Assembly (NCBI GenBank): GCA_902764875.1
Contig: CACWXP010000001.1
Span: forward strand, 62,001 to 126,000
Source: an uncultured Eubacteriales bacterium
GTDB taxonomy: Bacteria > Bacillota > Clostridia > Christensenellales > Aristaeellaceae
Direction of reading: 5' to 3'
Length of the DNA stretch: 64,000 nt
Positions 1 to 64,000 of this stretch are shown here, piece by piece. A program made the position numbers and the translations under genes. Under the pieces are notes generated by a model, which had not been told where the DNA came from, searched no databases, and saw only the letters and a program-made list of their open reading frames with translations. Positions within the stretch are counted from its first letter, which is position 1, and the number at the start of each line of letters is the position of its first letter.

Positions 1-1
1 C

Positions 2-166
2 AGCGGCAATCCGGTGACGGACGAAGACTATACAGATCATTGCACCGTCACGTTCCACGGAAGGGCCATGGCGATCCTTCGGGCGGGATATGAGAAGGGG
101 AAGATTGGACTGAAAGTATCGGGAGAAGGGTTGCCGGAAGCAGAAACAGTGTTGACGGCTGAATGA
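2..166 (+). CDS. C-terminal end of a probable glycoside hydrolase family 2 protein (partial)
   Basis: Only the last 54 codons are in the window; the reading frame is open from base 2 to the TGA at 164-166. The segment contains an F-H-G-R-A-M-A-I-L-R-A-G stretch followed by a short G-x-I-x-L-x-V-S strand. This looks like the C-terminal immunoglobulin-like beta-sandwich that closes many family 2 beta-galactosidase-type enzymes. The family call rests on this short segment alone. A bidirectional hairpin follows directly. Confidence 0.45.
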   Translation, partial: SGNPVTDEDYTDHCTVTFHGRAMAILRAGYEKGKIGLKVSGEGLPEAETVLTAE

Positions 167-190
167 AATTTTCGAAGAAGAATGTCATAC

Positions 191-223
191 AAAAAGCCGC
201 TGAGCGAACTTCCGCGGCTTTTT
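191..223. terminator. Bidirectional rho-independent terminator
   Basis: A 10-bp perfect stem (191-200 with 214-223, AAAAAGCCGC/GCGGCTTTTT) has an A-tract on the left and a T-tract on the right. It can therefore end both the glycosidase gene on the plus strand and the convergent DUF362 gene on the minus strand. Confidence 0.85.
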
Positions 224-240
224 GAGCGCTATGCGGGTTG

Positions 241-1365
241 TTACTTCATCCGGATCAGGTCGTAATCCCGGGTTCCGTAGCCGATTTTCTCCGCATGCTT
301 GAGGCACTCCCGCCAGCTGGTGTTGGGATGGACATCCTTGAAGGGATCATGATGGTGATGCCACCCATCCTGCTCGAGGTGATCTGTCAGCTGACTGTTC
401 GGCAGCGGGTCGGCCTTCAGACACAGATCCGCACAGGCCTGATCCAGGGCTACCGCGTCAAAGGACGCCAACATGCCCAGATTCGGCAGAATCGGAGCGT
501 CGTTTTCCCCGTGACAGTCGCAGTCCGGAGAGACGTCCATGATCATATTGATGTAGAAAACCGGCTTTCCGGCAGCAATCGCCGCGGAATACTCCGCCAT
601 TTTGCGACCGAGGACTTCGGATACGCTGTCGAAAGCCGTATAGATCGCATCGAAGGCACAGGCGCCGATACACCGGCCGCAGCCCTTGCAGAGGCTCTGG
701 TCGATGACGGCTTTGCCCGTATCATAGGAAATCGCATCGGAGCCGCATTCCTTCGCGCATTTGCGGCAGCTGCGGCAGAGGTCCGGATTGACCATGGGTT
801 TTCCCTCATTATGCTGCTGCATTTTTCCGGCCCGGCTGCCGCCGCCCATGCCCAGGTTCTTGACGGCGCCGCCGAAACCGGCGAGCTCGTGGCCCTTGAA
901 ATGGCTGAGGACAATAATGATATCCGCATCGTACAGCGCCCGGCCGATATAGGCTTCCCTGCAGAGTTCGCCATTCGGCACCGGGACCGCGATATCGTCC
1001 GTTCCCTTCAGGCCGTCCGCAATGATGTTATGACATCCGGTCGTCATATAGTTGAAGCCGTCGATATCCGCATTCAGCAGATGATCCACCGCTTTTTTCC
1101 GGGAACCGGGATAGAGCGTGTTACAGTCCGTGAGGAAGGGCTTTCCGCCGTATTCCTTGACCAGGTCGGCGACGGCTTTTACATAATTGGGCCGCAGGTA
1201 CGCGAAATTCCCGAGCTCGCCGAAATGCAGCTTGATGGCCACAAACTTCCCGTCAAAGTTGATTTTGTTCATTCCGGCCAATTTGCAAAGGTTCTGGAGT
1301 TTTACGCCCTGGCTTACATCCAGCCGCGTACGGAAATCAGTAAAATACACTTTTGCCTTTTCCAT
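241..1365 (-). CDS. DUF362 domain protein with two 4Fe-4S clusters
   Basis: 374 residues. The N-terminal two thirds matches the DUF362 fold, including the K-L-H-F-G-E and S-H-F-K-G-H-E stretches typical of the family. Two classic ferredoxin motifs follow: C197/C200/C203/C207 and C226/C229/C232/C236. The protein has no signal peptide, so it should be a cytoplasmic redox protein; its substrate is unknown. The start is supported by a GGAGG site eight bases upstream. It is a single-gene unit reading toward the bidirectional terminator at 191-223. Family membership is firm; any pathway would be a guess. Confidence 0.9.
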   Translation of the reverse strand: MEKAKVYFTDFRTRLDVSQGVKLQNLCKLAGMNKINFDGKFVAIKLHFGELGNFAYLRPNYVKAVADLVKEYGGKPFLTDCNTLYPGSRKKAVDHLLNADIDGFNYMTTGCHNIIADGLKGTDDIAVPVPNGELCREAYIGRALYDADIIIVLSHFKGHELAGFGGAVKNLGMGGGSRAGKMQQHNEGKPMVNPDLCRSCRKCAKECGSDAISYDTGKAVIDQSLCKGCGRCIGACAFDAIYTAFDSVSEVLGRKMAEYSAAIAAGKPVFYINMIMDVSPDCDCHGENDAPILPNLGMLASFDAVALDQACADLCLKADPLPNSQLTDHLEQDGWHHHHDPFKDVHPNTSWRECLKHAEKIGYGTRDYDLIRMK

Positions 1366-1415
1366 TTTCTTTTCCTCCGCATTCTGATTGTTTTTCTTTG
1401 CGCCGTGGTTCTGTG

Positions 1416-1445
1416 ATTATAGCATATTCAGGGCGGTTCTGTCAT
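1416..1445 (-). promoter_or_regulatory. Sigma-A-type promoter for the DUF362 gene
   Basis: On the minus strand ATGACA (1445-1440) and TATAAT (1421-1416) are separated by 18 bp, upstream of the start codon at 1365. It is back to back with the thrE promoter. Confidence 0.6.
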
Positions 1446-1457
1446 GCTTTTTTATTG

Positions 1458-1486
1458 TTGACAATGGGCAAGCACAGGGGTAAATT
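1458..1486 (+). promoter_or_regulatory. Sigma-A-type promoter for the thrE pair
   Basis: TTGACA (1458-1463) and TAAATT (1481-1486) are separated by exactly 17 bp. The start codon at 1558 follows about 65 bases after the expected transcription start. Confidence 0.7.
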
Positions 1487-1557
1487 GTCTGTGAAAGGAA
1501 GAGTGATTATTATTGAAATTTGCCGCGAATTTGGCAAGAAACTGTGAAAGGAATATC

Positions 1558-2352
1558 ATGAGCCATATTACTGAGCAAACTCCCGAAGCCTCCTGCATGG
1601 AAGCTCTGCAGACGGCCGGGAGAATTATTATGGAAAACGGCGGGGAAACCTACCGCGCGGAGGAAACCGTTAACCGCATGGGAACGGGGTTTGGACTGGA
1701 GAATGTTGAGAGTTTTGCGGTGCCCAGCGGTCTGTTTATCAGCTATCAGGGAGAGGACGGAAATCCCGTAACCAGCGTGAAGCGCGTTCACCGCCTCGGC
1801 CGGAACCTGACGCGGGTGGATGAAGTGAATCAGGTATCCCGGAAAGTATTTACCGGCGAAATGAACTGCCAGGCAGCACTGGCAAAGCTTCGGGAGATTG
1901 ACGCCATGCCCGGCGCTTTTCGAGGCGTCTGGAGTCTGCCGGCTGCCTTCCTGTGCGCCAGCGGCTTTACGGCGCTGTTCGGCGGCGGATGGCTGGCCAT
2001 TGCCGTTGCCGGCGTTGTTGCAGCGCTGGTGCAGGGAATAGAAACGCTGCTGGACCGGTTTCGCAACCGGGGACTGACCGCCTCGGTGATCGGCGGGTTT
2101 GTCACAGCTCTGCTGCCGCATCTGCTTGCTCTTGCTATCTCCGATTTGCAGGTTGAACTGATCATCGCCGGCGCCATCATGCCGCTGGTGCCCGGGCTGG
2201 CCATGACCACCGCAGTGCAGGATACCATGCGCGGCGACATGGTTTCGGGGCTCTCCCACGGCGCACAGGCTATTCTGACCGCTTTTCTGATTGCGGGCGG
2301 CGCTCTGCTGGCGGTTGCGGTGATTCGCCAGATGACGGGAGGTGCCGTCTGA
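1558..2352 (+). CDS. Threonine/serine exporter, ThrE N-terminal subunit (DUF1212)
   Basis: 264 residues from the ATG at 1558, chosen because GAAAGGA lies just upstream; an in-frame ATG at 1513 has no ribosome site. The N-terminal cytosolic part carries the E-N-G-G-E-T-Y-R-A-E-E-T-V segment typical of ThrE. About four or five hydrophobic helices follow from residue ~125. In actinobacteria ThrE is one polypeptide; in many Bacillota the two halves are separate, as here. It is translationally coupled to the next gene, with TGA/ATG sharing one base at 2352. Likely role: efflux of threonine/serine or a similar small metabolite. Confidence 0.88.
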   Translation: MSHITEQTPEASCMEALQTAGRIIMENGGETYRAEETVNRMGTGFGLENVESFAVPSGLFISYQGEDGNPVTSVKRVHRLGRNLTRVDEVNQVSRKVFTGEMNCQAALAKLREIDAMPGAFRGVWSLPAAFLCASGFTALFGGGWLAIAVAGVVAALVQGIETLLDRFRNRGLTASVIGGFVTALLPHLLALAISDLQVELIIAGAIMPLVPGLAMTTAVQDTMRGDMVSGLSHGAQAILTAFLIAGGALLAVAVIRQMTGGAV

Positions 2353-2810
2353 TGCCTTTATGGGAAGAAATACTGCGCGCTGTGATCGGATCGTTTTTCG
2401 GAACGGTGGGATTTGCCATGCTGGTGCATGTGCCGAAACGGGCATGGCTGGCTTCCGGGGTGATTGCTTCCTTCTCCTATCTGGTTTACTGGGGCTGCCT
2501 TCATATCGGCTTGTCTGACCCGACTTCGATTTTTCTGGGATCCTTTTTCGGTTCCCTGACCGGGCTGCTGTGTGCCCGGAAAATGAAAATCATCGGAACC
2601 GTTTTTCTGATGTCTGCCGTGGTACCGGTGGTTCCGGGGCTGGGGCTGTACCGGATGATGGCCTTCCTGGCCCAAAACCGGATCGGCGAGGGCGCGGATA
2701 TGGGCATTCGCGCCATGATTACCATTGCCATGATTGCGCTGGGGCTTGGCGCCGGCGGCATGATTGACAAGATGCTCCATTCTCATAGTCTGAAGAATCA
2801 TCATATCTGA
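2352..2810 (+). CDS. Threonine/serine exporter, ThrE C-terminal subunit (DUF3815)
   Basis: 152 residues with about four transmembrane helices, including the V-P-V-V-P-G-L-G-L-Y motif typical of the C-terminal half of ThrE. It starts on the last base of the preceding stop codon, which implies translational coupling and a 1:1 complex with the N-terminal subunit. No separate promoter is seen. Confidence 0.88.
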   Translation: MPLWEEILRAVIGSFFGTVGFAMLVHVPKRAWLASGVIASFSYLVYWGCLHIGLSDPTSIFLGSFFGSLTGLLCARKMKIIGTVFLMSAVVPVVPGLGLYRMMAFLAQNRIGEGADMGIRAMITIAMIALGLGAGGMIDKMLHSHSLKNHHI

Positions 2811-2819
2811 AAAAAATCC

Positions 2820-2848
2820 TTGACAATTTCTTTTTCGTCCTGTATTAT
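2820..2848 (+). promoter_or_regulatory. Strong promoter for the two Met tRNAs
   Basis: TTGACA (2820-2825), a 17-bp spacer and TATTAT (2843-2848) lie about 30 bases before the first tRNA, a near-consensus stable-RNA promoter. Confidence 0.8.
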
Positions 2849-2879
2849 ATGCTTTGCCGCTTGCGAGAGCGGCGAATGA

Positions 2880-2952
2880 CGCGGGGTGGAGCAGCTGGCA
2901 GCTCGTCGGGCTCATAACCCGGAGGTCGGGGGTTCAAATCCCTCCCCCGCAA
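2880..2952 (+). tRNA. Initiator tRNA-Met (CAT)
   Basis: A 73-nt cloverleaf with acceptor CGCGGGG (2880-2886) against CCCCGCA (2945-2951). The 1:72 pair is C-A and unpaired, the hallmark of bacterial initiator tRNA. The anticodon stem ends in three G-C pairs flanking CTCATAA. The CCA end is not encoded. Confidence 0.93.
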
Positions 2953-2960
2953 CTTTTTCT

Positions 2961-3034
2961 GGCTCAATAGCTCAGTTGGCTAGAGCATTCGGTTCATACC
3001 CGGAGTGTCATAGGTTCGAGTCCTATTTGAGCCA
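2961..3034 (+). tRNA. Elongator tRNA-Met (CAT)
   Basis: A 74-nt cloverleaf with acceptor GGCTCAA/TTGAGCC (2961-2967/3027-3033), discriminator A3034, and anticodon loop TTCATAC. The CGG-TTCATAC-CCG anticodon arm resembles elongator Met tRNAs of Bacillota more than the lysidine-modified Ile2 tRNA that also reads CAT in DNA; Ile2 cannot be fully excluded. CCA is not encoded. Confidence 0.88.
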
Positions 3035-3038
3035 CACG

Positions 3039-3072
3039 AAAACCCTCGGAGAATCAACGCCGAGGGTTTTTT
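3039..3072. terminator. Bidirectional terminator after the tRNA pair
   Basis: An 11-bp stem (3039-3049 AAAACCCTCGG with 3060-3072) is followed by a T-run on the plus strand. The A-run on the left provides a T-run for the minus strand, so it can also end the operon that finishes at 3145. Confidence 0.85.
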
Positions 3073-3144
3073 CTGCCCTTCGAAGGATGGGAAAACCGGT
3101 ACAGCCTCACCCGGTTTGGGGTCAAATGGGAGTCAGGCTGGTCG

Positions 3145-3714
3145 TCAGAACAGGGACACCGACAGATTGATGAGGATGTGCATGATGACGGGAGCGGTTA
3201 CCGTTCCCGTTTTCTTTCGGGCCAGGCTGAACAGGAGGCCGGCGGCAAAAGCTACAGCCATCTGCACGGGGGAGCCGTGGGCAACGGCAAACAGCAGGGA
3301 ATTCAGCAGAATGGCGCCGGCCACCGGCAGGAAGCGCAGGCAGTGTTCATAGACCAGGCCCCGGTAGAGGATCTCTTCTGTGATCGGACCGAGCACGCAT
3401 ACCAGGAGAAAGGCGGGGACCCCGGGAGAGGCTTCCGCGGATTTTCCGAACCAGAAACGGTTCAATAGTCCGCAGATCAATCCGACGCCGGTCCACAGCA
3501 GGAGATCCCTGCCGGACAGCCGGAAAGCGGCCGGGCCTTTTTCGCGGACATACAGGAATGCTGCCACGACAAGGAGAAAACCTGTCAATCCGATTTGTGC
3601 CGCCGGCGGCAGGTTTCTCCCGGCATAGCGCAGGAGCAGCCAGATTAACACCGGGAGAATGACGGAAATCCATTCACGAATGCTGTTCTTTTCCATGGCT
3701 GTTTTCGGTTTCAT
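3145..3714 (-). CDS. CPBP-family intramembrane metalloprotease
   Basis: 189 residues, mostly membrane helices. The CPBP (CAAX protease/bacteriocin-processing, Abi) signatures are all present: E-E-I-L-Y-R-G near residue 112, A-H-G near 145, and H-I-L-I-N near 179. It overlaps the end of the upstream gene by about 40 bases, or 23 if the internal ATG at 3696 is used, so it is the last cistron of the minus-strand envelope operon. Family members process or protect against peptides, or act in membrane stress; the role here is unknown. Confidence 0.85.
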   Translation of the reverse strand: MKPKTAMEKNSIREWISVILPVLIWLLLRYAGRNLPPAAQIGLTGFLLVVAAFLYVREKGPAAFRLSGRDLLLWTGVGLICGLLNRFWFGKSAEASPGVPAFLLVCVLGPITEEILYRGLVYEHCLRFLPVAGAILLNSLLFAVAHGSPVQMAVAFAAGLLFSLARKKTGTVTAPVIMHILINLSVSLF

Positions 3715-5032
3715 CCGACATCTGCACTTTCACGGTTTTGTTTCTGGTTTCTTTTGAAAAACGTTTCTTTTGTTTTGCTGTTTCAGCGGCTTCGACATTG
3801 CTCCCGGCTTCTTTCAGCAGCCGCTGCCGGACTTCGGACAGATAATCTGCAATGGTGGGAATGGAATTCCCAACATTTGCCCAGGTTTCTTCAATGGCTG
3901 CTTTCCGGCCTTCCGCATATGCCTGTGAGTGCAGGCTTTCTTCAATCATCTCCGGCAGTTTGTCGGCGTTTTCCTGCGTCAGCTGCATTCCGACCTTCGG
4001 AAGCGCCCGGAAGGTCCACATTTCTTCGTCCAGCCATCCGGCATCGTAAGGTTCATAGTCAAAGTCCACATCCGCATAGATGATGGGCCGGTCAAACACC
4101 AGCGCAAAATCGAAAACAACGCCGGAATAATCGGAGATCAGCAGATCCGACCGGTACAGGACATCAAAGTTGTCGTTGTCAAAATTCCATTCCAGCTTTT
4201 CGCTTTCCGGGAATTTTTGGCGCAGCCGGTCGATCAGTTCCTTTTCGGAAGTCATCGACTGGGGATGGGGACGGAGAATGATATGATATCCGGTTTTGCA
4301 CAGGTTTTCGATCATTTGCTCGCCGAAACGGTTGAAGATGCTGCTGGGGCCCCAGCTGGGGGCCAGCAGGACGGTGGTCTTATGGGCCGGAGCGGGCCCG
4401 CGTTCCAGCCATTTCTGCCGCAGGGAGTCCATATGCGGCAGACCGGCCATCACGCATTCCTTGGGCGGCAGATGCCGCAACGCCTCCATCTTCCGGACTT
4501 CATTGATCTGGTATTCCCCGCTCAGCAGCAGGGCATCGTAGTAGTCTATTCCGAACATCCGGTAGCAGGTTACGCCGTTGGCGGCATGGAGCACATGTAC
4601 ATACCAGCTGACGTCTCTGGAACGTTTCCATTGATAGACATCCAGGCCGGGGGTGCTGGAAAGCACGACGTCTGCCTGCAACATGTTCATCCTGGCAAAA
4701 GCCCGGTTGCCTTCACCGGCGAACTCTGCTTTGACATGCTCATATTTCTCCTTCAGCAGGGGATCATCCGGAGAAGCCGTGAGGTACAGCACGGTTTCCC
4801 CGCGCTTTTCCATCTCGTCGCAGAGGGGCTTGAAGATGGTCCAGTAACGCTTGCTGTCGGTGAAAAATACAAAGGGGATCCGGGCAGATTCCCTGCTTCG
4901 GTTTTTTCCGCCGCTGAGCAGAACCTTCAGTTTCACCCAGCTGTTCCGCAGGGCATAGATGGCCGCACCGATGACGCCGATCAGGATCGTGAACAGCATG
5001 CTTCCCGTGCCAGGGTCGATGTAGAAAATCAT
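3674..5032 (-). CDS. CDP-glycerol glycerophosphotransferase family protein (TagB/TagF-like)
   Basis: 452 residues. An N-terminal hydrophobic anchor (about residues 10-28) precedes a GT-B-like fold. Recognisable motifs are A-P-S-W-G-P, the I-L-R-P-H-P-Q segment, and the S-D-Y-S-G-V-V-F-D-F-A core of the family. These enzymes add glycerol-phosphate or ribitol-phosphate units from CDP donors to teichoic-acid-like polymers at the inner membrane face. The C-terminal ~45 residues are charged and low-complexity. GGAGG upstream supports the start. It begins one base after the stop of the YidC-sulfatase gene, so the two products probably act together. Confidence 0.85.
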   Translation of the reverse strand: MIFYIDPGTGSMLFTILIGVIGAAIYALRNSWVKLKVLLSGGKNRSRESARIPFVFFTDSKRYWTIFKPLCDEMEKRGETVLYLTASPDDPLLKEKYEHVKAEFAGEGNRAFARMNMLQADVVLSSTPGLDVYQWKRSRDVSWYVHVLHAANGVTCYRMFGIDYYDALLLSGEYQINEVRKMEALRHLPPKECVMAGLPHMDSLRQKWLERGPAPAHKTTVLLAPSWGPSSIFNRFGEQMIENLCKTGYHIILRPHPQSMTSEKELIDRLRQKFPESEKLEWNFDNDNFDVLYRSDLLISDYSGVVFDFALVFDRPIIYADVDFDYEPYDAGWLDEEMWTFRALPKVGMQLTQENADKLPEMIEESLHSQAYAEGRKAAIEETWANVGNSIPTIADYLSEVRQRLLKEAGSNVEAAETAKQKKRFSKETRNKTVKVQMSDETENSHGKEQHS

Positions 5033-5033
5033 A

Positions 5034-7709
5034 TCAGGGGACCTCCCAGTTGCTCACGTCGAACAGGTTTTGGTTTTTCAACACCAGCCGCACAGGATCC
5101 GTGAAGAGGTTTCCGTGGTTTTCCGCAATGCGCCAGTCTGTCAGCATGACATACTGCTCTTCCTCGTTCTTTGCGTCTTCGTTGATCGGGTTTCCGGTGA
5201 AAGGATTGACCGGGTTTTCAATGAGACCGCGCATGGCTTCCGACGGAAGATCCGCGATGGTCATGAAGGTGCTGTCAACGGTGAATTCTTCTCCGCTGTT
5301 GAAATCCTTGATCATCATCAGGGCGTTGTAGGCCATGATGCCGTCGTGGGGAGCAAGCGTGTTTTCACCTTCTTTTCCGCCGGTGAGGATATGGTTCAGT
5401 TCCAGATCCCAACCGTGGTCGCTGACTACGAGAATCCTCGTATTGTCCCACAGACCGTTCTCCCGCAGATAGTCAAACCATTTTCCGACCTGAATGAAGG
5501 CCGCCATGTCGCACTGGTAATGCTCCATTTGTGCAACCGTCTTCAGTTCCAGATGTCCTCCGAAGGAAGCACCCCGCACCTGATGCTCCGCTTCATATGC
5601 TGTGTTGTCCACAACCGACTGCGGCTCAAAGGCCGGCTCCTGCAGCATGGTCACATCGTGGGTGGTGATGTTGCTGAAAATCAGGCAGGTGTTTTCGACA
5701 GTGTATGCATCTTCCGTTTCCCCGGCGATTTTTGTCATGGCCGGCAGATTCTGCAGCGCTGTATAGGCCTTTACGTACTCATTCGAAATGCCGGTGCTTG
5801 TCAGCGGTGTTTCCGCCGTGAAGGCTACCTTGTTATCGTCTCCCAGAAGATTGGCCGGATTCAAGGCTTCCGCTTCATTGTATTTTCCGTTGTTGTAAAC
5901 CTCGGTATGCAGCAATACCGGGGATGCACGGAAAATGCTGTAACAGAACAGATTCCGGTTGATGGTCCTGTCCTTCTTCTCAATCATCGCCTTTTCCGAA
6001 TCAATAAAGGCGCCGTAAGTGTTGTAGGCGTGAATGGCGGGATAGTCGTCAAAGATGCTCAGATCCGGGATCCACAGGTATCCTGCGTAGGGCGGATCGC
6101 ATACCGTTGTGTCAAATCCGTTTTCCGAGAACAGCACGGGAAGAACTTTCAGGGCTTCGTTCTGTTTTTCCGGCAGGCTTTGATCTGTCCGTTTGTCCAG
6201 CTCGAAAGGACGGTATTCATAGCCTGCAAACAGGGCCGGGGTGGCGACATTGGTGTTTTTTCCGTAGGAAAGGGTGTTGGGATAATACGTGAATCCCCGG
6301 AACTGCTCCGCTACTGTGGGGTTTTCCTCGAAGATATACGGGACAAAGCTGCTGATGCACCGGTCCAGCATCAGCACGACCACATTCCTTCCGTCCCTGG
6401 ACAGGGTGAAGGACGGATCTTCCCCCTTGTTCCCTTCCAGCTCATTCAGCTCCGCGGAGGCGAGACGGATCCCGTTGATATTGATGACGGACATCGCAGT
6501 GAGACCGATGCATCCGGCGATGCACAGCGCCTTCAGAATTTCCGGTTTTTTCTTCCAGAGGAGGAGGATGAGCGCGGAAACGATCAGAATCACCCCGAGG
6601 TTCAGCAAACCGTCCGAAAGCTGCGGCGCCAGAGGATTGTCATACTTCAGCATGGCTGAAAGGTTCCCGTATCCCTTGCCGAAGAACATATAGTTCACAA
6701 TCGCCGCCGCCGAAAGGAGCACGGTACCCAAAGCGAACCGGTTTCTGCCCTTTTCGGAAGAAAGCCGGTAGAAAATGACGCACCAGATGAGGAACGTTCC
6801 GGCAGCCAGCAGCGCGGAAGAGAGTACATAACGAAGCGGGGAATGAAAATCCTTGATTTCCACGAATTCACCGGGGGAAGCGTTCACAATGGCAGAAGGA
6901 ATCAGAATTCCCAACAGAACTGTCAGCAACACACAGCAGCTGTAGAAGATCACCTTCGAACGGCTGGCGGATGTTCTGCCGGGATCGGCGGTTTCCTGCT
7001 TCGCGGTTTCCTGAGCCACCTTCGTTTCTCTGTTTTTCGCGGATTTGCTCATCACAATGTTCTTGATCAGGGAGAAGACATTGTTCAGCGTCCAGTAGAA
7101 TACCAGGCCGGAGGGAGAACCGTACAGCAGGACCAGGAAGACCAGCGCCATACCGTAGAGCTGGATTTTGCTCTTCAGCGGCATGCCCCGGGTGTAGATC
7201 ATGCCGGAGACAATATTGATGACCGTCATCAGAATGGGGAGAAGGTGAACCGGCTGGCCGAAAAGCGTCAGCAGCTGATCCGGCTTTCCGAGATCGGCGA
7301 TCGGCCCGAAGGCGGCCCCCTGGAGCAGGCTCAAGCCGGAAAGATACCGGTAAGCCGCCATAAAGAACGGAATCTCCAACAGCAGGGAAAGAGAACCCTT
7401 CAGGGCGTAATACGGCTTATAGTTATTCTGCCTGTAATACGTCTGGAGAATCATGAAGCGCTCGTCGCCCTTGAACACCCGCTTGATTTTATCCACACCG
7501 GGTTTCAGCCTTTGAGCCTGGAGACGCTCCTCTTCCTGCACGGCGTCTGCCCTTCGGTACAGAGGGAGGACGAGGAAGTTGATGACCAGGCTCAGCAGAA
7601 CAATGGACAGTCCCGGATTCGCGGTGATCCGGTAGCCGACGGCGTAGACCACATCGAACAGAAGTTCCAGCGGCCCCAGGATCAGCTTGGACAGCATATC
7701 TAAAAGCAT
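5034..7709 (-). CDS. YidC/Oxa1-type insertase domain fused to a sulfatase/LTA-synthase-like domain
   Basis: 891 residues from the ATG at 7709, chosen because CGAGG lies nine bases upstream; an ATG at 7730 would leave almost no leader after the promoter. Residues ~1-215 are YidC-like: an N-terminal helix, a charged cytosolic hairpin, and membrane segments including G-L-V-F-Y-W-T-L-N-N. Residues ~250-410 add about five more helices. From ~440 onward lies an alkaline-phosphatase/sulfatase-fold domain, beginning N-V-V-V-L-M-L-D-R, with a G-K-N-T-N-V-A-T-P nucleophile-region candidate and a V-S-D-H-G-W metal motif. Inference: the domain transfers a group to, or assembles, a teichoic-acid-like polymer with the adjacent TagF-like protein, and the YidC part inserts or anchors it. 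Substrate unknown. Confidence 0.8.
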   Translation of the reverse strand: MLLDMLSKLILGPLELLFDVVYAVGYRITANPGLSIVLLSLVINFLVLPLYRRADAVQEEERLQAQRLKPGVDKIKRVFKGDERFMILQTYYRQNNYKPYYALKGSLSLLLEIPFFMAAYRYLSGLSLLQGAAFGPIADLGKPDQLLTLFGQPVHLLPILMTVINIVSGMIYTRGMPLKSKIQLYGMALVFLVLLYGSPSGLVFYWTLNNVFSLIKNIVMSKSAKNRETKVAQETAKQETADPGRTSASRSKVIFYSCCVLLTVLLGILIPSAIVNASPGEFVEIKDFHSPLRYVLSSALLAAGTFLIWCVIFYRLSSEKGRNRFALGTVLLSAAAIVNYMFFGKGYGNLSAMLKYDNPLAPQLSDGLLNLGVILIVSALILLLWKKKPEILKALCIAGCIGLTAMSVININGIRLASAELNELEGNKGEDPSFTLSRDGRNVVVLMLDRCISSFVPYIFEENPTVAEQFRGFTYYPNTLSYGKNTNVATPALFAGYEYRPFELDKRTDQSLPEKQNEALKVLPVLFSENGFDTTVCDPPYAGYLWIPDLSIFDDYPAIHAYNTYGAFIDSEKAMIEKKDRTINRNLFCYSIFRASPVLLHTEVYNNGKYNEAEALNPANLLGDDNKVAFTAETPLTSTGISNEYVKAYTALQNLPAMTKIAGETEDAYTVENTCLIFSNITTHDVTMLQEPAFEPQSVVDNTAYEAEHQVRGASFGGHLELKTVAQMEHYQCDMAAFIQVGKWFDYLRENGLWDNTRILVVSDHGWDLELNHILTGGKEGENTLAPHDGIMAYNALMMIKDFNSGEEFTVDSTFMTIADLPSEAMRGLIENPVNPFTGNPINEDAKNEEEQYVMLTDWRIAENHGNLFTDPVRLVLKNQNLFDVSNWEVP

Positions 7710-7744
7710 GCGCAAAAACCTCGAAATCATGGAATACGGAATGC

Positions 7745-7773
7745 ATTGTATGCCATTCTTCGGATGTAGTCAA
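7745..7773 (-). promoter_or_regulatory. Promoter of the YidC-fusion operon
   Basis: On the minus strand TTGACT (7773-7768), a 17-bp spacer and TACAAT (7750-7745) sit just upstream of the start codon at 7709. Confidence 0.7.
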
Positions 7774-7791
7774 ATGACGGACAAAAAAAGA

Positions 7792-7821
7792 ATGACAGAA
7801 GCGGGACAAATGTGATACAAT
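7792..7821 (+). promoter_or_regulatory. Promoter of the HD-RyR/SLOG operon
   Basis: ATGACA (7792-7797), an 18-bp spacer and an extended -10 element TG-TGA-TACAAT (-10 at 7816-7821) lie 57 bases before the start codon at 7878. Confidence 0.65.
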
Positions 7822-7877
7822 AACTGAAACACAGCAACCCAATACCCCGCGACAGAAAGAAGTTCAGGAGGATCAAT

Positions 7878-9932
7878 ATGGGTTATTCCGCTATTGAAAA
7901 AATGAGGCAGGAACATCTGAAGCAGTTCGGAAAGGACGTCGGACCTTTTGTGCCAAAGCCCATCGGCAAGCCGAGAGGTATGGATCTGAAGTCCGCGGCG
8001 CTGCGTTTCATTGAGAAACGCTGCGAGGATCTGCGATTTGACAGCCAGAAGGAACAGGATGAAAAAGACCAGGGGGTCTACCTGGGTACCAGCCTGAATC
8101 CGAATCAGATTCCCTACAACATGGAGATGGATCTGAACCGGCTGTGCCTGAAAAACGAACTGGCCAAGTTCATTGATTCCGGCGTGGCGGAGGATGCCTA
8201 TACCGTCTATTATTCCTACATGGAGATATTCATCGGAAACGGCGGAAAATCTCAGTCGATGGTGGAACTGCTTTCCGAATTTGAGTCCAATGCCTCCTCG
8301 CTGCTGATGAGACACCGGGATCATTACTCCCACTCAGTGTATGTGTTTGCGCTGGGGCTGGCGATCTATGAAACCAACAGCTGGTTCCGGCAGGTTTTCA
8401 GCAAAGCCTACGGGTTCAAAGACAAAGGCGAAGGGAAGGAAAGCGCCCACGCCTTCCTGGAATACTGGGGACTAACTTCCCTGTTCCACGACATCGGCTA
8501 TCCGTTCGAGATCCCCTTTGAGCAGGTGATGTCCTACTTTGAAGTGGACAAAAAGAAGCGCAGCAAGGAACCCTTTGTTTATATCGCCTACCGTAATGTT
8601 GAACCGCTGATCAGGATCGAAGAAGCGGATGGAGCCCGTCTGCAGGAAATATACGGACGTTCTTTTAAGGATCTTATTGACCTGCTGGCCTATGTTATTT
8701 CGGAAAAGATCGGCAAACCATATCGGGTGCCCGAGGAGGAAATTGCCCGGAGAATCCGCAGCAAGCCGACGCATCCGGAAGAGAACAGCAATTTTATGGA
8801 TCACGCCTTTTTCAGCGCCAGCCGGCTGTATCAGGAACTGGTGAAGATCCTCAAACTGAAGGATGCCAGGCTCCAGAAATATCATATCGATGCGCTGACG
8901 GCGATCATGCTGCACAACAGCCTGTTCAAATTTGCCTTCGTTGGATTCAAAAGCGAATATCCGGAAGCACCGCTGAAGGCAGAATGGCACCCGCTGGCGT
9001 GGCTGCTGATGCTTTGCGACGAGCTGCAATGCTGGGATCGTACGGCCTACGGACGCAACACCCGGGACGAACTGCATCCCATGGCGGTGGACTTCAATTT
9101 TGCCGGGGAGCAGATCAGCGCCAGATATTATTATGACGCGGCGGAGAAGGACAAGATCAAGGATTATTATCAGCAATACGAAAAATGGGAAGCGGACGGT
9201 ATGGATCCGGAGAAAAAACCCAGGCTGAAGGCATACAGCGATATGACAACAGAGGAAGGCCAAACTTTCCGACTGGAGATTGAACAGATTGTGAATCTGA
9301 AGAACTGCCCGCTGACGGTGAAGCTTTCCATGCGCAAGGCGGATCACCGGGTGAAACATACCTACCTGTCGGACAGCAGTTTCCTCCATATTCACAATTT
9401 TGCGGTGGCGCTTCATTCCCGCTATGCTTTCCAGGGAAAAGAGAAGAAAGCCACGCCGGAAGAAATGGAAAACGCATTCAACAGCATTTCGCTGGAATAT
9501 AAGCTCAGCAATATCAACCAGGTGCGGAGCTTTGACATGTATCTGAACGCCATTGACTGCTTCTATACGGATCGGCCTGTGGACTTTGACATGATCGAGA
9601 AGTTCACGGATGAGATGATCGCGGCGTTTGCCCCGATGGAACATGAACGGTGGGTGAAGGATCACCAGGCTATGGGATGGACCGCAGGAAACGACTATGA
9701 GACGCTTCCGCTGGAAGACGGTGTCAAGGATGAAAAAACCGAACGGAAGAACCTGCGGGAGCGGATGCGGAAGCATAAACTGATGCTGGACGCGGGTGCT
9801 GACGAGGAAGCCATCCGGAAACACTATGAATCACTGCCGCCGGTGGAACAGGAGAAGGATTCGCTGCCCTTTAATACCATGCTGAAACTGCTGAAAAAGT
9901 ATGACGGCGTTCGGATCTATAAACTTCGGTAA
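7878..9932 (+). CDS. HD-type phosphohydrolase domain with C-terminal RyR-like domain
   Basis: 684 residues, no signal peptide or membrane helix. Candidate metal ligands run in HD-domain order: H148/H152, H204-D205 (in L-F-H-D-I-G-Y), H346, and D381 (in L-C-D-E-L-Q). Around residues 585-660 a H-E-R-W-x9-G-W segment with a downstream charged helix resembles prokaryotic RyR domains, proposed ligand sensors in nucleotide-centred conflict systems. The GGAGG-type site ahead of the start is good. The next gene encodes a SLOG/membrane protein 28 bases away, so the two form an operon. Likely role: nucleotide-degrading or nucleotide-sensing component; the substrate is not known. The HD call is firmer than the RyR call. 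Confidence 0.65.
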   Translation: MGYSAIEKMRQEHLKQFGKDVGPFVPKPIGKPRGMDLKSAALRFIEKRCEDLRFDSQKEQDEKDQGVYLGTSLNPNQIPYNMEMDLNRLCLKNELAKFIDSGVAEDAYTVYYSYMEIFIGNGGKSQSMVELLSEFESNASSLLMRHRDHYSHSVYVFALGLAIYETNSWFRQVFSKAYGFKDKGEGKESAHAFLEYWGLTSLFHDIGYPFEIPFEQVMSYFEVDKKKRSKEPFVYIAYRNVEPLIRIEEADGARLQEIYGRSFKDLIDLLAYVISEKIGKPYRVPEEEIARRIRSKPTHPEENSNFMDHAFFSASRLYQELVKILKLKDARLQKYHIDALTAIMLHNSLFKFAFVGFKSEYPEAPLKAEWHPLAWLLMLCDELQCWDRTAYGRNTRDELHPMAVDFNFAGEQISARYYYDAAEKDKIKDYYQQYEKWEADGMDPEKKPRLKAYSDMTTEEGQTFRLEIEQIVNLKNCPLTVKLSMRKADHRVKHTYLSDSSFLHIHNFAVALHSRYAFQGKEKKATPEEMENAFNSISLEYKLSNINQVRSFDMYLNAIDCFYTDRPVDFDMIEKFTDEMIAAFAPMEHERWVKDHQAMGWTAGNDYETLPLEDGVKDEKTERKNLRERMRKHKLMLDAGADEEAIRKHYESLPPVEQEKDSLPFNTMLKLLKKYDGVRIYKLR

Positions 9933-9960
9933 CGGACAGGAAACTCCGGAGCTTGACAAA

Positions 9961-11562
9961 ATGAATGAAACTTTCAGAAAGATTCCCCTGACGATCGGGG
10001 TTACCGGACATCTGAATCCGCGGGCGGAAGACCTGGAGACACTTCGGGAAACCGTGAAACGGGAACTGGAGAAAATCCGGGACAGCGTTCCGCACACCCC
10101 GCTTGTCATGCTTTGTGCACTGGCGCGGGGAGCGGATCTGCTGTGCGCAGACGTTGCGGAGGAACTGGAAATTTCCGTGCGGGCGGTGCTGCCGCTGGAG
10201 CCGGAAGTGTACGGGCAGGAATTCAGCAAAGAAGACCGGGTACGGTTTTATCATCATCTGGAAAGGGCTGAAACGGTGTTTACCGCCCCGGCGGCGGAAG
10301 ATGAACCGGAAGAGGACAACCGGGACTTCCGCTACCGGCAGGCCGGTATCTATCTGGCGGAACACAGCCATATCCTGCTAGCACTATGGGACGGCAGGAC
10401 GGAAGGACAGAGCAGCTGCGGAACGGCGGCGGTGATGGAAGCAGCGCTGACGGGCTGGCGGCAGCCGCGGAAAGGAATGGCCTGCAGGAATCCGGAGAAC
10501 CTGTCGATCCTGCATATCAAAACACCGCGGGCGGGAGACGAAGCAAACGAGGCCGGAGAAGTCCGGTGGATCGGGAACTCAGAGGCCCGGGACGAAATCC
10601 TTGCGAGGACGGACGAGTTCAACCGCTATGCTGAAGAAGTGACGGGGGACGACGAACTGCTTTTGCAGGCGGAGGAAAAGGAACCGGAAATCCGGAAAAT
10701 GGAGGCGGTATACTGCGAGGCGGATTCTCTGAGCATTCGGTTTGCGAAGATCTACAGAAGAACGCTTTCGACGCTGGCAGTGCTCGGAACGGTCGTAATG
10801 TTTACCTTCCTTTTATATGACGAAGCGGAAATGATCCCGATGATGCTGGCCTGCGGCGCGGCGCTTTTGCTGGCGATTCTGGTAACCAGGGAGGCAAAGC
10901 GCTTTGCCAGTCACCGGAGATATATCGAATACAGGACGCTGGCGGAGGCGCTGCGGGTGCAGCTTTTCCTGCACTATGCGGGCAGCAGGACGGAAGCACA
11001 GCATCTGATGACATGGACACAGCAGCGGGAAACGCCGTGGATTCTTTGCGCGGTGTGCGCGGTGAACGCGGAGAAACCGCCGGAGAAGATCCGTGACATC
11101 CGGGGATGCTGGGTGGAAAACCAGCGGACGTATCACGAAAAGGCCGGACGGCGGACGGCAGCCCAGTGCGGGCGGAACGACCGGCTGCTGCGCCTGACAG
11201 CGGTCTGTGCTGTTCTGCTCTACTGCGGAGGCGTGCTGTTTGAACTGCTTTGCGGCGGGCTGATTCTCACCCCAGCGGTGCAGGTGCAGAATCCGGGCTT
11301 CTGGCGAACATTGCTGAAGATCCTGCTGGGAACCGTTTCCGCCGGGGCACTGTTCCTGGCCAGTTATTACGGGAAGATGAGCCTGGAACGGAAACGGACG
11401 GACCATGTGAAGATGGAAGCGTTTTTCCGGACCATTGACCGGCAGATGGAACAATGGGGACAGACGGAGGAACTGCTGGAGACGCTGGCGAGGGAAGAAC
11501 TGACGGAGAACGGAAACTGGTGCTCCTACCAGCGGGACAACGCTCCGGAACTGAACCTGTGA
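9961..11562 (+). CDS. SLOG-like nucleotide-binding domain with SLATT-like transmembrane region
   Basis: 533 residues from the ATG at 9961, preceded by GGAG at suitable spacing; an ATG at 9901 would overlap the previous gene. The N-terminal half is Rossmann-like: I-G-V-T-G-H-L-N-P at ~12-20, A-L-A-R-G-A-D at ~53-59, then a Y-L-A-E-H-S-H-I-L-L-A-L-W-D-G strand. This matches SLOG/LOG-type ligand-binding proteins. Two helix pairs follow at ~268-308 and ~410-470. The Y-R-T-L-A-E-A-L-R-V-Q segment between them is reminiscent of SLATT membrane modules. Inferred role: senses a nucleotide signal and acts at the membrane, partnered with the upstream HD protein. Exact family assignment is uncertain. Confidence 0.6.
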   Translation: MNETFRKIPLTIGVTGHLNPRAEDLETLRETVKRELEKIRDSVPHTPLVMLCALARGADLLCADVAEELEISVRAVLPLEPEVYGQEFSKEDRVRFYHHLERAETVFTAPAAEDEPEEDNRDFRYRQAGIYLAEHSHILLALWDGRTEGQSSCGTAAVMEAALTGWRQPRKGMACRNPENLSILHIKTPRAGDEANEAGEVRWIGNSEARDEILARTDEFNRYAEEVTGDDELLLQAEEKEPEIRKMEAVYCEADSLSIRFAKIYRRTLSTLAVLGTVVMFTFLLYDEAEMIPMMLACGAALLLAILVTREAKRFASHRRYIEYRTLAEALRVQLFLHYAGSRTEAQHLMTWTQQRETPWILCAVCAVNAEKPPEKIRDIRGCWVENQRTYHEKAGRRTAAQCGRNDRLLRLTAVCAVLLYCGGVLFELLCGGLILTPAVQVQNPGFWRTLLKILLGTVSAGALFLASYYGKMSLERKRTDHVKMEAFFRTIDRQMEQWGQTEELLETLAREELTENGNWCSYQRDNAPELNL

Positions 11563-11577
11563 CAGTACATTTTTGGA

Positions 11578-11615
11578 GAAAGCGCTTTCCATTGACGGGG
11601 GGAGCGCTTTCTTTT
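11578..11615 (+). terminator. Terminator overlapping the next promoter
   Basis: A 9-bp stem GAAAGCGCT/AGCGCTTTC (11578-11586 with 11603-11611) is followed by CTTTT. It ends the SLOG operon; the dCMP deaminase promoter is embedded in the same bases. Confidence 0.8.
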
Positions 11616-11620
11616 ATAAT
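11592..11620 (+). promoter_or_regulatory. Promoter of the dCMP deaminase operon
   Basis: TTGACG (11592-11597), a 17-bp spacer and a perfect TATAAT (11615-11620). The -35 lies in the loop of the preceding terminator and the -10 in its T-tail. Confidence 0.8.
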
Positions 11621-11655
11621 GGAAAAAAACCAAACCAAACGAGAGGACGCGAAGT

Positions 11656-12108
11656 ATGGATAAATGGGATGACCGTTTTATGCAGATGACCTACACGATT
11701 GCAGGTTGGTCCAGCTGCTTCCGGGCCGGAAGGAGCATCGGCTGCGTCATCGTGAAGGATAAGCGGATTATGACCACGGGATACAACGGGGCACCGGCCG
11801 GCATCAAAACCTGCCGCGAGAAGGGAGAATGCCTTCGGGACAAACTGGGGATTGCCAGCGGCACCCGGATGGAAACCTGCTATGCCGTACACGCAGAACA
11901 GAACGCCATTGTTCAGGCGGCCAAGCTGGGCGTATCCATTGACGGGGCCACCCTCTACTGTACGCATCAGCCCTGCTCCATGTGCTGCAAGATGATCATC
12001 AACAGCGGCGTCAAACGGGTGGTCTATAAGGAAGGGTATCCGGATCCGTTTACACTGGAGTTGTTCAGCGAGGCCGGAGTGCAGCTTGAGAGGTATGAAA
12101 AGGAATGA
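11656..12108 (+). CDS. comEB: dCMP (deoxycytidylate) deaminase
   Basis: 150 residues. Zinc-dependent deaminase motifs are intact: H79-A-E81-Q-N-A (zinc ligand and proton shuttle) and P-C107-S-M-C110 (zinc ligands). The extra N-terminal Cys/His-containing loop typical of the ComEB/dCMP deaminase group is also present. It converts dCMP to dUMP, feeding thymidylate synthesis. The stop overlaps the start of the DUF6062 gene by four bases (ATGA), so the two are translationally coupled. Confidence 0.93.
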   Translation: MDKWDDRFMQMTYTIAGWSSCFRAGRSIGCVIVKDKRIMTTGYNGAPAGIKTCREKGECLRDKLGIASGTRMETCYAVHAEQNAIVQAAKLGVSIDGATLYCTHQPCSMCCKMIINSGVKRVVYKEGYPDPFTLELFSEAGVQLERYEKE

Positions 12109-12887
12109 GATACCATATTGACACGATTCCGGTTTGGGATGCTTTGAAGCTGGACGGGGAATGCCTGCTGTGCTCGCTGGAGAGGAAAACAGAGCTGGGA
12201 GAAGCGGAACGCTATCTCGGCGCTTCCGTGATGGAACCGGACACGCGGGTGCAGGTGAATACCAAAGGCTTCTGCCGGCATCATCATGCAATGCTGTTTT
12301 CGATGAGCAACCGCCTGGGGCATGCGCTGATGCTGGAAAGCCATATGATGGAGACCCGGGAACGGACGGAGAAAATTTACAAAAAGCTTGAAAACGCTGC
12401 GGAAACACTGAAAGGAATCGGACTGGCGGGAAAGCTCGGAGGCAAAGCCAAAGGGGCTGACCTCGCCGTGAAAGAAAGCATCGAGGCGCTGAGCGGGATT
12501 ACGGACAGCTGCCTGATGTGCGAAACGATTGAGGAAAACATGCAGCGATATCTGCATACATTCCTGCACCTGTATCAGAACGACAGCGATTTTCGCAGCA
12601 AATTTGCGGCGGGCAAAGGTCTCTGCCTGCCGCATATGGGCCGCCTGCTGGCGGCGGCACAGGCGGAACTGTCCCCGAAAGCGTTGGGAGAACTGATCAG
12701 CGTGCTGACCAAAATGCAGCGGGAAAACATGGACCGGATGCAGGAAGACATTTCATGGTTCATCAAGAAATTTGATTACCGGTATGAGAAGGAATCCTGG
12801 GGCAACAGCAAGGACGCGGTGGAACGGACAGTGAACAAACTGCGGGGCTGGTGCGTCGGGAAGGAACCGAATCCGGAAGAAAAGTGA
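12105..12887 (+). CDS. DUF6062 family protein with Cys/His pairs
   Basis: 260 residues, predicted cytoplasmic and mostly alpha-helical. Two repeated metal-like motifs are visible: C20-x2-C23 with C57-R-H-H-H, and a second C-L-M-C near residue 135 with C-L-P-H near 175. The protein looks like an internal duplication, each half having a CxxC followed by a C-x-(x)-H. Function is unknown; two zinc or other metal sites are plausible. Four-base overlap with comEB and 12-base spacing to the DRTGG gene suggest one transcript. Confidence 0.75.
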   Translation: MRYHIDTIPVWDALKLDGECLLCSLERKTELGEAERYLGASVMEPDTRVQVNTKGFCRHHHAMLFSMSNRLGHALMLESHMMETRERTEKIYKKLENAAETLKGIGLAGKLGGKAKGADLAVKESIEALSGITDSCLMCETIEENMQRYLHTFLHLYQNDSDFRSKFAAGKGLCLPHMGRLLAAAQAELSPKALGELISVLTKMQRENMDRMQEDISWFIKKFDYRYEKESWGNSKDAVERTVNKLRGWCVGKEPNPEEK

Positions 12888-12899
12888 GGAGTTGATCGG

Positions 12900-13271
12900 A
12901 TGACTGTTCGGGAAGTGATGCAAATTGTTGACGGGAAGATTCTGGTCGGGGAGGATCGGCTGGACACTCCCGTGGATACAGCCTGCGGATCGGATCTGAT
13001 GAGCGATGTGCTGGCTTTTGTGAAGGAAAAAGCTGTGCTGATTACCGGGCTGATCAATCCGCATGTGGTGCGAACCAGCGAAATGCTGGACATCACCTGC
13101 ATTGTTTTCTCTCGCGGGAAGATGCCCAGCGAGGAAATTCTGGAGATGGCGGAGGAAGTCGGCATCGCGGTGATTTCAAGCCCGCTGACTACTTACACTG
13201 CCTGCGGCGAGCTGTATCTGCACGGGCTGCCCGGCACCAAGCCGAAGAAGCCCGCACCGGAAGGAGCGTAA
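12900..13271 (+). CDS. DRTGG-domain protein, hydrogenase locus (first copy)
   Basis: 123 residues. Resembles the DRTGG domain, a small alpha/beta module often found with CBS domains and phosphotransacetylases. Visible features are the N-terminal T-V-R-E-V-M-Q-I-V, the C-G-S-D-L-M-S-D-V-L-A-F segment and the C-terminal S-S-P-L-T-T-Y-T. Likely cytoplasmic ligand-binding regulator. Its place directly ahead of an anti-sigma-type ATPase and a sensory hydrogenase fits a role in hydrogen or redox control of the downstream hyd genes. A second member lies at 15080-15421. Confidence 0.8.
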   Translation: MTVREVMQIVDGKILVGEDRLDTPVDTACGSDLMSDVLAFVKEKAVLITGLINPHVVRTSEMLDITCIVFSRGKMPSEEILEMAEEVGIAVISSPLTTYTACGELYLHGLPGTKPKKPAPEGA

Positions 13272-13273
13272 GC

Positions 13274-13699
13274 ATGGCTGTATTGCTGGAAAAGAACTTT
13301 CCCGTGGAAGCCGGCGCATTCACAACCGCTGGGGAAGCTTCCACGACCATCAAACGAACCCTGAAACAGCTGGGCATCGGACCGGAGGTGCTGCGCAGGG
13401 TTTCCGTGGCCTGCTATGAGGTGGAACTGAACCTGGTGATTCACTCCAGGGGCGGGACACTGACGCTGCTGGTGGATCCGGAAAAGGTCACACTGATTTC
13501 CAAGGACGTGGGGCCGGGTATTCCGGATATTGAGAAAGCGATGACGGAAGGCTTTTCCACGGCCAGCGACGAGGCGCGGACGCTTGGGTTCGGAGCTGGC
13601 ATGGGCCTGCCGAACATGAAGCGAAACGCTTCCGAGTTTGACATTCAGAGTGAGGTCGGGGTCGGAACGACGATTACGATGAGTTTTGCGTTGAAGTGA
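13274..13699 (+). CDS. Anti-sigma-factor-type ATP-binding protein (RsbW/SpoIIAB-like HATPase)
   Basis: 141 residues, a stand-alone GHKL ATPase fold. The N-box region is Y-E-V-E-L-N-L-V-I-H, the G1 box D-V-G-P-G-I-P-D and the G2 box G-F-G-A-G-M-G-L-P-N-M. No sensor or receiver domain is attached. Such proteins act as serine kinases or anti-sigma factors. It begins two bases after the DRTGG stop. In clostridial hydrogenase loci, proteins like this are recurrent companions of HydS-type genes. Confidence 0.82.
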   Translation: MAVLLEKNFPVEAGAFTTAGEASTTIKRTLKQLGIGPEVLRRVSVACYEVELNLVIHSRGGTLTLLVDPEKVTLISKDVGPGIPDIEKAMTEGFSTASDEARTLGFGAGMGLPNMKRNASEFDIQSEVGVGTTITMSFALK

Positions 13700-13712
13700 A
13701 AGGTTTATTGCC

Positions 13713-15008
13713 ATGAAAGAGAAACGATTTCATTCGGTGCGGCTGGAAGGCGAGAAGTGCAGGGGATGCACGAACTGCCTGAAACGCTGCCCGACAGAGG
13801 CGATCCGGGTGCGGGGCGGACGGGCACATATCATCGATGAGCGTTGCATTGACTGCGGCGAATGTATCCGGGTGTGCTCCTATCACGCCAAAGTTGCAGT
13901 GACGGATCCGCTGAGTTCCATTTCGCAGTTTAAATACAAGATTGCCCTGCCGGCACCGAGTCTGTACGGCCAGTTCAGCAACCTGAAAAGCATTTCCCAG
14001 GTGCTGGGCGGACTGAAACGGATGGGCTTTGACGAGGTGTATGAGGTGGCCCGGGGCGCGGACGTGGTCAGCAAAGCGATTCAGGAACGACTGAAAGACC
14101 CGAAACTGCCGAGGCCCGTCATTTCCTCGGCCTGCCCGGCGATTGTTCGGCTGATTCAGGTGCGCTTTCCGGACCTGATTGACCATATTGTTGATGTACG
14201 CCAGCCGATGGAAGTGGCTGCCATGATCGCACGGACGGAATTTGCCCGGAAATACGGGGTGGATCCCAGCGAAATCGGATGTTTCTTCATTTCACCCTGC
14301 CCGGCGAAGGTGACAGCCATCCGGAATCCGATCGGTCACACAAAAAGTGCGGTGAACGGCGCGATCTCGGTACTGGAGATCTACGGGCTGCTTTCCAGCC
14401 AGCTGAAGAATACCCCGGTCGACCTGACACTGGAGGAAGCTTCCGATCTGGGCGTGGGCTGGGCCCGGAGCGGCGGGGAGAGCATGGCCGTGAGCCCCGA
14501 CAATTCCATGTCCGTGGACGGGATTGAAAACTGCATCCGCGTACTGGAGGAAATAGAAGACAACCGGCTGAAGAACCTTGAATTTTTCGAAGGGGCCGCC
14601 TGCACAGGCGGGTGCGTCGGGGGGCCGCTGAACTTTGAAAACAATTATGTGGCACGGTCAGAGATCCGGAAGCTTACAACCCGGGACGCGGAGCCGAACC
14701 TGAACGTGGACGCCGGCATGATGACAAAATATGATCTGTATATGAGCGGGCGGATCCTGCCGAACTCCGCGATGAAGCTGGATGACGATCTGATGGAAGC
14801 TATGCGGAAGATGGAGAAGATTGAGAAACTGTACAACGAGCTTCCCGGGTTTGACTGCGGCAGCTGCGGCAGCCCGACCTGTCGGACGTTTGCAGAGGAT
14901 GTGGTACAGGGTGTCGCCACCAAGATGGACTGCATTCATATGATGAAGGACCAGCTGCGGGTGATGGCTCAGCAGATGGTGGACCTTGCGAAAACGACAA
15001 GAGAATAA
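13713..15008 (+). CDS. Sensory-type [FeFe]-hydrogenase-like protein (HydS/group C-D-like)
   Basis: 431 residues. Two N-terminal 4Fe-4S clusters (C16/19/22/26 and C45/48/51/55) feed an H-cluster-type domain. The ligand motifs are degenerate: S-S-A-C141-P, S-P-C196-P-A-K, and A-A-C297-T-G-G-C301-V-G-G-P. The residue before C141 is Ala, where catalytic enzymes carry the proton-transfer Cys. An extra C-terminal Fe-S motif (C382/C385/C390, C407) sits in an L-P-G-F-D-C-G-S-C-G context. The Cys-to-Ala change and extra cluster point to a hydrogen or redox sensor rather than a bulk H2 producer. It is surrounded by ATPase, DRTGG and PHP genes. Confidence 0.82.
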   Translation: MKEKRFHSVRLEGEKCRGCTNCLKRCPTEAIRVRGGRAHIIDERCIDCGECIRVCSYHAKVAVTDPLSSISQFKYKIALPAPSLYGQFSNLKSISQVLGGLKRMGFDEVYEVARGADVVSKAIQERLKDPKLPRPVISSACPAIVRLIQVRFPDLIDHIVDVRQPMEVAAMIARTEFARKYGVDPSEIGCFFISPCPAKVTAIRNPIGHTKSAVNGAISVLEIYGLLSSQLKNTPVDLTLEEASDLGVGWARSGGESMAVSPDNSMSVDGIENCIRVLEEIEDNRLKNLEFFEGAACTGGCVGGPLNFENNYVARSEIRKLTTRDAEPNLNVDAGMMTKYDLYMSGRILPNSAMKLDDDLMEAMRKMEKIEKLYNELPGFDCGSCGSPTCRTFAEDVVQGVATKMDCIHMMKDQLRVMAQQMVDLAKTTRE

Positions 15009-15079
15009 GGGGCAGAAACTAACAGTTGCGGGTAAAAACGAATGACTGCGGGTAAAACGCATTACGGAGGATAGGGAAA

Positions 15080-15421
15080 ATGACAGTCGAGGAAGTACTG
15101 GAACTGATTGAAGCGAAGGACATGACGCCGGAGACGGATAAGAACACGGAGGTTTCCTGCGGGTATACCTGCGACCTGCTGAGCTGGGTGATGGCTCACG
15201 GCACGGCGGGGATGGCCTGGGTGACGGTGCAGACGCACATGAACGTGATCGCGGTGGCCAGCCTGATGGAAATGGCGGCAGTGATCATCCCGGAAGGTAT
15301 TGAGATGGAAGCACCGTCGCTGGAAAAGGCGAAAGAAGAGGGAATCACCGTGCTGGAAAGCCCGCTGACCGCGTATGAGATCTGCGCGCGGCTGGCAGCA
15401 AAGGGACTGGCGGGGAAATAA
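15080..15421 (+). CDS. DRTGG-like domain protein, hydrogenase locus (second copy)
   Basis: 113 residues. Same overall plan as the protein at 12900-13271: an N-terminal V-E-E-V-L-E-L-I, a central C-G-Y-T-C-D-L-L-S-W-V-M, and a C-terminal E-S-P-L-T-A-Y-E-I. Sequence identity between the two copies looks modest, so they are probably old paralogues with different ligands. ACGGAGG precedes the start. It is followed three bases later by the PHP gene. Confidence 0.78.
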   Translation: MTVEEVLELIEAKDMTPETDKNTEVSCGYTCDLLSWVMAHGTAGMAWVTVQTHMNVIAVASLMEMAAVIIPEGIEMEAPSLEKAKEEGITVLESPLTAYEICARLAAKGLAGK

Positions 15422-15424
15422 TCT

Positions 15425-16114
15425 ATGTTCGTTGATCTTCATATGCATTCCTGCCTGAGTCCCTGCGCGGATGACGACATGACGCCGGCGAATATCTGCG
15501 GGATGGCGCATATCAAAGGCCTGCAGGCGATCGCCGTGACAGATCATAATACAGCCCGGAATCTGCCGTATGTGAAGGAAGCGGCGGATTACTACGGGCT
15601 GATTTTGCTGCCCGGGATGGAGATTACCACCAAAGAGGAAGTCCATCTGCTGGGGTATTTCCGGGACGTGGATACGGCGGTGAAGGTCGGAGAGATTTTT
15701 ACGGAACATCTGCCGAAAATGAAAAACAAGCCGGATTATTTCGGAACCCAGTATGTGATGAACACGGACGACGAAATCGTGGATGTTGAGGAACGGCTGC
15801 TGATCGGCTCCACGGATCTGGACCTGGGAGAGTGTACAAAGATCATCCGGGAGCATGGCGGAGCGGCGGTGCCGGCGCATATCAACCGCGGTCACGGCCT
15901 GCTGACCAACCTGGGTCTTTTCCCGGAAGAACCGGAATTCCCGGTATGCGAAGTGCGGCCGGAATTGCCTGTGATGGACAAGCTGGTCGGGGATCGGCTG
16001 CGTCTCAGGTCTTCCGATGCACATCACCTGGGGGATATCCTGGAGGCAGTGTTTGATCTGGAGGTGGAGCGGTTCTCATTGGGAGGGCTTTTTGAAAAGG
16101 TCAGCGGTCAGTGA
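15425..16114 (+). CDS. PHP-domain phosphoesterase
   Basis: 229 residues. PHP metal motifs are intact: D-L-H-M-H-S near the N-terminus, T-D-H-N-T, P-G-M-E-I-T, P-A-H-I-N-R, and the C-terminal S-S-D-A-H-H-L-G-D-I. The domain hydrolyses phosphoester bonds with a trinuclear metal centre. In hydrogenase loci of this type the substrate is unknown; a role in undoing a phosphorylation set by the neighbouring HATPases is a speculation from context only. Confidence 0.85.
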   Translation: MFVDLHMHSCLSPCADDDMTPANICGMAHIKGLQAIAVTDHNTARNLPYVKEAADYYGLILLPGMEITTKEEVHLLGYFRDVDTAVKVGEIFTEHLPKMKNKPDYFGTQYVMNTDDEIVDVEERLLIGSTDLDLGECTKIIREHGGAAVPAHINRGHGLLTNLGLFPEEPEFPVCEVRPELPVMDKLVGDRLRLRSSDAHHLGDILEAVFDLEVERFSLGGLFEKVSGQ

Positions 16115-16158
16115 CACCTGAATGCCTTGCGGAGAAAGGAATTTGGTTAGCAGTCACT

Positions 16159-16200
16159 AACGGAAAATCTTTTCAGAACAACGGAAAAACACTTTTCAGA
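16159..16200 (+). repeat. Two direct copies of a palindromic element upstream of hydC
   Basis: AACGGAAAA-n-CTTTTCAGA occurs at 16159-16177 and again at 16180-16200, with starts 21 bp apart (two helical turns). Each copy is itself an imperfect dyad (GGAAAA/TTTTC). The location about 100 bp before hydC suggests an operator for the structural hydrogenase genes. No clean sigma-A -35/-10 pair is seen here. Confidence 0.5.
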
Positions 16201-16300
16201 CCGGCAAAAATATGATATCCTTAATAATCGTGGAAAAGGACTTTTGCGGTAAGATTTTTATGGCAAAAGGTTCAAAATACATAAGGAGGTCAAGGACGGT

Positions 16301-16771
16301 ATGCCTGACAACAAGGAAAAGTACGCAAAGTTGCAGGAGGTCATTGAAAAGCGCAAAGGCGAGCGCGGCGCTGTGATGCCCTGCCTGCAGGAAGCCATGA
16401 ATATCTTCGGCTATGTGCCGCAGGATGTTCAGGAGATGATCGCGGACGGACTGGGTGTGACCCTGTCCGAAGTGTACGGCGTCTCCACATTCTATTCCCA
16501 GTTTTCCCTGAAACCCAAGGGAGAGCACGTGATCGGCGTTTGCCTGGGCACGGCCTGCTATGTAAAGGGAAGCCAGAAGATTATCGATCGGATCTCCGAG
16601 GAACTGAAGATTCAGCCCGGCGACACCACCGACGACGGAAAGTTCACCCTGAACGCCACCCGCTGCCTGGGCGCCTGCGGCCTGGCCCCCGTTATGATGA
16701 TCGGTGAGGAAGTGTACGGCCGGCTGACTCCGGATCAGGTTCCGGACATTCTGGCGAAGTACCGTGCGTGA
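16301..16771 (+). CDS. hydC: NADH-dependent [FeFe]-hydrogenase gamma subunit, NuoE-like (HydC)
   Basis: 156 residues, thioredoxin-like [2Fe-2S] fold. Ligand motifs are C-L-G-T-A-C (residues ~84-89) and C-L-G-A-C (~125-129). An N-terminal helical part contains the G-V-S-T-F-Y-S-Q-F motif shared with NuoE. AAGGAGG upstream defines the start. It passes electrons between HydB flavin and HydA in the soluble bifurcating-type complex. The stop overlaps the next GTG start by eight bases. Confidence 0.92.
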   Translation: MPDNKEKYAKLQEVIEKRKGERGAVMPCLQEAMNIFGYVPQDVQEMIADGLGVTLSEVYGVSTFYSQFSLKPKGEHVIGVCLGTACYVKGSQKIIDRISEELKIQPGDTTDDGKFTLNATRCLGACGLAPVMMIGEEVYGRLTPDQVPDILAKYRA

Positions 16772-17321
16772 CCTGAGCCTGCATCTGCTGGATCTGGCGC
16801 AGAACAGCATCACCGCCGGGGCAAGCCTGGTGACGGTGCGGCTGACGCTGGAGGAAAGCGGGATGCTGACCATGCAGCTGGAGGATGACGGGAAGGGTAT
16901 GAGCCCGGAACTGCTCCAGCGGGTGACCAGCCCCTTCACAACCACCCGGACGACCCGGAAGGTCGGTTTGGGGATTCCCATGATGAAGGAAAACGCCGAG
17001 AAAGCCGGCGGCACCTTTACCCTGGAAAGCGAAGAGGGAAAGGGCACGGTGCTTACCGCGTCCATGGACACGAAAAACATCGACTGTCTGCCCCCCGGGG
17101 ATGTGAGCGGCACGCTGCTGAGCCTGATGCTGACCAACCCCCTGACGCCGGATTTCCGGATCGAAAGCAAAAGCCCGAAAGGGGAGAGCGTTTTCGACAC
17201 CCGCGAGGTCCGGGCCGCACTGGGCAGCGACATCCCATTCAATGAGCCTTCCGTGGCTGCCTGGCTGAAGGAAGCGCTGGACGAGGAAATGAATACAATC
17301 TTTGGAGGTGTATGGATATGA
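16764..17321 (+). CDS. Histidine-kinase-like ATP-binding protein in the hyd operon
   Basis: 185 residues, GTG start inside the end of hydC. GHKL ATPase features: D-L-A-Q-N-S N-box, D-D-G-K-G-M G1, V-G-L-G-I-P-M G2, and a T-T-R lid segment. There is no dimerisation/phosphoacceptor domain. The ~70 C-terminal residues after the ATPase are not recognisable. Such proteins sit between hydC and the ferredoxin gene in other clostridial hydrogenase operons; the role is presumably regulatory. Confidence 0.82.
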   Translation: MRDLSLHLLDLAQNSITAGASLVTVRLTLEESGMLTMQLEDDGKGMSPELLQRVTSPFTTTRTTRKVGLGIPMMKENAEKAGGTFTLESEEGKGTVLTASMDTKNIDCLPPGDVSGTLLSLMLTNPLTPDFRIESKSPKGESVFDTREVRAALGSDIPFNEPSVAAWLKEALDEEMNTIFGGVWI

Positions 17322-17686
17322 AATCTTTGGCAGATCTTGAAGCCATCCGCGCCAGAACCCTGGAAAACATCAACATGCGGAAAGATGAAAACGCTGCCCG
17401 CGTCGTGATCGGCATGGCAACCTGCGGCATCGCCGCCGGCGCCCGTCCCGTGATGCTGGCCTTTATGGAGGAAATTAAGAAGCGGAATCTGCAGCATGTG
17501 ACCGTGAGCCAGACCGGCTGCATCGGCATGTGCCGCTATGAGCCCATGCTGGACGTGATCCTTCCCGGCAAGGAAAAGGTAACCTATATTCACGTGAAAC
17601 CCGAAATGGTTCCGCGCATTGTTTCCGAGCACCTTGTAAACGGCAATCCGGTGGAAGAGTACACCATCGGCGCCGCGAAAGACTAA
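17318..17686 (+). CDS. [2Fe-2S] ferredoxin-like protein (NuoE C-terminal-like)
   Basis: 122 residues from the ATG at 17318, nine bases after GGAGG; an ATG at 17312 is too close to it. Thioredoxin-like [2Fe-2S] protein with M-A-T-C-G-I-A-A-G-A and T-G-C-I-G-M-C motifs. It likely shuttles electrons to or within the HydB/HydA complex. The start overlaps the preceding stop by four bases. Confidence 0.88.
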   Translation: MKSLADLEAIRARTLENINMRKDENAARVVIGMATCGIAAGARPVMLAFMEEIKKRNLQHVTVSQTGCIGMCRYEPMLDVILPGKEKVTYIHVKPEMVPRIVSEHLVNGNPVEEYTIGAAKD

Positions 17687-17705
17687 TTAGAGGAGGAAAA
17701 CCCAG

Positions 17706-19502
17706 ATGGAGCTTTATCGTTCTCATGTGCTGGTCTGCGGCGGCACCGGCTGTACTTCTTCCGGTTCTCCGAAGCTGATTGAACGCTTTGAAGAACAGCT
17801 GAAGGAGAAGGGCCTTGACAAGGAAGTCAAGGTCATCCGTACCGGCTGCTTCGGACTTTGCGAAGCCGGTCCTGTCGTTATTGTTTACCCTGAAGGCACG
17901 TTCTACAGCCGCGTGAAGGTGGAGGACGTGGACGAGATCGTTTCCGAGCACCTGCTGAAGGGCCGCAAGGTTCAGCGCCTGGTTTACGTGGATCACAAGA
18001 CCCACGAGAACAGCGTTCAGAAGAGCCTGAGCGAGATCGGCTTCTACAAGCAGCAGATGCGCGTTGCGCTGCGGAATTGCGGCGTGATCGATCCCGAGAA
18101 CATTGATGAATACATCGCGTTTGACGGCTACAAGGCCCTGGCGAAAGCGCTGACCGAGATGACCCCCGAACAGGTCATCGACGAAGTGCTGAAATCCGGA
18201 CTGCGCGGTCGCGGCGGCGCCGGATTCCCCACCGGCAAGAAGTGGCAGTTTGCCCGGGCCAGCCAGGCTGACCAGAAGTACTTCGTCTGCAACGCCGACG
18301 AAGGCGATCCCGGCGCTTTCATGGACCGTTCCCTGCTGGAAGGCGATCCCCACGCCATTCTGGAAGCCATGGCCATCGGCGGATACGCCATCGGCGCGAA
18401 TGAAGGCTGGATCTACGTCCGCGCGGAGTATCCCATCGCCGTGAAGCGGCTGGAGAAGGCCATCGAGCAGGCGCATGAATACGGCCTGCTGGGCAACAAC
18501 ATCTTCGGCACCGACTTCAACTTTGACATTCACATCCGCCTGGGCGCCGGTGCGTTCGTGTGCGGCGAGGAAACCGCTCTGATGGCCTCCATCGAAGGCA
18601 AGCGCGGCGAGCCCAAGCCGAAGCCCCCATTCCCGGCGGTGAAGGGCCTGTTCGAGAGCCCCACCAATATCAACAACGTTGAAACCCTGGGCAACATCGC
18701 ACAGATCATCCTGAAGGGCGCCGACTGGTTCCGCTCCATCGGCACCGAACGCTCCACGGGCACCAAGGTGTTCGCGCTGGGCGGTAAGATCAACAACACC
18801 GGTCTTGTGGAAGTGCCGATGGGCATTCCGCTCCGGACCATCATTGAGGACATCGGCGGCGGCTGCCCGAACGGCAAGAAGTTCAAGGCCGTTCAGACCG
18901 GCGGTCCCTCCGGCGGATGCATCCCGGCCCAGCTGCTGGATACGCCCGTTGAATACGACACGCTGACGGCGATCGGCGCTATGATGGGCTCCGGCGGTAT
19001 GATCGTCATGGACGAAGACAACTGTATGGTTGACATCGCCCGGTTCTTCCTGGACTTCACCGTGGACGAGAGCTGCGGCAAGTGCACTCCCTGCCGGATC
19101 GGTACCCGCCGGATGCTGGAGATCCTCGAACGGATCACCCAGGGCAAGGGCGAGGAAGGCGACATCGAGAAGCTGCAGGAACTGGCCGAGAGCATCAAGA
19201 ACAGCGCCCTGTGCGGCCTGGGCCAGACGGCTCCGAACCCCGTACTTTCCACGATCAAGTACTTCCGGGACGAGTATGAAGCTCACATCCGGGAGAAGCG
19301 CTGCCCGGCGCACCACTGCCAGGCGCTGCTAAACTACGAGATCACCGACGCCTGCCGCGGCTGTACCGCCTGCGCACGGAAGTGCCCGGTCAACGCCATC
19401 ACCGGCACCGTCAAGGAACGCCACGTGATCGATCAGTCCAAGTGCATCAAGTGCGGATCTTGCATCGCAACCTGTAAGTTCGGCGCTATTGTGAAGAAGT
19501 AA
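17706..19502 (+). CDS. hydB: NADH-dependent [FeFe]-hydrogenase beta subunit, NuoF-like (HydB)
   Basis: 598 residues. N-terminal [2Fe-2S] thioredoxin-like domain (C-G-G-T-G-C and T-G-C-F-G-L-C), then the NuoF core with G-R-G-G-A-G-F-P-T-G-K-K-W (NADH/FMN) and C-N-A-D-E-G-D-P-G-A-F. An iron-sulfur motif E-S-C-G-K-C-T-P-C-R follows, and a C-terminal two-cluster ferredoxin domain. Full length for bifurcating-type HydB. It oxidises or reduces NAD(H) at FMN and exchanges electrons with ferredoxin and HydA. GAGGAGG precedes the start. Confidence 0.94.
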   Translation: MELYRSHVLVCGGTGCTSSGSPKLIERFEEQLKEKGLDKEVKVIRTGCFGLCEAGPVVIVYPEGTFYSRVKVEDVDEIVSEHLLKGRKVQRLVYVDHKTHENSVQKSLSEIGFYKQQMRVALRNCGVIDPENIDEYIAFDGYKALAKALTEMTPEQVIDEVLKSGLRGRGGAGFPTGKKWQFARASQADQKYFVCNADEGDPGAFMDRSLLEGDPHAILEAMAIGGYAIGANEGWIYVRAEYPIAVKRLEKAIEQAHEYGLLGNNIFGTDFNFDIHIRLGAGAFVCGEETALMASIEGKRGEPKPKPPFPAVKGLFESPTNINNVETLGNIAQIILKGADWFRSIGTERSTGTKVFALGGKINNTGLVEVPMGIPLRTIIEDIGGGCPNGKKFKAVQTGGPSGGCIPAQLLDTPVEYDTLTAIGAMMGSGGMIVMDEDNCMVDIARFFLDFTVDESCGKCTPCRIGTRRMLEILERITQGKGEEGDIEKLQELAESIKNSALCGLGQTAPNPVLSTIKYFRDEYEAHIREKRCPAHHCQALLNYEITDACRGCTACARKCPVNAITGTVKERHVIDQSKCIKCGSCIATCKFGAIVKK

Positions 19503-19525
19503 TCGTGCGAGGAGGAACAACACAA

Positions 19526-21274
19526 ATGGAAAAACTCGTTAAACTTACGATTGACGGCGTCAGTGTTGAAGTCCCCGCCGGCACGACGGTTCTCGAAGCC
19601 GCCAAAAAGGCTGGGATCAACATCCCCACGCTGTGCTACCTGAAGGATATCAACCAGATCGGCGCCTGCCGCATGTGTATCGTGGATACCGGCGCCCGCG
19701 CGTTCGGCGCGGCCTGCGTCCTGCCTGTTTCCGAGGGCATGAACGTCAAGACCAATACCCCCAAGCTCCGGGCGGCCCGGAAGATCAACCTGGAACTGCT
19801 GCTGAGCAACCATGACAAACGCTGCCTGGACTGCGCCCGCAACCAGAAGTGCGAACTGCAGCAGATGTGTATCGACCTGGGCGTTGAAGACGTGGACAAG
19901 TTCAAGGGCAAGATCAATGAATACGACATTGACGACCTGAGCCCCTCCATCGTCCGGAACAACAACAAGTGCATCCTGTGCCGCCGCTGCGTCGCCGCCT
20001 GCAACAACACGCAGGCTGTGGGCGTGATCGGCCCCATGGGACGTGGCTTCAAGACTCAGATTCGCAGCCCCTGGGATCAGCCCCTGAACGACGTGGCCTG
20101 CATCAACTGCGGCCAGTGTATCGCGGCCTGCCCGACCGGTGCTTTGTATGAGAAGGATTCCACCAAGGCGGTCTGGAACCTGCTGGCGGATGAAACCAAG
20201 CACGTCGTTGTGCAGCCCGCTCCCGCGGTCCGTGCCGCGCTGGGCGAAGAATTCGGCATTCCGATGGGCACTTCCGTGACCGGGAAACTGGCTGCCGCGC
20301 TGCGCCGCCTGGGATTCGAGAAGGTGTTCGACACCGACTGGGGCGCTGACCTGACCATTCTGGAAGAAGGCACCGAGTTTATCGGCCGGCTGACCAACAA
20401 GGGCGTGCTGCCGATGATCACCAGCTGCTCTCCCGGCTGGATCAAGTTCTGCGAAACCTACTATCCGGACTTCATCCCGAATCTGTCGAGCTGCAAGTCT
20501 CCCCACGAGATGGAAGGCGCGATGATCAAGAGCTACTGGGCGGAGAAGGAAGGCATCGATCCCAAGGATATCCGCGTGGTGTCCGTGATGCCCTGTACCG
20601 CCAAGAAGTTCGAAGCGAAGCGTCCCGAGCTGAGCCACAACGGCATGCCGGACGTGGACGAGGTCATTACGACCCGCGAACTGGCCCGCATGATCAAGGA
20701 AGCCGGCATCGACTTCGTGAACCTGCCGGACGAAGACTTTGATCCCGTCCTGGGCGAAAGCACCGGCGCCGGCGTCATCTTCGGGGCCACCGGCGGCGTT
20801 ATGGAAGCTGCGCTGCGCACCGTTTATGAAAAGGTGACCGGCGAAACCCTGAAGGACGTGAACTTCACGGCCGTCCGCGGCACCGAAGGCATCAAGGAAG
20901 CCACCGTTAAGGTCGGCGACCTGGATGTGAACGTGGCGGTGGCCCACGGCACCGCCAACGCGGCGAAACTGCTGGACAGCGTTCGCAGCGGCGAGAAGAC
21001 CTATCACTTCATCGAGGTCATGGGATGTCCCGGCGGCTGCGTTACCGGCGGCGGTCAGCCCATCGTTTCCGCCCAGAAGCGGATGGAATGCGATCCCAAG
21101 CAGCTGCGCGCGGCGGCCCTCTACAACGAGGACGCCAACAAGCCGGAGCGCAAGAGCCACGACAACCCGTCCATCATGGCTCTGTACAAGGACTATCTGG
21201 GCGAGCCCAACAGCCATCTGGCTCATGAGCTGCTGCACACCACCTACACCAAGCGGCCGAAGTACACCAAGTAA
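19526..21274 (+). CDS. hydA: NADH-dependent [FeFe]-hydrogenase catalytic subunit (HydA)
   Basis: 582 residues from the ATG at 19526, nine bases after GGAGGA; a GTG at 19505 lies before that site. Domain order: [2Fe-2S] ferredoxin (~1-80), His-Cys cluster region (H96/C100/C103/C109), two 4Fe-4S (~149-205), then the H-cluster domain. H-cluster motifs are T-S-C301-S-P-G-W, M-P-C357-T-A-K, and V-M-G-C501-P-G-G-C505-V-T-G-G-G. It makes or uses H2 in the cytoplasm with HydB and HydC. The first motif reads CS rather than the textbook CC, which is noted as a finding. Confidence 0.93.
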   Translation: MEKLVKLTIDGVSVEVPAGTTVLEAAKKAGINIPTLCYLKDINQIGACRMCIVDTGARAFGAACVLPVSEGMNVKTNTPKLRAARKINLELLLSNHDKRCLDCARNQKCELQQMCIDLGVEDVDKFKGKINEYDIDDLSPSIVRNNNKCILCRRCVAACNNTQAVGVIGPMGRGFKTQIRSPWDQPLNDVACINCGQCIAACPTGALYEKDSTKAVWNLLADETKHVVVQPAPAVRAALGEEFGIPMGTSVTGKLAAALRRLGFEKVFDTDWGADLTILEEGTEFIGRLTNKGVLPMITSCSPGWIKFCETYYPDFIPNLSSCKSPHEMEGAMIKSYWAEKEGIDPKDIRVVSVMPCTAKKFEAKRPELSHNGMPDVDEVITTRELARMIKEAGIDFVNLPDEDFDPVLGESTGAGVIFGATGGVMEAALRTVYEKVTGETLKDVNFTAVRGTEGIKEATVKVGDLDVNVAVAHGTANAAKLLDSVRSGEKTYHFIEVMGCPGGCVTGGGQPIVSAQKRMECDPKQLRAAALYNEDANKPERKSHDNPSIMALYKDYLGEPNSHLAHELLHTTYTKRPKYTK

Positions 21275-21303
21275 TTCCAACCGCAGGGCGAAAAGGGAAT
21301 ATG

Positions 21304-21335
21304 ATCCGCAGGATGAAAGTCCTGCGGATTTTTTG
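21304..21335 (+). terminator. Terminator of the hyd operon
   Basis: A 10-bp perfect stem ATCCGCAGGA/TCCTGCGGAT (21304-21313 with 21320-21329), followed by TTTTTT. Confidence 0.9.
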
Positions 21336-21490
21336 CGAAAACTGTCAAAAAAGCAGAAATCTGTGATAGAATAAAATGAAGCGAAACAAATTCGCCGCAG
21401 GAGCCATGGGAGCCTGTGCGCTGTTGATCTGAACAGAAAATGAGTCACAGAGAATCGTTTCATACAGACTCAAAAGGGAGAACGCAGTAA

Positions 21491-22291
21491 ATGATTCAGG
21501 AAATCAGGATCAGCACAACGGAAGATCTGATGCCGCTGCTGACCGAGCAGGAATACCGGCCGGAGCTGGGCCGGAACCGGAGCAGCTTCCTTTACCGGGG
21601 AATGCCGGATTCCACCTACCGGATGGTGACGAGCCTCAGCCGCTGTTGCAAAGGGATGCAGAAGACGCTGGAACCGGCGATCCTGAACAACTTTGCCAAG
21701 TATGCCGTGAGGGAGGATCCGACGATCAAAGAGAGCGTTTGGCATCTGATGATCACAGGGCAGCACAACGGACTGCCGACACGGCTGCTGGACTGGAGTC
21801 ATTCTTCCCTGGTGGCGCTGCACTTCGCCATGACGGAGGAAAACCTGGAGGAAATGGACAAGCACGAATGCGTTGTCTGGCGGATCGACATGAACGAACA
21901 GATCAACCACCTGCCGGAGAAGTACCGGCTGGCGGTGGGACGGGAACAGACGACGCTGTTTTCGGTGGAGATGCTGAGTAAACTGGCTGAGTCTCTGGAC
22001 CAGTACGACGAGGACATGGGCGATCATTCAATGGTTATCATTGAGCCGCCGAGCACCAACAACCGGATTATCATGCAGTATTCCTTCTTCTCTGTGATCC
22101 CGACGGACATGAAGGATATTGAAAAATTCCTGAACGACCACACGCGGAACACGGTTAAATATGTGATCGACCGGAAGCTGCGCTGGCGTGTTCGGGACAT
22201 GCTGGATTCCCTGAATATCAGCGAACGGATGCTGTTTCCGGGGCTGGACGGGCTGAGTAAATGGATTGCCCGGCACTACTATGTGAAGTGA
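21491..22291 (+). CDS. FRG-domain protein
   Basis: 266 residues, cytoplasmic. The FRG signature is clear: F-L-Y-R-G-M near residue 33, then G-L-P-T-R-L-L-D-W-S near residue 97. The C-terminal part with F-S-V-I-P and a K-Y-V-I-D-R helix is typical of the family. Biochemical function is not settled; the domain often appears in phage, toxin or defence settings. It stands alone after the hydrogenase terminator; the -10-like TAGAAT at 21367 has only a weak -35. GGGAGAA precedes the ATG. Confidence 0.8.
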   Translation: MIQEIRISTTEDLMPLLTEQEYRPELGRNRSSFLYRGMPDSTYRMVTSLSRCCKGMQKTLEPAILNNFAKYAVREDPTIKESVWHLMITGQHNGLPTRLLDWSHSSLVALHFAMTEENLEEMDKHECVVWRIDMNEQINHLPEKYRLAVGREQTTLFSVEMLSKLAESLDQYDEDMGDHSMVIIEPPSTNNRIIMQYSFFSVIPTDMKDIEKFLNDHTRNTVKYVIDRKLRWRVRDMLDSLNISERMLFPGLDGLSKWIARHYYVK

Positions 22292-22371
22292 TCCGCGAGG
22301 AGATATTGCTCAGAATGACATCCTCGTTCAGCGTGAACGTGTATTACAGAAGGAAAAGGGGGCGGGAGAAA

Positions 22372-24360
22372 GTGAAAAGGATGATCTGGCTGACTGTCAT
22401 ATGCGCAGCTCTGTTTTTTGTGCTTTCCGCCTTTTCCTGCGCTTTCGCCGACGTGATCATCAACGAGGTGATGGCCAGCAACGGATTCTATGAAAACGGC
22501 GAGGCCTACGACTGGATCGAGCTTTACAACGACGGAAAAAAGGCTGTGGATCTCGGCGGGTGGTATCTGAGCGACAGCAAGAAGAATCCGCTGAAATGGA
22601 GCTTCCCCAAGGGTGCAAAGCTGAAGGCCGGCGCGTATCTGACGGTGTTCTGCACCGGGGAGGATGATATCAGCCCCGGGAAAGGGGATACCTTTTATAC
22701 CGGGTTTTCGATTTCTGCTTCTGGCGAGACGCTGATCCTTTCCGACGCAGACGGGAATGAGATCCAACGGGTTGAACTGACACAGCAATACGGATGCATA
22801 AGCTGGGGAAAACCAACGGACGGAGGAGAATACGGTTTCTTTGAAAACCCGACCCGGGGGAAGAAAAATGACGCGAAGGCATACGCATTCCGGACGGGAC
22901 GTCCGGAGCTGGGCCTTGGGGGCGGATTCTATACAGACAGCGTGACCGTGACGGCAACCGGCCCGGAGCGAGCGACGCTGCGATATACCACGGACGGAGA
23001 AACACCCACCGTGAAGAGCAAAACCTTTCCGGCAGACGGACTGACCCTGAAGGAGACCACCCCGCTGCGGGTGAAGGCTTTCCGGGACGGGGAGGTATCT
23101 TCGGAAACGGAAAGCGCCACCTATTTTATCAATGACGACCCGCAGACGGCCATTGTTTCCCTGATTTCCGACGACAAATATCTGTTCAGTAAAAAGACGG
23201 GCATGCTGGTGACGGGAACGGGGAAGATTCCCAACTACAGCAAGGGATACGAATATCCCGTGCACATCGAATACTTCAACAAGGCGGGCGAGCGGGAGAT
23301 CAGCCAGACAGGCACGATGACGTGCTCCGGCCACAGCGCAAGAATCAATGCCCAGAAGAGTATTGCCCTGTATGCCCGGAAGGCCTGGGGCCCGGAAAAA
23401 TTCACATTTAATCCTTTCCCGACCCGGGACTACACGGAATACAAAAGCCTGCTGCTGCGGGCGGCCAACAGCGATTATTCCGCGACACGGCTGCGGGATA
23501 TCGTGGCCAGTTCCCTGGCAGAGGATCAGGATATCCTGTACCAGGATCATGAAGTCATCCAGGTATATATTAACGGACGATACTGGGGTCATTACAACCT
23601 TCGGGAGAAGATCAACAAACACTTTGTTGCGGCTTATGAAGGCGTGACGGATCCGGACGAGATTGACCGGATCGATATTCTGGCCCGGACCGGCCGGGAT
23701 GAGTTCCTTCAGAACGGGGACAATAAAGACTGGCTTGAACTATGCGACTTCTGTAAAAAGAACAAGCTGACGGATCCGGACAATCTGGCTTATGTGGAAG
23801 AACGGCTGGACATTGACAATATGTTCACGCACGCTGCTTTCGAGATCATCCTCGGGAACATCGACTTCACCAATGTCCGGATTTACCGGGTGCCGGGCGG
23901 CAAATGGAAATACCTGCTGTTCGACGTGGAAGCCTGCTGGCGGAACCTGGAAAAAACACCGATTGAATACTATATCAAGCCGGTGAGCGCGAAGATTCAG
24001 GGATTCCGGCATGAACCGCTGAACGCCCTGCTGCAGGTGCCGGAATACAAGGACCGCTTTCTGCGGCGGGTGAGTGAACTGCTCGGAACGGTATTCAGAT
24101 GGGACAATGTGGAGGCAAAGTTTGACGAAGTCATTGCCCAGCTTGAGCCGATTCTTCCGAGACACATTGCCCGGTGGAAAAACATGAAAATGGAAAACTG
24201 GCAGAAAAATATAAAAGCCACGAAGTACTACGCCCGGGTGCGGCCGAAGAAAATTCCGGGGATGCTGCAGAAAGCCATGAAACTCACAAACGACGAGGTT
24301 GAAACGTATTTCGGCGAGACGCTGCGGCTGCTGGAGGAAACAAATACCCTGGCGGAATAA
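22372..24360 (+). CDS. Secreted CotH-kinase-family protein with lamin-tail domain
   Basis: 662 residues from a GTG at 22372 (GGGAG just upstream); ATG at 22381 is an alternative. The N-terminus is a signal peptide ending near C-A-F-A. Domains in order: lamin-tail (LTD, about 30-150, with I-N-E-V-M-A-S-N and W-I-E-L-Y-N), a chitobiase/FN3-like beta domain (~190-255, Y-T-T-D-G-E-T-P), and a CotH kinase-like domain (~270-640, Y-I-N-G-R-Y-W-G-H-Y-N-L-R-E-K). CotH proteins phosphorylate spore-coat or surface proteins. This secreted version is more likely an envelope or cellulosome-like surface factor. Confidence 0.83.
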   Translation: MKRMIWLTVICAALFFVLSAFSCAFADVIINEVMASNGFYENGEAYDWIELYNDGKKAVDLGGWYLSDSKKNPLKWSFPKGAKLKAGAYLTVFCTGEDDISPGKGDTFYTGFSISASGETLILSDADGNEIQRVELTQQYGCISWGKPTDGGEYGFFENPTRGKKNDAKAYAFRTGRPELGLGGGFYTDSVTVTATGPERATLRYTTDGETPTVKSKTFPADGLTLKETTPLRVKAFRDGEVSSETESATYFINDDPQTAIVSLISDDKYLFSKKTGMLVTGTGKIPNYSKGYEYPVHIEYFNKAGEREISQTGTMTCSGHSARINAQKSIALYARKAWGPEKFTFNPFPTRDYTEYKSLLLRAANSDYSATRLRDIVASSLAEDQDILYQDHEVIQVYINGRYWGHYNLREKINKHFVAAYEGVTDPDEIDRIDILARTGRDEFLQNGDNKDWLELCDFCKKNKLTDPDNLAYVEERLDIDNMFTHAAFEIILGNIDFTNVRIYRVPGGKWKYLLFDVEACWRNLEKTPIEYYIKPVSAKIQGFRHEPLNALLQVPEYKDRFLRRVSELLGTVFRWDNVEAKFDEVIAQLEPILPRHIARWKNMKMENWQKNIKATKYYARVRPKKIPGMLQKAMKLTNDEVETYFGETLRLLEETNTLAE

Positions 24361-24384
24361 CGGGAAGACACAGAGGAGGATTCC

Positions 24385-25053
24385 ATGCTGAAATACCCCT
24401 GCCTGGTGTTGGATCATGACGATACGACAGTCAATTCCACCGCAACGGTTCACTATCCCGCTTTTGTTGCATACATGAAAATCCACCATCCGGATATCAG
24501 ACTGACGCTGGAAGAATATTTCCGGTACAACTTTCACCCGGGCGTGATTCCCTTTTTCAGGGATATCTGCGGAATGACCGAAGCCGAAATGCGGGAAGAG
24601 GAAAAATTCTGGAACGAATATGTTCAGCATCATATTCCGGAAGCCTATCCGGGCATTCGGGAGATTGTTGAGGAACAGAAAAGACGCGGCGGAAGGGTTT
24701 GCGTGGTCAGCCATTCCTTCAGCGGCAATATCCGGAGAGATTACCGGGAAAACGGCCTGACGGAGCCGGATCTGATCTTCGGATGGGAGTGTCCGCCGGA
24801 GGAGCGAAAACCGTCAGTGCGGTCGCTGGAAGTCATTATGAGGACCTTCGGGTATGCTCCGGAAGAGCTGCTGGTGGTGGATGACCTGAAACCCGGATAC
24901 GACATGGCAAAGGCGGCCGGCGTTCCTTTCGCCGCTGCCGGCTGGGCCAATGATATTGAGGAAATTGAACGGTTCATGCGGGAAAACTGCGGGCTGTATT
25001 TCAAAACGGTTCCGGAATTGCGTGATTATCTGTTCGGAAAGGAGAAGGTATGA
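24385..25053 (+). CDS. HAD-superfamily hydrolase
   Basis: 222 residues. HAD motifs: D10-H-D12-D-T (nucleophile and general acid), V-S-H-S (motif II), a lysine in E-R-K-P, and V-V-D-D-L-K-P-G-Y-D (motif IV). A helical cap is inserted after motif I. Probable small-molecule phosphatase; substrate unknown. GAGGAGG precedes the start, and the stop overlaps the CE2 gene by four bases. Confidence 0.88.
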   Translation: MLKYPCLVLDHDDTTVNSTATVHYPAFVAYMKIHHPDIRLTLEEYFRYNFHPGVIPFFRDICGMTEAEMREEEKFWNEYVQHHIPEAYPGIREIVEEQKRRGGRVCVVSHSFSGNIRRDYRENGLTEPDLIFGWECPPEERKPSVRSLEVIMRTFGYAPEELLVVDDLKPGYDMAKAAGVPFAAAGWANDIEEIERFMRENCGLYFKTVPELRDYLFGKEKV

Positions 25054-26108
25054 TTCAGGATATCGGAAGATATACGGTACGTGTTCGGGGAAGATACACC
25101 ATGGACGGCGGGATGCTGTGGATGGCATCCTCCCTGAGCGAAATCGGTTTTCGGGTGTCCGAAGCTAAAATCCTGCAGGTCATGCTTCAGGCGGACGATA
25201 CGGTTTCGGATCCGGAACGGATGCATCTGACGCCCCGGTATGCCGTGATGGTGGACGGGGACCTTGTCATAGACAGGCGTATGCGGGAAAAGGAAGAGAC
25301 CGTCACCGTTTTCGAATCCTCTGCGCCCTGGGGTGCGGAGATCCGGCTCCGCAAATTGAGCGAGTGCAGCCAGAGTATTCTGGCCGTCTGCGAGATCCGG
25401 ACAGACGGGATCATTGTTCCGCTGGAGGAGACGGGAACCCGCATTGAGTTCATCGGCGATTCCATTACCTGCGGCTATGGCGTGGAAGGAAAGAGCGAGC
25501 TGGAGAGCTTTACGACCGCCACGGAGAATGCAGGGAAATCCTATGCCGGGCTGGTGACGGACTGGATGGGACTGGACGCCATGCTGACCTGCTTCAGCGG
25601 ATACGGAATCATTTCGGGATATACGGGCGATCCGGAGAAAAGAAATACAAGCGAGTTACTCCCGCACTACTATGATCGGGTCGGCCGGAACGATTTTACG
25701 CTGCCCTCCGGCAAAAAACTCCAGGAGATCCCCTGGCATTTCAGCAGCTGGCAGCCTGAAAAAATTCTGGTGCATCTCGGCACCAACGATCTGAGCTGGT
25801 ACGACGGGCGAGAGCACCGGCGGGAAATGTTCCGGAAGCAGTATAAGGAGTTTCTGACGGTTATCCGGAAATACAACCCGGGCGCCATGATTCTCTGCGT
25901 GCTTGGCATTATGGGCACCGGACTGAACGAAGCGATGGTGAAGGCCGTGAATGAATACCGCACGGAAAACGGGGATACGCGGATTCACGCCATGACGCTT
26001 CAGGAGCAGGACGCAGCCCGGTACGGATACGGGGCCAACTTCCATCCGAATGAAAAGACGCAGCAGCGACTGGCTGAGAAAATCCAGGCATTCATTCAGA
26101 ATACATAA
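25050..26108 (+). CDS. SGNH/GDSL esterase, carbohydrate esterase family 2-like
   Basis: 352 residues. An N-terminal beta-sandwich (~1-125) precedes an SGNH hydrolase domain. Catalytic blocks: F-I-G-D-S138-I-T-C-G-Y-G, H-L-G-T-N-D-L-S-W, and F-H332-P-N. CE2 enzymes of this architecture deacetylate xylan or other sugars. No signal peptide is visible, so it may act on imported acetylated oligosaccharides, which fits the sugar importers downstream. ATGA overlap with the HAD gene. Confidence 0.85.
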   Translation: MIQDIGRYTVRVRGRYTMDGGMLWMASSLSEIGFRVSEAKILQVMLQADDTVSDPERMHLTPRYAVMVDGDLVIDRRMREKEETVTVFESSAPWGAEIRLRKLSECSQSILAVCEIRTDGIIVPLEETGTRIEFIGDSITCGYGVEGKSELESFTTATENAGKSYAGLVTDWMGLDAMLTCFSGYGIISGYTGDPEKRNTSELLPHYYDRVGRNDFTLPSGKKLQEIPWHFSSWQPEKILVHLGTNDLSWYDGREHRREMFRKQYKEFLTVIRKYNPGAMILCVLGIMGTGLNEAMVKAVNEYRTENGDTRIHAMTLQEQDAARYGYGANFHPNEKTQQRLAEKIQAFIQNT

Positions 26109-26124
26109 GCCATGCGACAGTGTC

Positions 26125-26153
26125 TTGACAAAACGCAGAAGATTGCTTAGAAT
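26125..26153 (+). promoter_or_regulatory. Promoter of the cyclic-nucleotide-binding gene
   Basis: TTGACA (26125-26130), a 17-bp spacer and TAGAAT (26148-26153), 64 bases before the start codon. Confidence 0.8.
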
Positions 26154-26216
26154 CAAGAAAAATGGGTTGCTTATACGGTCGGATTTCAAATATTTCACGG
26201 AAAGGAAAAGGGTAGC

Positions 26217-27110
26217 ATGAAAAAGGTTGTTTTCAACAAAGGGGAAGTCGTTTTCCACGAGGGAGACATGGGAACCTGTTTCTACCAGATCGAAGCGGGC
26301 GAAGCAGGTGTATACGTCAGCTACGGCAATGCTGATCAGCGCAAACTGACGGAGATGAAACCCGGGCAGTTTTTCGGCGAGATGGCCGTGATTGAAGCAT
26401 GGCCCCGCAGCACTACCATCGTTGCTGAAAGCGATCTCCACGTGATTGAGATCGGAGAAAGTGAACTGAACGCCTATTTCATGGAACAGCCCGACAAGAT
26501 TCTGGCACTGATGAAGCAGCTGGGCAGCCGGATCCGCGAACTGACGGAAGAATACGATCAGGTGAAGTCCTTTATTGAAGAGGAAAAACTTCCCGAAGGC
26601 GAAAAGAAGGAAGGCTTCCTGGGAAAACTTCGGAAGTACCTGGAACTCAACGCCATGAGCAACAAGAATACCGGCGCCACCCAGGAAGATATCCTGATGA
26701 TGAAGGACTACGGCAAACTGGAAAAAGGCGATACGGATGTGCTTGAATTCAAGCGCGGCGATATCATTTTCCGTGAAGGTGACGCCGGGAATTATATGTA
26801 TGCGGTTTACGGCGGTTCTGTCGGAATTTATACCAACTACGGAACGGCTCAGGAGAACAAGCTGACCCAGCTTTATTCGGATGCCTTCTTCGGCGAGATG
26901 GGCCTCATCGGGGAAGAAAAACGCAGCGCGACCGCCGTGGTTGAAGAGGACGGAACCATTCTTGAATGCATCCGCGCAGAAGATATGGAAACCCTGTTCA
27001 AGGACAATCCCGCGAAGATTGACATGATTCTCTGCCATCTGTCCCACCGGCTGCGGAGGCTCACACTCGATTATGTGACAGCTTGCCGTGAAGCGGTCGA
27101 GAAAGCCTGA
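26217..27110 (+). CDS. Protein of two tandem cyclic-nucleotide-binding domains, no effector domain
   Basis: 297 residues. Two CNB domains (~3-110 and ~172-290) are joined by a charged helical linker. Each keeps the phosphate-binding cassette: F-F-G-E55-M-A-V with P-R64-S, and F-F-G-E227-M-G-L with K-R236-S. The Glu and Arg that grip the cyclic phosphate are therefore present twice. There is no DNA-binding, kinase, or membrane domain, so the output must come from a partner. The next gene is a class III cyclase, which suggests a local signal-receptor pair. GAAAGG precedes the ATG. Confidence 0.9.
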   Translation: MKKVVFNKGEVVFHEGDMGTCFYQIEAGEAGVYVSYGNADQRKLTEMKPGQFFGEMAVIEAWPRSTTIVAESDLHVIEIGESELNAYFMEQPDKILALMKQLGSRIRELTEEYDQVKSFIEEEKLPEGEKKEGFLGKLRKYLELNAMSNKNTGATQEDILMMKDYGKLEKGDTDVLEFKRGDIIFREGDAGNYMYAVYGGSVGIYTNYGTAQENKLTQLYSDAFFGEMGLIGEEKRSATAVVEEDGTILECIRAEDMETLFKDNPAKIDMILCHLSHRLRRLTLDYVTACREAVEKA

Positions 27111-27127
27111 CCGGAACGATGCTCACA

Positions 27128-27165
27128 GGTCCGGGACCGGAAAGAAACCGATCCCTGGCCTTTTT
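27128..27165 (+). terminator. Imperfect terminator/attenuator between CNB and cyclase genes
   Basis: Two 13-nt arms (27128-27140 and 27148-27160) pair at about 11 positions counting one G-T, with a 7-nt loop and TTTTT after it. The cyclase ATG lies only 28 bases beyond, and no promoter is visible between. Cyclase expression would then depend on read-through. Confidence 0.6.
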
Positions 27166-27193
27166 CTTTACCTGCAAGAAAGAGGGAAACAGG

Positions 27194-29314
27194 ATGAATA
27201 TTTACATTGATACCTGCGTGCTGCCCCGGGCACAGCTCCAGGAAGGCAGGATTTATCGGGAGAAATTCGGTAAAGATCTGGGATTCGAACTTCTGATGAT
27301 GTTTGATCTTCCGGAATTTGAAGAGAACCTGAAGCAAAACCTGGATCTGTTTGCTGAGGGACCGTTGCTTTTCCATGAGCCGGTATGGGGCGTGGAACAT
27401 TCCGAACCCAAAGGGAGCAAGGCATGGGAAGAAGGCATGTATCATCTGCGGCTGACGAAAGAGTTTTCGGACATCCTGCATCCGGAAGCCATGGTCTATC
27501 ATCTGAACAACGGGGTGATTCTTCCGGAGGAAAAGGAGCGGAGAATCCAGACGGCCCTGGAAAACTATGAGGCAATGCGGGAAATGTTCCCGGACGTTCA
27601 ACTCCTTGTGGAAAACACCGGCACAAAAGCCGACGGAACCATGCTGCTGAACCAGGCGGAATTTACCGACCTTTGCAGGTACAGGAAACTGCCGGTACTG
27701 ATTGACGTCGGTCACGCCACGGCCAACGGATGGGACATTCTGAAGCTGATTCGTGACCTGCACGGACAGATCGGCGGTTTCCATCTTCATAACAACGACG
27801 GCCTGCACGACCTTCACAACAGGCTGACAGACGGGGTGCTGGATATCCGGGAACTGGTTTCCTGCATGGATCTGCTGGTTCCGGACGCTCCGCGGATTAT
27901 CGAGTACAGCCGGCCGGCTTACCACGGGGAACCGCTGATCAGTGACATTGAAACCCTTCGGGGAATGTCCGGCATTCAAACGGCGGGAAAAGCGGGGGAA
28001 GAACAACAGGAAGACGATACGGCAGAACTGTCATCCGACCAGATTAAGTATGTGCTGAAAAACATGAAAGAAGCCGTCTGTCTGACCGGCATGGACGGCA
28101 CAGTGGTTTATGCGAACCGGGCAGCCGAGAAGCTGTTCGGGATCGATGAGCATGACCATAAACGGATCTGGGACGCGATTCCCTTCCGGAAAGAAAATGA
28201 CGCGCTGATCCAGCTGTTCATCGACGGCGTCTCTGAGAAAAAAGGTTCTCTGCGATCCATGGTCGATTATGTGAACAACGACGGGGACCTTTTCCACCTC
28301 TATGTGAACCTGACCTGCGAAGCAGATGACTCCGGGCTGATTCTGATCGTGATCAACGATCTGACCCACCTGATCAACGCTCATTCCGCTTTTGCGCGCT
28401 ATACATCTCCGGAGATCGCGAATTATGTTCTGACGGCACCGGAGGGAGGAAAACAGGGTGGGCAGGAACGCGAAGTGAGCATTCTGATGAGTGACCTCCG
28501 CGGATTTACGGCCATGAGCACCCATCTGTCCTCCACAGACCTGATTACGTTGCTGAATCACTATTTTGAAAGTATGTCCGCGGTGATCCGGCGCTATGAG
28601 GGAACGGTGATCGAATTCCTGGGGGACGGGATTTTCGTGGTTTTCGGCGCGCCGTCGGATCTGCCGAATCATGCGGCCCATGCGGTAGCCTGCGCAATTG
28701 AGATGCAGAACGCCATGACCGAAGTGAATGCCTGGAACCGGGAACAGGGCTACCCGGAACTGGCCATGGGCATCGGGGTTCATTCGGGTACGTGCGTTGT
28801 CGGCAATATCGGCTCGGGGAACAAAATGAAATACGGCTGCATGGGTGAGACGGTGAATCTTGCCGGGCGGCTGGAAGGCTTCTCCATCGGGGGACAGGTT
28901 CTTATTTCCGAAGATACACGGAAGATGATCCCGATGCCCCTGTCCATCATCGGTGAGAAAAGTTTCATGCCCAAAGGCGGGCGCAAAGAAATGAAATTCC
29001 ACAACACTACCGGCATCGGCAACAAACACATACAAAAAGCCGCCGAAGAAGCGATTGAATGGAAACCGCTTTCGGCAGCGATAGAAACCGTTTTCTTCCT
29101 GCTGGACGGAAAAACCGTCAGAAGAAAAAAGTATACGGGAAAGATTCCCAACATTTCTGCAGACCGTAAATTCGGCCTGCTTGAAACCGAAACCATGCTG
29201 AGCCCGCTGCAGGATCTGATGATCCGAACCGGGGACCGGGAAGTTTATGCCAAAGTGCTGGAACCTGAAGGAACCGGATACCGGATCGGATTTACACAGG
29301 GCAGTCTGACCTGA
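27194..29314 (+). CDS. TIM barrel-PAS-class III nucleotide cyclase
   Basis: 706 residues from the ATG at 27194 (AGAGGGAAACAGG upstream); an ATG at 27119 would read through the terminator. Residues ~1-255 resemble a sugar-phosphate isomerase/AP-endonuclease-2 TIM barrel (L-V-E-N-T-G, I-D-V-G-H, F-H-L-H-N-N-D-G metal-type motifs). Residues ~280-395 are a PAS domain (M-D-G-T-V-V-Y-A-N-R-A-A-E). Residues ~420-600 are a class III cyclase: metal Asp in S-D434-L-R-G-F-T and G-D478, and the N555/R559 pair in V-N-L-A-G-R. A C-terminal ~110 residues is unassigned. Cytoplasmic. The residue usually specifying adenine is not standard (see findings), so cAMP versus cGMP is open. Confidence 0.85.
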   Translation: MNIYIDTCVLPRAQLQEGRIYREKFGKDLGFELLMMFDLPEFEENLKQNLDLFAEGPLLFHEPVWGVEHSEPKGSKAWEEGMYHLRLTKEFSDILHPEAMVYHLNNGVILPEEKERRIQTALENYEAMREMFPDVQLLVENTGTKADGTMLLNQAEFTDLCRYRKLPVLIDVGHATANGWDILKLIRDLHGQIGGFHLHNNDGLHDLHNRLTDGVLDIRELVSCMDLLVPDAPRIIEYSRPAYHGEPLISDIETLRGMSGIQTAGKAGEEQQEDDTAELSSDQIKYVLKNMKEAVCLTGMDGTVVYANRAAEKLFGIDEHDHKRIWDAIPFRKENDALIQLFIDGVSEKKGSLRSMVDYVNNDGDLFHLYVNLTCEADDSGLILIVINDLTHLINAHSAFARYTSPEIANYVLTAPEGGKQGGQEREVSILMSDLRGFTAMSTHLSSTDLITLLNHYFESMSAVIRRYEGTVIEFLGDGIFVVFGAPSDLPNHAAHAVACAIEMQNAMTEVNAWNREQGYPELAMGIGVHSGTCVVGNIGSGNKMKYGCMGETVNLAGRLEGFSIGGQVLISEDTRKMIPMPLSIIGEKSFMPKGGRKEMKFHNTTGIGNKHIQKAAEEAIEWKPLSAAIETVFFLLDGKTVRRKKYTGKIPNISADRKFGLLETETMLSPLQDLMIRTGDREVYAKVLEPEGTGYRIGFTQGSLT

Positions 29315-29323
29315 GCAGGCAGC

Positions 29324-29660
29324 TCAGACGATTCCGGTAATTGTCATGAAGTTTCGCCGCCTTCTTCTAATCTGTTTTCCAGGAATGTGACTTCTTCCGG
29401 TCTCGTAGGTATCACTGACAAAGGTGAAGAATCGGTTAGCCTGGGCCCGGGAAATCGGAGTATATCCGATTTCGTCGCATATAATCAGTTGGGCTTTCTT
29501 CAGATTCTTCACCCGGAAACCGGCTGCCCGATCTGTCTCCTGGTTGTCCAGAAGCTTAATCAGGTTCACCATCTTTTCAAAACAGACCGTATAGCCACAG
29601 TTAATGGCTTGCAAGCCAAGTCCGCAGGCGACCATGGTTTTGCCCATTATTTGTGCCGTA
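29324..29660 (-). pseudogene. Decayed IS21-family IstB helper ATPase fragment
   Basis: A 107-codon minus-strand frame holds the IstB core: a G-K-T remnant of Walker A, then I-I-C-D-E-I-G-Y (Walker B) and a R-F-F-T-F-V-S-D-T-Y-E segment. The frame opens inside the P-loop; the GTG part of the loop is in another frame just upstream. The C-terminus drifts into an unrelated arginine-rich tail. About 107 of ~250 residues remain, with no IstA and no terminal repeats seen, so this is a dead transposon remnant. Confidence 0.8.
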
Positions 29661-29918
29661 TTGCGTATTACCTCGTTTCTTATTATCCACCTTGGAAGTG
29701 CACGAAATCAATCGCATGTTTAAGCCACTGTAAGACTATTCCAATTTTATTATGTTTGGTGACATTGGTACATTTTCTTTTTAAATTAGTACAATTTGAT
29801 ACGAACTTGTAAAAATCGGTAGAATAATGGCCATATGTATGCTACAATACAAACAGCATTAAACTCGTTTTTATGCGGTGAATCCGCATAAAATATATTA
29901 AAAAAGGAGTGTGTCTCT
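29661..29918 (+). promoter_or_regulatory. AT-rich leader and promoter of the mgl-like operon
   Basis: No gene is seen here. Best promoter: TTGATA (29796-29801), an 18-bp spacer and TAGAAT (29820-29825). A second -10-like TACAAT with an upstream TG is at 29843-29848. AAAAAGGAGTG just before 29919 is a strong ribosome site. Base composition drops sharply to AT-rich relative to the cyclase gene. Confidence 0.55.
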
Positions 29919-31178
29919 ATGAAGAAGATCCTGTCCCTGGTAGTGGCTGCAGTGATGATCCTCGGTATCGTCGGAATCGCTGCTGCTGATGTCCCCAATG
30001 CGGAAAAACCCGTAATCTGGTACAACCGGCAGCCGTCCAACAGTACGACTGGCGAGCTGGACATGGATGCTCTGAATTTCAACGGAAAGACTTATTATGT
30101 TGGGTTTGATGCCAAACAGGGCGCTGAATTGCAGGGCCAGATGGTTGTTGATTACCTGAAGGCTCATGGTGAAGGCCTTGACCGTAATGGTGACGGTATC
30201 ATCGGTTATGTTCTGTGCATCGGCGATATTGGCCATAATGACTCTATTGCCCGTACCCGTGGCGCCCGTAAGGCTCTTGGCACTGCTGTTCCGGATGCCG
30301 GACAGGGCAAGACCGAAATTGCGACTATTGACGATGTCGATTCCGCTCCGATTGGTACCAACCTTGACGGCTCTGCTACAGATGTCAAGGACGGCGAAAT
30401 TGAAATTGACGGAAAAACCTATATCGTTCGTGAACTGGCTTCACAGGAAATGAAGAGCTCTGTTGGCGCGACCTGGGATGCTCCCACTGCTGGCAACGCG
30501 ATAAATACCTGGAGTGGCACCTTCGGCGACCAGATTGACGTGGTTGTTTCCAACAACGACGGCATGGGCATGGCTGTGTTCACCGCGTGGTCCAAGGATA
30601 ACAAGGTTCCCACATTCGGATATGATGCCAACAGCGACGCTGTTGCTGCCATTGCTGACGGCTACTGCGGCACCATTTCCCAGAATGCGGATGTTCAGGC
30701 TTATCTGACTCTGCGCACCATGCGTAACGCTTTGGATGATGCTGACATTATGGTTGGTATCAGCACTCCTGATGCTGCAGGCAATGTGTTGTCTGATGAC
30801 CTGTACTACTATGATGAAGCGAACCGTTGCTTCTATGCTCTGAACGGTGCAGTGACAGCTGATAACTATGAAGCTTTCCTTGATGCTACTGCTCCCAATC
30901 CGCTGTTTAACAATCAGCTGACCGAAGAGCAGGCTCCTTCAAAGAAGGTATGGCTGAGCGTCTACAATGCTTCCGACAACTTCCTGAATGCAACTTATGT
31001 TCCCCAGTTGCAGAATTATGACAAGATTCTGAACCTGGATGTTGAATACGTCAAAGGTGACGGACAGACTGAGGCGAACCTGACCGATCGTCTGGGCAAT
31101 CCCGGTGAGTATGATGGCTTTGCGATCAACATGGTGAAGACGGATAATGCCGCTTCCTACATGATTTTGCTCCAGTGA
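29919..31178 (+). CDS. Circularly permuted galactose/glucose-binding protein (MglB-type)
   Basis: 419 residues: a type I signal peptide (cleavage near A-A-A/D24) and a periplasmic-binding-protein fold in permuted order. Residues 24-340 match canonical MglB from its fourth strand (P-V-I-W-Y-N-R-Q-P) to its end. Residues 342-419 match the canonical N-terminus (V-W-L-S-V-Y-N-A-S-D-N-F and the F-A-I-N-M-V strand). MglB ligand residues can all be placed: D353, F355, N404, H106, D108, R112, W186, N213, D236, N256. The calcium-loop-like D88-R-N-G-D-G is also kept. It should bind glucose/galactose for the MglA/MglC genes downstream. There is no lipobox cysteine. Confidence 0.8.
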   Translation: MKKILSLVVAAVMILGIVGIAAADVPNAEKPVIWYNRQPSNSTTGELDMDALNFNGKTYYVGFDAKQGAELQGQMVVDYLKAHGEGLDRNGDGIIGYVLCIGDIGHNDSIARTRGARKALGTAVPDAGQGKTEIATIDDVDSAPIGTNLDGSATDVKDGEIEIDGKTYIVRELASQEMKSSVGATWDAPTAGNAINTWSGTFGDQIDVVVSNNDGMGMAVFTAWSKDNKVPTFGYDANSDAVAAIADGYCGTISQNADVQAYLTLRTMRNALDDADIMVGISTPDAAGNVLSDDLYYYDEANRCFYALNGAVTADNYEAFLDATAPNPLFNNQLTEEQAPSKKVWLSVYNASDNFLNATYVPQLQNYDKILNLDVEYVKGDGQTEANLTDRLGNPGEYDGFAINMVKTDNAASYMILLQ

Positions 31179-31211
31179 TAATATTTCCAATCCAACTCTG
31201 AGTAAGAGTGT

Positions 31212-31243
31212 GGGTCATCAGGTGATTCTCTGCCTGATGACCC
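31212..31243 (+). promoter_or_regulatory. Intercistronic hairpin between binding-protein and ATPase genes
   Basis: An 11-bp perfect stem GGGTCATCAGG/CCTGATGACCC (31212-31222 with 31233-31243), 10-nt loop, no T-run after it. More likely a 3'-stabilising or processing structure than a full terminator, allowing excess binding protein over transporter. Confidence 0.7.
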
Positions 31244-31293
31244 ATTCTCTGTTTCCCGTGGGGGATTAGCGGATAAAAGCGGGGTAAACTAAT

Positions 31294-32802
31294 ATGGCCG
31301 AACAGAATTCAAACCTAATTCTATCCATCAACGGCTTATGCAAATCATTTGGGCGTAACCGGGTACTGGATCATATCAATCTTGACGTGAAAAAAGGCAG
31401 TATCATGGGATTGATGGGCGAAAACGGTGCCGGAAAATCTACCATGATGAAATGCCTATTTGGTACTTATCAAAAGGATGAGGGCACCATTTTTTTAGAC
31501 GGGAAAGAAGTTAACTTTTCCGGCCCAAAGGATGCACTGGAAAGCGGTGTTGCTATGGTGCATCAGGAGTTGAATCAGTGCCTGGAAAGAAATGTTACGG
31601 ACAATCTTTATCTTGGCCGCTATCCGCGTACTTCCATGGGGGTTGTGGACGAAAGACGCATGAAGAATGAAGCTGCTGATTTGTTTAGGCGGCTGAACAT
31701 GACCGTTAACCTTTCCGCTCCAATGAAAACCATGTCTGTTTCTGCACGCCAGATGGTTGAAATAGCAAAAGCGATTTCCTACAACGCAAAACTGATCGTT
31801 CTTGACGAACCGACTTCTTCCCTGACAATAAGGGAAGTTACCAAACTGTTTGAAATGATGCGCAATCTGAAAGAGCAGGGTATATCCCTGGTCTATATCT
31901 CGCATAAAATGGACGAGATTTTTGAGATTTGCGATGAGGTTTCCGTGATGAGAGATGGAAAAATGGTTATGACTAAGGAAACCAAGGAAACCAACATGAA
32001 CGAGTTGATTGCAGCTATGGTTGGCCGGACGCTGGACAATCGTTTTCCGCCAGTTGACAACAATCCGGGAGAAGTTGTTTTGTCCGTTGAACACCTCTCT
32101 ACAAAGTTTGAACCGAATCTGAAAGATATTACTTTCGATGTTCGCGAGGGAGAAATCTTCGGTCTGTACGGACTTGTTGGTGCCGGCCGGACGGAATTGC
32201 TTGAGACCATGTTTGGCGTGCGTACCAGAGCGGCAGGCCGGGTGTATTATAAAGGCCGGTTGATAAACTTCACAAATTCCCGGGATGCTATGGATCACGG
32301 GTTTGCGATGATTACAGAGGAACGGAAAGCCACGGGATTGTTTCTTGAAGGTGATCTGACCTTCAACACGACGATTACCAATCTTTCACACTATATGACC
32401 GGTATTGCACTGTCAAAAGAGAAAATGGTTAAAGCTACTGCCAATGAAATTAATGTGATGCACACGAAATGTATGGGACCATCGGATGCTATTACCGCAC
32501 TCTCCGGTGGTAATCAGCAGAAAGTAATCTTTGGCAAGTGGCTGGAAAGGGCTCCTGAAGTTTTTATGATGGATGAACCCACCAGAGGAATTGACGTTGG
32601 AGCCAAATATGAAATATATGAACTGATTATCAAAATGGCCAAGATGGGGAAGACGATCATTGTCGTTTCCTCCGAGATGCCTGAGATACTAGGTATCACG
32701 AATCGGATCGGCGTTATGTCAAATGGACGCTTGGCTGGTATCGTCAACACTAAAGAAACCGACCAGGAAGAACTTCTGAGACTAAGCGCAAAATATCTGT
32801 AA
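31294..32802 (+). CDS. mglA: Sugar ABC transporter ATPase, two ABC cassettes (MglA-type)
   Basis: 502 residues with two fused ABC domains. Cassette 1: Walker [10 protein letters not shown], Walker B L-I-V-L-D-E-P-T-S-S. Cassette 2 has a degenerate Walker A region (G-L-V-G-A-G-R-T-E) but an intact L-S-G-G-N-Q-Q-K-V signature and [10 protein letters not shown]. This is normal for the MglA/RbsA family. It energises import of the sugar bound by the upstream protein. Codon use is more AT-rich than the flanking genes. Confidence 0.92.
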   Translation: MAEQNSNLILSINGLCKSFGRNRVLDHINLDVKKGSIMGLMGENGAGKSTMMKCLFGTYQKDEGTIFLDGKEVNFSGPKDALESGVAMVHQELNQCLERNVTDNLYLGRYPRTSMGVVDERRMKNEAADLFRRLNMTVNLSAPMKTMSVSARQMVEIAKAISYNAKLIVLDEPTSSLTIREVTKLFEMMRNLKEQGISLVYISHKMDEIFEICDEVSVMRDGKMVMTKETKETNMNELIAAMVGRTLDNRFPPVDNNPGEVVLSVEHLSTKFEPNLKDITFDVREGEIFGLYGLVGAGRTELLETMFGVRTRAAGRVYYKGRLINFTNSRDAMDHGFAMITEERKATGLFLEGDLTFNTTITNLSHYMTGIALSKEKMVKATANEINVMHTKCMGPSDAITALSGGNQQKVIFGKWLERAPEVFMMDEPTRGIDVGAKYEIYELIIKMAKMGKTIIVVSSEMPEILGITNRIGVMSNGRLAGIVNTKETDQEELLRLSAKYL

Positions 32803-32817
32803 CAGGAGGAAAACGAC

Positions 32818-34470
32818 ATGGAAAACAAAGCGATTCTTACGGTTGAGGAGGAACAAAATCTGCTCCGACCGATAGACCAATACATAAGCGACATTCAGAA
32901 AAAGATCAACGAGCTTCGCAAAGACGGAACTGATCGGGTGATTGCTCTGAACAATCATATTGCTGTTGTTCGTGAAAATTCTAATTTGACCAAAGCCGAG
33001 AAGAAGTCTATCATAACTGAAAACAAACAGACACTTTCAGGAGCAAAAAGAGTCGAGCAGGAAAAAAAAGCAGAGGTTAACAAACTAATTGATGAGGCGG
33101 TTAAGTATCTAGACGAACACTATGACAAAGAGTACTACAACAAGATAGCAGCTTCTTGCGAAGCTGAAACCGCAGCTGAAAAAGTCCGTTATGAAAAAGA
33201 ACTGGAAGATCTAAAGATCCAGCATCAGAAGGATTTTCAGAAAGCAGTCAGCAAAACTGATCTTAAAGAAGAAAAATATGTTTTTAAGAATAGACTGTTT
33301 GATGCGAAACTGAAACATGAATCCACCTTGCAAGAAATCAAAGACCGTCAGCACGAAGCCTTTGCGCACCGGTACCACCTAATTGATCTCTTGCGCCTCT
33401 CAAAATTCACTTTCAGTGAGAAACAGAAACAGAAATGGGAAAACTATAAATATACCTTTAATATCAAACAGTTTCTGCTCAAAAACGGTCTTTATATTGC
33501 GATTTTGTTCATTTTCATATTACTGTGTATTTTGACCCCAATTATCAAGCATACACAGTTGCTGACAATGAACAACATCTTAAACATTTTGCAAGCGGCA
33601 TCCCCACGTATGTTCCTGGCGCTGGGCGTTGGCGGACTGATCCTTTTGGGCGGTACAGACCTTTCTGTTGGACGAATGGTTGGTACTAGTATGGTTCTTT
33701 CAACAATGATCATGCACAAGGGGATCAATACAGGTGCATTATTTGACAAAATATATGACTTTACCGGGATGCCTATCGGTCTGCGGATTGTACTGGCTTT
33801 GGTGGTATGTTGTTGCGTAACGACACTGTTTACAACAATTGCCGGCTTCTTTACGGCACGTTTTAAGATCCATCCTTTCATTTCCACAATGGCAAATATG
33901 CTGATCATGTTTGGTCTGATTACTTTTGCAACAAAAGGCGTATCATTCGGCGCAATTGAGATGTCAATCAATAAGACTATCATGCCGAAGATTGGCGGCC
34001 AATTCCCGACAATTATTCTATGGGCTGTTGCAGCCGTTGTCGTCATGTGGTTTGTTTGGAATAAGACGAAATTAGGAAAGAACATGTATGCTGTTGGTGG
34101 AAATCCCGAAGCGGCCGCTGTATCCGGTATCTCGGTATTTAAAGTTACGATAATCGCATTTATGATTGCTGGTATTCTTTATGGATTTGGCTCCTGGCTC
34201 GAATGTATTCGCATGGTGGGTTCTGGTTCAGCTGCTTACGGACAGGGTTGGGAAACGGATGCAATAGCAGCTTGTGTTGTCGGAGGTATCTCATTTAAGG
34301 GCGGTATTGGCAAGATTCAGGGAATTGTTGTGGGTGTACTGGTTTTCACCGCCTTGACATATTCATTGACAATACTTGGTGTTGATACAAATCTGCAGTT
34401 TGTTTTCTCTGGTATTATTATTCTGTCCGCGGTAACTATTGACTGCCTTAAATATGTACAGAAGAAATAA
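32818..34470 (+). CDS. mglC: Sugar ABC transporter permease (MglC-type) with long N-terminal helical extension
   Basis: 550 residues. Residues ~220-550 are a standard MglC/RbsC permease, with G-G-T-D-L-S-V-G-R, the A-V-G-G-N-P-E-A-A-A-V-S-G cytosolic (ATPase-contact) loop, and about eight to ten helices. Residues 1-215 are an extra hydrophilic region rich in Lys/Glu and predicted coiled coil, before the first membrane helix. Canonical MglC is about 330 residues. The extension would lie in the cytoplasm and could contact MglA or tether another protein. AGGAGG ahead of the ATG at 32818 supports the long start. Confidence 0.88.
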   Translation: MENKAILTVEEEQNLLRPIDQYISDIQKKINELRKDGTDRVIALNNHIAVVRENSNLTKAEKKSIITENKQTLSGAKRVEQEKKAEVNKLIDEAVKYLDEHYDKEYYNKIAASCEAETAAEKVRYEKELEDLKIQHQKDFQKAVSKTDLKEEKYVFKNRLFDAKLKHESTLQEIKDRQHEAFAHRYHLIDLLRLSKFTFSEKQKQKWENYKYTFNIKQFLLKNGLYIAILFIFILLCILTPIIKHTQLLTMNNILNILQAASPRMFLALGVGGLILLGGTDLSVGRMVGTSMVLSTMIMHKGINTGALFDKIYDFTGMPIGLRIVLALVVCCCVTTLFTTIAGFFTARFKIHPFISTMANMLIMFGLITFATKGVSFGAIEMSINKTIMPKIGGQFPTIILWAVAAVVVMWFVWNKTKLGKNMYAVGGNPEAAAVSGISVFKVTIIAFMIAGILYGFGSWLECIRMVGSGSAAYGQGWETDAIAACVVGGISFKGGIGKIQGIVVGVLVFTALTYSLTILGVDTNLQFVFSGIIILSAVTIDCLKYVQKK

Positions 34471-34574
34471 TAAGTAACTTTGTTGCTCAAGTGCGTGTAG
34501 AGAGATGTAAGCGATATCGCATTTTTCCTGTATATTGCCTGAAAAGATCAAGGGGCAGTATTATTCTGCGAAAC

Positions 34575-34655
34575 ATGGAACTGGTGGCTATTGTCGCTTC
34601 TGTGCTGTTGGTTGCTGCGCTAGTGATTGGCATTCTGAACGGAAAATGCCCGTAG
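34575..34655 (+). CDS. Possible single-helix small membrane peptide
   Basis: A 26-codon frame whose product is almost entirely one hydrophobic helix (M-E-L-V-A-I-V-A-S-V-L-L... ending G-K-C-P). It ends 20 bases before the terminator, as a last small cistron would. Against it: no convincing ribosome site directly upstream; AAGGGG is about 20 bases away. Could be the remnant of a larger gene. Low confidence. Confidence 0.25.
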   Translation: MELVAIVASVLLVAALVIGILNGKCP

Positions 34656-34675
34656 TAAAAGAAATAATGCTTTCA

Positions 34676-34708
34676 GGAGCCCGCACGCTGTGCGGGCTCC
34701 GATGTTTT
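34676..34708 (+). terminator. Terminator after the mgl-like operon
   Basis: An 11-bp perfect stem GGAGCCCGCAC/GTGCGGGCTCC (34676-34686 with 34690-34700), 3-nt loop, followed by GATGTTTTT. Confidence 0.9.
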
Positions 34709-34722
34709 TCAGATGCAAAAGC

Positions 34723-34751
34723 TTGATGTTTCAGGCAAATCATTATAGAAT
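34723..34751 (+). promoter_or_regulatory. Promoter for the small membrane protein gene at 34793
   Basis: TTGATG (34723-34728), a 17-bp spacer and TAGAAT (34746-34751). Confidence 0.6.
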
Positions 34752-34792
34752 GAACCATGTAATATGTATAAACACTCACGGGGGCAGAGGGA

Positions 34793-35041
34793 ATGAAGAT
34801 TCAGAACAGAAACCGGGCTATGCTGCTGGCGCTTGTCGGCGGTTATGTGATTTATCTGGCATATGAGATGATGCGGGACGAACTGGCAGGGAAGAGCTCC
34901 ATGGCGATGTGGCTCTGCATTTTGCTGGTGATCCTGATGGGAGCTGCCGGCATCGCCGTTCTGATTCTGGCATGGAAAGTCTACAGGACAAAAGAACCGG
35001 AAGAGGATGAAAAACCGGAAGATCCGAACGCAATCAAGTAA
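34793..35041 (+). CDS. Small two-helix membrane protein, unknown function
   Basis: 82 residues: two transmembrane segments (~10-25 and ~38-62) and an acidic C-terminal tail (E-P-E-E-D-E-K-P-E-D-P). It is not recognised as any named family. AGAGGGA before the ATG, its own promoter upstream and a terminator downstream support it as a real single-gene unit. It sits between two sugar importers but has no visible link to either. Confidence 0.65.
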   Translation: MKIQNRNRAMLLALVGGYVIYLAYEMMRDELAGKSSMAMWLCILLVILMGAAGIAVLILAWKVYRTKEPEEDEKPEDPNAIK

Positions 35042-35066
35042 TGTATTGATAGGAAAATACAACTAT

Positions 35067-35093
35067 AACGGAGGTTTTTTTCCTCCGTTTTTT
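35067..35093 (+). terminator. Terminator
   Basis: An 8-bp stem AACGGAGG/CCTCCGTT (35067-35074 with 35082-35089) with a T-rich loop and TTTTTT after it. Confidence 0.85.
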
Positions 35094-35174
35094 CATGCAA
35101 ACGATTGCGCTTATGAAAACATTTTCAGTACAGAAAAATCAACCTTTTTCGGGTCTTTTTGAACGAAAAAACTG

Positions 35175-35203
35175 TTTACAAAAAATGCTTCAGAGTGTAA
35201 AAT
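35175..35203 (+). promoter_or_regulatory. Promoter of the ChvE/Ggu importer operon
   Basis: TTTACA (35175-35180), exactly 17 bp, TAAAAT (35198-35203), then AAAAAAAGGAG directly before the start codon at 35265. Confidence 0.8.
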
Positions 35204-35264
35204 ATGGTTAGTTCATTTCCGGATGAACAATCCGGAAAAAAATAAAAAAAGGAGTGTACCCCGT

Positions 35265-36305
35265 ATGAAGAAGATCCTTGCTCTGGTACTCGCACTGGTA
35301 ATGTGCATCGGCTGCGCTTCCGCGTTTGCTGACAAAGTTGGCGTTTCCATGCCCACCAAAGACCTGCAGAGATGGGTGCAGGACGGCGAAAACATGGAAA
35401 AAGAACTGAAAGATGCCGGATTCGAAGTTGAACTGCAGTATGCGTCCAACGACGTTCCCACCCAGCTGAATCAGGTTGAAACCATGATCGACAACGGATG
35501 CAACGTTATCGTTATCTCCGCTATCGAAGGTTCCTCCCTGGGCACCGCTCTGGCGAAGGCCAAGGAAAAGGGCGTCAAGGTTATCGCTTATGACCGTCTT
35601 CTGATGGACAGCGATGCTGTTGACTACTATGCCACCTTCGACAACTACATGGTTGGTACCGTTCAGGGTACCTATGTGAAGGAACAGCTGGATCTGGACA
35701 ATGCTGCCGGCCCCTTCTACATGGAAATCACCGCCGGCGACCCCGGTGACAACAACGCCCGTTATTTCTATCAGGGCGCGATCGACGTGCTGAAGCCCTA
35801 CATGGATGCTGGCAAGATCGTGGTTCGTTCCGGCCAGATTGAGTTCGATCAGGTTGCTACCCCCACCTGGAAGACCGACGTTGCTCAGAAGCGTGCTGAC
35901 GACATCCTGACCGGCTACTATGCCAACGGCGAACAGCTGGATGTGTGGCTCTGCTCCAACGACTCCACCGCTCTGGGCGTGACCAACGCTCTGGACAACT
36001 ACACCGGCGAAGGCTGGCCGATCATCACTGGTCAGGACTGCGACATCGCCAACACCAAGAACATGATCGCCGGCAAGCAGGCTATGTCCGTGTTCAAAGA
36101 CACCCGGACCCTGGCTGCTCAGGTTGTTAAGATGATCAAGCAGATCCTCGCGGGCGAGGAAGTTGAAGTGAACGACACCGAGACCTACAACAACAACGTG
36201 ATCACCGTGCCGTCCTACCTGTGCGCTCCCGTGTTTGCGGATGCGAACAACTACAAAGAGCTGCTGGTCGACTCCGGCTACTACACCGAAGATCAGCTGA
36301 AGTAA
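35265..36305 (+). CDS. chvE: Multiple-monosaccharide ABC transporter substrate-binding protein (ChvE-like)
   Basis: 346 residues from the ATG at 35265 (strong AAAGGAG); an ATG at 35223 lies before it. Signal peptide of ~23 residues ending A-S-A-F-A/D. Cysteines in the signal region (M-C-I-G-C-A) do not form a normal lipobox. Canonical-order binding-protein fold starting V-G-V-S-M-P-T, with N-D-S-T-A-L-G and T-G-Q-D-C-D-I-A ligand-pocket segments. Close in layout to ChvE/GguABC systems for glucose, galactose, xylose or arabinose. Its normal domain order contrasts with the permuted protein at 29919. Confidence 0.88.
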   Translation: MKKILALVLALVMCIGCASAFADKVGVSMPTKDLQRWVQDGENMEKELKDAGFEVELQYASNDVPTQLNQVETMIDNGCNVIVISAIEGSSLGTALAKAKEKGVKVIAYDRLLMDSDAVDYYATFDNYMVGTVQGTYVKEQLDLDNAAGPFYMEITAGDPGDNNARYFYQGAIDVLKPYMDAGKIVVRSGQIEFDQVATPTWKTDVAQKRADDILTGYYANGEQLDVWLCSNDSTALGVTNALDNYTGEGWPIITGQDCDIANTKNMIAGKQAMSVFKDTRTLAAQVVKMIKQILAGEEVEVNDTETYNNNVITVPSYLCAPVFADANNYKELLVDSGYYTEDQLK

Positions 36306-36325
36306 TTCCTCAGGTTAACCATTCA

Positions 36326-36357
36326 GATGCAGGCGGGCCCAGCCCGCCTGCATCGTT
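36326..36357 (+). promoter_or_regulatory. Intercistronic hairpin between chvE and gguA
   Basis: A 13-bp perfect stem (36326-36338 with 36342-36354), 3-nt loop, followed only by GTTTAA. Likely a partial terminator or mRNA 3' protector that favours binding-protein excess. Confidence 0.75.
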
Positions 36358-36444
36358 TAAGGAAACAGATCAATCACAGCATTTCCGTCTTATCAAACTT
36401 CCGGCAGATCCCACAGCGGACAACCGGAAAGATGGAGGAAAACC

Positions 36445-37989
36445 ATGGCAAAAATCTTGCTGGAAATGAAGAACATCACCAAGACATTCCCCGGTGTCAA
36501 GGCACTGGACAATGTGAATTTCAAGGTGGAAGAGGGAGAAATCCACGCGCTGGTCGGTGAAAACGGCGCCGGCAAATCCACCCTGATGAACGTTCTGAGC
36601 GGCATTTATCCATACGGATCCTACGAAGGTGACATTATCTACGATGGGAAGGTCTGCAAGTTCTCCAATATCAAGGATTCTGAAAAACTGGGTATCGTCA
36701 TTATTCATCAGGAACTGGCGCTGGTTCCGGAAATGACGATCGGCGAAAATATGTATCTGGGCAATGAACGCGGACACAAGTTTGCCATTGACTGGAATAC
36801 CACCTATGCCGAAGCCGACAAGTACCTGAAAATGGTCGGCCTTTCCGAAAGCTCCAAAACGCAGGTTAAGGATATCGGTACCGGCAAACAGCAGCTGGTT
36901 GAAATTGCCAAGGCATTGGCGAAACAGGCAAAACTGCTGATTCTGGACGAACCCACGTCCTCTTTGAACGAAGAAGATTCCCGCGCGCTGCTGGACCTTA
37001 TGCTTGGCTTCAAGAAGCAGGGAATGACCATGATCATCATTTCCCATAAGCTCAACGAGGTTGCCTACGTTGCGGATACGATAACGGTGGTCCGTGACGG
37101 CGCCACCATTGAAACCATTGATAACCACGGCGCCGAACCGGTCAGTGAAGAGCGGATCATCCGCGGCATGGTCGGACGTGAAATGACAAACCGCTTCCCG
37201 AAACGGGAAGGCGTTGCCATCGGCAGCACCATGCTGGAGGTTAGCCACTGGACGGTTCACCATCCGCTGTATCCGGAACGCAAGGTGGTTGACGATGTTT
37301 CCATGTATGTCCGCAAGGGCGAAGTGGTCGGCATCTACGGCCTGATGGGCGCCGGACGGACGGAACTGGCCATGAGTATTTTCGGCCAGACTTACGGTAC
37401 CAACATTTCCGGTGAACTGAAGATCGACGGCAAGCCCGTCAAAATCAAAAAAGGTGCGGACGACGCCATCCGGCACAAGATTGCCTATGTTACGGAAGAC
37501 CGGAAGGGTAACGGCCTGGTGCTGAGCCAGTCCATTAAGGTCAACACTTCGCTGGCTCATCTGGACGCGATTTCCAGGCATATGGTCATTGACGGTGATA
37601 AAGAATACGCCGTTGCCGAGGAATACCGCAAAAAGCTGAAGACAAAAACCCCGACAGTTGAGCAGCTGGTGGGCAACCTCTCCGGCGGCAACCAGCAGAA
37701 AGTGTTGTTGGCGAAGTGGATGTTCGCGGAACCGGATATCATGCTGCTTGATGAACCGACACGCGGTATCGACGTCGGCGCCAAGTATGAGATCTACTGC
37801 ATTATCAATGACCTTGCGGCAGCGGGAAAATCCGTGGTGATGATTTCGTCCGAACTGCCGGAAGTTCTCGGCATGAGCGACCGGATTTACATCATGAACG
37901 AAGGAAAGTTCGTCGGTGAAATGAAGGCGGAGGATGCCACACAGGAGAACATCATGGCCTTGATTCTCCAGTCAGGAAGGGGTGCGTGA
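36445..37989 (+). CDS. gguA: Multiple-monosaccharide ABC transporter ATPase (GguA-like)
   Basis: 514 residues, two ABC cassettes. Cassette 1 Walker [10 protein letters not shown], Walker [11 protein letters not shown]. Cassette 2 with G-L-M-G-A-G-R-T-E, signature L-S-G-G-N-Q-Q-K-V and [18 protein letters not shown] precedes the ATG. It powers the two permeases that follow; the next start overlaps or abuts its stop. Confidence 0.93.
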
Positions 37990-37991
37990 CA

Positions 37992-39179
37992 ATGAATGAG
38001 AACAAAATGAGCGTTGGCGCATTTTTCCAGAAATATACAATGGTCATTGCGCTGGTCCTTGTCGTCATCTTCTTTGCCATCGCGACCGGCGGCAATTCCC
38101 TGATGCCGGGCAGCATCAACAACCTGATCTCCCAAAACGGATATGTGTTCGTGCTTGCGGCAGGTATGTTGCTTTGTATCCTGACGGGCGGTAACATCGA
38201 CCTGTCGGTAGGTTCCGTGGTCTGCTTTGCGGCGGCTGTCGGCTGCGTGCTGATGGACAACAAGGTCAATATGTGGATCGCAGTTCTCGCGATGCTGGGC
38301 ATTGGCCTTGCGATCGGTATCTTCCAGGGCTTCTGGATTGCGAAAGTCCATGTACCGGCTTTCATTGCCACCCTGTCCGGCATGTACGCATTCCGTGGTT
38401 TCTCCAACGTCGTGCTGGGTGGCTTCCGGGTTGATATTACCAACGAACAATTCCTGATGCTCTTCGGCGGTGGCCGGGATTGCTACATTCCCGATTTCAT
38501 CCGTCAGTGGACAGGGACGACAGGAAAACCCAATCTGACCTGCCTTGCCATCGGCGGTATTGCGATTCTGGTCTATGTGCTGATGACCGTCAGAAAGATC
38601 TCCGTACAGAAGAAGCTGAATATCCATCAGTCTATTCCGGGACAGATCGTAACAACGGCTTTGATCTCCGGCGTCATCGGATTTATCATCTGGCAGCTTG
38701 CCAGCCTGCGCGGTTTTCCAACCGTGCTGATCTGGATCGCGCTGGTTCTGGGCATCTATCAGTACATCACCACCAAGACCGCCATCGGCCGTCATCTGTA
38801 CGCCGTGGGCGGCAATGAAAAGGCTACAGCGCTTTCCGGCGTCAAAACCCGGAATGTTTACTGGTTTGCTTATGCCAGCATCGGCCTGATGGCCGGATTG
38901 GCCGGTATCCTGACGGCGGCTCGCGCCAAGGGTATAGACCCGGTTTACGGCGAAGGCTATGAGATGGATGCCATAGCTTCCTGCTTTATCGGCGGCGCTT
39001 CCGCATACGGCGGCATCGGTAAGGTGTCCGGAATGATTATCGGCGCAGTGCTGATGGGTGTGATCAACCAGGGCATGAACATGGTCGGCGTGGACTCCAA
39101 CCTGCAGAAGGTGGTCAAGGGATTGGTGCTGCTTGGAGCCGTCGTCTTTGATGTTATGTCCAAACGGCAGAAGCGGTAA
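37992..39179 (+). CDS. gguB: Monosaccharide ABC transporter permease (GguB-like), first copy
   Basis: 395 residues from the ATG at 37992, nine bases after AGGAAGGGG; a GTG at 37986 overlaps the gguA stop. About ten helices. Diagnostic segments: L-T-G-G-N-I-D-L-S-V-G-S, A-V-G-G-N-E-K-A-T-A-L-S-G-V-K-T and a late F-I-G-G-A-S-A-Y-G-G-I-G-K-V. The ~395-residue length, with an extra mid-protein loop, is usual for GguB/MmsB. Confidence 0.9.
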   Translation: MNENKMSVGAFFQKYTMVIALVLVVIFFAIATGGNSLMPGSINNLISQNGYVFVLAAGMLLCILTGGNIDLSVGSVVCFAAAVGCVLMDNKVNMWIAVLAMLGIGLAIGIFQGFWIAKVHVPAFIATLSGMYAFRGFSNVVLGGFRVDITNEQFLMLFGGGRDCYIPDFIRQWTGTTGKPNLTCLAIGGIAILVYVLMTVRKISVQKKLNIHQSIPGQIVTTALISGVIGFIIWQLASLRGFPTVLIWIALVLGIYQYITTKTAIGRHLYAVGGNEKATALSGVKTRNVYWFAYASIGLMAGLAGILTAARAKGIDPVYGEGYEMDAIASCFIGGASAYGGIGKVSGMIIGAVLMGVINQGMNMVGVDSNLQKVVKGLVLLGAVVFDVMSKRQKR

Positions 39180-39201
39180 GGAAAGGAGGATGGCAAAAAA
39201 T

Positions 39202-40401
39202 ATGGAAAAGTCTGTTGTGAATCAGTCTACGATCCGCAAAGCGGATCCTGTTTCCCTGCTGAAAAAGAATGCCATGCTCATTATACTTGTGCTGGTGTAT
39301 ATCTTCTTTACGGCAATGACCGGCGGACGGATGTTCAGACCGAACAGTTTCAACTCCCTGATCAATCAGAACGCTTATGTTTATATTATCGGCTGCGGTA
39401 TGCTGATGTGCATGCTGACCGGCGGTAACATCGACCTGAGCTGCGGCGCATTTGTCTGCCTCCTGGGCGCTATGGGCGGCATGATGATGGTCTACTGGGG
39501 AATGGGAACCGCCCTGTCCATCGTGGCCCTGCTGGCTTTGGGCGTTGCATACGGCTGTGGCCTTGGCGCGCTGATTGCTTATGTACGCGTTCCTCCGTGG
39601 ATTGCCACGCTGGCGGGCTACCTGGCCTTCCGCGGACTGGGTACTTCGATACTTGGCGTTTCTTCGACCAATTCGATTTCCTTCAAGGACAATCAGGATT
39701 TCCTGAACATTTTCTCCGGTACGCTGTTCAAGACACCCGAAGGTGAACTGAACTGGCCCTGCATGATCGTGGGTGTCGTTGGCGCGGCGCTGGTGGTACT
39801 GCTGATTTTCAAGAACCGTACGACGCGGCTGAAGAAAGGCTACGAAGTGGATCAGCTGGGTATGGACGTCGCCAAGTGTGTTCTCGGTGCGGCTGCGATC
39901 CTGTTGGTTATGTTCAAGCTGGCGCTGTCCGGCGGTATTCCGACAACGCTGGTCTGGGTCGGAATCGTGGTATTGTTCTACAGCTTTATTACAAGCAAGA
40001 CCACGATCGGTCGTCACTTCTATGTGGTGGGCGGCAACATTGAGGCAGCGCGCCTCTCCGGTGTCAACACAAAGCGGATTATGTTTATTGCTTATCTGAA
40101 CATGGCGGTGCTGACAACGATCGCGGCCATGACAACGATGACACGCTTCACTGCGGCCAATGCGGACGCCGGCAAAAACTTCGAGATGGATGCCATTTCA
40201 GCGTGTGTGGTCGGCGGCGTTTCCGCCAGCGGCGGAGCCGGAACCGTACTGGGCATGGTGATCGGCGCCACACTGATCGGCGTGATCAATCTGGGCATGT
40301 TCCAGGTTAACCTGGACGCGAACTATCAGCGCGTGGTCAAAGGCTTCGTGCTGCTGGCTGCCGTGGTGTTCGACATCCTCTCCAACAAGAAAAAGTCCTG
40401 A
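39202..40401 (+). CDS. Monosaccharide ABC transporter permease (GguB-like), second copy
   Basis: 399 residues from the ATG at 39202; the ATG at 39190 directly touches its AAGGAGG site and is a poorer choice. It is paralogous to the preceding permease along its whole length (L-T-G-G-N-I-D-L-S-C-G-A, V-V-G-G-N-I-E-A-A-R-L-S-G-V-N-T, V-V-G-G-V-S-A-S-G-G-A-G-T-V). It is clearly diverged, so this is not a recent duplicate. The pair may form a heterodimer with GguA, or widen the substrate range. Confidence 0.88.
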   Translation: MEKSVVNQSTIRKADPVSLLKKNAMLIILVLVYIFFTAMTGGRMFRPNSFNSLINQNAYVYIIGCGMLMCMLTGGNIDLSCGAFVCLLGAMGGMMMVYWGMGTALSIVALLALGVAYGCGLGALIAYVRVPPWIATLAGYLAFRGLGTSILGVSSTNSISFKDNQDFLNIFSGTLFKTPEGELNWPCMIVGVVGAALVVLLIFKNRTTRLKKGYEVDQLGMDVAKCVLGAAAILLVMFKLALSGGIPTTLVWVGIVVLFYSFITSKTTIGRHFYVVGGNIEAARLSGVNTKRIMFIAYLNMAVLTTIAAMTTMTRFTAANADAGKNFEMDAISACVVGGVSASGGAGTVLGMVIGATLIGVINLGMFQVNLDANYQRVVKGFVLLAAVVFDILSNKKKS

Positions 40402-40420
40402 TCATTTGATCCATTGTTTC

Positions 40421-40453
40421 AACCGGAAGGGCAGAGCGCTCTTCCGGTTTTTT
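40421..40453 (+). terminator. Terminator of the Ggu operon
   Basis: AACCGGAAG/CTTCCGGTT (40421-40429 with 40441-40449), with an inner AGCGCT and TTTTTT after it. Confidence 0.88.
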
Positions 40454-40490
40454 GCGGCTGTAACACTGCAATTTTTGGGAAAACCGAAAA

Positions 40491-40507
40491 CTGGTCTGAC
40501 AGACCAG
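40491..40507. promoter_or_regulatory. 17-bp palindrome CTGGTCTG-A-CAGACCAG
   Basis: A perfect 8+8 bp dyad in the 215-bp gap between two converging genes. It resembles GntR/FadR-type operators (TGGT-n-ACCA). No promoter with good spacing is next to it and no downstream gene is evident, so it may be a remnant of a lost regulatory region. Confidence 0.4.
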
Positions 40508-40616
40508 CAAAACGAAAGCGGTCTATGATATGATTTACAGGTTACAGTAAATGGATTGTAAATGACGAACATATCGACTATTCCGGTGAAGAGGGAAGTT
40601 TTTCCATATCATCATT

Positions 40617-42554
40617 TTAATCCGGAAGGTCTTCTAGCGTATTACATGAAATACTTCCGTCCGATACAATGAGCGCAAGGGGGAAAGCTTCCCAGTCAAA
40701 GGCATCGATGCCTTTGATTTCGTTCGAATACAACTGCAGGGTATCTCCGCTGATATACTTTTCCAGCAGACACTGAAGCGTTTCAGACAGATCCGCATTC
40801 AACACATTGCCGTACATTTGTGTGGCTTCGCTGTTTCCGAGCATTGCCGCCACGACATCCATTGTCCCCGAACCCAGATTTTTGATCAACGGTTTTTCAT
40901 CCCAGTACATCAGATAAACGTTATTTCCGCCCTCTGACAGGCTGGCGGCACAGCGAACCATGCAAAGCGCGAGCCATTGCTCAACCAGTTTTGATTCTGC
41001 ATCAAGGTTGTCGGAGGATGCTGTCTGCGTTTCCAGATACTCCCGTACCGTATCGGCTGCGGAAGGATCCATGCTGCTTTGCAGATCTGCCAAAACGGAC
41101 ATGATGCCTGCGGTGTATTTCTGATTGCCGACAAAGGAACGGACCGCCTGCATTTCATGGCCCGGGATGCCAACGACAAACTCGATGCCGGAGGCAATGC
41201 CGTTCCGGAAGGCCTGATCCACGTCGGCAGGAATCAGTGATCCGTCACAGGTCGGTGCGCACATATTCTGCCAAAGTTTTTGCGCCGCTTTCTTCAGAGA
41301 CTCTGTATCCAGGCGCTGAAGCTCTTCCATCGTTCCGGTTTTTGTTTCTTTCAGCAGATCCCTTGCCAGGGCTCTGGCTTCTTCCGGCGTGCCATAAGCG
41401 GAAGCAGGGCTGCCGTTAAAGACGAAAGCTTTTTGGAACAACCCCTTCGCCTGTTCACAGGCAGCAAGCAGGCAGACGGAGGTTGCTCCGGCATCAAAAC
41501 CGAGTACCGTGATCCGGGCAGGATCACCTCCGAAGGCAGCTATATTTTCTTTGATCCATTTCAACGCTGCGATCTGATCCAGCAGGCCGAGATTGATTGC
41601 ATCCGGATAAGCCTCTCCTCCGGGAACTTCGGAAAAATCAATAAAGCCGAAAATGCCGAGACGAAAATTGAAACTGACAAATACAATACCCGGATGTCTG
41701 CCGACAAATTGATCGCCGTACAACAAAGGATCAACAGAGCTTCCGCAGGTGAAATCGCCGTGGTGAAACAGCACGAGAACCGGCTTTTTTATTTCCGTCT
41801 TCTGAGCAGCACTCCAGACATTCAGGGTAAGGCAGTCTTCGCTTTGCCTGTGATACTTTACGATCGAACCATCGTGATCGACCTGGACGGCGGAGGCTCC
41901 GAAGTGCCTGGCTTCAAAAACAGCCTCCGAGACGGGAAGCGCTTCGGGAGCTTTCCACCTGCGTTCGCCGACAGGCGGTTTCGCGTATGGGATTCCGAAC
42001 CAGCCAATGGTTTTCCCGCCTTTTTCCCCGACGAAGACGCCGGTTTTCGTTTTTGCCGCGCAAGTTTCGTCGTATTCACCGCCGACAAGCCGGTTCTGTC
42101 GGTTGACTTCCTCGATGTCTTCTTCTTTCACATCAAAGACATAGCCCTTCCTTCCATCCCCGTAGCGTTCGCGAATCTTTCCGACACGATAAGCGCGGAT
42201 GAGCAGATTCACCACAAAGCCAAGGATGGGAAGGCCGACCACGTAGACGAAATTCTCCAGAAGATAATCCAGCATGGACACGCCTGTCTGCACAAACGAA
42301 ACAATGTGGACGATCATAAAAATCATAAAACAAATGATGTATGTGATCACCCGGTTTGTCGTGGATTTCTGGACTGTTTTGCTGAAAACGATTTTGTGCA
42401 TAATTGCTTCGAGCGCTATTCCGATGACAAAACTGATCAATCCGCAAACCAGCATGGACCAGCCGGAGAGCTTTGCAATGACTTCGCCAAAGCCATATCC
42501 CAGTGCTGAAATAACAGCAACCGAAAAATCATCAATCGTGAATAATTTCTTCAT
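40617..42554 (-). CDS. Membrane-anchored carboxylesterase-B-like protein lacking the catalytic serine
   Basis: 645 residues from the ATG at 42554 (GAGGTGAAAGAG upstream); an ATG at 42614 is possible. Residues ~10-125 hold about four transmembrane helices. Then comes a type B carboxylesterase fold: F-G-I-P-Y-A-K-P-P-V-G-E-R-R-W, S-E-D-C-L-T-L-N-V-W, and F-N-F-R-L-G-I-F-G-F. The nucleophile elbow normally G-E-S-A-G reads G-F-D354-A-G, so Ser is Asp. The oxyanion HGGGF reads H-H-G-D-F. It is therefore probably non-catalytic, like neuroligin-type proteins, or has altered chemistry. Divergent from the ligase operon; shares its regulatory dyad. Confidence 0.8.
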   Translation of the reverse strand: MKKLFTIDDFSVAVISALGYGFGEVIAKLSGWSMLVCGLISFVIGIALEAIMHKIVFSKTVQKSTTNRVITYIICFMIFMIVHIVSFVQTGVSMLDYLLENFVYVVGLPILGFVVNLLIRAYRVGKIRERYGDGRKGYVFDVKEEDIEEVNRQNRLVGGEYDETCAAKTKTGVFVGEKGGKTIGWFGIPYAKPPVGERRWKAPEALPVSEAVFEARHFGASAVQVDHDGSIVKYHRQSEDCLTLNVWSAAQKTEIKKPVLVLFHHGDFTCGSSVDPLLYGDQFVGRHPGIVFVSFNFRLGIFGFIDFSEVPGGEAYPDAINLGLLDQIAALKWIKENIAAFGGDPARITVLGFDAGATSVCLLAACEQAKGLFQKAFVFNGSPASAYGTPEEARALARDLLKETKTGTMEELQRLDTESLKKAAQKLWQNMCAPTCDGSLIPADVDQAFRNGIASGIEFVVGIPGHEMQAVRSFVGNQKYTAGIMSVLADLQSSMDPSAADTVREYLETQTASSDNLDAESKLVEQWLALCMVRCAASLSEGGNNVYLMYWDEKPLIKNLGSGTMDVVAAMLGNSEATQMYGNVLNADLSETLQCLLEKYISGDTLQLYSNEIKGIDAFDWEAFPLALIVSDGSISCNTLEDLPD

Positions 42555-42630
42555 TTGCTCTTTCACCTCTTCTGTGCCCGGGATCCTTCGCATCGGTTTC
42601 CGTGCGGTTTGCATGCGTACACTATATTCT

Positions 42631-42660
42631 ATTATAATCTTTTCTGTAAATCCGACGCAA
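42631..42660 (-). promoter_or_regulatory. Promoter of the pseudo-esterase gene
   Basis: On the minus strand TTGCGT (42660-42655), an 18-bp spacer and a perfect TATAAT (42636-42631). Confidence 0.6.
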
Positions 42661-42666
42661 GGGGAT

Positions 42667-42706
42667 GTTCCGGGTTGTCAAATCCGGGGAGTTGACAATT
42701 TGGAAC
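42667..42706. promoter_or_regulatory. Perfect composite dyad operator between divergent promoters
   Basis: GTTCC-N3-TTGTCAA-N10-TTGACAA-N3-GGAAC: two 12-bp half-sites match perfectly as an inverted repeat. It lies just between the minus-strand -35 (42660) and the plus-strand -35 (42712). TTGACAA-N3-GGAAC recurs at 46939-46953, and TTGACAA-N3-GGAAG at 48132-48146. Confidence 0.7.
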
Positions 42707-42711
42707 ACCTC

Positions 42712-42741
42712 TTGCATCAGACCCGCAAAATGTGCTAAAAT
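42712..42741 (+). promoter_or_regulatory. Promoter of the ligase/phasin-like operon
   Basis: TTGCAT (42712-42717), an 18-bp spacer and TAAAAT (42736-42741) with an upstream TGTGC. The start codon at 42801 follows about 50 bases after the expected transcript start. Confidence 0.6.
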
Positions 42742-42800
42742 CTTTTTTATTAATGTATGAAGTCAAGCCGGACAAAAAGCGGCAGGAAGGGATATGGAGG

Positions 42801-45473
42801 ATGAAAGCAGCAGAGAAGCAGCAACTGGCGAAAGTTCAAAAGCGCCTTGACAGCGGAGAACTGGCGGATCAGAAATGCTGGTCCTTTATCAGGGAACTGA
42901 ATTCCTACAGCGAGGAGCGCCTTGAAAGCATTGCGATCCACGACAGCTATCGGACCTATACCTACCGTCAGATGTTCCGCTATTGGGAAAGGTACGCGGA
43001 AGCTTTTTCCGGCGTAAATCTTACCGGCAAAAACCATTCACGCGTTGCGCTGATCGGCGCACAGCAGACGGAGACGATTTTCGCGTTCTACGCACTGAAC
43101 ATGACCGGCGCTTCCGTATCCCTTATTTATCATCTTGATCTGTACGACGAAAAGCGTATCCGGACCATGATCGAAAGGGAGAAGATTACCGATCTGGTGA
43201 TTTCCGAAGTGTATGCTTTCCCGAATGTCATGAAGAAGCTTCTGCGCGAAAAAGAAGTTCTCGGACTTCGGAATATCATTTTGCTGGAAAGCCCCATGGG
43301 CGGCGAATATCCCATCCCTCCTCTGGAGGCGGTACGCAAGCTGAACGTGGCGATGTTCCGGGAGCTTGAGGGCGGACTTTTGATGACGGATCTTCTGAAG
43401 GAATATGAGGCGACTCCCATTGTTTACGGAAGCATGGAATCCACTGAGGGATCCATCATCATGCATACCACGGGAACGGTCAGCGGCATCCACAAACCGA
43501 TTCCTATGTCTGACAGGGCTTTGAACTCTTTCGTGATTTGCGCTCTGGAAGCAAAGGAAACATATAAAGATTTCCAGAAGGCGCCGAAAAAAATGGTCAG
43601 CTTCCTGGCCCTGTGCCTGTCCTGGGTTTATTCGATGGTGGATATGCTTCATACTCCCCTGGGCCTCGGCATGGAAGTGGTGTGCCTGCCCCTGGGCGCC
43701 ACCAATCCCCATTACGCTCAGGCAATCGAGGAATGCGGCATCAGCATTCTTTTCACCAGTATGTCCATTCTGGACACCTGGAACAAGACGATGCCCGATA
43801 TCAATCTGTCCAAGGTGAAGCTTGTCTTCATGGGCGGCACCTACGTTTCCCCCGAATTCAAGAAGAGCTTCAACGATTATCTGCGCTCCTGCGGTTCTAC
43901 TGCCCGGATTATCAACGGCTATGGACTGTCCGAGATGGGCGGAGCCTGCATCGTCGCTTCCTCTGAACGGGAGGACGACGCCATCGGCTATCCGCTGCCG
44001 GGCTTCAAAGTCAAAATTTTCGCGGAAGACGAAAAGAAGTTCTACGATCTTTCGGACGGACCGCGTACGGGCGTGCTGTATCTTTCTTCTCCCACGATGA
44101 GCAGCGGACGGCTGGACGACACCGTGTTCTTCGAACTGGAAAAGATTGACGGAGAGGATTATTTCAACTCCAACGACCTTGTGCGGGTGAACGAAGACGG
44201 AAGCCTGACTTGCATCGGACGGTCCAACAAGTTCTTTGTCAATAACGCCGGCGTGCGCTTTGACGCCGGTCTGATCGAAACCGCCATTACCGCGCAGCCG
44301 GGGATTGCGGCCTGCGGCGTTGTACCGGAGCACCATAAGGTGCTGCACGACAATGTTCCGATTCTCTACGTGGAGACGACCGGCAATTCGGACGGACTAG
44401 GCGTTGTGCGTGATGCACTGATCCAGGTGTTTATCAAGGACGGAAAGCTGGCGGAGACCAATCTGCCCAGCCAGTGCGTGCTGGTGGAGAAGATTCCGCT
44501 GAATTCCGGCGGAAAGGTGGACGCAAAGCGGCTGCAATCCGGAGCGGTGACCGGAAAACGGTACAGCATCAAGCATGTTAAGCTGGACGACAAGATCAAT
44601 GATATCCTTCTCCTGCCTGCGGTGGAAGGAGAGGCCGCCACAGTGGGCGGAGGCATTCCGGAGGAACTGGAGAACGATCCCTACAATATTCTGAGCGAGA
44701 TCTTTGCGGCCATTCCGGACATCAAGGAAAACGGCATCTCCAGCATCCTGCGTATCCCCGGTTTCCGGGAAATCGTGAAGAAGCTTACGGACTTTGACAT
44801 TGACAATATTCCGGGAAGCGTTACCAAACTGGGCCCGAAGATTATGAGACTTTCCATCGACGAGCTGCCACCCATGCCGACGCTGATCGGGAAGGGCAAA
44901 AAGAACGACACGAAGAACTGGATGAAGAATTTCCTGTCCATGTTCGAAGATGTGGAAGCTCCGGAACTTCCGATCCCTGTTGTACCGCCGCTGCCTGTCA
45001 TTCCGCCGCTGCCTCTCATGCCTCCCATGCTTCCGCTGGCGCCCTGGGGCTGGTCCGGGAAAAAGAGCGGACAAAAGGATGAACGCAAGGACAAGTGGAA
45101 TCAGGTGAAGAACGGCGCCGAGACCCGCAGGGAACAGATGCGGGAGGCACAGAAGGTGTCCATGGACGCATACAGGGATCAGTGGGACAAGAGTTTCCCC
45201 AAATTCATGGAGATGCTGGAAGGTATTGCCGCCATCCTGCCTGACGAAACGCCCACGCTTTTTGGCATGCCGCTCTTCGGCGTATCTCCGCGGGGATTTA
45301 TGGAAAAGATGAATGAATTCACGGAAATCGCGGGCAAGCATGCCAGGGAACAGGCCGATTCTGTGAGCGACTTCCTGGAGAAGGGACAGAAGCAGGCAAA
45401 ATCCATGATTTCGAAGACCGTGGAAAGCATCGAAAACGATGCGCAGGAAGCCTCTGACGAGGCGGACGAATAA
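42801..45473 (+). CDS. AMP-forming acyl-CoA-synthetase-like ligase with proline-rich linker and phasin-like tail
   Basis: 890 residues from the ATG at 42801, ten bases after AGGAAGG; upstream ATGs lie too near the promoter. Residues ~1-600 are an ANL adenylating enzyme: P-loop-like M-H-T-T-G-T-V-S-G-I-H-K-P, N-G-Y-G-L-S-E-M-G-G, a N-S-N-D-L-V-R hinge-side motif, and C-terminal catalytic Lys in N-S-G-G-K-V-D. Residues ~720-752 are a proline-rich linker of P-x-L-P repeats. Residues ~757-890 are an amphipathic helical tail homologous to the next gene product. It probably activates a fatty or aromatic acid while docked on a granule or membrane surface through the tail. Substrate unknown. Confidence 0.8.
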   Translation: MKAAEKQQLAKVQKRLDSGELADQKCWSFIRELNSYSEERLESIAIHDSYRTYTYRQMFRYWERYAEAFSGVNLTGKNHSRVALIGAQQTETIFAFYALNMTGASVSLIYHLDLYDEKRIRTMIEREKITDLVISEVYAFPNVMKKLLREKEVLGLRNIILLESPMGGEYPIPPLEAVRKLNVAMFRELEGGLLMTDLLKEYEATPIVYGSMESTEGSIIMHTTGTVSGIHKPIPMSDRALNSFVICALEAKETYKDFQKAPKKMVSFLALCLSWVYSMVDMLHTPLGLGMEVVCLPLGATNPHYAQAIEECGISILFTSMSILDTWNKTMPDINLSKVKLVFMGGTYVSPEFKKSFNDYLRSCGSTARIINGYGLSEMGGACIVASSEREDDAIGYPLPGFKVKIFAEDEKKFYDLSDGPRTGVLYLSSPTMSSGRLDDTVFFELEKIDGEDYFNSNDLVRVNEDGSLTCIGRSNKFFVNNAGVRFDAGLIETAITAQPGIAACGVVPEHHKVLHDNVPILYVETTGNSDGLGVVRDALIQVFIKDGKLAETNLPSQCVLVEKIPLNSGGKVDAKRLQSGAVTGKRYSIKHVKLDDKINDILLLPAVEGEAATVGGGIPEELENDPYNILSEIFAAIPDIKENGISSILRIPGFREIVKKLTDFDIDNIPGSVTKLGPKIMRLSIDELPPMPTLIGKGKKNDTKNWMKNFLSMFEDVEAPELPIPVVPPLPVIPPLPLMPPMLPLAPWGWSGKKSGQKDERKDKWNQVKNGAETRREQMREAQKVSMDAYRDQWDKSFPKFMEMLEGIAAILPDETPTLFGMPLFGVSPRGFMEKMNEFTEIAGKHAREQADSVSDFLEKGQKQAKSMISKTVESIENDAQEASDEADE

Positions 45474-45567
45474 GCCCGCAGGAAAAAAGAGTCTGACTGG
45501 CAGCGACGATAATCCGACGCTGACATTCAAACATATAACTATCCAACTATGAAAGGAGATCAAAAAA

Positions 45568-46020
45568 ATGGGTTACAAAAAGCAAGTGGCAAAGGTTCTG
45601 TTTCCGCTGATGGCCAACTGGGACTGGGCGAGCAAAGAGGACTACAAGAAAGACTGGAAAAAATTCAGGTCCAACATGGATAAGATGTGGGATCAGTTCC
45701 AGGATCTGCAGAAAGCATCCAAGGACAACGCGAAAAAACAGTGGGAAAAAGTCTTCCCCCGGTTCATGGAAATGCAGCAGACCGTTGCTGACGCCCTTCC
45801 CGATGAGAAGGTTTCTCTGCCCGGAATGCCTGCCGCTCCTGTTTCTCCGAAAGAATTCGTTGAAAAAGCGAAGGAACTCCAGGAGAAGATCAACCGGCAT
45901 GCCATTGAGGCGGGCGACCGTACCTTTGAGAGTGTTGTGCGTCAGCAGCAGCATGTGAAAGAAGTCGTTTCGGAAGCTGTCGACAATGTCGAAGAAAAGC
46001 TGGACAAAAAAGAAGACTGA
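45568..46020 (+). CDS. Small phasin-like helical protein, paralogue of the ligase tail
   Basis: 150 residues, soluble, almost all amphipathic helix. Residues ~58-125 align with the ligase tail: W-E-K-V-F-P-R-F-M-E-M with W-D-K-S-F-P-K-F-M-E-M, then A-L-P-D-E and a V-S-P-K-E-F-V-E-K counterpart of V-S-P-R-G-F-M-E-K. Heptad-like helices suggest oligomer formation with the tail. Resembles polyhydroxyalkanoate-granule phasins in composition, but no polymerase gene is in the window. AAAGGAGAT seven bases before the ATG gives strong translation. Confidence 0.7.
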   Translation: MGYKKQVAKVLFPLMANWDWASKEDYKKDWKKFRSNMDKMWDQFQDLQKASKDNAKKQWEKVFPRFMEMQQTVADALPDEKVSLPGMPAAPVSPKEFVEKAKELQEKINRHAIEAGDRTFESVVRQQQHVKEVVSEAVDNVEEKLDKKED

Positions 46021-46042
46021 TTTCCGAACAGAGGATCGGCGC

Positions 46043-46942
46043 ATGAATCCGCTCGTTCGTTTTGCCGTCAGGAAGCTGGATCAGAAATGCCAGAACCTGG
46101 AGGCCGGCATTGAAGCCGACCACAGGATTCCAGACGACGTTCTTGAAGATCTGGATATGCCGTTTCAGGGGGCAGACGGGGTTCCGCTTGCAGCGGATAT
46201 TTTCCGGCCGAGGGACCGGGGCTTTCGCCCCCTTCCCGTTGTTGTGATGATTCACGGTGGAGGGTTGGTGGTGGGCACCCGTAAGCTTTCGCGGACCTTC
46301 TGTGAAAAGTTGGCTGCGCGGGGGTACCTTGTGTTTGCGCCGGACTATCGAAGAGCTACGGAAACGGATGCATATCATGAGATCGGAGACGTGGCCGCGG
46401 CTTTCTCTTACGTTTCCGGAAAACTTGCGGAATACGGGGGCGATCCTGACCGGGTGATCGTGGTGTCCGAAAGCGCCGGTTCCTTCGTGTCTCTTTATGC
46501 CATTGCTGCCATGGGTTCTCCGGTGCTGCGGAAGGTTTTCGGGCTTTCCGTTTCATCCGTTCTTCGCGTTCGTATGCTCGCATGCTTCAGCGGTCTCTTT
46601 TATACCGCCCGCAAAGATCCCGTGGGCATGGTTTATGCCCCGAATCTGTACGGGAAAAGGCGAAAAGACAAAACCTATAAGCGGTACATGAACCCGGAAT
46701 GCCCAGAGGTGATGGAGCATCTTCCGCCCGTTTTTCTGGTCGGAAGCGACGCGGATTTCCTGAAAAGCTATACCAAACGCTACGCAAAGGCGCTGCGCAG
46801 GGCAGGACACCCCTGTGAGCTGGTTTACTACAAAGACAACAGGAAGCTGACGCATGCTTTTCCGGCCCTGAAGCCCGATCTTCCGGAGAGCGGGAAGGTG
46901 ATCGACCAAATGCTTGATTGGAGTAAGGGCCTTGGAATTTGA
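46043..46942 (+). CDS. Alpha/beta hydrolase, hormone-sensitive-lipase-like
   Basis: 299 residues from the ATG at 46043. HSL-family motifs: M-I-H-G-G-G-L (oxyanion hole), V-V-S-E-S-A-G-S (nucleophile elbow, with Ser replacing the usual first Gly), V-G-S-D-A-D (Asp), and K-L-T-H-A-F (His). The triad is complete. Probable ester or acyl hydrolase, opposite in chemistry to the ligase at the head of the operon. It begins 22 bases after the phasin-like gene. Confidence 0.85.
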   Translation: MNPLVRFAVRKLDQKCQNLEAGIEADHRIPDDVLEDLDMPFQGADGVPLAADIFRPRDRGFRPLPVVVMIHGGGLVVGTRKLSRTFCEKLAARGYLVFAPDYRRATETDAYHEIGDVAAAFSYVSGKLAEYGGDPDRVIVVSESAGSFVSLYAIAAMGSPVLRKVFGLSVSSVLRVRMLACFSGLFYTARKDPVGMVYAPNLYGKRRKDKTYKRYMNPECPEVMEHLPPVFLVGSDADFLKSYTKRYAKALRRAGHPCELVYYKDNRKLTHAFPALKPDLPESGKVIDQMLDWSKGLGI

Positions 46943-46989
46943 CAATCCGGAACCCGCCTCTTGACGGTGACATCGAAAAGAACCATAAT
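46939..46989 (+). promoter_or_regulatory. Operator half-site and promoter of the HdeD gene
   Basis: TTGACAA-TCC-GGAAC (46939-46953) repeats one half of the dyad at 42667-42706. Immediately downstream is a promoter: TTGACG (46961-46966), a 17-bp spacer and CATAAT (46984-46989). Confidence 0.55.
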
Positions 46990-47043
46990 ATACGCTGTGT
47001 AACGGGAGTTACATGCTATATTCATTTTAACGGAGGAATCTGT

Positions 47044-48108
47044 ATGACATCTTTTACCACGATTGTGATCTTCGGGGTTCTGATGATCCTCGGAGGCATT
47101 TCCCTGATCGCCACGCCGCTGATGACCTTTATGAGCGCGGGCTATTGCATCGTTATTCTGTTTTTCTTCTGGGGATTGTTCGGCATTTTCCGGGGAATCC
47201 GTGAGCAAAAGTACGACAAGGACTTTTTCTTCGCGGTTCTCAGCCTGATTCTCGGTATCATCGGCGTCGCCGTTCCCGGCATTGCCGAGATGAGCAATTC
47301 CATCCTGCTGTACATTGCCGCAGGCTGGTTCATGATTCACGGCGTGATGTCCGTGATCAACGCTGTCGGGATGAAGAAGGAGGGCGCCGATACCTTTACC
47401 TGGGTGGTCGGCATTCTGTTGGGCGTGCTGGAACTGATCATGGCCATCTACTCCGTCGCCCATCCCGCGATGCTGGCCGTGAGCCTGGGTCTCCTCATTG
47501 GCTTCTACTTCATTGAATCCGGCGTCAGCCTGATTGCTGCCGCAAAGGAACAATGCAGCGGCGGCAACAGCACGACGGTCCTGTTCACGGCCATCGGCGT
47601 TCTGACGGTCATCGGCGGCATTTCCATGCTTGCCACTCCGCTGTTTAACTTCCTGGGCGCGGGCCCCAGCATTATCATGCTGTTCTTCATCAACGGTGTT
47701 GTCGGCATCGTGCAGGCCATGATGGAAGGCCGGTATGAAAAGGATTTCTGGCTCGCGATCCTCAGCGTGATTCTGGGCCTCATCGGCGTCACGGTTCCCG
47801 GCATTGCAGATATGACCAATTCGATCCTGCTGTATATTGCCGCGGGCTGGTTTGTGATTCACGGCGTGATGTCCGTGATTAATGCCATCCGGAGCAAGAG
47901 TGAAGGCGTCGATACCGTTTCCTGGGTGATCGGCATTATATTGGGCGTGGCGGAACTGATCCTGGCGATCCTGTCCGTTGCCCAGCCTGCGATGCTGGCC
48001 ATCAGCCTGGGCCTCTTGATTGCCTTCTACTTTATTGAGTCCGGTATCCATATGATCTTTCTCGGAGCCTGCATCTCCCGCGCCACAGAGATCGCCAAAG
48101 CACAGTAA
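47044..48108 (+). CDS. Duplicated HdeD-family (DUF308) membrane protein
   Basis: 354 residues from the ATG at 47044 (AACGGAGG upstream). Two HdeD-like halves (~1-175 and ~178-354), each with about six short helices. They repeat the same segments: V-P-G-I-A-E-M-S-N-S-I-L-L-Y-I-A-A-G-W-F in the first half and V-P-G-I-A-D-M-T-N-S-I-L-L in the second. HdeD of enterobacteria is a single unit tied to acid or membrane stress. This one is an internal tandem duplication. Confidence 0.85.
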   Translation: MTSFTTIVIFGVLMILGGISLIATPLMTFMSAGYCIVILFFFWGLFGIFRGIREQKYDKDFFFAVLSLILGIIGVAVPGIAEMSNSILLYIAAGWFMIHGVMSVINAVGMKKEGADTFTWVVGILLGVLELIMAIYSVAHPAMLAVSLGLLIGFYFIESGVSLIAAAKEQCSGGNSTTVLFTAIGVLTVIGGISMLATPLFNFLGAGPSIIMLFFINGVVGIVQAMMEGRYEKDFWLAILSVILGLIGVTVPGIADMTNSILLYIAAGWFVIHGVMSVINAIRSKSEGVDTVSWVIGIILGVAELILAILSVAQPAMLAISLGLLIAFYFIESGIHMIFLGACISRATEIAKAQ

Positions 48109-48131
48109 AGACCGGATTTCTCCTGCTTTGG

Positions 48132-48160
48132 TTGACAACCGGGAAGAATGGCTCTACAAT
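48132..48160 (+). promoter_or_regulatory. Near-consensus promoter before the small protein at 48225
   Basis: TTGACA (48132-48137), 17 bp, TACAAT (48155-48160). The -35 is embedded in TTGACAA-CCG-GGAAG, a near match to the half-site at 42692-42706. Confidence 0.75.
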
Positions 48161-48224
48161 AGGAAACGTTCACCGGGACTGACGGGAACTGATGTTGTGA
48201 AACAAAGCGGGGGAGGAACTGAAC

Positions 48225-48452
48225 ATGAAGAACCAGAAGATCATTATTATCTGTCTGGCTGTTCTGACAGTGATCGCTGTTGTGCTGCTGATCTGGCATC
48301 CATGGAGTCCCAATGACAACGTGAGCACAACGACGAAGGAAACGGCCGGAGAAACGACCGTGATCCTCAGAGATACAGAAACAACGGGAGCCTGCTTTAC
48401 AGCAGGCTCCATTTTATTAGGAAGCTTTACAGTACACCCGGCTCTGTCATAA
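48225..48452 (+). CDS. Small signal-anchored protein whose frame runs through a terminator
   Basis: 75 codons. A single N-terminal membrane helix (~5-24) is followed by a Thr/Glu-rich outer segment. GGGGAGGAACTGAAC precedes the ATG, and a strong promoter lies upstream. The rho-independent terminator at 48387-48418 is inside the frame, and the stop codon is 35 bases beyond it. Either transcripts end without a stop codon, or the original C-terminus was lost and the last ~20 codons are not meaningful. No family recognised. Confidence 0.45.
   Translation: MKNQKIIIICLAVLTVIAVVLLIWHPWSPNDNVSTTTKETAGETTVILRDTETTGACFTAGSILLGSFTVHPALS
48387..48418 (+). terminator. Terminator inside the small ORF
   Basis: A 10-bp perfect stem GGAGCCTGCT/AGCAGGCTCC (48387-48396 with 48401-48410), 4-nt loop, followed by ATTTTATT. 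Confidence 0.85.
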
Positions 48453-48469
48453 GAAGTAACACCGGCACA

Positions 48470-48498
48470 TTGAAGCATCTATAATTATCTGCTATAAT
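48470..48498 (+). promoter_or_regulatory. Promoter of the MMPL exporter gene
   Basis: TTGAAG (48470-48475), 17 bp, TATAAT (48493-48498), 37 bases before the start codon at 48536. Confidence 0.7.
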
Positions 48499-48535
48499 GC
48501 CCTCGTTTAATGAAAACGATGGGGAACGAAGGCAA

Positions 48536-50716
48536 ATGACGAAACGGAAACTGGCTCAATGGATTGTAAACGCACGATATATACTGCTTGCTGTGACATG
48601 CATCTGTGCTGTACTGGCAGGACTTTTCATCACCAGGACAAAAATCAACTATGACCTGGCCCGGTACCTTTCCGACAGTACCATGACGAAAAAGGCGCTG
48701 AAGGTTATGGATGAGGAATTCGGCACCACCGAACAGCTGCGGATCATGTTCGTGAATCCATCGGAGGAAGCACTGGCGGATTACACCGCGGCAGTGAACC
48801 GACTTCCCGGTGTGCTGATCGCATCCTGTTCTCCGGAGGATACCGTTCAGGACGAAGACGGGAACACCTGTCGGCTGATCTCCGTTACGCTGCAGGATGG
48901 GGACGCGACGGAAACAGTGCGGCAGCTGCGCAACATGTTCCCGGAAGCCGGGAAGTATTACGTGGGCGGCAGCGCGGCAAACCAGCTTGATGTGCAACGC
49001 AGCGTGGCTGATGAGATTCCCATGGTGATGCTCATTGCCGTGGCTGTGGTGTTGATCGTGCTGCTGCTGACCTCTCATGCCTGGCTGGAACCGCTGATTC
49101 TGCTGGTTGTGCTGGCAATTTCCATCGTCATCAACATGGGGACCAATTTCATCTTCCCGGATGTTTCCTTCATTACTTTTGCCGTTAGCGCCATTTTGCA
49201 GCTGGCATTGTCCATTGACTATGCCATCATGCTGCTGCACACCTTCAACGGATACCGGGATAAAGGCATGGATGCCAAAGATGCCATGACTGAGGCACTA
49301 ACGGAGTGCTTTATGCGCATCGCTTCCAGCGCCTTTACGACCATCGCCGGGCTGCTTTCCCTGCTGTTCATGAGTTATACTATTGGATTTGATATCGGCA
49401 TGGTTCTCTCCAAGGGGATCATATGCAGCATGCTCGGCGTATTCCTGCTGATGCCCGCTCTGACGATTCTGATGGAAAAACCGCTGCTTCGCACCCGGCA
49501 TAAACCGCTGAATGTTGGCGGTGACCGCCTGGCCAGCTGGATCACCCGGGCAAAGAAGCCTGTAGCAGCTATTCTGATTCTCACAGTTCTTGGTGGGCTG
49601 TATTGCAACACCCGGAATACCTATTCTTTCTCCCACGCAGATGACAATGCTGAAAGCGACTCTTCCATCATCTCCCGGTACTTTGGCACAACCAACCCCC
49701 TGGTATTTCTGGTTCCCGGCGGCGAGGAGGACAGTGACTATGAAGTGCAGCGGTCTCTGGTTGAAAAGCTGCAGGCTGTTCGCAAGCTAAACGGAGAACC
49801 TGCTGTTACTTCCGTTGCGTCCATGGTCACGACCGGCGCGGCTGCCCTGGAATACTACACCGCAGCGCAGGTGGCGGAGATGACCGGCCAAAGTGAAACG
49901 GCCATCCAACTCTTCTTCTTGATGAACGGTTTCGAAGGCTCTGTTCGGGCGGATCGCCTGCTGGCGGCGGCCGCGCCGTTTGCGGAGAACAATGAGCGGA
50001 TACGGGATCTGCAGGAACAGCTGGCCACGGCACGCCTTGCTTTTTTCGGCAAAACCAAAGGGCGGATCCTTGCGGAGCTGAACTTCTCCAGTTCCGATCC
50101 GGATGCGCCGGACATCATGGAGGAGATTCTGACCGCAGCCAAATCGGTATATGGTGAGGAAGTCCTCGTTACCGGCTCGGCGATGTCCACTTATGATATT
50201 TCAAATGCCTTTCACGGAGACCTGCTGACGGTCAATCTGATTACTTTGCTGGCGATTCTTCTCATTGTGACAATTTCATTCCGGTCTTTCCGGCTGCCGC
50301 TGCTGCTCGTTTTTGTCATTGAAGGCGCCATCTGGATCACCATGGGGGTTTCCTTCCTGATTCACGAATCGATCTTCTTTGTGTCTTATCTGATCTGCCT
50401 GTCCATCCAGATGGGCGCCACCATAGATTACGGCATTCTGCTGTGCGACCAGTACCGTTCCCTGCGGAGAAAAGGAAACGCACCGAAGGAGGCGCTGGCT
50501 GTGGCCATGAAGAATGGGCTTCCAACCATCCTGACATCCGGGACGATCATGATTGTTGCTGGCTTTATAATAGGAAAGAAATGCAGCATTTATTATATCT
50601 ACAGCATCGGCCTGCTGGTCTCCCGGGGCGCCCTGGTTTCCACAGCGCTTGTTCTGTCCCTGCTGCCCGCGCTCCTGCTCCTGTGCGATCGCTGGATTAT
50701 CCGGGCAGAAAAATAG
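48536..50716 (+). CDS. MMPL/RND-family exporter
   Basis: 726 residues from the ATG at 48536 (GAAGG upstream). Architecture is the MMPL two-fold repeat: one helix, a ~150-residue external domain, five to six helices, then the same again. The proton-relay-type membrane segments Q-L-A-L-S-I-D-Y-A-I-M-L-L (first half) and Q-M-G-A-T-I-D-Y-G-I-L-L (second half) both carry the conserved Asp-Tyr. Likely exports lipids, siderophore-like or amphiphilic compounds. Single-gene unit. Confidence 0.87.
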   Translation: MTKRKLAQWIVNARYILLAVTCICAVLAGLFITRTKINYDLARYLSDSTMTKKALKVMDEEFGTTEQLRIMFVNPSEEALADYTAAVNRLPGVLIASCSPEDTVQDEDGNTCRLISVTLQDGDATETVRQLRNMFPEAGKYYVGGSAANQLDVQRSVADEIPMVMLIAVAVVLIVLLLTSHAWLEPLILLVVLAISIVINMGTNFIFPDVSFITFAVSAILQLALSIDYAIMLLHTFNGYRDKGMDAKDAMTEALTECFMRIASSAFTTIAGLLSLLFMSYTIGFDIGMVLSKGIICSMLGVFLLMPALTILMEKPLLRTRHKPLNVGGDRLASWITRAKKPVAAILILTVLGGLYCNTRNTYSFSHADDNAESDSSIISRYFGTTNPLVFLVPGGEEDSDYEVQRSLVEKLQAVRKLNGEPAVTSVASMVTTGAAALEYYTAAQVAEMTGQSETAIQLFFLMNGFEGSVRADRLLAAAAPFAENNERIRDLQEQLATARLAFFGKTKGRILAELNFSSSDPDAPDIMEEILTAAKSVYGEEVLVTGSAMSTYDISNAFHGDLLTVNLITLLAILLIVTISFRSFRLPLLLVFVIEGAIWITMGVSFLIHESIFFVSYLICLSIQMGATIDYGILLCDQYRSLRRKGNAPKEALAVAMKNGLPTILTSGTIMIVAGFIIGKKCSIYYIYSIGLLVSRGALVSTALVLSLLPALLLLCDRWIIRAEK

Positions 50717-50966
50717 CAGATTATAGATATTCGTGTACAAAAATACATATTGCAATATAGATAATTTCAGTAAAAATCCATAATTCAGTATACAATGTGT
50801 ACGAAAACGCGGATATGAGCAACGAAAAAGATGCCGACAAGAATCCGATCCTTGACTAAAAATACTTGTGTGCTATAATAGCAGGGTTGCAGGGAAAGTT
50901 TTTCCTGCAACAGACGATATATGACGGAAAACGAACGGGCGAAGAGAGGGCCAGCGAAGAAGATCG
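50717..50966. other. Intergenic AT-rich region with the wecB promoter
   Basis: 250 bases. No gene or hairpin of note; AT-rich for the first 110 bases. The promoter for the next gene is TTGACT (50852-50857), a 16-bp spacer and TATAAT (50874-50879). Confidence 0.65.
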
Positions 50967-52085
50967 ATGAAAAAGGTAATGGTGGTCTTTGGAACAAGAC
51001 CGGAAGCGATCAAGATGTGCCCCCTGGTGCGGGAACTGAAAACCAGGAAAGGGATTCAGACGGTGGTCTGCGTGACCGGTCAGCACCGGCAGATGCTGGA
51101 CAGCGTTCTGGAAACTTTCGGGGTAACGCCGGATTACGACCTTTCCGTGATGAAAGAGCGGCAGACGCTGTTTGACATCACGACGCGTATCCTATCATCC
51201 TTCCGGCCGGTTCTTGAAGCGGAGAAGCCCGACGTGGTTCTGGTTCACGGGGATACTTCGACAGCGTTCGCAGCAGCATTGACCTGCTTTTATCTGCAGA
51301 TCCCCGTCGGGCACGTGGAAGCGGGACTGCGGACCTATAACATCGATTCCCCCTATCCGGAGGAATTCAACCGGCAGGCGGTCGGGATCATCACCCGGTA
51401 TCATTTCGCCCCGACGCGAAACGCAGCAGAGCACCTGATCCGCGAAGGCAAAGACCCGAAAAGCATCTTTATTACCGGAAACACGGTGATTGACGCCATG
51501 CGTTACACGGTGAAGGAAGACTACAGCCATCCCGAACTGGAATGGGTCGGAGACCGGAAGCTGGTTTTCATCACCGCTCATCGGCGGGAAAACCTCGGGA
51601 AGCCGATGCACCATATGTTCCGGGCGATCCGGAGGGTGCTGGACGAGCATCCCGACTGCAGGGCGGTTTATCCCATTCACATGAACCCGACGGTACGGGA
51701 AGCGGCGGAAGAGGAACTGAGCGGTTGCGACAGGATTCATATCATTGAACCGGTCGACGTGCTGGACTGTCACAACTTTGAGGCCAGATGTCACATCTGT
51801 CTGACGGACTCCGGCGGCATTCAGGAGGAATGCCCCGCGTTCGGACGGCCGGTGCTGGTGATGCGCGACACAACGGAACGCCCGGAGGGCGTTGAAGCCG
51901 GTGTGCTGCGGCTGGTCGGAACGGATGAGGAGACGATTTACCGGAACTTCAGGGAGCTGCTTGAGGATCCGGCATCTTACGACGCGATGGCGCATGCCTG
52001 CAACCCCTATGGGGACGGAAATGCCGCACGGCGCATCGCGGACATTCTTGAAACGGGCAAGTATGAGCCATGGACAGCCGGCTGA
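50967..52085 (+). CDS. wecB: Non-hydrolysing UDP-N-acetylglucosamine 2-epimerase
   Basis: 372 residues, GT-B-like fold, full length for the family. Motifs: F-G-T-R-P-E-A-I-K at the N-terminus, V-H-G-D-T-S, H-V-E-A-G-L-R-T, the T-A-H-R-R-E-N substrate loop and T-D-S-G-G-I-Q-E-E. It converts UDP-GlcNAc to UDP-ManNAc, a precursor of teichoic-acid linkage units and capsules. It sits 19 bases before a GT2, so the pair probably makes an extracellular polysaccharide or linkage unit. Confidence 0.95.
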   Translation: MKKVMVVFGTRPEAIKMCPLVRELKTRKGIQTVVCVTGQHRQMLDSVLETFGVTPDYDLSVMKERQTLFDITTRILSSFRPVLEAEKPDVVLVHGDTSTAFAAALTCFYLQIPVGHVEAGLRTYNIDSPYPEEFNRQAVGIITRYHFAPTRNAAEHLIREGKDPKSIFITGNTVIDAMRYTVKEDYSHPELEWVGDRKLVFITAHRRENLGKPMHHMFRAIRRVLDEHPDCRAVYPIHMNPTVREAAEEELSGCDRIHIIEPVDVLDCHNFEARCHICLTDSGGIQEECPAFGRPVLVMRDTTERPEGVEAGVLRLVGTDEETIYRNFRELLEDPASYDAMAHACNPYGDGNAARRIADILETGKYEPWTAG

Positions 52086-52104
52086 AGGGAACAGGTGAAA
52101 GGGA

Positions 52105-53400
52105 ATGGACTTAATCATAAAGCTTCTGGAGATACTGGCAGGTGCATGCGGTATTTTTATGACATTCAACCTGCTATATCAGATTGTGATCGGGTTCTGG
52201 GGCTTTGGAAAAGCTGAGAAGGATTACAAAGATCACGATCCGCAGATGCGTTTTCTTGTGCTGGTGCCCGCACACAACGAAGAAAGGGTCATCGGAGACA
52301 TTATCGAAAACCTGCAGGAGATGGACTATCCCCGGGAATTATACGATTTCTATATCATTGCCGATAACTGCACGGACGGAACGGCGGAAAAAGCCAGAAG
52401 TCTCGGCGCTAACGTGATCGAGACCCGGAAGGAGTCGGAAGACGCCCCGACCGGAAAGCCCATCGCCCTGAAGAAAGCGCTGGAAGCCATCGGCAACTAT
52501 CATGATCGGTACGACCTGATGATGATCTTCGACGCGGACAACCTGATTGACCACAACATGTTCCGGGAAGTCAACAGCCAGTATCTTGACAAGGGAAGAC
52601 CCGACTTCATTCAATGCTACCTCGGCGCGAAGAACAAGGAAGGCGTGGTGGCCTGGTTCTACTACACGGGCTACACCCTGAGCAACCGCTTTTTCAACCT
52701 TGCCAAGCAGCGCCTGGGCCTGAACGGCGTTCTGGGCGGAACGGGATTTGCCATGAGCACGAGCTATCTTGCCCAGCGGGGCGGGTGGACCACCATGACG
52801 CTGACGGAAGACTACGAGATGCAGGTGGAGGCGATCCTGGATGGTCGGCGGATCCTGTGGAACCACTTTACGCGGGTTTACGACGAAAAGCCCACCCGGC
52901 TTGTTGCCGCGATCCGGCAGCGGGTCCGCTGGGGCCAGGGTCACTGGTATGTGACGCTGCATAACACCGGGAAGTTGTTCCGGGCGTTTTTCTCGGGCCG
53001 GATCAGCCTGGGAGAATTCCTGAGCCTGGGGACCTATATGTACAGCGTGGCCGCGTGCGTGGCCGCGATTGTGCAGATGGTGATCAACGCGGCGCTCTGC
53101 CTCGCCATCCCGGGAAGAGCGTTCTTCGACCTGTCACTGCAGGGATTCGCGATCACGGTTCTGGTGATTTCCTACAGCTATTTCTTCCTGTTCTACTATG
53201 CGGACTGGATGGACAACAGGATCCGCTTCGGCATCAAAACGATTCCGATGATGATCGGCGGGTTCTTCGCCAACGCCATCGTCGGCTTCTTCAACCAGGT
53301 GTTCGGCCTGCTCCGCTGCGGCGATCAGCAGCACTGGGTCAAGACAGAACACTGCATTCACGCGGAAATTGCGTCGAAATCCAGCCATGAGGCGGCCTGA
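52105..53400 (+). CDS. Membrane glycosyltransferase family 2, processive-synthase type
   Basis: 431 residues. An N-terminal helix, a GT-A catalytic domain, then about four C-terminal helices. GT2 residues: D143-A-D145 (nucleotide/metal), T-E235-D236 (base), and Q272-R-V-R-W276 (the Q-x-x-R-W motif of processive enzymes). It likely uses a UDP-sugar to build and extrude a polysaccharide. GAAAGGGA precedes the ATG; same transcript as wecB. Confidence 0.9.
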   Translation: MDLIIKLLEILAGACGIFMTFNLLYQIVIGFWGFGKAEKDYKDHDPQMRFLVLVPAHNEERVIGDIIENLQEMDYPRELYDFYIIADNCTDGTAEKARSLGANVIETRKESEDAPTGKPIALKKALEAIGNYHDRYDLMMIFDADNLIDHNMFREVNSQYLDKGRPDFIQCYLGAKNKEGVVAWFYYTGYTLSNRFFNLAKQRLGLNGVLGGTGFAMSTSYLAQRGGWTTMTLTEDYEMQVEAILDGRRILWNHFTRVYDEKPTRLVAAIRQRVRWGQGHWYVTLHNTGKLFRAFFSGRISLGEFLSLGTYMYSVAACVAAIVQMVINAALCLAIPGRAFFDLSLQGFAITVLVISYSYFFLFYYADWMDNRIRFGIKTIPMMIGGFFANAIVGFFNQVFGLLRCGDQQHWVKTEHCIHAEIASKSSHEAA

Positions 53401-53420
53401 ACAAACAAAAGACTTTGCAA

Positions 53421-53449
53421 CGTCGTGGGAAGCATCCCACGACGCTTTG
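53421..53449 (+). terminator. Terminator after the wecB-GT2 operon
   Basis: A 10-bp perfect stem CGTCGTGGGA/TCCCACGACG (53421-53430 with 53435-53444), 4-nt loop, followed by CTTTGT. The T-run is short. Confidence 0.75.
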
Positions 53450-53484
53450 TGCATCAAAAACCATGACGACAGGAGGATGCTGCC

Positions 53485-54129
53485 ATGACTTGCAGACAGT
53501 GCGGCAGAGAGGCCGCTGGAGAAGGGATTGCCTTCTGCCCCTATTGCGGCGCGAAAATTGTTGCGGCTGAAAACGCTCAGACCTCTGCGGAAGCGGAAAA
53601 ATGGGTGCGGAAAGCATTGAAAATTACCAGCCTGCCGGAAAGGAAAAAGCTTCTGGACCAGGCGAAACAGGCCTGCCCGGATGCGCCGGAAATCGACTGG
53701 GAACTGCTGTTTATCGGCACGCCGAACCCGAAACCGAAGCGGGGGAGAATGGATTTCTCCATCATCAAGAGCTGGCTGCTGCAGATATACCGGAACCCGG
53801 GCGAGTTCAGCGCGGAAGAGCGGAATGCCATGCGGCATGAACTGTTCGAAGGGGAAAAGCTGCGGGCGATTCTGGCGGCATCCGCTGATCCGGAAGCCAA
53901 AATGCAGGAATACCTGAACCGCCTTGGCCGGGAATATGTCGATATCTTCCTGAAGGAAGACAACCGGCTGATGGGCAACATCTTCGGATTCCGGCTCGGG
54001 AAAAACCGCATGAAACCGGTGGAAGACGCCGTGAACGGCATGATTCGGATGATGGAAGCGGACGAAAAACTTTCGGAGGAACAGAGAACGGCGTTGACAG
54101 GGGCGATGAGACAAGCGATTAACTGGTGA
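53485..54129 (+). CDS. Zinc-ribbon protein of unknown function
   Basis: 214 residues. An N-terminal zinc ribbon (C3-x2-C6 and C18-P-Y-C21) precedes a helical, charged region (~30-214) with no recognised domain. Cytoplasmic; no membrane helix. ACAGGAGGATG gives a good start. It ends 14 bases before the MFS gene and is probably co-transcribed with it; no functional link is evident. Confidence 0.7.
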   Translation: MTCRQCGREAAGEGIAFCPYCGAKIVAAENAQTSAEAEKWVRKALKITSLPERKKLLDQAKQACPDAPEIDWELLFIGTPNPKPKRGRMDFSIIKSWLLQIYRNPGEFSAEERNAMRHELFEGEKLRAILAASADPEAKMQEYLNRLGREYVDIFLKEDNRLMGNIFGFRLGKNRMKPVEDAVNGMIRMMEADEKLSEEQRTALTGAMRQAINW

Positions 54130-54143
54130 AAGGACGAAAATCT

Positions 54144-55526
54144 ATGCGGATTCATTTCCGAAAACCGGGACCGTCCTCTTTGTCTCTTCTTTATGATGAA
54201 TTTCAGCTGCCAAAGGCAATCCGCCGGAGTCTGAATCTGATTCTGCTGGCGAATCTCTTCGGAAATCTGCACGGAATTATCTGCGGGGGCGGCACAACCG
54301 CCATGGTCGGCCTGGCCAACGAACTGCATGCCGGTGATCTTGCCTTCGGATTCATCAACGGCATTCCGCAGGCCGCAGCGCTTCTGCAGATTCCTTTTTC
54401 CATGCTGGTTAACCGCACTCACAAACGAAAGAAATATATGCTAACACTCGGTCTTTTTTCACGGGCTTTGTGGATGATATTCGGCCTGATTCCCGTGATT
54501 GTACCGACAAACCCTGCATGGCTTCCTTTATGGACCATGATTTTCCTGCTGGGCATTTCTTCCTGCTGCGGGGCTGTTATCAACGTGTGCTGGCTTCCAT
54601 GGCTTTCCGATCTGGCGCCCAGCCGGATGCGGGGACGGTGGTTTTCTTTCCGGGATATGCTGGTTGCCGGGGTCAACCTTGCGTTCGGACTTCTGGTTGC
54701 ATGGATGCTGGATGCGCTGCCTGTATATAACCGCTACATTATTGTGTTTGCGGTGGGAGGCTTTCTGGGCATGCTGGACATGCTATGCTTTGGCTTTTGC
54801 GTTGAAAAGTACAGTGATTCGCCACGCAGGCTGCACATCGGCCGGGTTTTGAAAAACATTCGGGAAAACAAGGCTTTTTGCCGCCTGGTGGTGATGTGGA
54901 CTGCCTGGTGCTTTACATCCAATCTCGCAGGTCCCTATCTGGCAAGGTATTCCATCAACGACATGGGTCTCTCCTTTATGCAGATGACCGTTTTCGGCAC
55001 GGCTGCAGCAGCGGTGGCAACGGTGACGGTAATGTCCTGCTGGGGGAAGGCTATGAATACATATGGCTGCCGAAGCGTTATGCTGATTTCGACCATCGCA
55101 ACTTCGCTGACAGACGCGTTTTATCTGTTTTCCTCCTACGGAAACATCTGGCCCGTACTGCTACGCAACTTTTTTGGCGCGGCATGCTGGAGCGGATGCA
55201 ACCTGGCGGCAAACAGCATGCAGCTGTCCGCCTCACCGGACGAAGCGCGTCCTTCCTATATTGCCGTGTTCGCATGCATTACTTCCCTGATCGGCGTGGC
55301 ACTGGGCACACTTTGCGGCGGGGCGCTGCTTGAATCCTGGGAGAACGCGGGATGGTTTGCAGGGAAGCCGGATCGGCTTCAGATTCTCGTGATTCTCGGA
55401 GTCGTTCTGCGTCTTCTTGTGACGTTCCTGCTGGTTCCGCCGCTTGAGAATGACAGAGACGGAACCCCCGGACAGATGGTTTCCGCCATTTTCAGAAGGG
55501 TTATCCCTGCCAGGTACAGAAAATAA
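54144..55526 (+). CDS. Major facilitator superfamily transporter
   Basis: 460 residues from the ATG at 54144, nine bases after GAAAGGA; a GTG at 54126 overlaps the previous gene. About twelve membrane helices. The loop 2-3 region has N-R-T-H-K-R-K-K, a weak counterpart of the MFS basic motif, and S-R-M-R-G-R-W-F-S-F-R-D lies in the loop after helix 4. Substrate unknown. Confidence 0.85.
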   Translation: MRIHFRKPGPSSLSLLYDEFQLPKAIRRSLNLILLANLFGNLHGIICGGGTTAMVGLANELHAGDLAFGFINGIPQAAALLQIPFSMLVNRTHKRKKYMLTLGLFSRALWMIFGLIPVIVPTNPAWLPLWTMIFLLGISSCCGAVINVCWLPWLSDLAPSRMRGRWFSFRDMLVAGVNLAFGLLVAWMLDALPVYNRYIIVFAVGGFLGMLDMLCFGFCVEKYSDSPRRLHIGRVLKNIRENKAFCRLVVMWTAWCFTSNLAGPYLARYSINDMGLSFMQMTVFGTAAAAVATVTVMSCWGKAMNTYGCRSVMLISTIATSLTDAFYLFSSYGNIWPVLLRNFFGAACWSGCNLAANSMQLSASPDEARPSYIAVFACITSLIGVALGTLCGGALLESWENAGWFAGKPDRLQILVILGVVLRLLVTFLLVPPLENDRDGTPGQMVSAIFRRVIPARYRK

Positions 55527-55581
55527 GCGGCCGTCACGGAACAATGCGGCAAGAAATAATTGTCTTTCCTTTGCACTTTTG

Positions 55582-55610
55582 TTGTATTTTGGCATCCGGA
55601 AAGGTATACT
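55582..55610 (+). promoter_or_regulatory. Promoter of the liv operon
   Basis: TTGTAT (55582-55587), 17 bp, TATACT (55605-55610), 54 bases before the livJ start. Confidence 0.65.
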
Positions 55611-55664
55611 GTTTAAATCAAAAGGAACAGGAGAATTCCTGGACACCAAAAGGAGGATTATCCC

Positions 55665-56837
55665 ATGAAGAAACTGATTGCTCTGCTTCTGGCAGCCATG
55701 CTGCTGGTTCCCGCCTTTGCAATGGGCGAGAACGTGATCAAGATCGGTGTGTTTGAACCTTCTACCGGCGACAACGGCGCGGGCGGAAAACAGGAAATCC
55801 TTGGCATCCAGTATGCCAACAGCCTGAAACCCACTGTGAATATCGGTGGCGAAGAATACAAGGTTGAACTGGTAATCGAAGACAACCAGTCCGTGAACGA
55901 CAAGGCCGTTACGGCTGCCGCCAGCCTTGTGAACGCCGGCGTGTCTGTGGTACTGGGTTCCTATGGCTCCGGCGTGTGCATGGCTGCGGGCGATACTTTC
56001 GTGGATGCGGAAGTGCCGGCGATCGGCATCAGCTGTACCAATCCCAACGTAACGGCGCTTTGCGATTACTACTGGCGCATCTGCTTCCTGGATCCTTTCC
56101 AGGGTTCTGTCATGGCTAACTTTGCCTTCCAGAAGGGCAGCACCACCGCTTATGTGCTGAATATGCAGGGCGAAGACTATGGCAGCGGCCTGGCCAACTA
56201 CTTTGTGGAAGCTTTCAAGGCCTTGGGTGGAACCGTCGTCGGTGATAAGCCCGAAACCTTCCCGGAAGGCAACAGCGATTTCACCGCATACATCAACAAT
56301 GCCGTGAACGCGGGCTGCGATGTGTTCTTTGCTCCCTGCTCCACCACCTACGCTGCACTGATTATTGACCAGGCCGCCGCGCAGGGCGTCAAGTTCCCGA
56401 TCATGGCGGGCGATACCTGGGAAAACTCCGCGATCCTGAATGCTGCTAAGGGCAAAGAGGTTGAAGTATACTGCTCCACCTTCTTTGACGAGAACGACGA
56501 CGCTGCTGCTGCTGCGGACTTTGTTAAGGGCTTCAAGGAATGGCTGAATGCGGATGCAGGCAATCTGAACAACAACGGCGGAAACGACATTGTTGCTGCA
56601 GTTTCTGCGCTTGGCTTTGACGCGTACAATGTCGCGCTGACTGCCATCGAAGCTGCCGGCAGCGCTGATTCCACGGCGATTGCGGAAGCGCTGCCCGGCG
56701 TAACCTATGAAGGCGTGACCGGAAGCATTGCTTTCGATGACATCGGAGACGCCAAGAAAGACATGGCTTACATCAAGTATGCCAATCCTGAGACCGGCGA
56801 GTTTGACTTTGTGAAGACGCAGAAAGTCGGCGAATAA
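55665..56837 (+). CDS. livJ: Branched-chain amino acid ABC transporter substrate-binding protein
   Basis: 390 residues. Signal peptide ~19 residues ending P-A-F-A/M, with no lipobox Cys. Type I binding-protein fold of the Leu/Ile/Val class: I-K-I-G-V-F-E-P-S-T-G start, the S-Y-G-S-G-V-C pocket loop, and a D-A-Y-N-V-A-L-T-A-I-E-A-A helix. AAAGGAGGATTATCCC precedes the ATG. First gene of a complete LivJHMGF set. Amino-acid or short-chain amide specificity cannot be told apart here. Confidence 0.92.
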   Translation: MKKLIALLLAAMLLVPAFAMGENVIKIGVFEPSTGDNGAGGKQEILGIQYANSLKPTVNIGGEEYKVELVIEDNQSVNDKAVTAAASLVNAGVSVVLGSYGSGVCMAAGDTFVDAEVPAIGISCTNPNVTALCDYYWRICFLDPFQGSVMANFAFQKGSTTAYVLNMQGEDYGSGLANYFVEAFKALGGTVVGDKPETFPEGNSDFTAYINNAVNAGCDVFFAPCSTTYAALIIDQAAAQGVKFPIMAGDTWENSAILNAAKGKEVEVYCSTFFDENDDAAAAADFVKGFKEWLNADAGNLNNNGGNDIVAAVSALGFDAYNVALTAIEAAGSADSTAIAEALPGVTYEGVTGSIAFDDIGDAKKDMAYIKYANPETGEFDFVKTQKVGE

Positions 56838-56854
56838 TTCAGTGTTGAGAAATG

Positions 56855-56881
56855 GGAGCTGCTGCGGTGAGCAGCAGCTCC
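56855..56881 (+). promoter_or_regulatory. Intercistronic hairpin between livJ and livH
   Basis: An 11-bp perfect stem GGAGCTGCTGC/GCAGCAGCTCC (56855-56865 with 56871-56881), 5-nt loop, no good T-run. Same placement as the hairpins after the other two binding-protein genes. Confidence 0.75.
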
Positions 56882-56914
56882 GCTTTAATTATTCCACGGA
56901 AGGGCGAGACTGAT

Positions 56915-57793
56915 ATGTTTGATACGCTGCTCCCTTACCTGCTGGCCGGCATTTCTGTCGGCGGACAGTATGCATTGATCGCGGTAGGATATACGCTGGT
57001 GTATGGTATTCTGCGCCTGATCAACTTTGCCCATGGCGATATTTTCACAGCTGCGGGCTTTTTCATGGTCTATCTGGCTGCAACGATGCCCCCGGCTCTG
57101 GCTATTCCACTGGTGATTCTTCTGACGATCGTCCTCGGCTTCACTGTGGAACGGGTTGCTTATAAACCTCTTCGGACCGCGCCGAGAATGTCGATCATGA
57201 TCTCTGCAATCGGCGTCAGTTATCTGCTTCAGAATCTGATGTGGTATCTGACAGGCGGACTAGCTCGTCAGTATCCGGTGCTTCCCGGATTGGGCGATAC
57301 CATCCAGCTTGGCAGTGCGAGCACAAAGGTTGTCACGCTGGTGACACCGGTTCTGACGATTATACTGGTGGTACTGCTGGTTTTGCTGATCAAGCGGACC
57401 AAGATCGGCATGGCGATGCGCGCAGTGTCAGTGGACTTTGAAACGGCGCAGCTGATGGGGATTAAGATCAACAACGTGATCTCAGTAACGTTTGTTATCG
57501 GATCCGCGATGGCTGCCATCGGTTCCATGCTGTATTTCACAAACTATACGGCCGTAACGCCGACGATCGGCGCGATGCCAGGCCTGAAAGCATTTGTGGC
57601 GGCAGTGTTCGGGGGAATTGGTTCGATTCCGGGCGCCATGATCGGCGCGCTGATTATCGGCATTTGCGAAAACCTGATCAAGGCAGCCGGTCTGACGATG
57701 TTCTCCGATGCGTTTACCTTTGCGCTGCTGATCGTTGTACTGCTGGTGCGGCCGACGGGACTGTTCGGCGAAAAAACGACGGAGAAGGTGTGA
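56915..57793 (+). CDS. livH: Branched-chain amino acid ABC transporter permease LivH
   Basis: 292 residues from the ATG at 56915 (GGAAGGG ten bases upstream); an ATG at 56852 would translate the hairpin. Eight or so helices with the LivH segments G-G-Q-Y-A-L-I-A-V-G-Y-T-L-V-Y-G and F-A-H-G-D. The M-R-A-V-S-V-D loop contacts the ATPases. Forms the channel with LivM. Confidence 0.93.
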   Translation: MFDTLLPYLLAGISVGGQYALIAVGYTLVYGILRLINFAHGDIFTAAGFFMVYLAATMPPALAIPLVILLTIVLGFTVERVAYKPLRTAPRMSIMISAIGVSYLLQNLMWYLTGGLARQYPVLPGLGDTIQLGSASTKVVTLVTPVLTIILVVLLVLLIKRTKIGMAMRAVSVDFETAQLMGIKINNVISVTFVIGSAMAAIGSMLYFTNYTAVTPTIGAMPGLKAFVAAVFGGIGSIPGAMIGALIIGICENLIKAAGLTMFSDAFTFALLIVVLLVRPTGLFGEKTTEKV

Positions 57794-57804
57794 GGTGAAT
57801 GAAG

Positions 57805-58884
57805 ATGAAGAAAAAAGCGAATCTGCGTCTGATCATCTCTATTGCCGTCGTGGTGCTGCTGTATGCCGGGGCGGTGATTGTGGAACATACATGCGGATCG
57901 AAATCAATGGCGGTAACTGTGCTGCAGAAGGGCGCGGTTTACGCGCTGATTGCGGTATCCATGAATCTTCTGAACGGTTTTACGGGACTGTTCTCCCTGG
58001 GACAGGCCGGCTTTATGCTGATCGGCGCTTACAGCTACGCGATCCTTACCATCCCCATGGCCAAGCGTGCGGCGGTCTATCAGTATTATGACGGCGGAAT
58101 CGTTCAGTTCACTATCGGTTTGTTGCCGGCACTGCTGGTGGCTGGTGTTGTCGCGGCGATTTTTGCAGCGCTGGTCGGAATGCCGGTACTTCGCCTGAAA
58201 GGCGATTATCTGGCCATTGCCACACTTGGATTCGCAGAGATCATCCGCGCCTTTATCCAGTGGGACGCCATCGGACCGCTGACCAACGGATCCAATCTGC
58301 TGAAGACTTATCCGACGCTGAAGACGGCTATGCCAGGAAATACAGTACTGTTCACGTTCATTGTTGTGGGTGTTTGCATCGGATTGATTCTGCTGCTGAT
58401 CAACTCCACATACGGACGGGCCTTCAAGGCCATTCGGGACGATGAAATCGCAGCGGAAGCGATGGGAATCAATCTGTTCCATCATAAACAGATGGCATTT
58501 GTTATCAGCAGTTTCTTTGCCGGCATCGGCGGCGCACTTCTGGCTATGTATCAGGGAACGCTGCAGGCCAACGGCTTTAAGAGCGCCATGACCTATGAGA
58601 TCCTGCTGATCGTCGTGATCGGTGGCCTGGGATCCGTTTCAGGCAGTGTGATCGCCTCCTTCCTTTTTATCGCATGCAGCGAATGGTGGTTGCGGTTCCT
58701 GGATGCTGAAACAATGATTGGAGATTTTAAGGTTCCTTTGCTGGCACCGGGATTCCGGATGGTTGCGTTCTCCATTGTTATCATGGTTGTTGTGCTGTTC
58801 TTCCGGAAAGGCATCATGGGTGACAAGGAACTGTGGGAGCTTGGCAACCGCAGAAAGGCGAAAGGAGGCAGGAACATTAAATGA
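57805..58884 (+). CDS. livM: Branched-chain amino acid ABC transporter permease LivM
   Basis: 359 residues from the ATG at 57805 (seven bases after GAGGTGA; the ATG at 57799 is too close). Around nine helices, with N-G-F-T-G-L-F-S-L-G-Q-A-G-F, R-L-K-G-D-Y-L-A-I-A-T-L-G-F, and the A-I-R-D-D-E-I-A-A-E-A-M-G ATPase-contact loop. Four-base overlap with livG. Confidence 0.93.
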   Translation: MKKKANLRLIISIAVVVLLYAGAVIVEHTCGSKSMAVTVLQKGAVYALIAVSMNLLNGFTGLFSLGQAGFMLIGAYSYAILTIPMAKRAAVYQYYDGGIVQFTIGLLPALLVAGVVAAIFAALVGMPVLRLKGDYLAIATLGFAEIIRAFIQWDAIGPLTNGSNLLKTYPTLKTAMPGNTVLFTFIVVGVCIGLILLLINSTYGRAFKAIRDDEIAAEAMGINLFHHKQMAFVISSFFAGIGGALLAMYQGTLQANGFKSAMTYEILLIVVIGGLGSVSGSVIASFLFIACSEWWLRFLDAETMIGDFKVPLLAPGFRMVAFSIVIMVVVLFFRKGIMGDKELWELGNRRKAKGGRNIK

Positions 58885-59744
58885 GCGAAAATAAAAGCGG
58901 CGGGCAGAATGTTCTTCGCCTGACAGACATCACGATGCAGTTCGGCGGCGTGGTGGCGATCAACAACCTGAGCCTGGAAGTGAACCAGGGGGAGATTGTC
59001 GCGCTGATCGGCCCCAACGGCGCCGGAAAAACCACGGCCTTCAACTGCATCACCGGCGTGTATGAACCCACGAACGGAATCGTATATTTTCACGGGGAAC
59101 CCATCGCGGTGAATCATCCACAGGGTAAAATGGTGAAGCAGTACGGCGGGATTAACGGGGATCTTTACAAGGACCGGAAGCCCGTTGTGCACACGCCGGA
59201 CAAAATCACCCAGATGGGCATTGCCCGGACCTTCCAGAATATCCGGCTTTTCAAAAGCCAGACGGTGTTTGATAACGTGCTGATCGGCACACATCTTCGC
59301 CGGACCAGCAACGTGCTGACCGCGACCTTCCGCCTGAACGCGAAGGAAGAAAAGGCGAACCGGGAGAAAACCGCGAAGCTGCTGGAGATCGTCGGGCTGG
59401 CGGACGTGGCGGACGAACTGGCCACCTCGCTGCCCTATGGCAAACAGCGGCGGCTGGAGATCGCCCGGGCACTGGCCACGGATCCGACGCTGCTGCTGCT
59501 GGACGAACCGGCGGCCGGTATGAACCCGCAGGAGACGGACGAACTGGGCGAGTTTATTGTGAGCATCAAAAACCAGTTTGACCTCACGGTTTTCATGATC
59601 GAGCACCACATGAACCTGGTCATGGAGATTTCCGACCGGATCTATGTGCTTGACTTCGGAAAACAGATTGCCGAAGGTACGCCGGAGGAAATCCAGAAAA
59701 ACCCGGTCGTGATCGCGGCTTATCTGGGGGTGGATGAAGAATGA
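58881..59744 (+). CDS. livG: Branched-chain amino acid ABC transporter ATPase LivG
   Basis: 287 residues. Walker A G-P-N-G-A-G-K-T-T, Q-loop region F-Q-N-I-R-L-F, signature replaced by L-P-Y-G-K-Q-R-R-L-E (normal for LivG), Walker B L-L-L-L-D-E-P-A-A-G-M-N. An insertion of about 25 residues before the Q-loop is longer than in E. coli LivG. Four-base overlaps on both sides. Confidence 0.94.
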   Translation: MSENKSGGQNVLRLTDITMQFGGVVAINNLSLEVNQGEIVALIGPNGAGKTTAFNCITGVYEPTNGIVYFHGEPIAVNHPQGKMVKQYGGINGDLYKDRKPVVHTPDKITQMGIARTFQNIRLFKSQTVFDNVLIGTHLRRTSNVLTATFRLNAKEEKANREKTAKLLEIVGLADVADELATSLPYGKQRRLEIARALATDPTLLLLDEPAAGMNPQETDELGEFIVSIKNQFDLTVFMIEHHMNLVMEISDRIYVLDFGKQIAEGTPEEIQKNPVVIAAYLGVDEE

Positions 59745-60463
59745 GCCTGTTGAAAGTAACGGATCTGGTGGTTTCCTACGGCGGCATTGAGGCGCTGAAG
59801 GGGATCTCCTTCGAAGTGGAAGAGGGACAGATCGTCACGCTGATCGGCGCCAACGGCGCCGGAAAAAGCACCACGCTGCGGACCATTTCAGGCCTGGTTC
59901 CGCCGAAATCCGGCCGCGTCTATTTCGAGGGCCGGGACATTACGGACTTCGGAACCCAGAAGATCGTCGAAAACGGGATCGCCATGGTGCCGGAAGGACG
60001 GCGGGTTTTCGCCAACCTGACGGTGCTGGAGAACCTGCGCATCGGCGCGTATCTGCGGAAGGACAAGGAAGTTATCGAAGAAGACATCAAGTATGTATAC
60101 AAGCTCTTTCCCCGGCTGGAGGAACGCAGCTGGCAGATGGCGGGCACCCTGAGCGGCGGCGAACAGCAAATGCTGGCTGTGGGCCGCGCGGTGATGACCC
60201 GGCCGAAGCTGATCATGATGGACGAGCCCAGCCTGGGCCTGGCACCGCTGGTGGTGAAGGATATCTTCAAGATTATCGAGACGCTGAAGAGCACGGGCAT
60301 GACGGTGCTGCTGATTGAGCAGAACGCCAATGCGGCGCTGCATACCTGTGACTATGCTTATGTCATGGAGACCGGACGGATCACCATGAGCGGCACTGGT
60401 GACGAGCTGCTGGCGAGCGAGACTATTCAGGAGGCTTACCTGGGAAAATCGAACAAAGACTGA
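59741..60463 (+). CDS. livF: Branched-chain amino acid ABC transporter ATPase LivF
   Basis: 240 residues. Walker A G-A-N-G-A-G-K-S-T, signature L-S-G-G-E-Q-Q-M-L, Walker B L-I-M-M-D-E-P-S-L-G-L-A-P, typical of LivF. Start overlaps livG by four bases. Last gene of the liv operon. Confidence 0.95.
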   Translation: MSLLKVTDLVVSYGGIEALKGISFEVEEGQIVTLIGANGAGKSTTLRTISGLVPPKSGRVYFEGRDITDFGTQKIVENGIAMVPEGRRVFANLTVLENLRIGAYLRKDKEVIEEDIKYVYKLFPRLEERSWQMAGTLSGGEQQMLAVGRAVMTRPKLIMMDEPSLGLAPLVVKDIFKIIETLKSTGMTVLLIEQNANAALHTCDYAYVMETGRITMSGTGDELLASETIQEAYLGKSNKD

Positions 60464-60479
60464 GGATATTTACTTCAAG

Positions 60480-60512
60480 ACCCGGAAAGCAGTCCCACGC
60501 TTTTCGGGTTTA
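60480..60512 (+). terminator. Terminator of the liv operon
   Basis: An 11-bp stem with one G-T pair (60480-60490 with 60499-60509), 8-nt loop, ending in GGGTTTAT. Confidence 0.75.
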
Positions 60513-60637
60513 TGTATTCCGTGATGCAGGCTGAAACCGCAGTCCAACTGCATGTCCATGAATTTTACTGCAGATTTATTGCGCATTTTGTGGTGAAATA
60601 CAGGCAAGCATCGGAAAAATCACAGGAGGTGGCATGA

Positions 60638-61102
60638 TTGACACGCAATAAAACGTTTCTGATTGTTCAGTCTGTGTTCTGCGCGCTGATCGCAGGACTG
60701 CTGGCGGCCGCGGCGCTGCAGCTGTATTTTGATGGCGCGGCAAAGCAGGCGGAGGGGGATCTGTTTTACTATATGTATACCCGGGAGAAAGCCGGGGAGA
60801 AGCTTCTGCCGATTCTGCCCCTGTTCTTTACGGCGCTCGGACTGACCCTTGCCGGACTGATTCTGGGAGTGAAGGACGAGAAAGTGGAGAAGCCCGTGCG
60901 GGACGAAATCCTGCTGAAGGATCTCGGGAGCATTCAGAACAAGGCAGTGCATCAGACCGCCACCCAGGGCGAGCTGTATGCCCGTGTCGCTATCATCACG
61001 CTGGCGGTTTGCATGATCATCGCGGGAATCATCAACGGTGGGCTGGAGGACGTGCTGGCCAAAGGCGCCACCATCTGTACGGAGTGTGTTGGCCTTGGAT
61101 AA
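60638..61102 (+). CDS. Membrane protein with C-terminal CD1871A-type CXXC motif
   Basis: 154 residues from a TTG at 60638, eight bases after AGGAGG. An ATG at 60634 in another frame gives only five codons. Three helices (~7-28, ~57-78, ~115-132) and a C-terminal I-C147-T-E-C150-V-G-L-G. That tail is the mark of the short CD1871A family of clostridial CXXC proteins, here at the end of a longer membrane protein. It probably works in thiol or electron transfer with the NapH-TlpA fusion it overlaps. Confidence 0.75.
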   Translation: MTRNKTFLIVQSVFCALIAGLLAAAALQLYFDGAAKQAEGDLFYYMYTREKAGEKLLPILPLFFTALGLTLAGLILGVKDEKVEKPVRDEILLKDLGSIQNKAVHQTATQGELYARVAIITLAVCMIIAGIINGGLEDVLAKGATICTECVGLG

Positions 61103-62828
61103 GACGATGAATCAGGAAAACAGGAAAGCCGAAAACAAAAAGCGGACAACGCAGCGTCCGGGAACCCGCCGCCTGGTACAGCTGTATGCCGCGCTGCTTT
61201 ACAACGCGAACCTGAAGGGCTTCATTGACGGCCATATTTATACAGGAAATCTGAAATCAGTCTGCGTTCCGGGCTTCAACTGCTATTCCTGCCCGGGCGC
61301 CGTTGCCAGCTGCCCGCTGGGCTCGCTGCAGAACGCGCTGAACGCAGCCGGGCATACGTTGCCCTGGTATGTGCTGGGCATCCTGGCGCTGTTCGGCGTG
61401 ATTCTGGGAAGAACCATCTGCGGATGGATCTGCCCCCTGGGTCTGATTCAAGAGCTGTTGCACAAGATTCCGACACCGAAGATCCGGAAAAGTCATATTA
61501 CGCGGAAACTGTCCTATTTGAAATATGTGTTCCTCGCGGTGTTTGTAATCGCCATTCCGCTGATCTACGGCGTCGGGAAGGGGATCATCCTGCCCGGCTT
61601 CTGCAAATACATCTGCCCGGCGGGAACCTTTGAAGGCGCGGTCGGCCTGTTGCAGAACCCGGTGAACGCCACCTCCTTCTATCAGCTGGGGGCGGTGTTT
61701 ACCAACAAATGGGTGATCATGCTGGTGATCGGCCTGGCCTGCGTGTTCTGTTACCGCTGCTTCTGCCGCTTTATTTGCCCGCTGGGCGCGATTTACGGCT
61801 TTTTCAACCGTTTCGCCCTGACCGGGGTGAAAGTGAATCCGGACCGGTGCAACGGCTGCGGACTGTGCGTGATGAAATGCCAGATGGATGTGAAGCACGT
61901 GGGGGATCACGAATGTATCTCCTGCGGCAAGTGCATTGACACCTGTGCCCAGGGCGCCATCTCCCTGAAATGCGGGAAGATTACGTTGATGGGTCCGGAG
62001 ATCGGGAAGAACGCGGATCCGGAACCGGTGATCCAAAAGCGAAAGAAAACCGGCCGGATTGTCTGGGGCGTGGCGATTGCGGTTCTGATGTTTGCGGTGT
62101 GCTGGTTCAATATCATTGAACCGGCGATTGAAAACGCGAATGAACCGGCGGCTGCGATCGAACAGGTGACTGCTACGAGCAAACCGGAAGCAGCAGGGCA
62201 GACAGCTGCTCAAACCGTGCCGGAAACGGAAAAGCAGACTGCCAACACGACAGAGCCGGCCGAAACGAAAGCCGGGGAACCGGCAGAGCAGACAGCCGAC
62301 ACGACCGAACCGGCCGAAGCAAAAGCCGGGGAACCGGTGGAGGAAAGCCCCAAAGCCCAGGCAGCAGCCGTGAATCTGCCCGTCGGAACGGAAATCGGCA
62401 ATCTCGCCCCGGACTTTTCCACGGACCTGATTGGCGGCGGCAATTTCAAACTGTCCGATTATCGGGGAAAGGTGGTCATTCTCAATTTCTGGGGCACCAC
62501 CTGTGCACCCTGCGTCGAGGAACTTCCGTATTACGAAGAACTGAAGGTGAAGTATCCCGACTGCGAGATCCTGGCGATCCACGCAAAAGCCGGCGCCAAG
62601 AAAGCGGAGGCTTTCCTTGCCGACAAGGGATGGGATCATCTGGACTTCGCGCTGGACAGCAAGGAAAAAGGCGTCCAGAAGCTGCTGGACGTTTCCGAAG
62701 CGCTGCCTTCCACGATTGTGCTGAATCCGCAGGGTGTCGTGACCTATAAGGCTCAGGCGCCGCTGACCTATGAGAAGCTGGAAGCGCTGTATAAAGAAGC
62801 GCTGGCGGATCCCACGGGCAAACCCTGA
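61095..62828 (+). CDS. NapH-like 4Fe-4S membrane protein fused to a TlpA-type thioredoxin
   Basis: 577 residues from a TTG at 61095 (GGAG ten bases upstream, overlapping the previous stop); ATG 61107 is an alternative. Residues ~25-245 hold four or five helices with C-x2-C-P and C-G-W-I-C-P-L-G, F-C-R-F-I-C-P-L-G loops of the NapH/MauN type. Two 4Fe-4S motifs follow (~252-262 and ~274-284). After another helix (~325-345) comes a Thr/Glu/Ala/Pro linker with a repeat. The C-terminal thioredoxin domain (~435-577) has W-G-T-T-C470-A-P-C473. It probably carries electrons across the membrane to an extracytoplasmic dithiol. Confidence 0.85.
   Translation: MDKTMNQENRKAENKKRTTQRPGTRRLVQLYAALLYNANLKGFIDGHIYTGNLKSVCVPGFNCYSCPGAVASCPLGSLQNALNAAGHTLPWYVLGILALFGVILGRTICGWICPLGLIQELLHKIPTPKIRKSHITRKLSYLKYVFLAVFVIAIPLIYGVGKGIILPGFCKYICPAGTFEGAVGLLQNPVNATSFYQLGAVFTNKWVIMLVIGLACVFCYRCFCRFICPLGAIYGFFNRFALTGVKVNPDRCNGCGLCVMKCQMDVKHVGDHECISCGKCIDTCAQGAISLKCGKITLMGPEIGKNADPEPVIQKRKKTGRIVWGVAIAVLMFAVCWFNIIEPAIENANEPAAAIEQVTATSKPEAAGQTAAQTVPETEKQTANTTEPAETKAGEPAEQTADTTEPAEAKAGEPVEESPKAQAAAVNLPVGTEIGNLAPDFSTDLIGGGNFKLSDYRGKVVILNFWGTTCAPCVEELPYYEELKVKYPDCEILAIHAKAGAKKAEAFLADKGWDHLDFALDSKEKGVQKLLDVSEALPSTIVLNPQGVVTYKAQAPLTYEKLEALYKEALADPTGKP
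62235..62342 (+). repeat. Two tandem 54-bp coding repeats in the linker
   Basis: 62235-62288 and 62289-62342 each encode 18 residues of the form Q-T-A-(N/D)-T-T-E-P-A-E-(T/A)-K-A-G-E-P-(A/V)-E. They lie in the extracytoplasmic linker between the last helix and the thioredoxin domain, where repeat number could vary between strains. Confidence 0.8.
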
Positions 62829-63007
62829 AGACACAGGGGCAGATCAATCTACAGAATAAATCCGCAACATGATACCTGCAGATTTCCGTGCAAATTATTT
62901 CTTCTATTTGTTTTTTCAGAGGGAAATGGCTATAATGAAGTTTGTATATACGGGGATTCCGGATGGACGGGCATGCGAATCCGTGATCCGTCTTGGAGGT
63001 AAAAGGT

Positions 63008-63952
63008 ATGGATATTAATATTCTGCTGGCGCTGCAGGCGTTTAGGGAAGGCGCGGGAGACATCTTTACGAAGTTTTTCCTGAAGATGAGCTATATCGGG
63101 GAAATGACGATCGTGCTGGGTATCATCGCGGAGATCTATTGGTGTGTCAGCAAGGAATACGGGCATTACTTTCTGATGGGCTGGAGCGGAAACAGAATCG
63201 TAAACGGGCTGTTGAAGGTGACGGCCTGCGCTTACCGTCCGTGGATCCGGGACGCACGGATCCATCCCAACACCGAAGCCCTGGCGGAAGCCACGGGGTA
63301 CTCCTTTCCCAGCGGGCACAGCATGAATGCCGCCTCGCTGTACGGCGGAGGGGCGATCCGGAAGGAATTGCCCAGGCTGCTGCGCATCGTGCTCGCCCTG
63401 ATTGCCGTGCTGATCGGGCTCAGCCGCAACTTTCTGGGTGTTCATACACCGCAGGATGTCCTGGTGGGTCTGACCGCCGGGGTGCTTGTGATGTGGTTGA
63501 CCGGCAAACTGATGAAATGGATTGAGGCTCATCCTGAGAAGGATATTCTGGTGATGTGCATCGGCATCGCTGTTTCTGTGGCCGTGGCCGTGTTTGCCGC
63601 GCTGAAATCCTATCCGGAAGACTATGACTCGGCGGGGAAGCTGCTGGTGGACGGGAAGAAAATGGCCAACGATACTTTCAAGGGCGTCGGCTGGGCCATC
63701 GGCTATCTGGCCGGCTGGGTGCTGGAAAGAAGGTTTGTCGGTTTCTCTACTGACGTTTCAATGATGACGAGAGTCACACGGTTTGTGACAGGACTGCTTG
63801 GTTTTTATGCAGTCAGCCTGATTCTGGTGCCCCTGATCAAAAACTGGATTCCCGGGGTTACAGGCATCATTTCATCCTGTTTCCTTCAGATGTTTTTTGT
63901 TTCTTTCCTTTTCCCGTGGTGTATCAAACGTTTTGAAAGAAATGAAAAATGA
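63008..63952 (+). CDS. PAP2-family membrane phosphatase
   Basis: 314 residues from the ATG at 63008 (TTGGAGG upstream). The PAP2 triad is complete: K70-x6-R77-P78, P-S102-G-H104, and S-R140-x5-H146-x3-D150. About eight helices. Such enzymes dephosphorylate phosphatidic acid, PgpB-type lipids or undecaprenyl pyrophosphate at the outer membrane face. Longer than the minimal PAP2, with three extra C-terminal helices. Confidence 0.9.
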   Translation: MDINILLALQAFREGAGDIFTKFFLKMSYIGEMTIVLGIIAEIYWCVSKEYGHYFLMGWSGNRIVNGLLKVTACAYRPWIRDARIHPNTEALAEATGYSFPSGHSMNAASLYGGGAIRKELPRLLRIVLALIAVLIGLSRNFLGVHTPQDVLVGLTAGVLVMWLTGKLMKWIEAHPEKDILVMCIGIAVSVAVAVFAALKSYPEDYDSAGKLLVDGKKMANDTFKGVGWAIGYLAGWVLERRFVGFSTDVSMMTRVTRFVTGLLGFYAVSLILVPLIKNWIPGVTGIISSCFLQMFFVSFLFPWCIKRFERNEK

Positions 63953-63975
63953 ACGGAGCGGTTTATCTTGGAGCT

Positions 63976-64000
63976 ATGAAAAATGGGATTGTCATCAGAA
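63976..64000 (+). CDS. Possible start of the next gene (partial)
   Basis: ATG at 63976 with TTGGAG five bases upstream. Only eight codons are inside the window, so nothing can be said about the product. Confidence 0.3.

Follow-up and report, generated by a model that had tools for sequence, protein, structure and literature searches.

The window, the whole stretch of 64,000 nucleotides that was analysed, almost certainly encodes a naturally occurring, circularly permuted form of the glucose/galactose receptor MglB, which belongs to the TpMglB-2 (Type Ic / Cluster Bc) subclass and provides a complete mglB-mglA-mglC importer with its receptor. The identification is carried by the order of the chain and its co-linearity with a crystal structure, by the conserved sugar contacts and by the operon, as these appear in the sequence and in a predicted model. 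The window protein is a further member of a published group of permutants, and the rotated order itself is already known: TpMglB-2 (Tp0684) of Treponema pallidum, with a crystal structure at 2.05 Å, was described as circularly permuted in 2016 (PMC4990184), and its structures are available as PDB 5jx2, 6bgc and 6bgd. The name ‘Type Ic / Cluster Bc’ was proposed there for permuted receptors, glucose binding by ITC and DSF and a conformational change were reported, and relatives of TpMglB-2 were placed among treponemes and, in a cladogram, among Gram-positive bacteria, often from the gut (PMC4990184). An earlier note on this DNA, which had proposed the permutation, knew of no described natural permutant in the family; that view had been overtaken by TpMglB-2, and a search of literature titles named no further natural permutant of the MglB family. 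The gene and its neighbours comprise the following features.

29904..29909, + strand: AAGGAG ribosome-binding site of the permuted mglB, nine bases before the ATG, read from the sequence
29919..31178, + strand: circularly permuted mglB, an open reading frame with ATG start for a predicted secreted sugar-binding protein of 419 aa
29919..29987, + strand: signal peptide, residues 1-23, without a lipobox cysteine, read from the translation
29988..30941, + strand: residues 24-341, comprising the N-lobe from its fourth strand onward, the C-lobe and a linking stretch ahead of the moved block (Peripla_BP_4, hhalign)
30180..30206, + strand: EF-like calcium loop at residues 88-96 (DRNGDGIIG), matching residues 134-142 of the E. 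coli protein
30942..31175, + strand: residues 342-419, the moved block, corresponding to the canonical MglB N-terminus with lobe 1 strands 1-3, PF18610 (Pfam, hhalign)
31210..31245, + strand: 15-pair hairpin between mglB and mglA, a candidate from a pattern scan
31294..32802, + strand: mglA, transporter ATPase; best NCBIfam model MglA, 666.5 bits, under the 828-bit cut-off
32818..34470, + strand: mglC, permease of 550 aa with an N-terminal extension; best NCBIfam model MglC, residues 215-550
32818..33453, + strand: helical extension of 212 aa at the N-terminus of MglC, with no Pfam family over cut-off
34676..34700, + strand: terminator-like hairpin 3' of mglC, a candidate from a pattern scan

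The rotated order is apparent from the arrangement of Pfam domains. Positions 93-255 of the Peripla_BP_4 model lie at residues 55-273, with the first third of the model missing, and PF18610 (Peripla_BP_7) lies at residues 342-411 (E 1.3e-37; 128.3 bits, cut-off 36.8). The canonical MglB model of NCBIfam, NF011924, scored 89.9 bits in two stretches, against a full-length criterion of 420 bits. A single-sequence phmmer comparison of E. coli MglB with the C-terminal block gave nothing significant (-0.7 bits) and, since phmmer is blind at this block, profiles were compared by hhalign: a permuted profile of the window protein and 84 homologous frames (some of them repeat copies, the window's own among them) and a canonical profile of E. 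coli MglB and 28 loci of the window's genus. Residues 24-341 alone aligned to mature canonical columns 84-306 (E 6.6e-25), from the fourth N-lobe strand onward, and four segments of this part, used as positive controls, fell in their expected places with E values of 2e-6 to 4e-14. Residues 340-419 alone aligned to canonical columns 4-75, the right place at the MglB N-terminus but with a weak score (E 0.0022, probability only 13%; with insert columns stripped, score 21.6, E 0.0093, probability 4.4%).

This weak score is relevant to a second explanation, raised as a possibility for TpMglB-2 (PMC4990184), in which there is no strict permutation: the block at the N-terminus of MglB would have been lost, and a block from another gene, added at the C-terminus, would occupy its position. 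The low hhalign probability (4-13%) and the equalling of the score of 21.6 in six of 600 column shuffles are in keeping with such a replacement, as is the 13% identity between the moved block of TpMglB-2 and the canonical N-terminus (PMC4990184). Nevertheless, 67-68 columns align on the canonical N-terminus, and both the D-x-F sugar motif and the A-I-N strand fall into register; one of the 600 shuffles gave a long alignment there and none reached that placement at an equal score, so the placement of the moved block is better supported than its score. Moreover, restoring the canonical order lifted the whole-chain profile score against canonical MglB from 169.2 in the natural order to 187.7. Segment replacement is considered unlikely, and circular permutation with respect to MglB is borne out by the Pfam order, by the hhalign placement of both parts and by co-linearity with 5jx2. 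The permuted gene would have arisen from an mglB gene that was duplicated, fused and truncated.

With 5jx2, the window protein is co-linear over residues 28-415 of 419 (phmmer against PDB sequences, E 2.5e-92). The match takes in the N-terminus and exceeds 90% of the mature chain, the extent by which membership of the subclass is defined (PMC4990184). An AlphaFold2 model built on 47 aligned sequences (mean pLDDT 83.8, pTM 0.83) predicts strands at residues 32-35, 58-63, 94-101, 342-347, 373-378 and 400-404 and a last helix at 408-418; the order expected for the N-lobe sheet of the subclass is 5-4-6-1-2-3. The C-terminal segment is predicted to supply the strands 342-347, 373-378 and 400-404, and the new termini, which the earlier note had put in helix 3 of lobe 1, fall in the model after helix 3, directly before the fourth strand at 32-35. 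In a Foldseek search with this model the four best PDB matches were all TpMglB-2 (E 6.2e-39 to 2.3e-37 over 395-403 columns), the fold match of 5jx2 had an E value of 1.6e-38, and E. coli MglB (2gbp) matched with E 2.5e-11 over 295 columns.

Sugar contacts were mapped through Table 2 of PMC4990184, the E. coli sequence and the 47 aligned sequences. E. coli D14, F16, N91, H152 and D154 correspond to D353, F355, N36, H106 and D108 of the window protein, and R158, W183, N211, D236 and N256 to R112, W186, N213, D236 and Q255; all ten positions are invariant in 47 of 47 sequences, as is each of D88, N90, D92 and G96 in the calcium loop. Eight of the ten contacts first proposed for the window protein (D353, F355, H106, D108, R112, W186, N213 and D236) thus stand. 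N256 was off by one, the E. coli N256 position being taken by Q255 (Q in 47/47), and residue 256 itself is N in 20 sequences and H in 27; N404 is conserved in 47/47 yet is absent from the contact table of PMC4990184, and N36 (47/47) had been omitted. A protein that had given up glucose and galactose for another ligand or a sensor role appears very unlikely. In favour of such a change, the host genome does also contain a ChvE-like monosaccharide receptor, but the ten contacts are conserved, nine of them identical to E. coli and Q255 as in glucose-binding TpMglB-2, and mglA and mglC lie directly downstream. By analogy with TpMglB-2 and E. coli MglB, an ordinary signal peptide would export the permuted MglB, which would fold into the usual two lobes with the C-terminal block supplying strands 1-3 of lobe 1; the lobes would then close on D-glucose (probably preferred) or D-galactose, and the sugar would be passed to the MglA-MglC transporter.

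The expression signals expected of a working gene are present, namely the AAGGAG site and a signal peptide, MKKILSLVVAAVMILGIVGIAAA followed by D, that is likely cut between AAA and D (cut site judged by eye). The mgl-type neighbours are likewise in place, with mglA and then mglC downstream as judged by best NCBIfam models, although the MglC model scored 272.9 bits, under its 386-bit cut-off. The hairpin between mglB and mglA could favour expression of the receptor over the transporter; the terminator pattern scan returned seven terminator-like sites against a shuffle mean of 5.3. A second sugar-importer set follows mglC, with a receptor at 35223-36302 (best model ChvE, 447.8 bits, cut-off 460) and then ATPase-like and permease-like frames taken from the ORF list. 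Directly upstream of the permuted mglB, at 29327-29647 on the - strand, lies an IS21 istB-like remnant, which matches positions 103-186 of the 238 in PF01695 (E 3e-17). Further upstream, 26217-29314 on the + strand holds two neighbouring genes: one encodes a protein with two cyclic-nucleotide-binding domains, and an adjoining frame of 731 residues carries a xylose-isomerase-like TIM barrel (weak, under cut-off) together with PAS and adenylate/guanylate cyclase domains.

Relatives were found at 80 loci on other contigs, kept from 172 candidates, with 62-95% identity to the window MglB and most of them matched from residue 1-29 to 414-419. The host draft genome consists of 67 contigs, in which a mis-joined contig or faulty annotation might feign a rotated order; the relatives on 80 other contigs and a crystal structure, 5jx2, in the same order rule this out, and the probability of an artefact is negligible. 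PF18610 occurs in five of 45 genomes of the window's genus, in 16 of 300 sampled within the family to which genome G095 belongs and in two of 196 in a class draw, one of these being the window's own. Canonical (L116) and permuted (L130) mgl operons occur together in one genome of the window's genus, G008. A search of the window genome with the MglB model found no canonical MglB, the best hit after the pieces of the permuted gene itself being the ChvE-like protein (E 3.9e-14). A relative with 68% identity is present in Collinsella, an actinobacterium, which with the patchy distribution fits horizontal spread, as was already suggested (PMC4990184). In a tree of MglA, 31 permuted-type loci, selected among the 81 that have mglA, formed one clade against 15 canonical loci and one outgroup (SH-aLRT 100), a lower-grade result because branches are long and the permuted loci had been found by similarity to the window protein.

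It has been proposed that permutation may be an adaptation to anchoring, the membrane-anchored lipoprotein being a common, though not a strictly defining, trait of the subclass (PMC4990184). The signal region of the window MglB has no lipobox cysteine and so departs from this trait. By lipobox pattern, 49 of 78 scored permuted MglB proteins look anchored and 29 do not; in the window's half of the tree 23 of 29 scored proteins are unanchored, and in the other half 43 of 49 are anchored. At the fewest, eight changes of anchoring are needed on the drawn tree, four of them forced by its starred branches. A mostly lipobox-free clade is not mentioned in the accessible sections of PMC4990184, and its existence weakens the tethering idea published there in 2016. 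Judged from these sequences, anchoring and a lipid tether seem not to be needed for the permuted form, and anchoring may still be the ancestral state. Among 27 SBP_bac_1 receptors of the host (L134-L160), seven of them unreadable, the pattern calls four of 20 readable proteins lipidated, one (L145) wrongly by eye. At least 16 of the 20 readable receptors are without a lipobox. An outer membrane was considered as the reason for unanchored receptors and is unsupported, as no Omp85 was found in the host draft genome, which is 93% complete.

The permuted form is accompanied by a long N-terminal extension of the permease. A homologous in-frame extension is present in 77 of 77 permuted loci with a readable mglC (73 of 73 distinct loci once four duplicate contigs are dropped; eight of the 85 loci, at contig ends, were unscored) and in none of 15 canonical loci at E values up to 1e-3. 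In four canonical loci of the same genus (L126-L129) MglC starts with another kind of extension, about 230 residues long and headed by a hydrophobic stretch. Among 345 genomes searched, the extension is present in all 21 with the permuted form: in the window's genus the five genomes with PF18610 and the five with the extension are the same ones, and in the family of G095 it occurs in 18 of 300 genomes, including all 16 with PF18610. Of the two genomes with the extension only, the match in G461 lies 1.1 kb from the contig start, so mglA and mglB would fall off the contig, and that in G357 is weak (E 1.8e-4). AlphaFold2 predicts long helices at residues 9-34, 38-53, 59-142 and 146-193, with block pLDDT of 86-93 except for two blocks, the first at 70 and another at 78, and a whole-chain pTM of only 0.62. 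The MglC model had no PDB match at E <=0.001 in a fold search, phmmer against PDB sequences gave none at E up to 0.1, and the literature searched yielded no report of an N-terminal extension on an MglC permease. Nor do the accessible sections of PMC4990184 mention one linked to permuted mglB.

Because the extension has no signal, and with the N-terminus of MglC placed by the usual permease topology, the extension probably lies on the cytoplasmic side, where this arm could tie the uptake of glucose to MglA or to some partner in the cytoplasm. That permuted MglB and extended MglC form a distinct, co-adapted transporter variant, their changes possibly selected together, is a tentative suggestion and on balance doubtful. 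The operons may share one ancestor, so linkage alone is no proof of a functional tie between extension and permutation, and the extension and the missing lipobox may be mere traits of one inherited operon.

Natural circular permutants inform on the tolerance of folds and on the origin of rearranged genes, and for the present group the founding structure already exists. The permease extension appears to be a broadly retained and uncharacterised accessory of a textbook sugar importer, and the genus members with canonical operons, together with the genome that has both, allow a clean comparison.

In comparison with known systems, the window MglB and TpMglB-2 have in common the chain order from end to end, the predicted fold, the calcium loop and the contact set, in which Q stands where E. 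coli has N256. Their identity is 41-42%, and they differ in D353 of the window protein versus N311 of TpMglB-2, in about 25 additional residues around 131-155 of the window protein (phmmer alignment), and in Tp0684 being a lipoprotein whereas the window protein lacks the lipobox cysteine. With canonical MglB (E. coli, 2gbp) the window protein has in common the fold elements, nine of ten contacts, the calcium loop and the mglB-A-C kind of operon, although MglC of the 15 canonical operons examined is without the window-type helical extension. The main difference is one of order: canonical MglB has the first three strands of lobe 1 at its N-terminus, the window MglB at its C-terminus.
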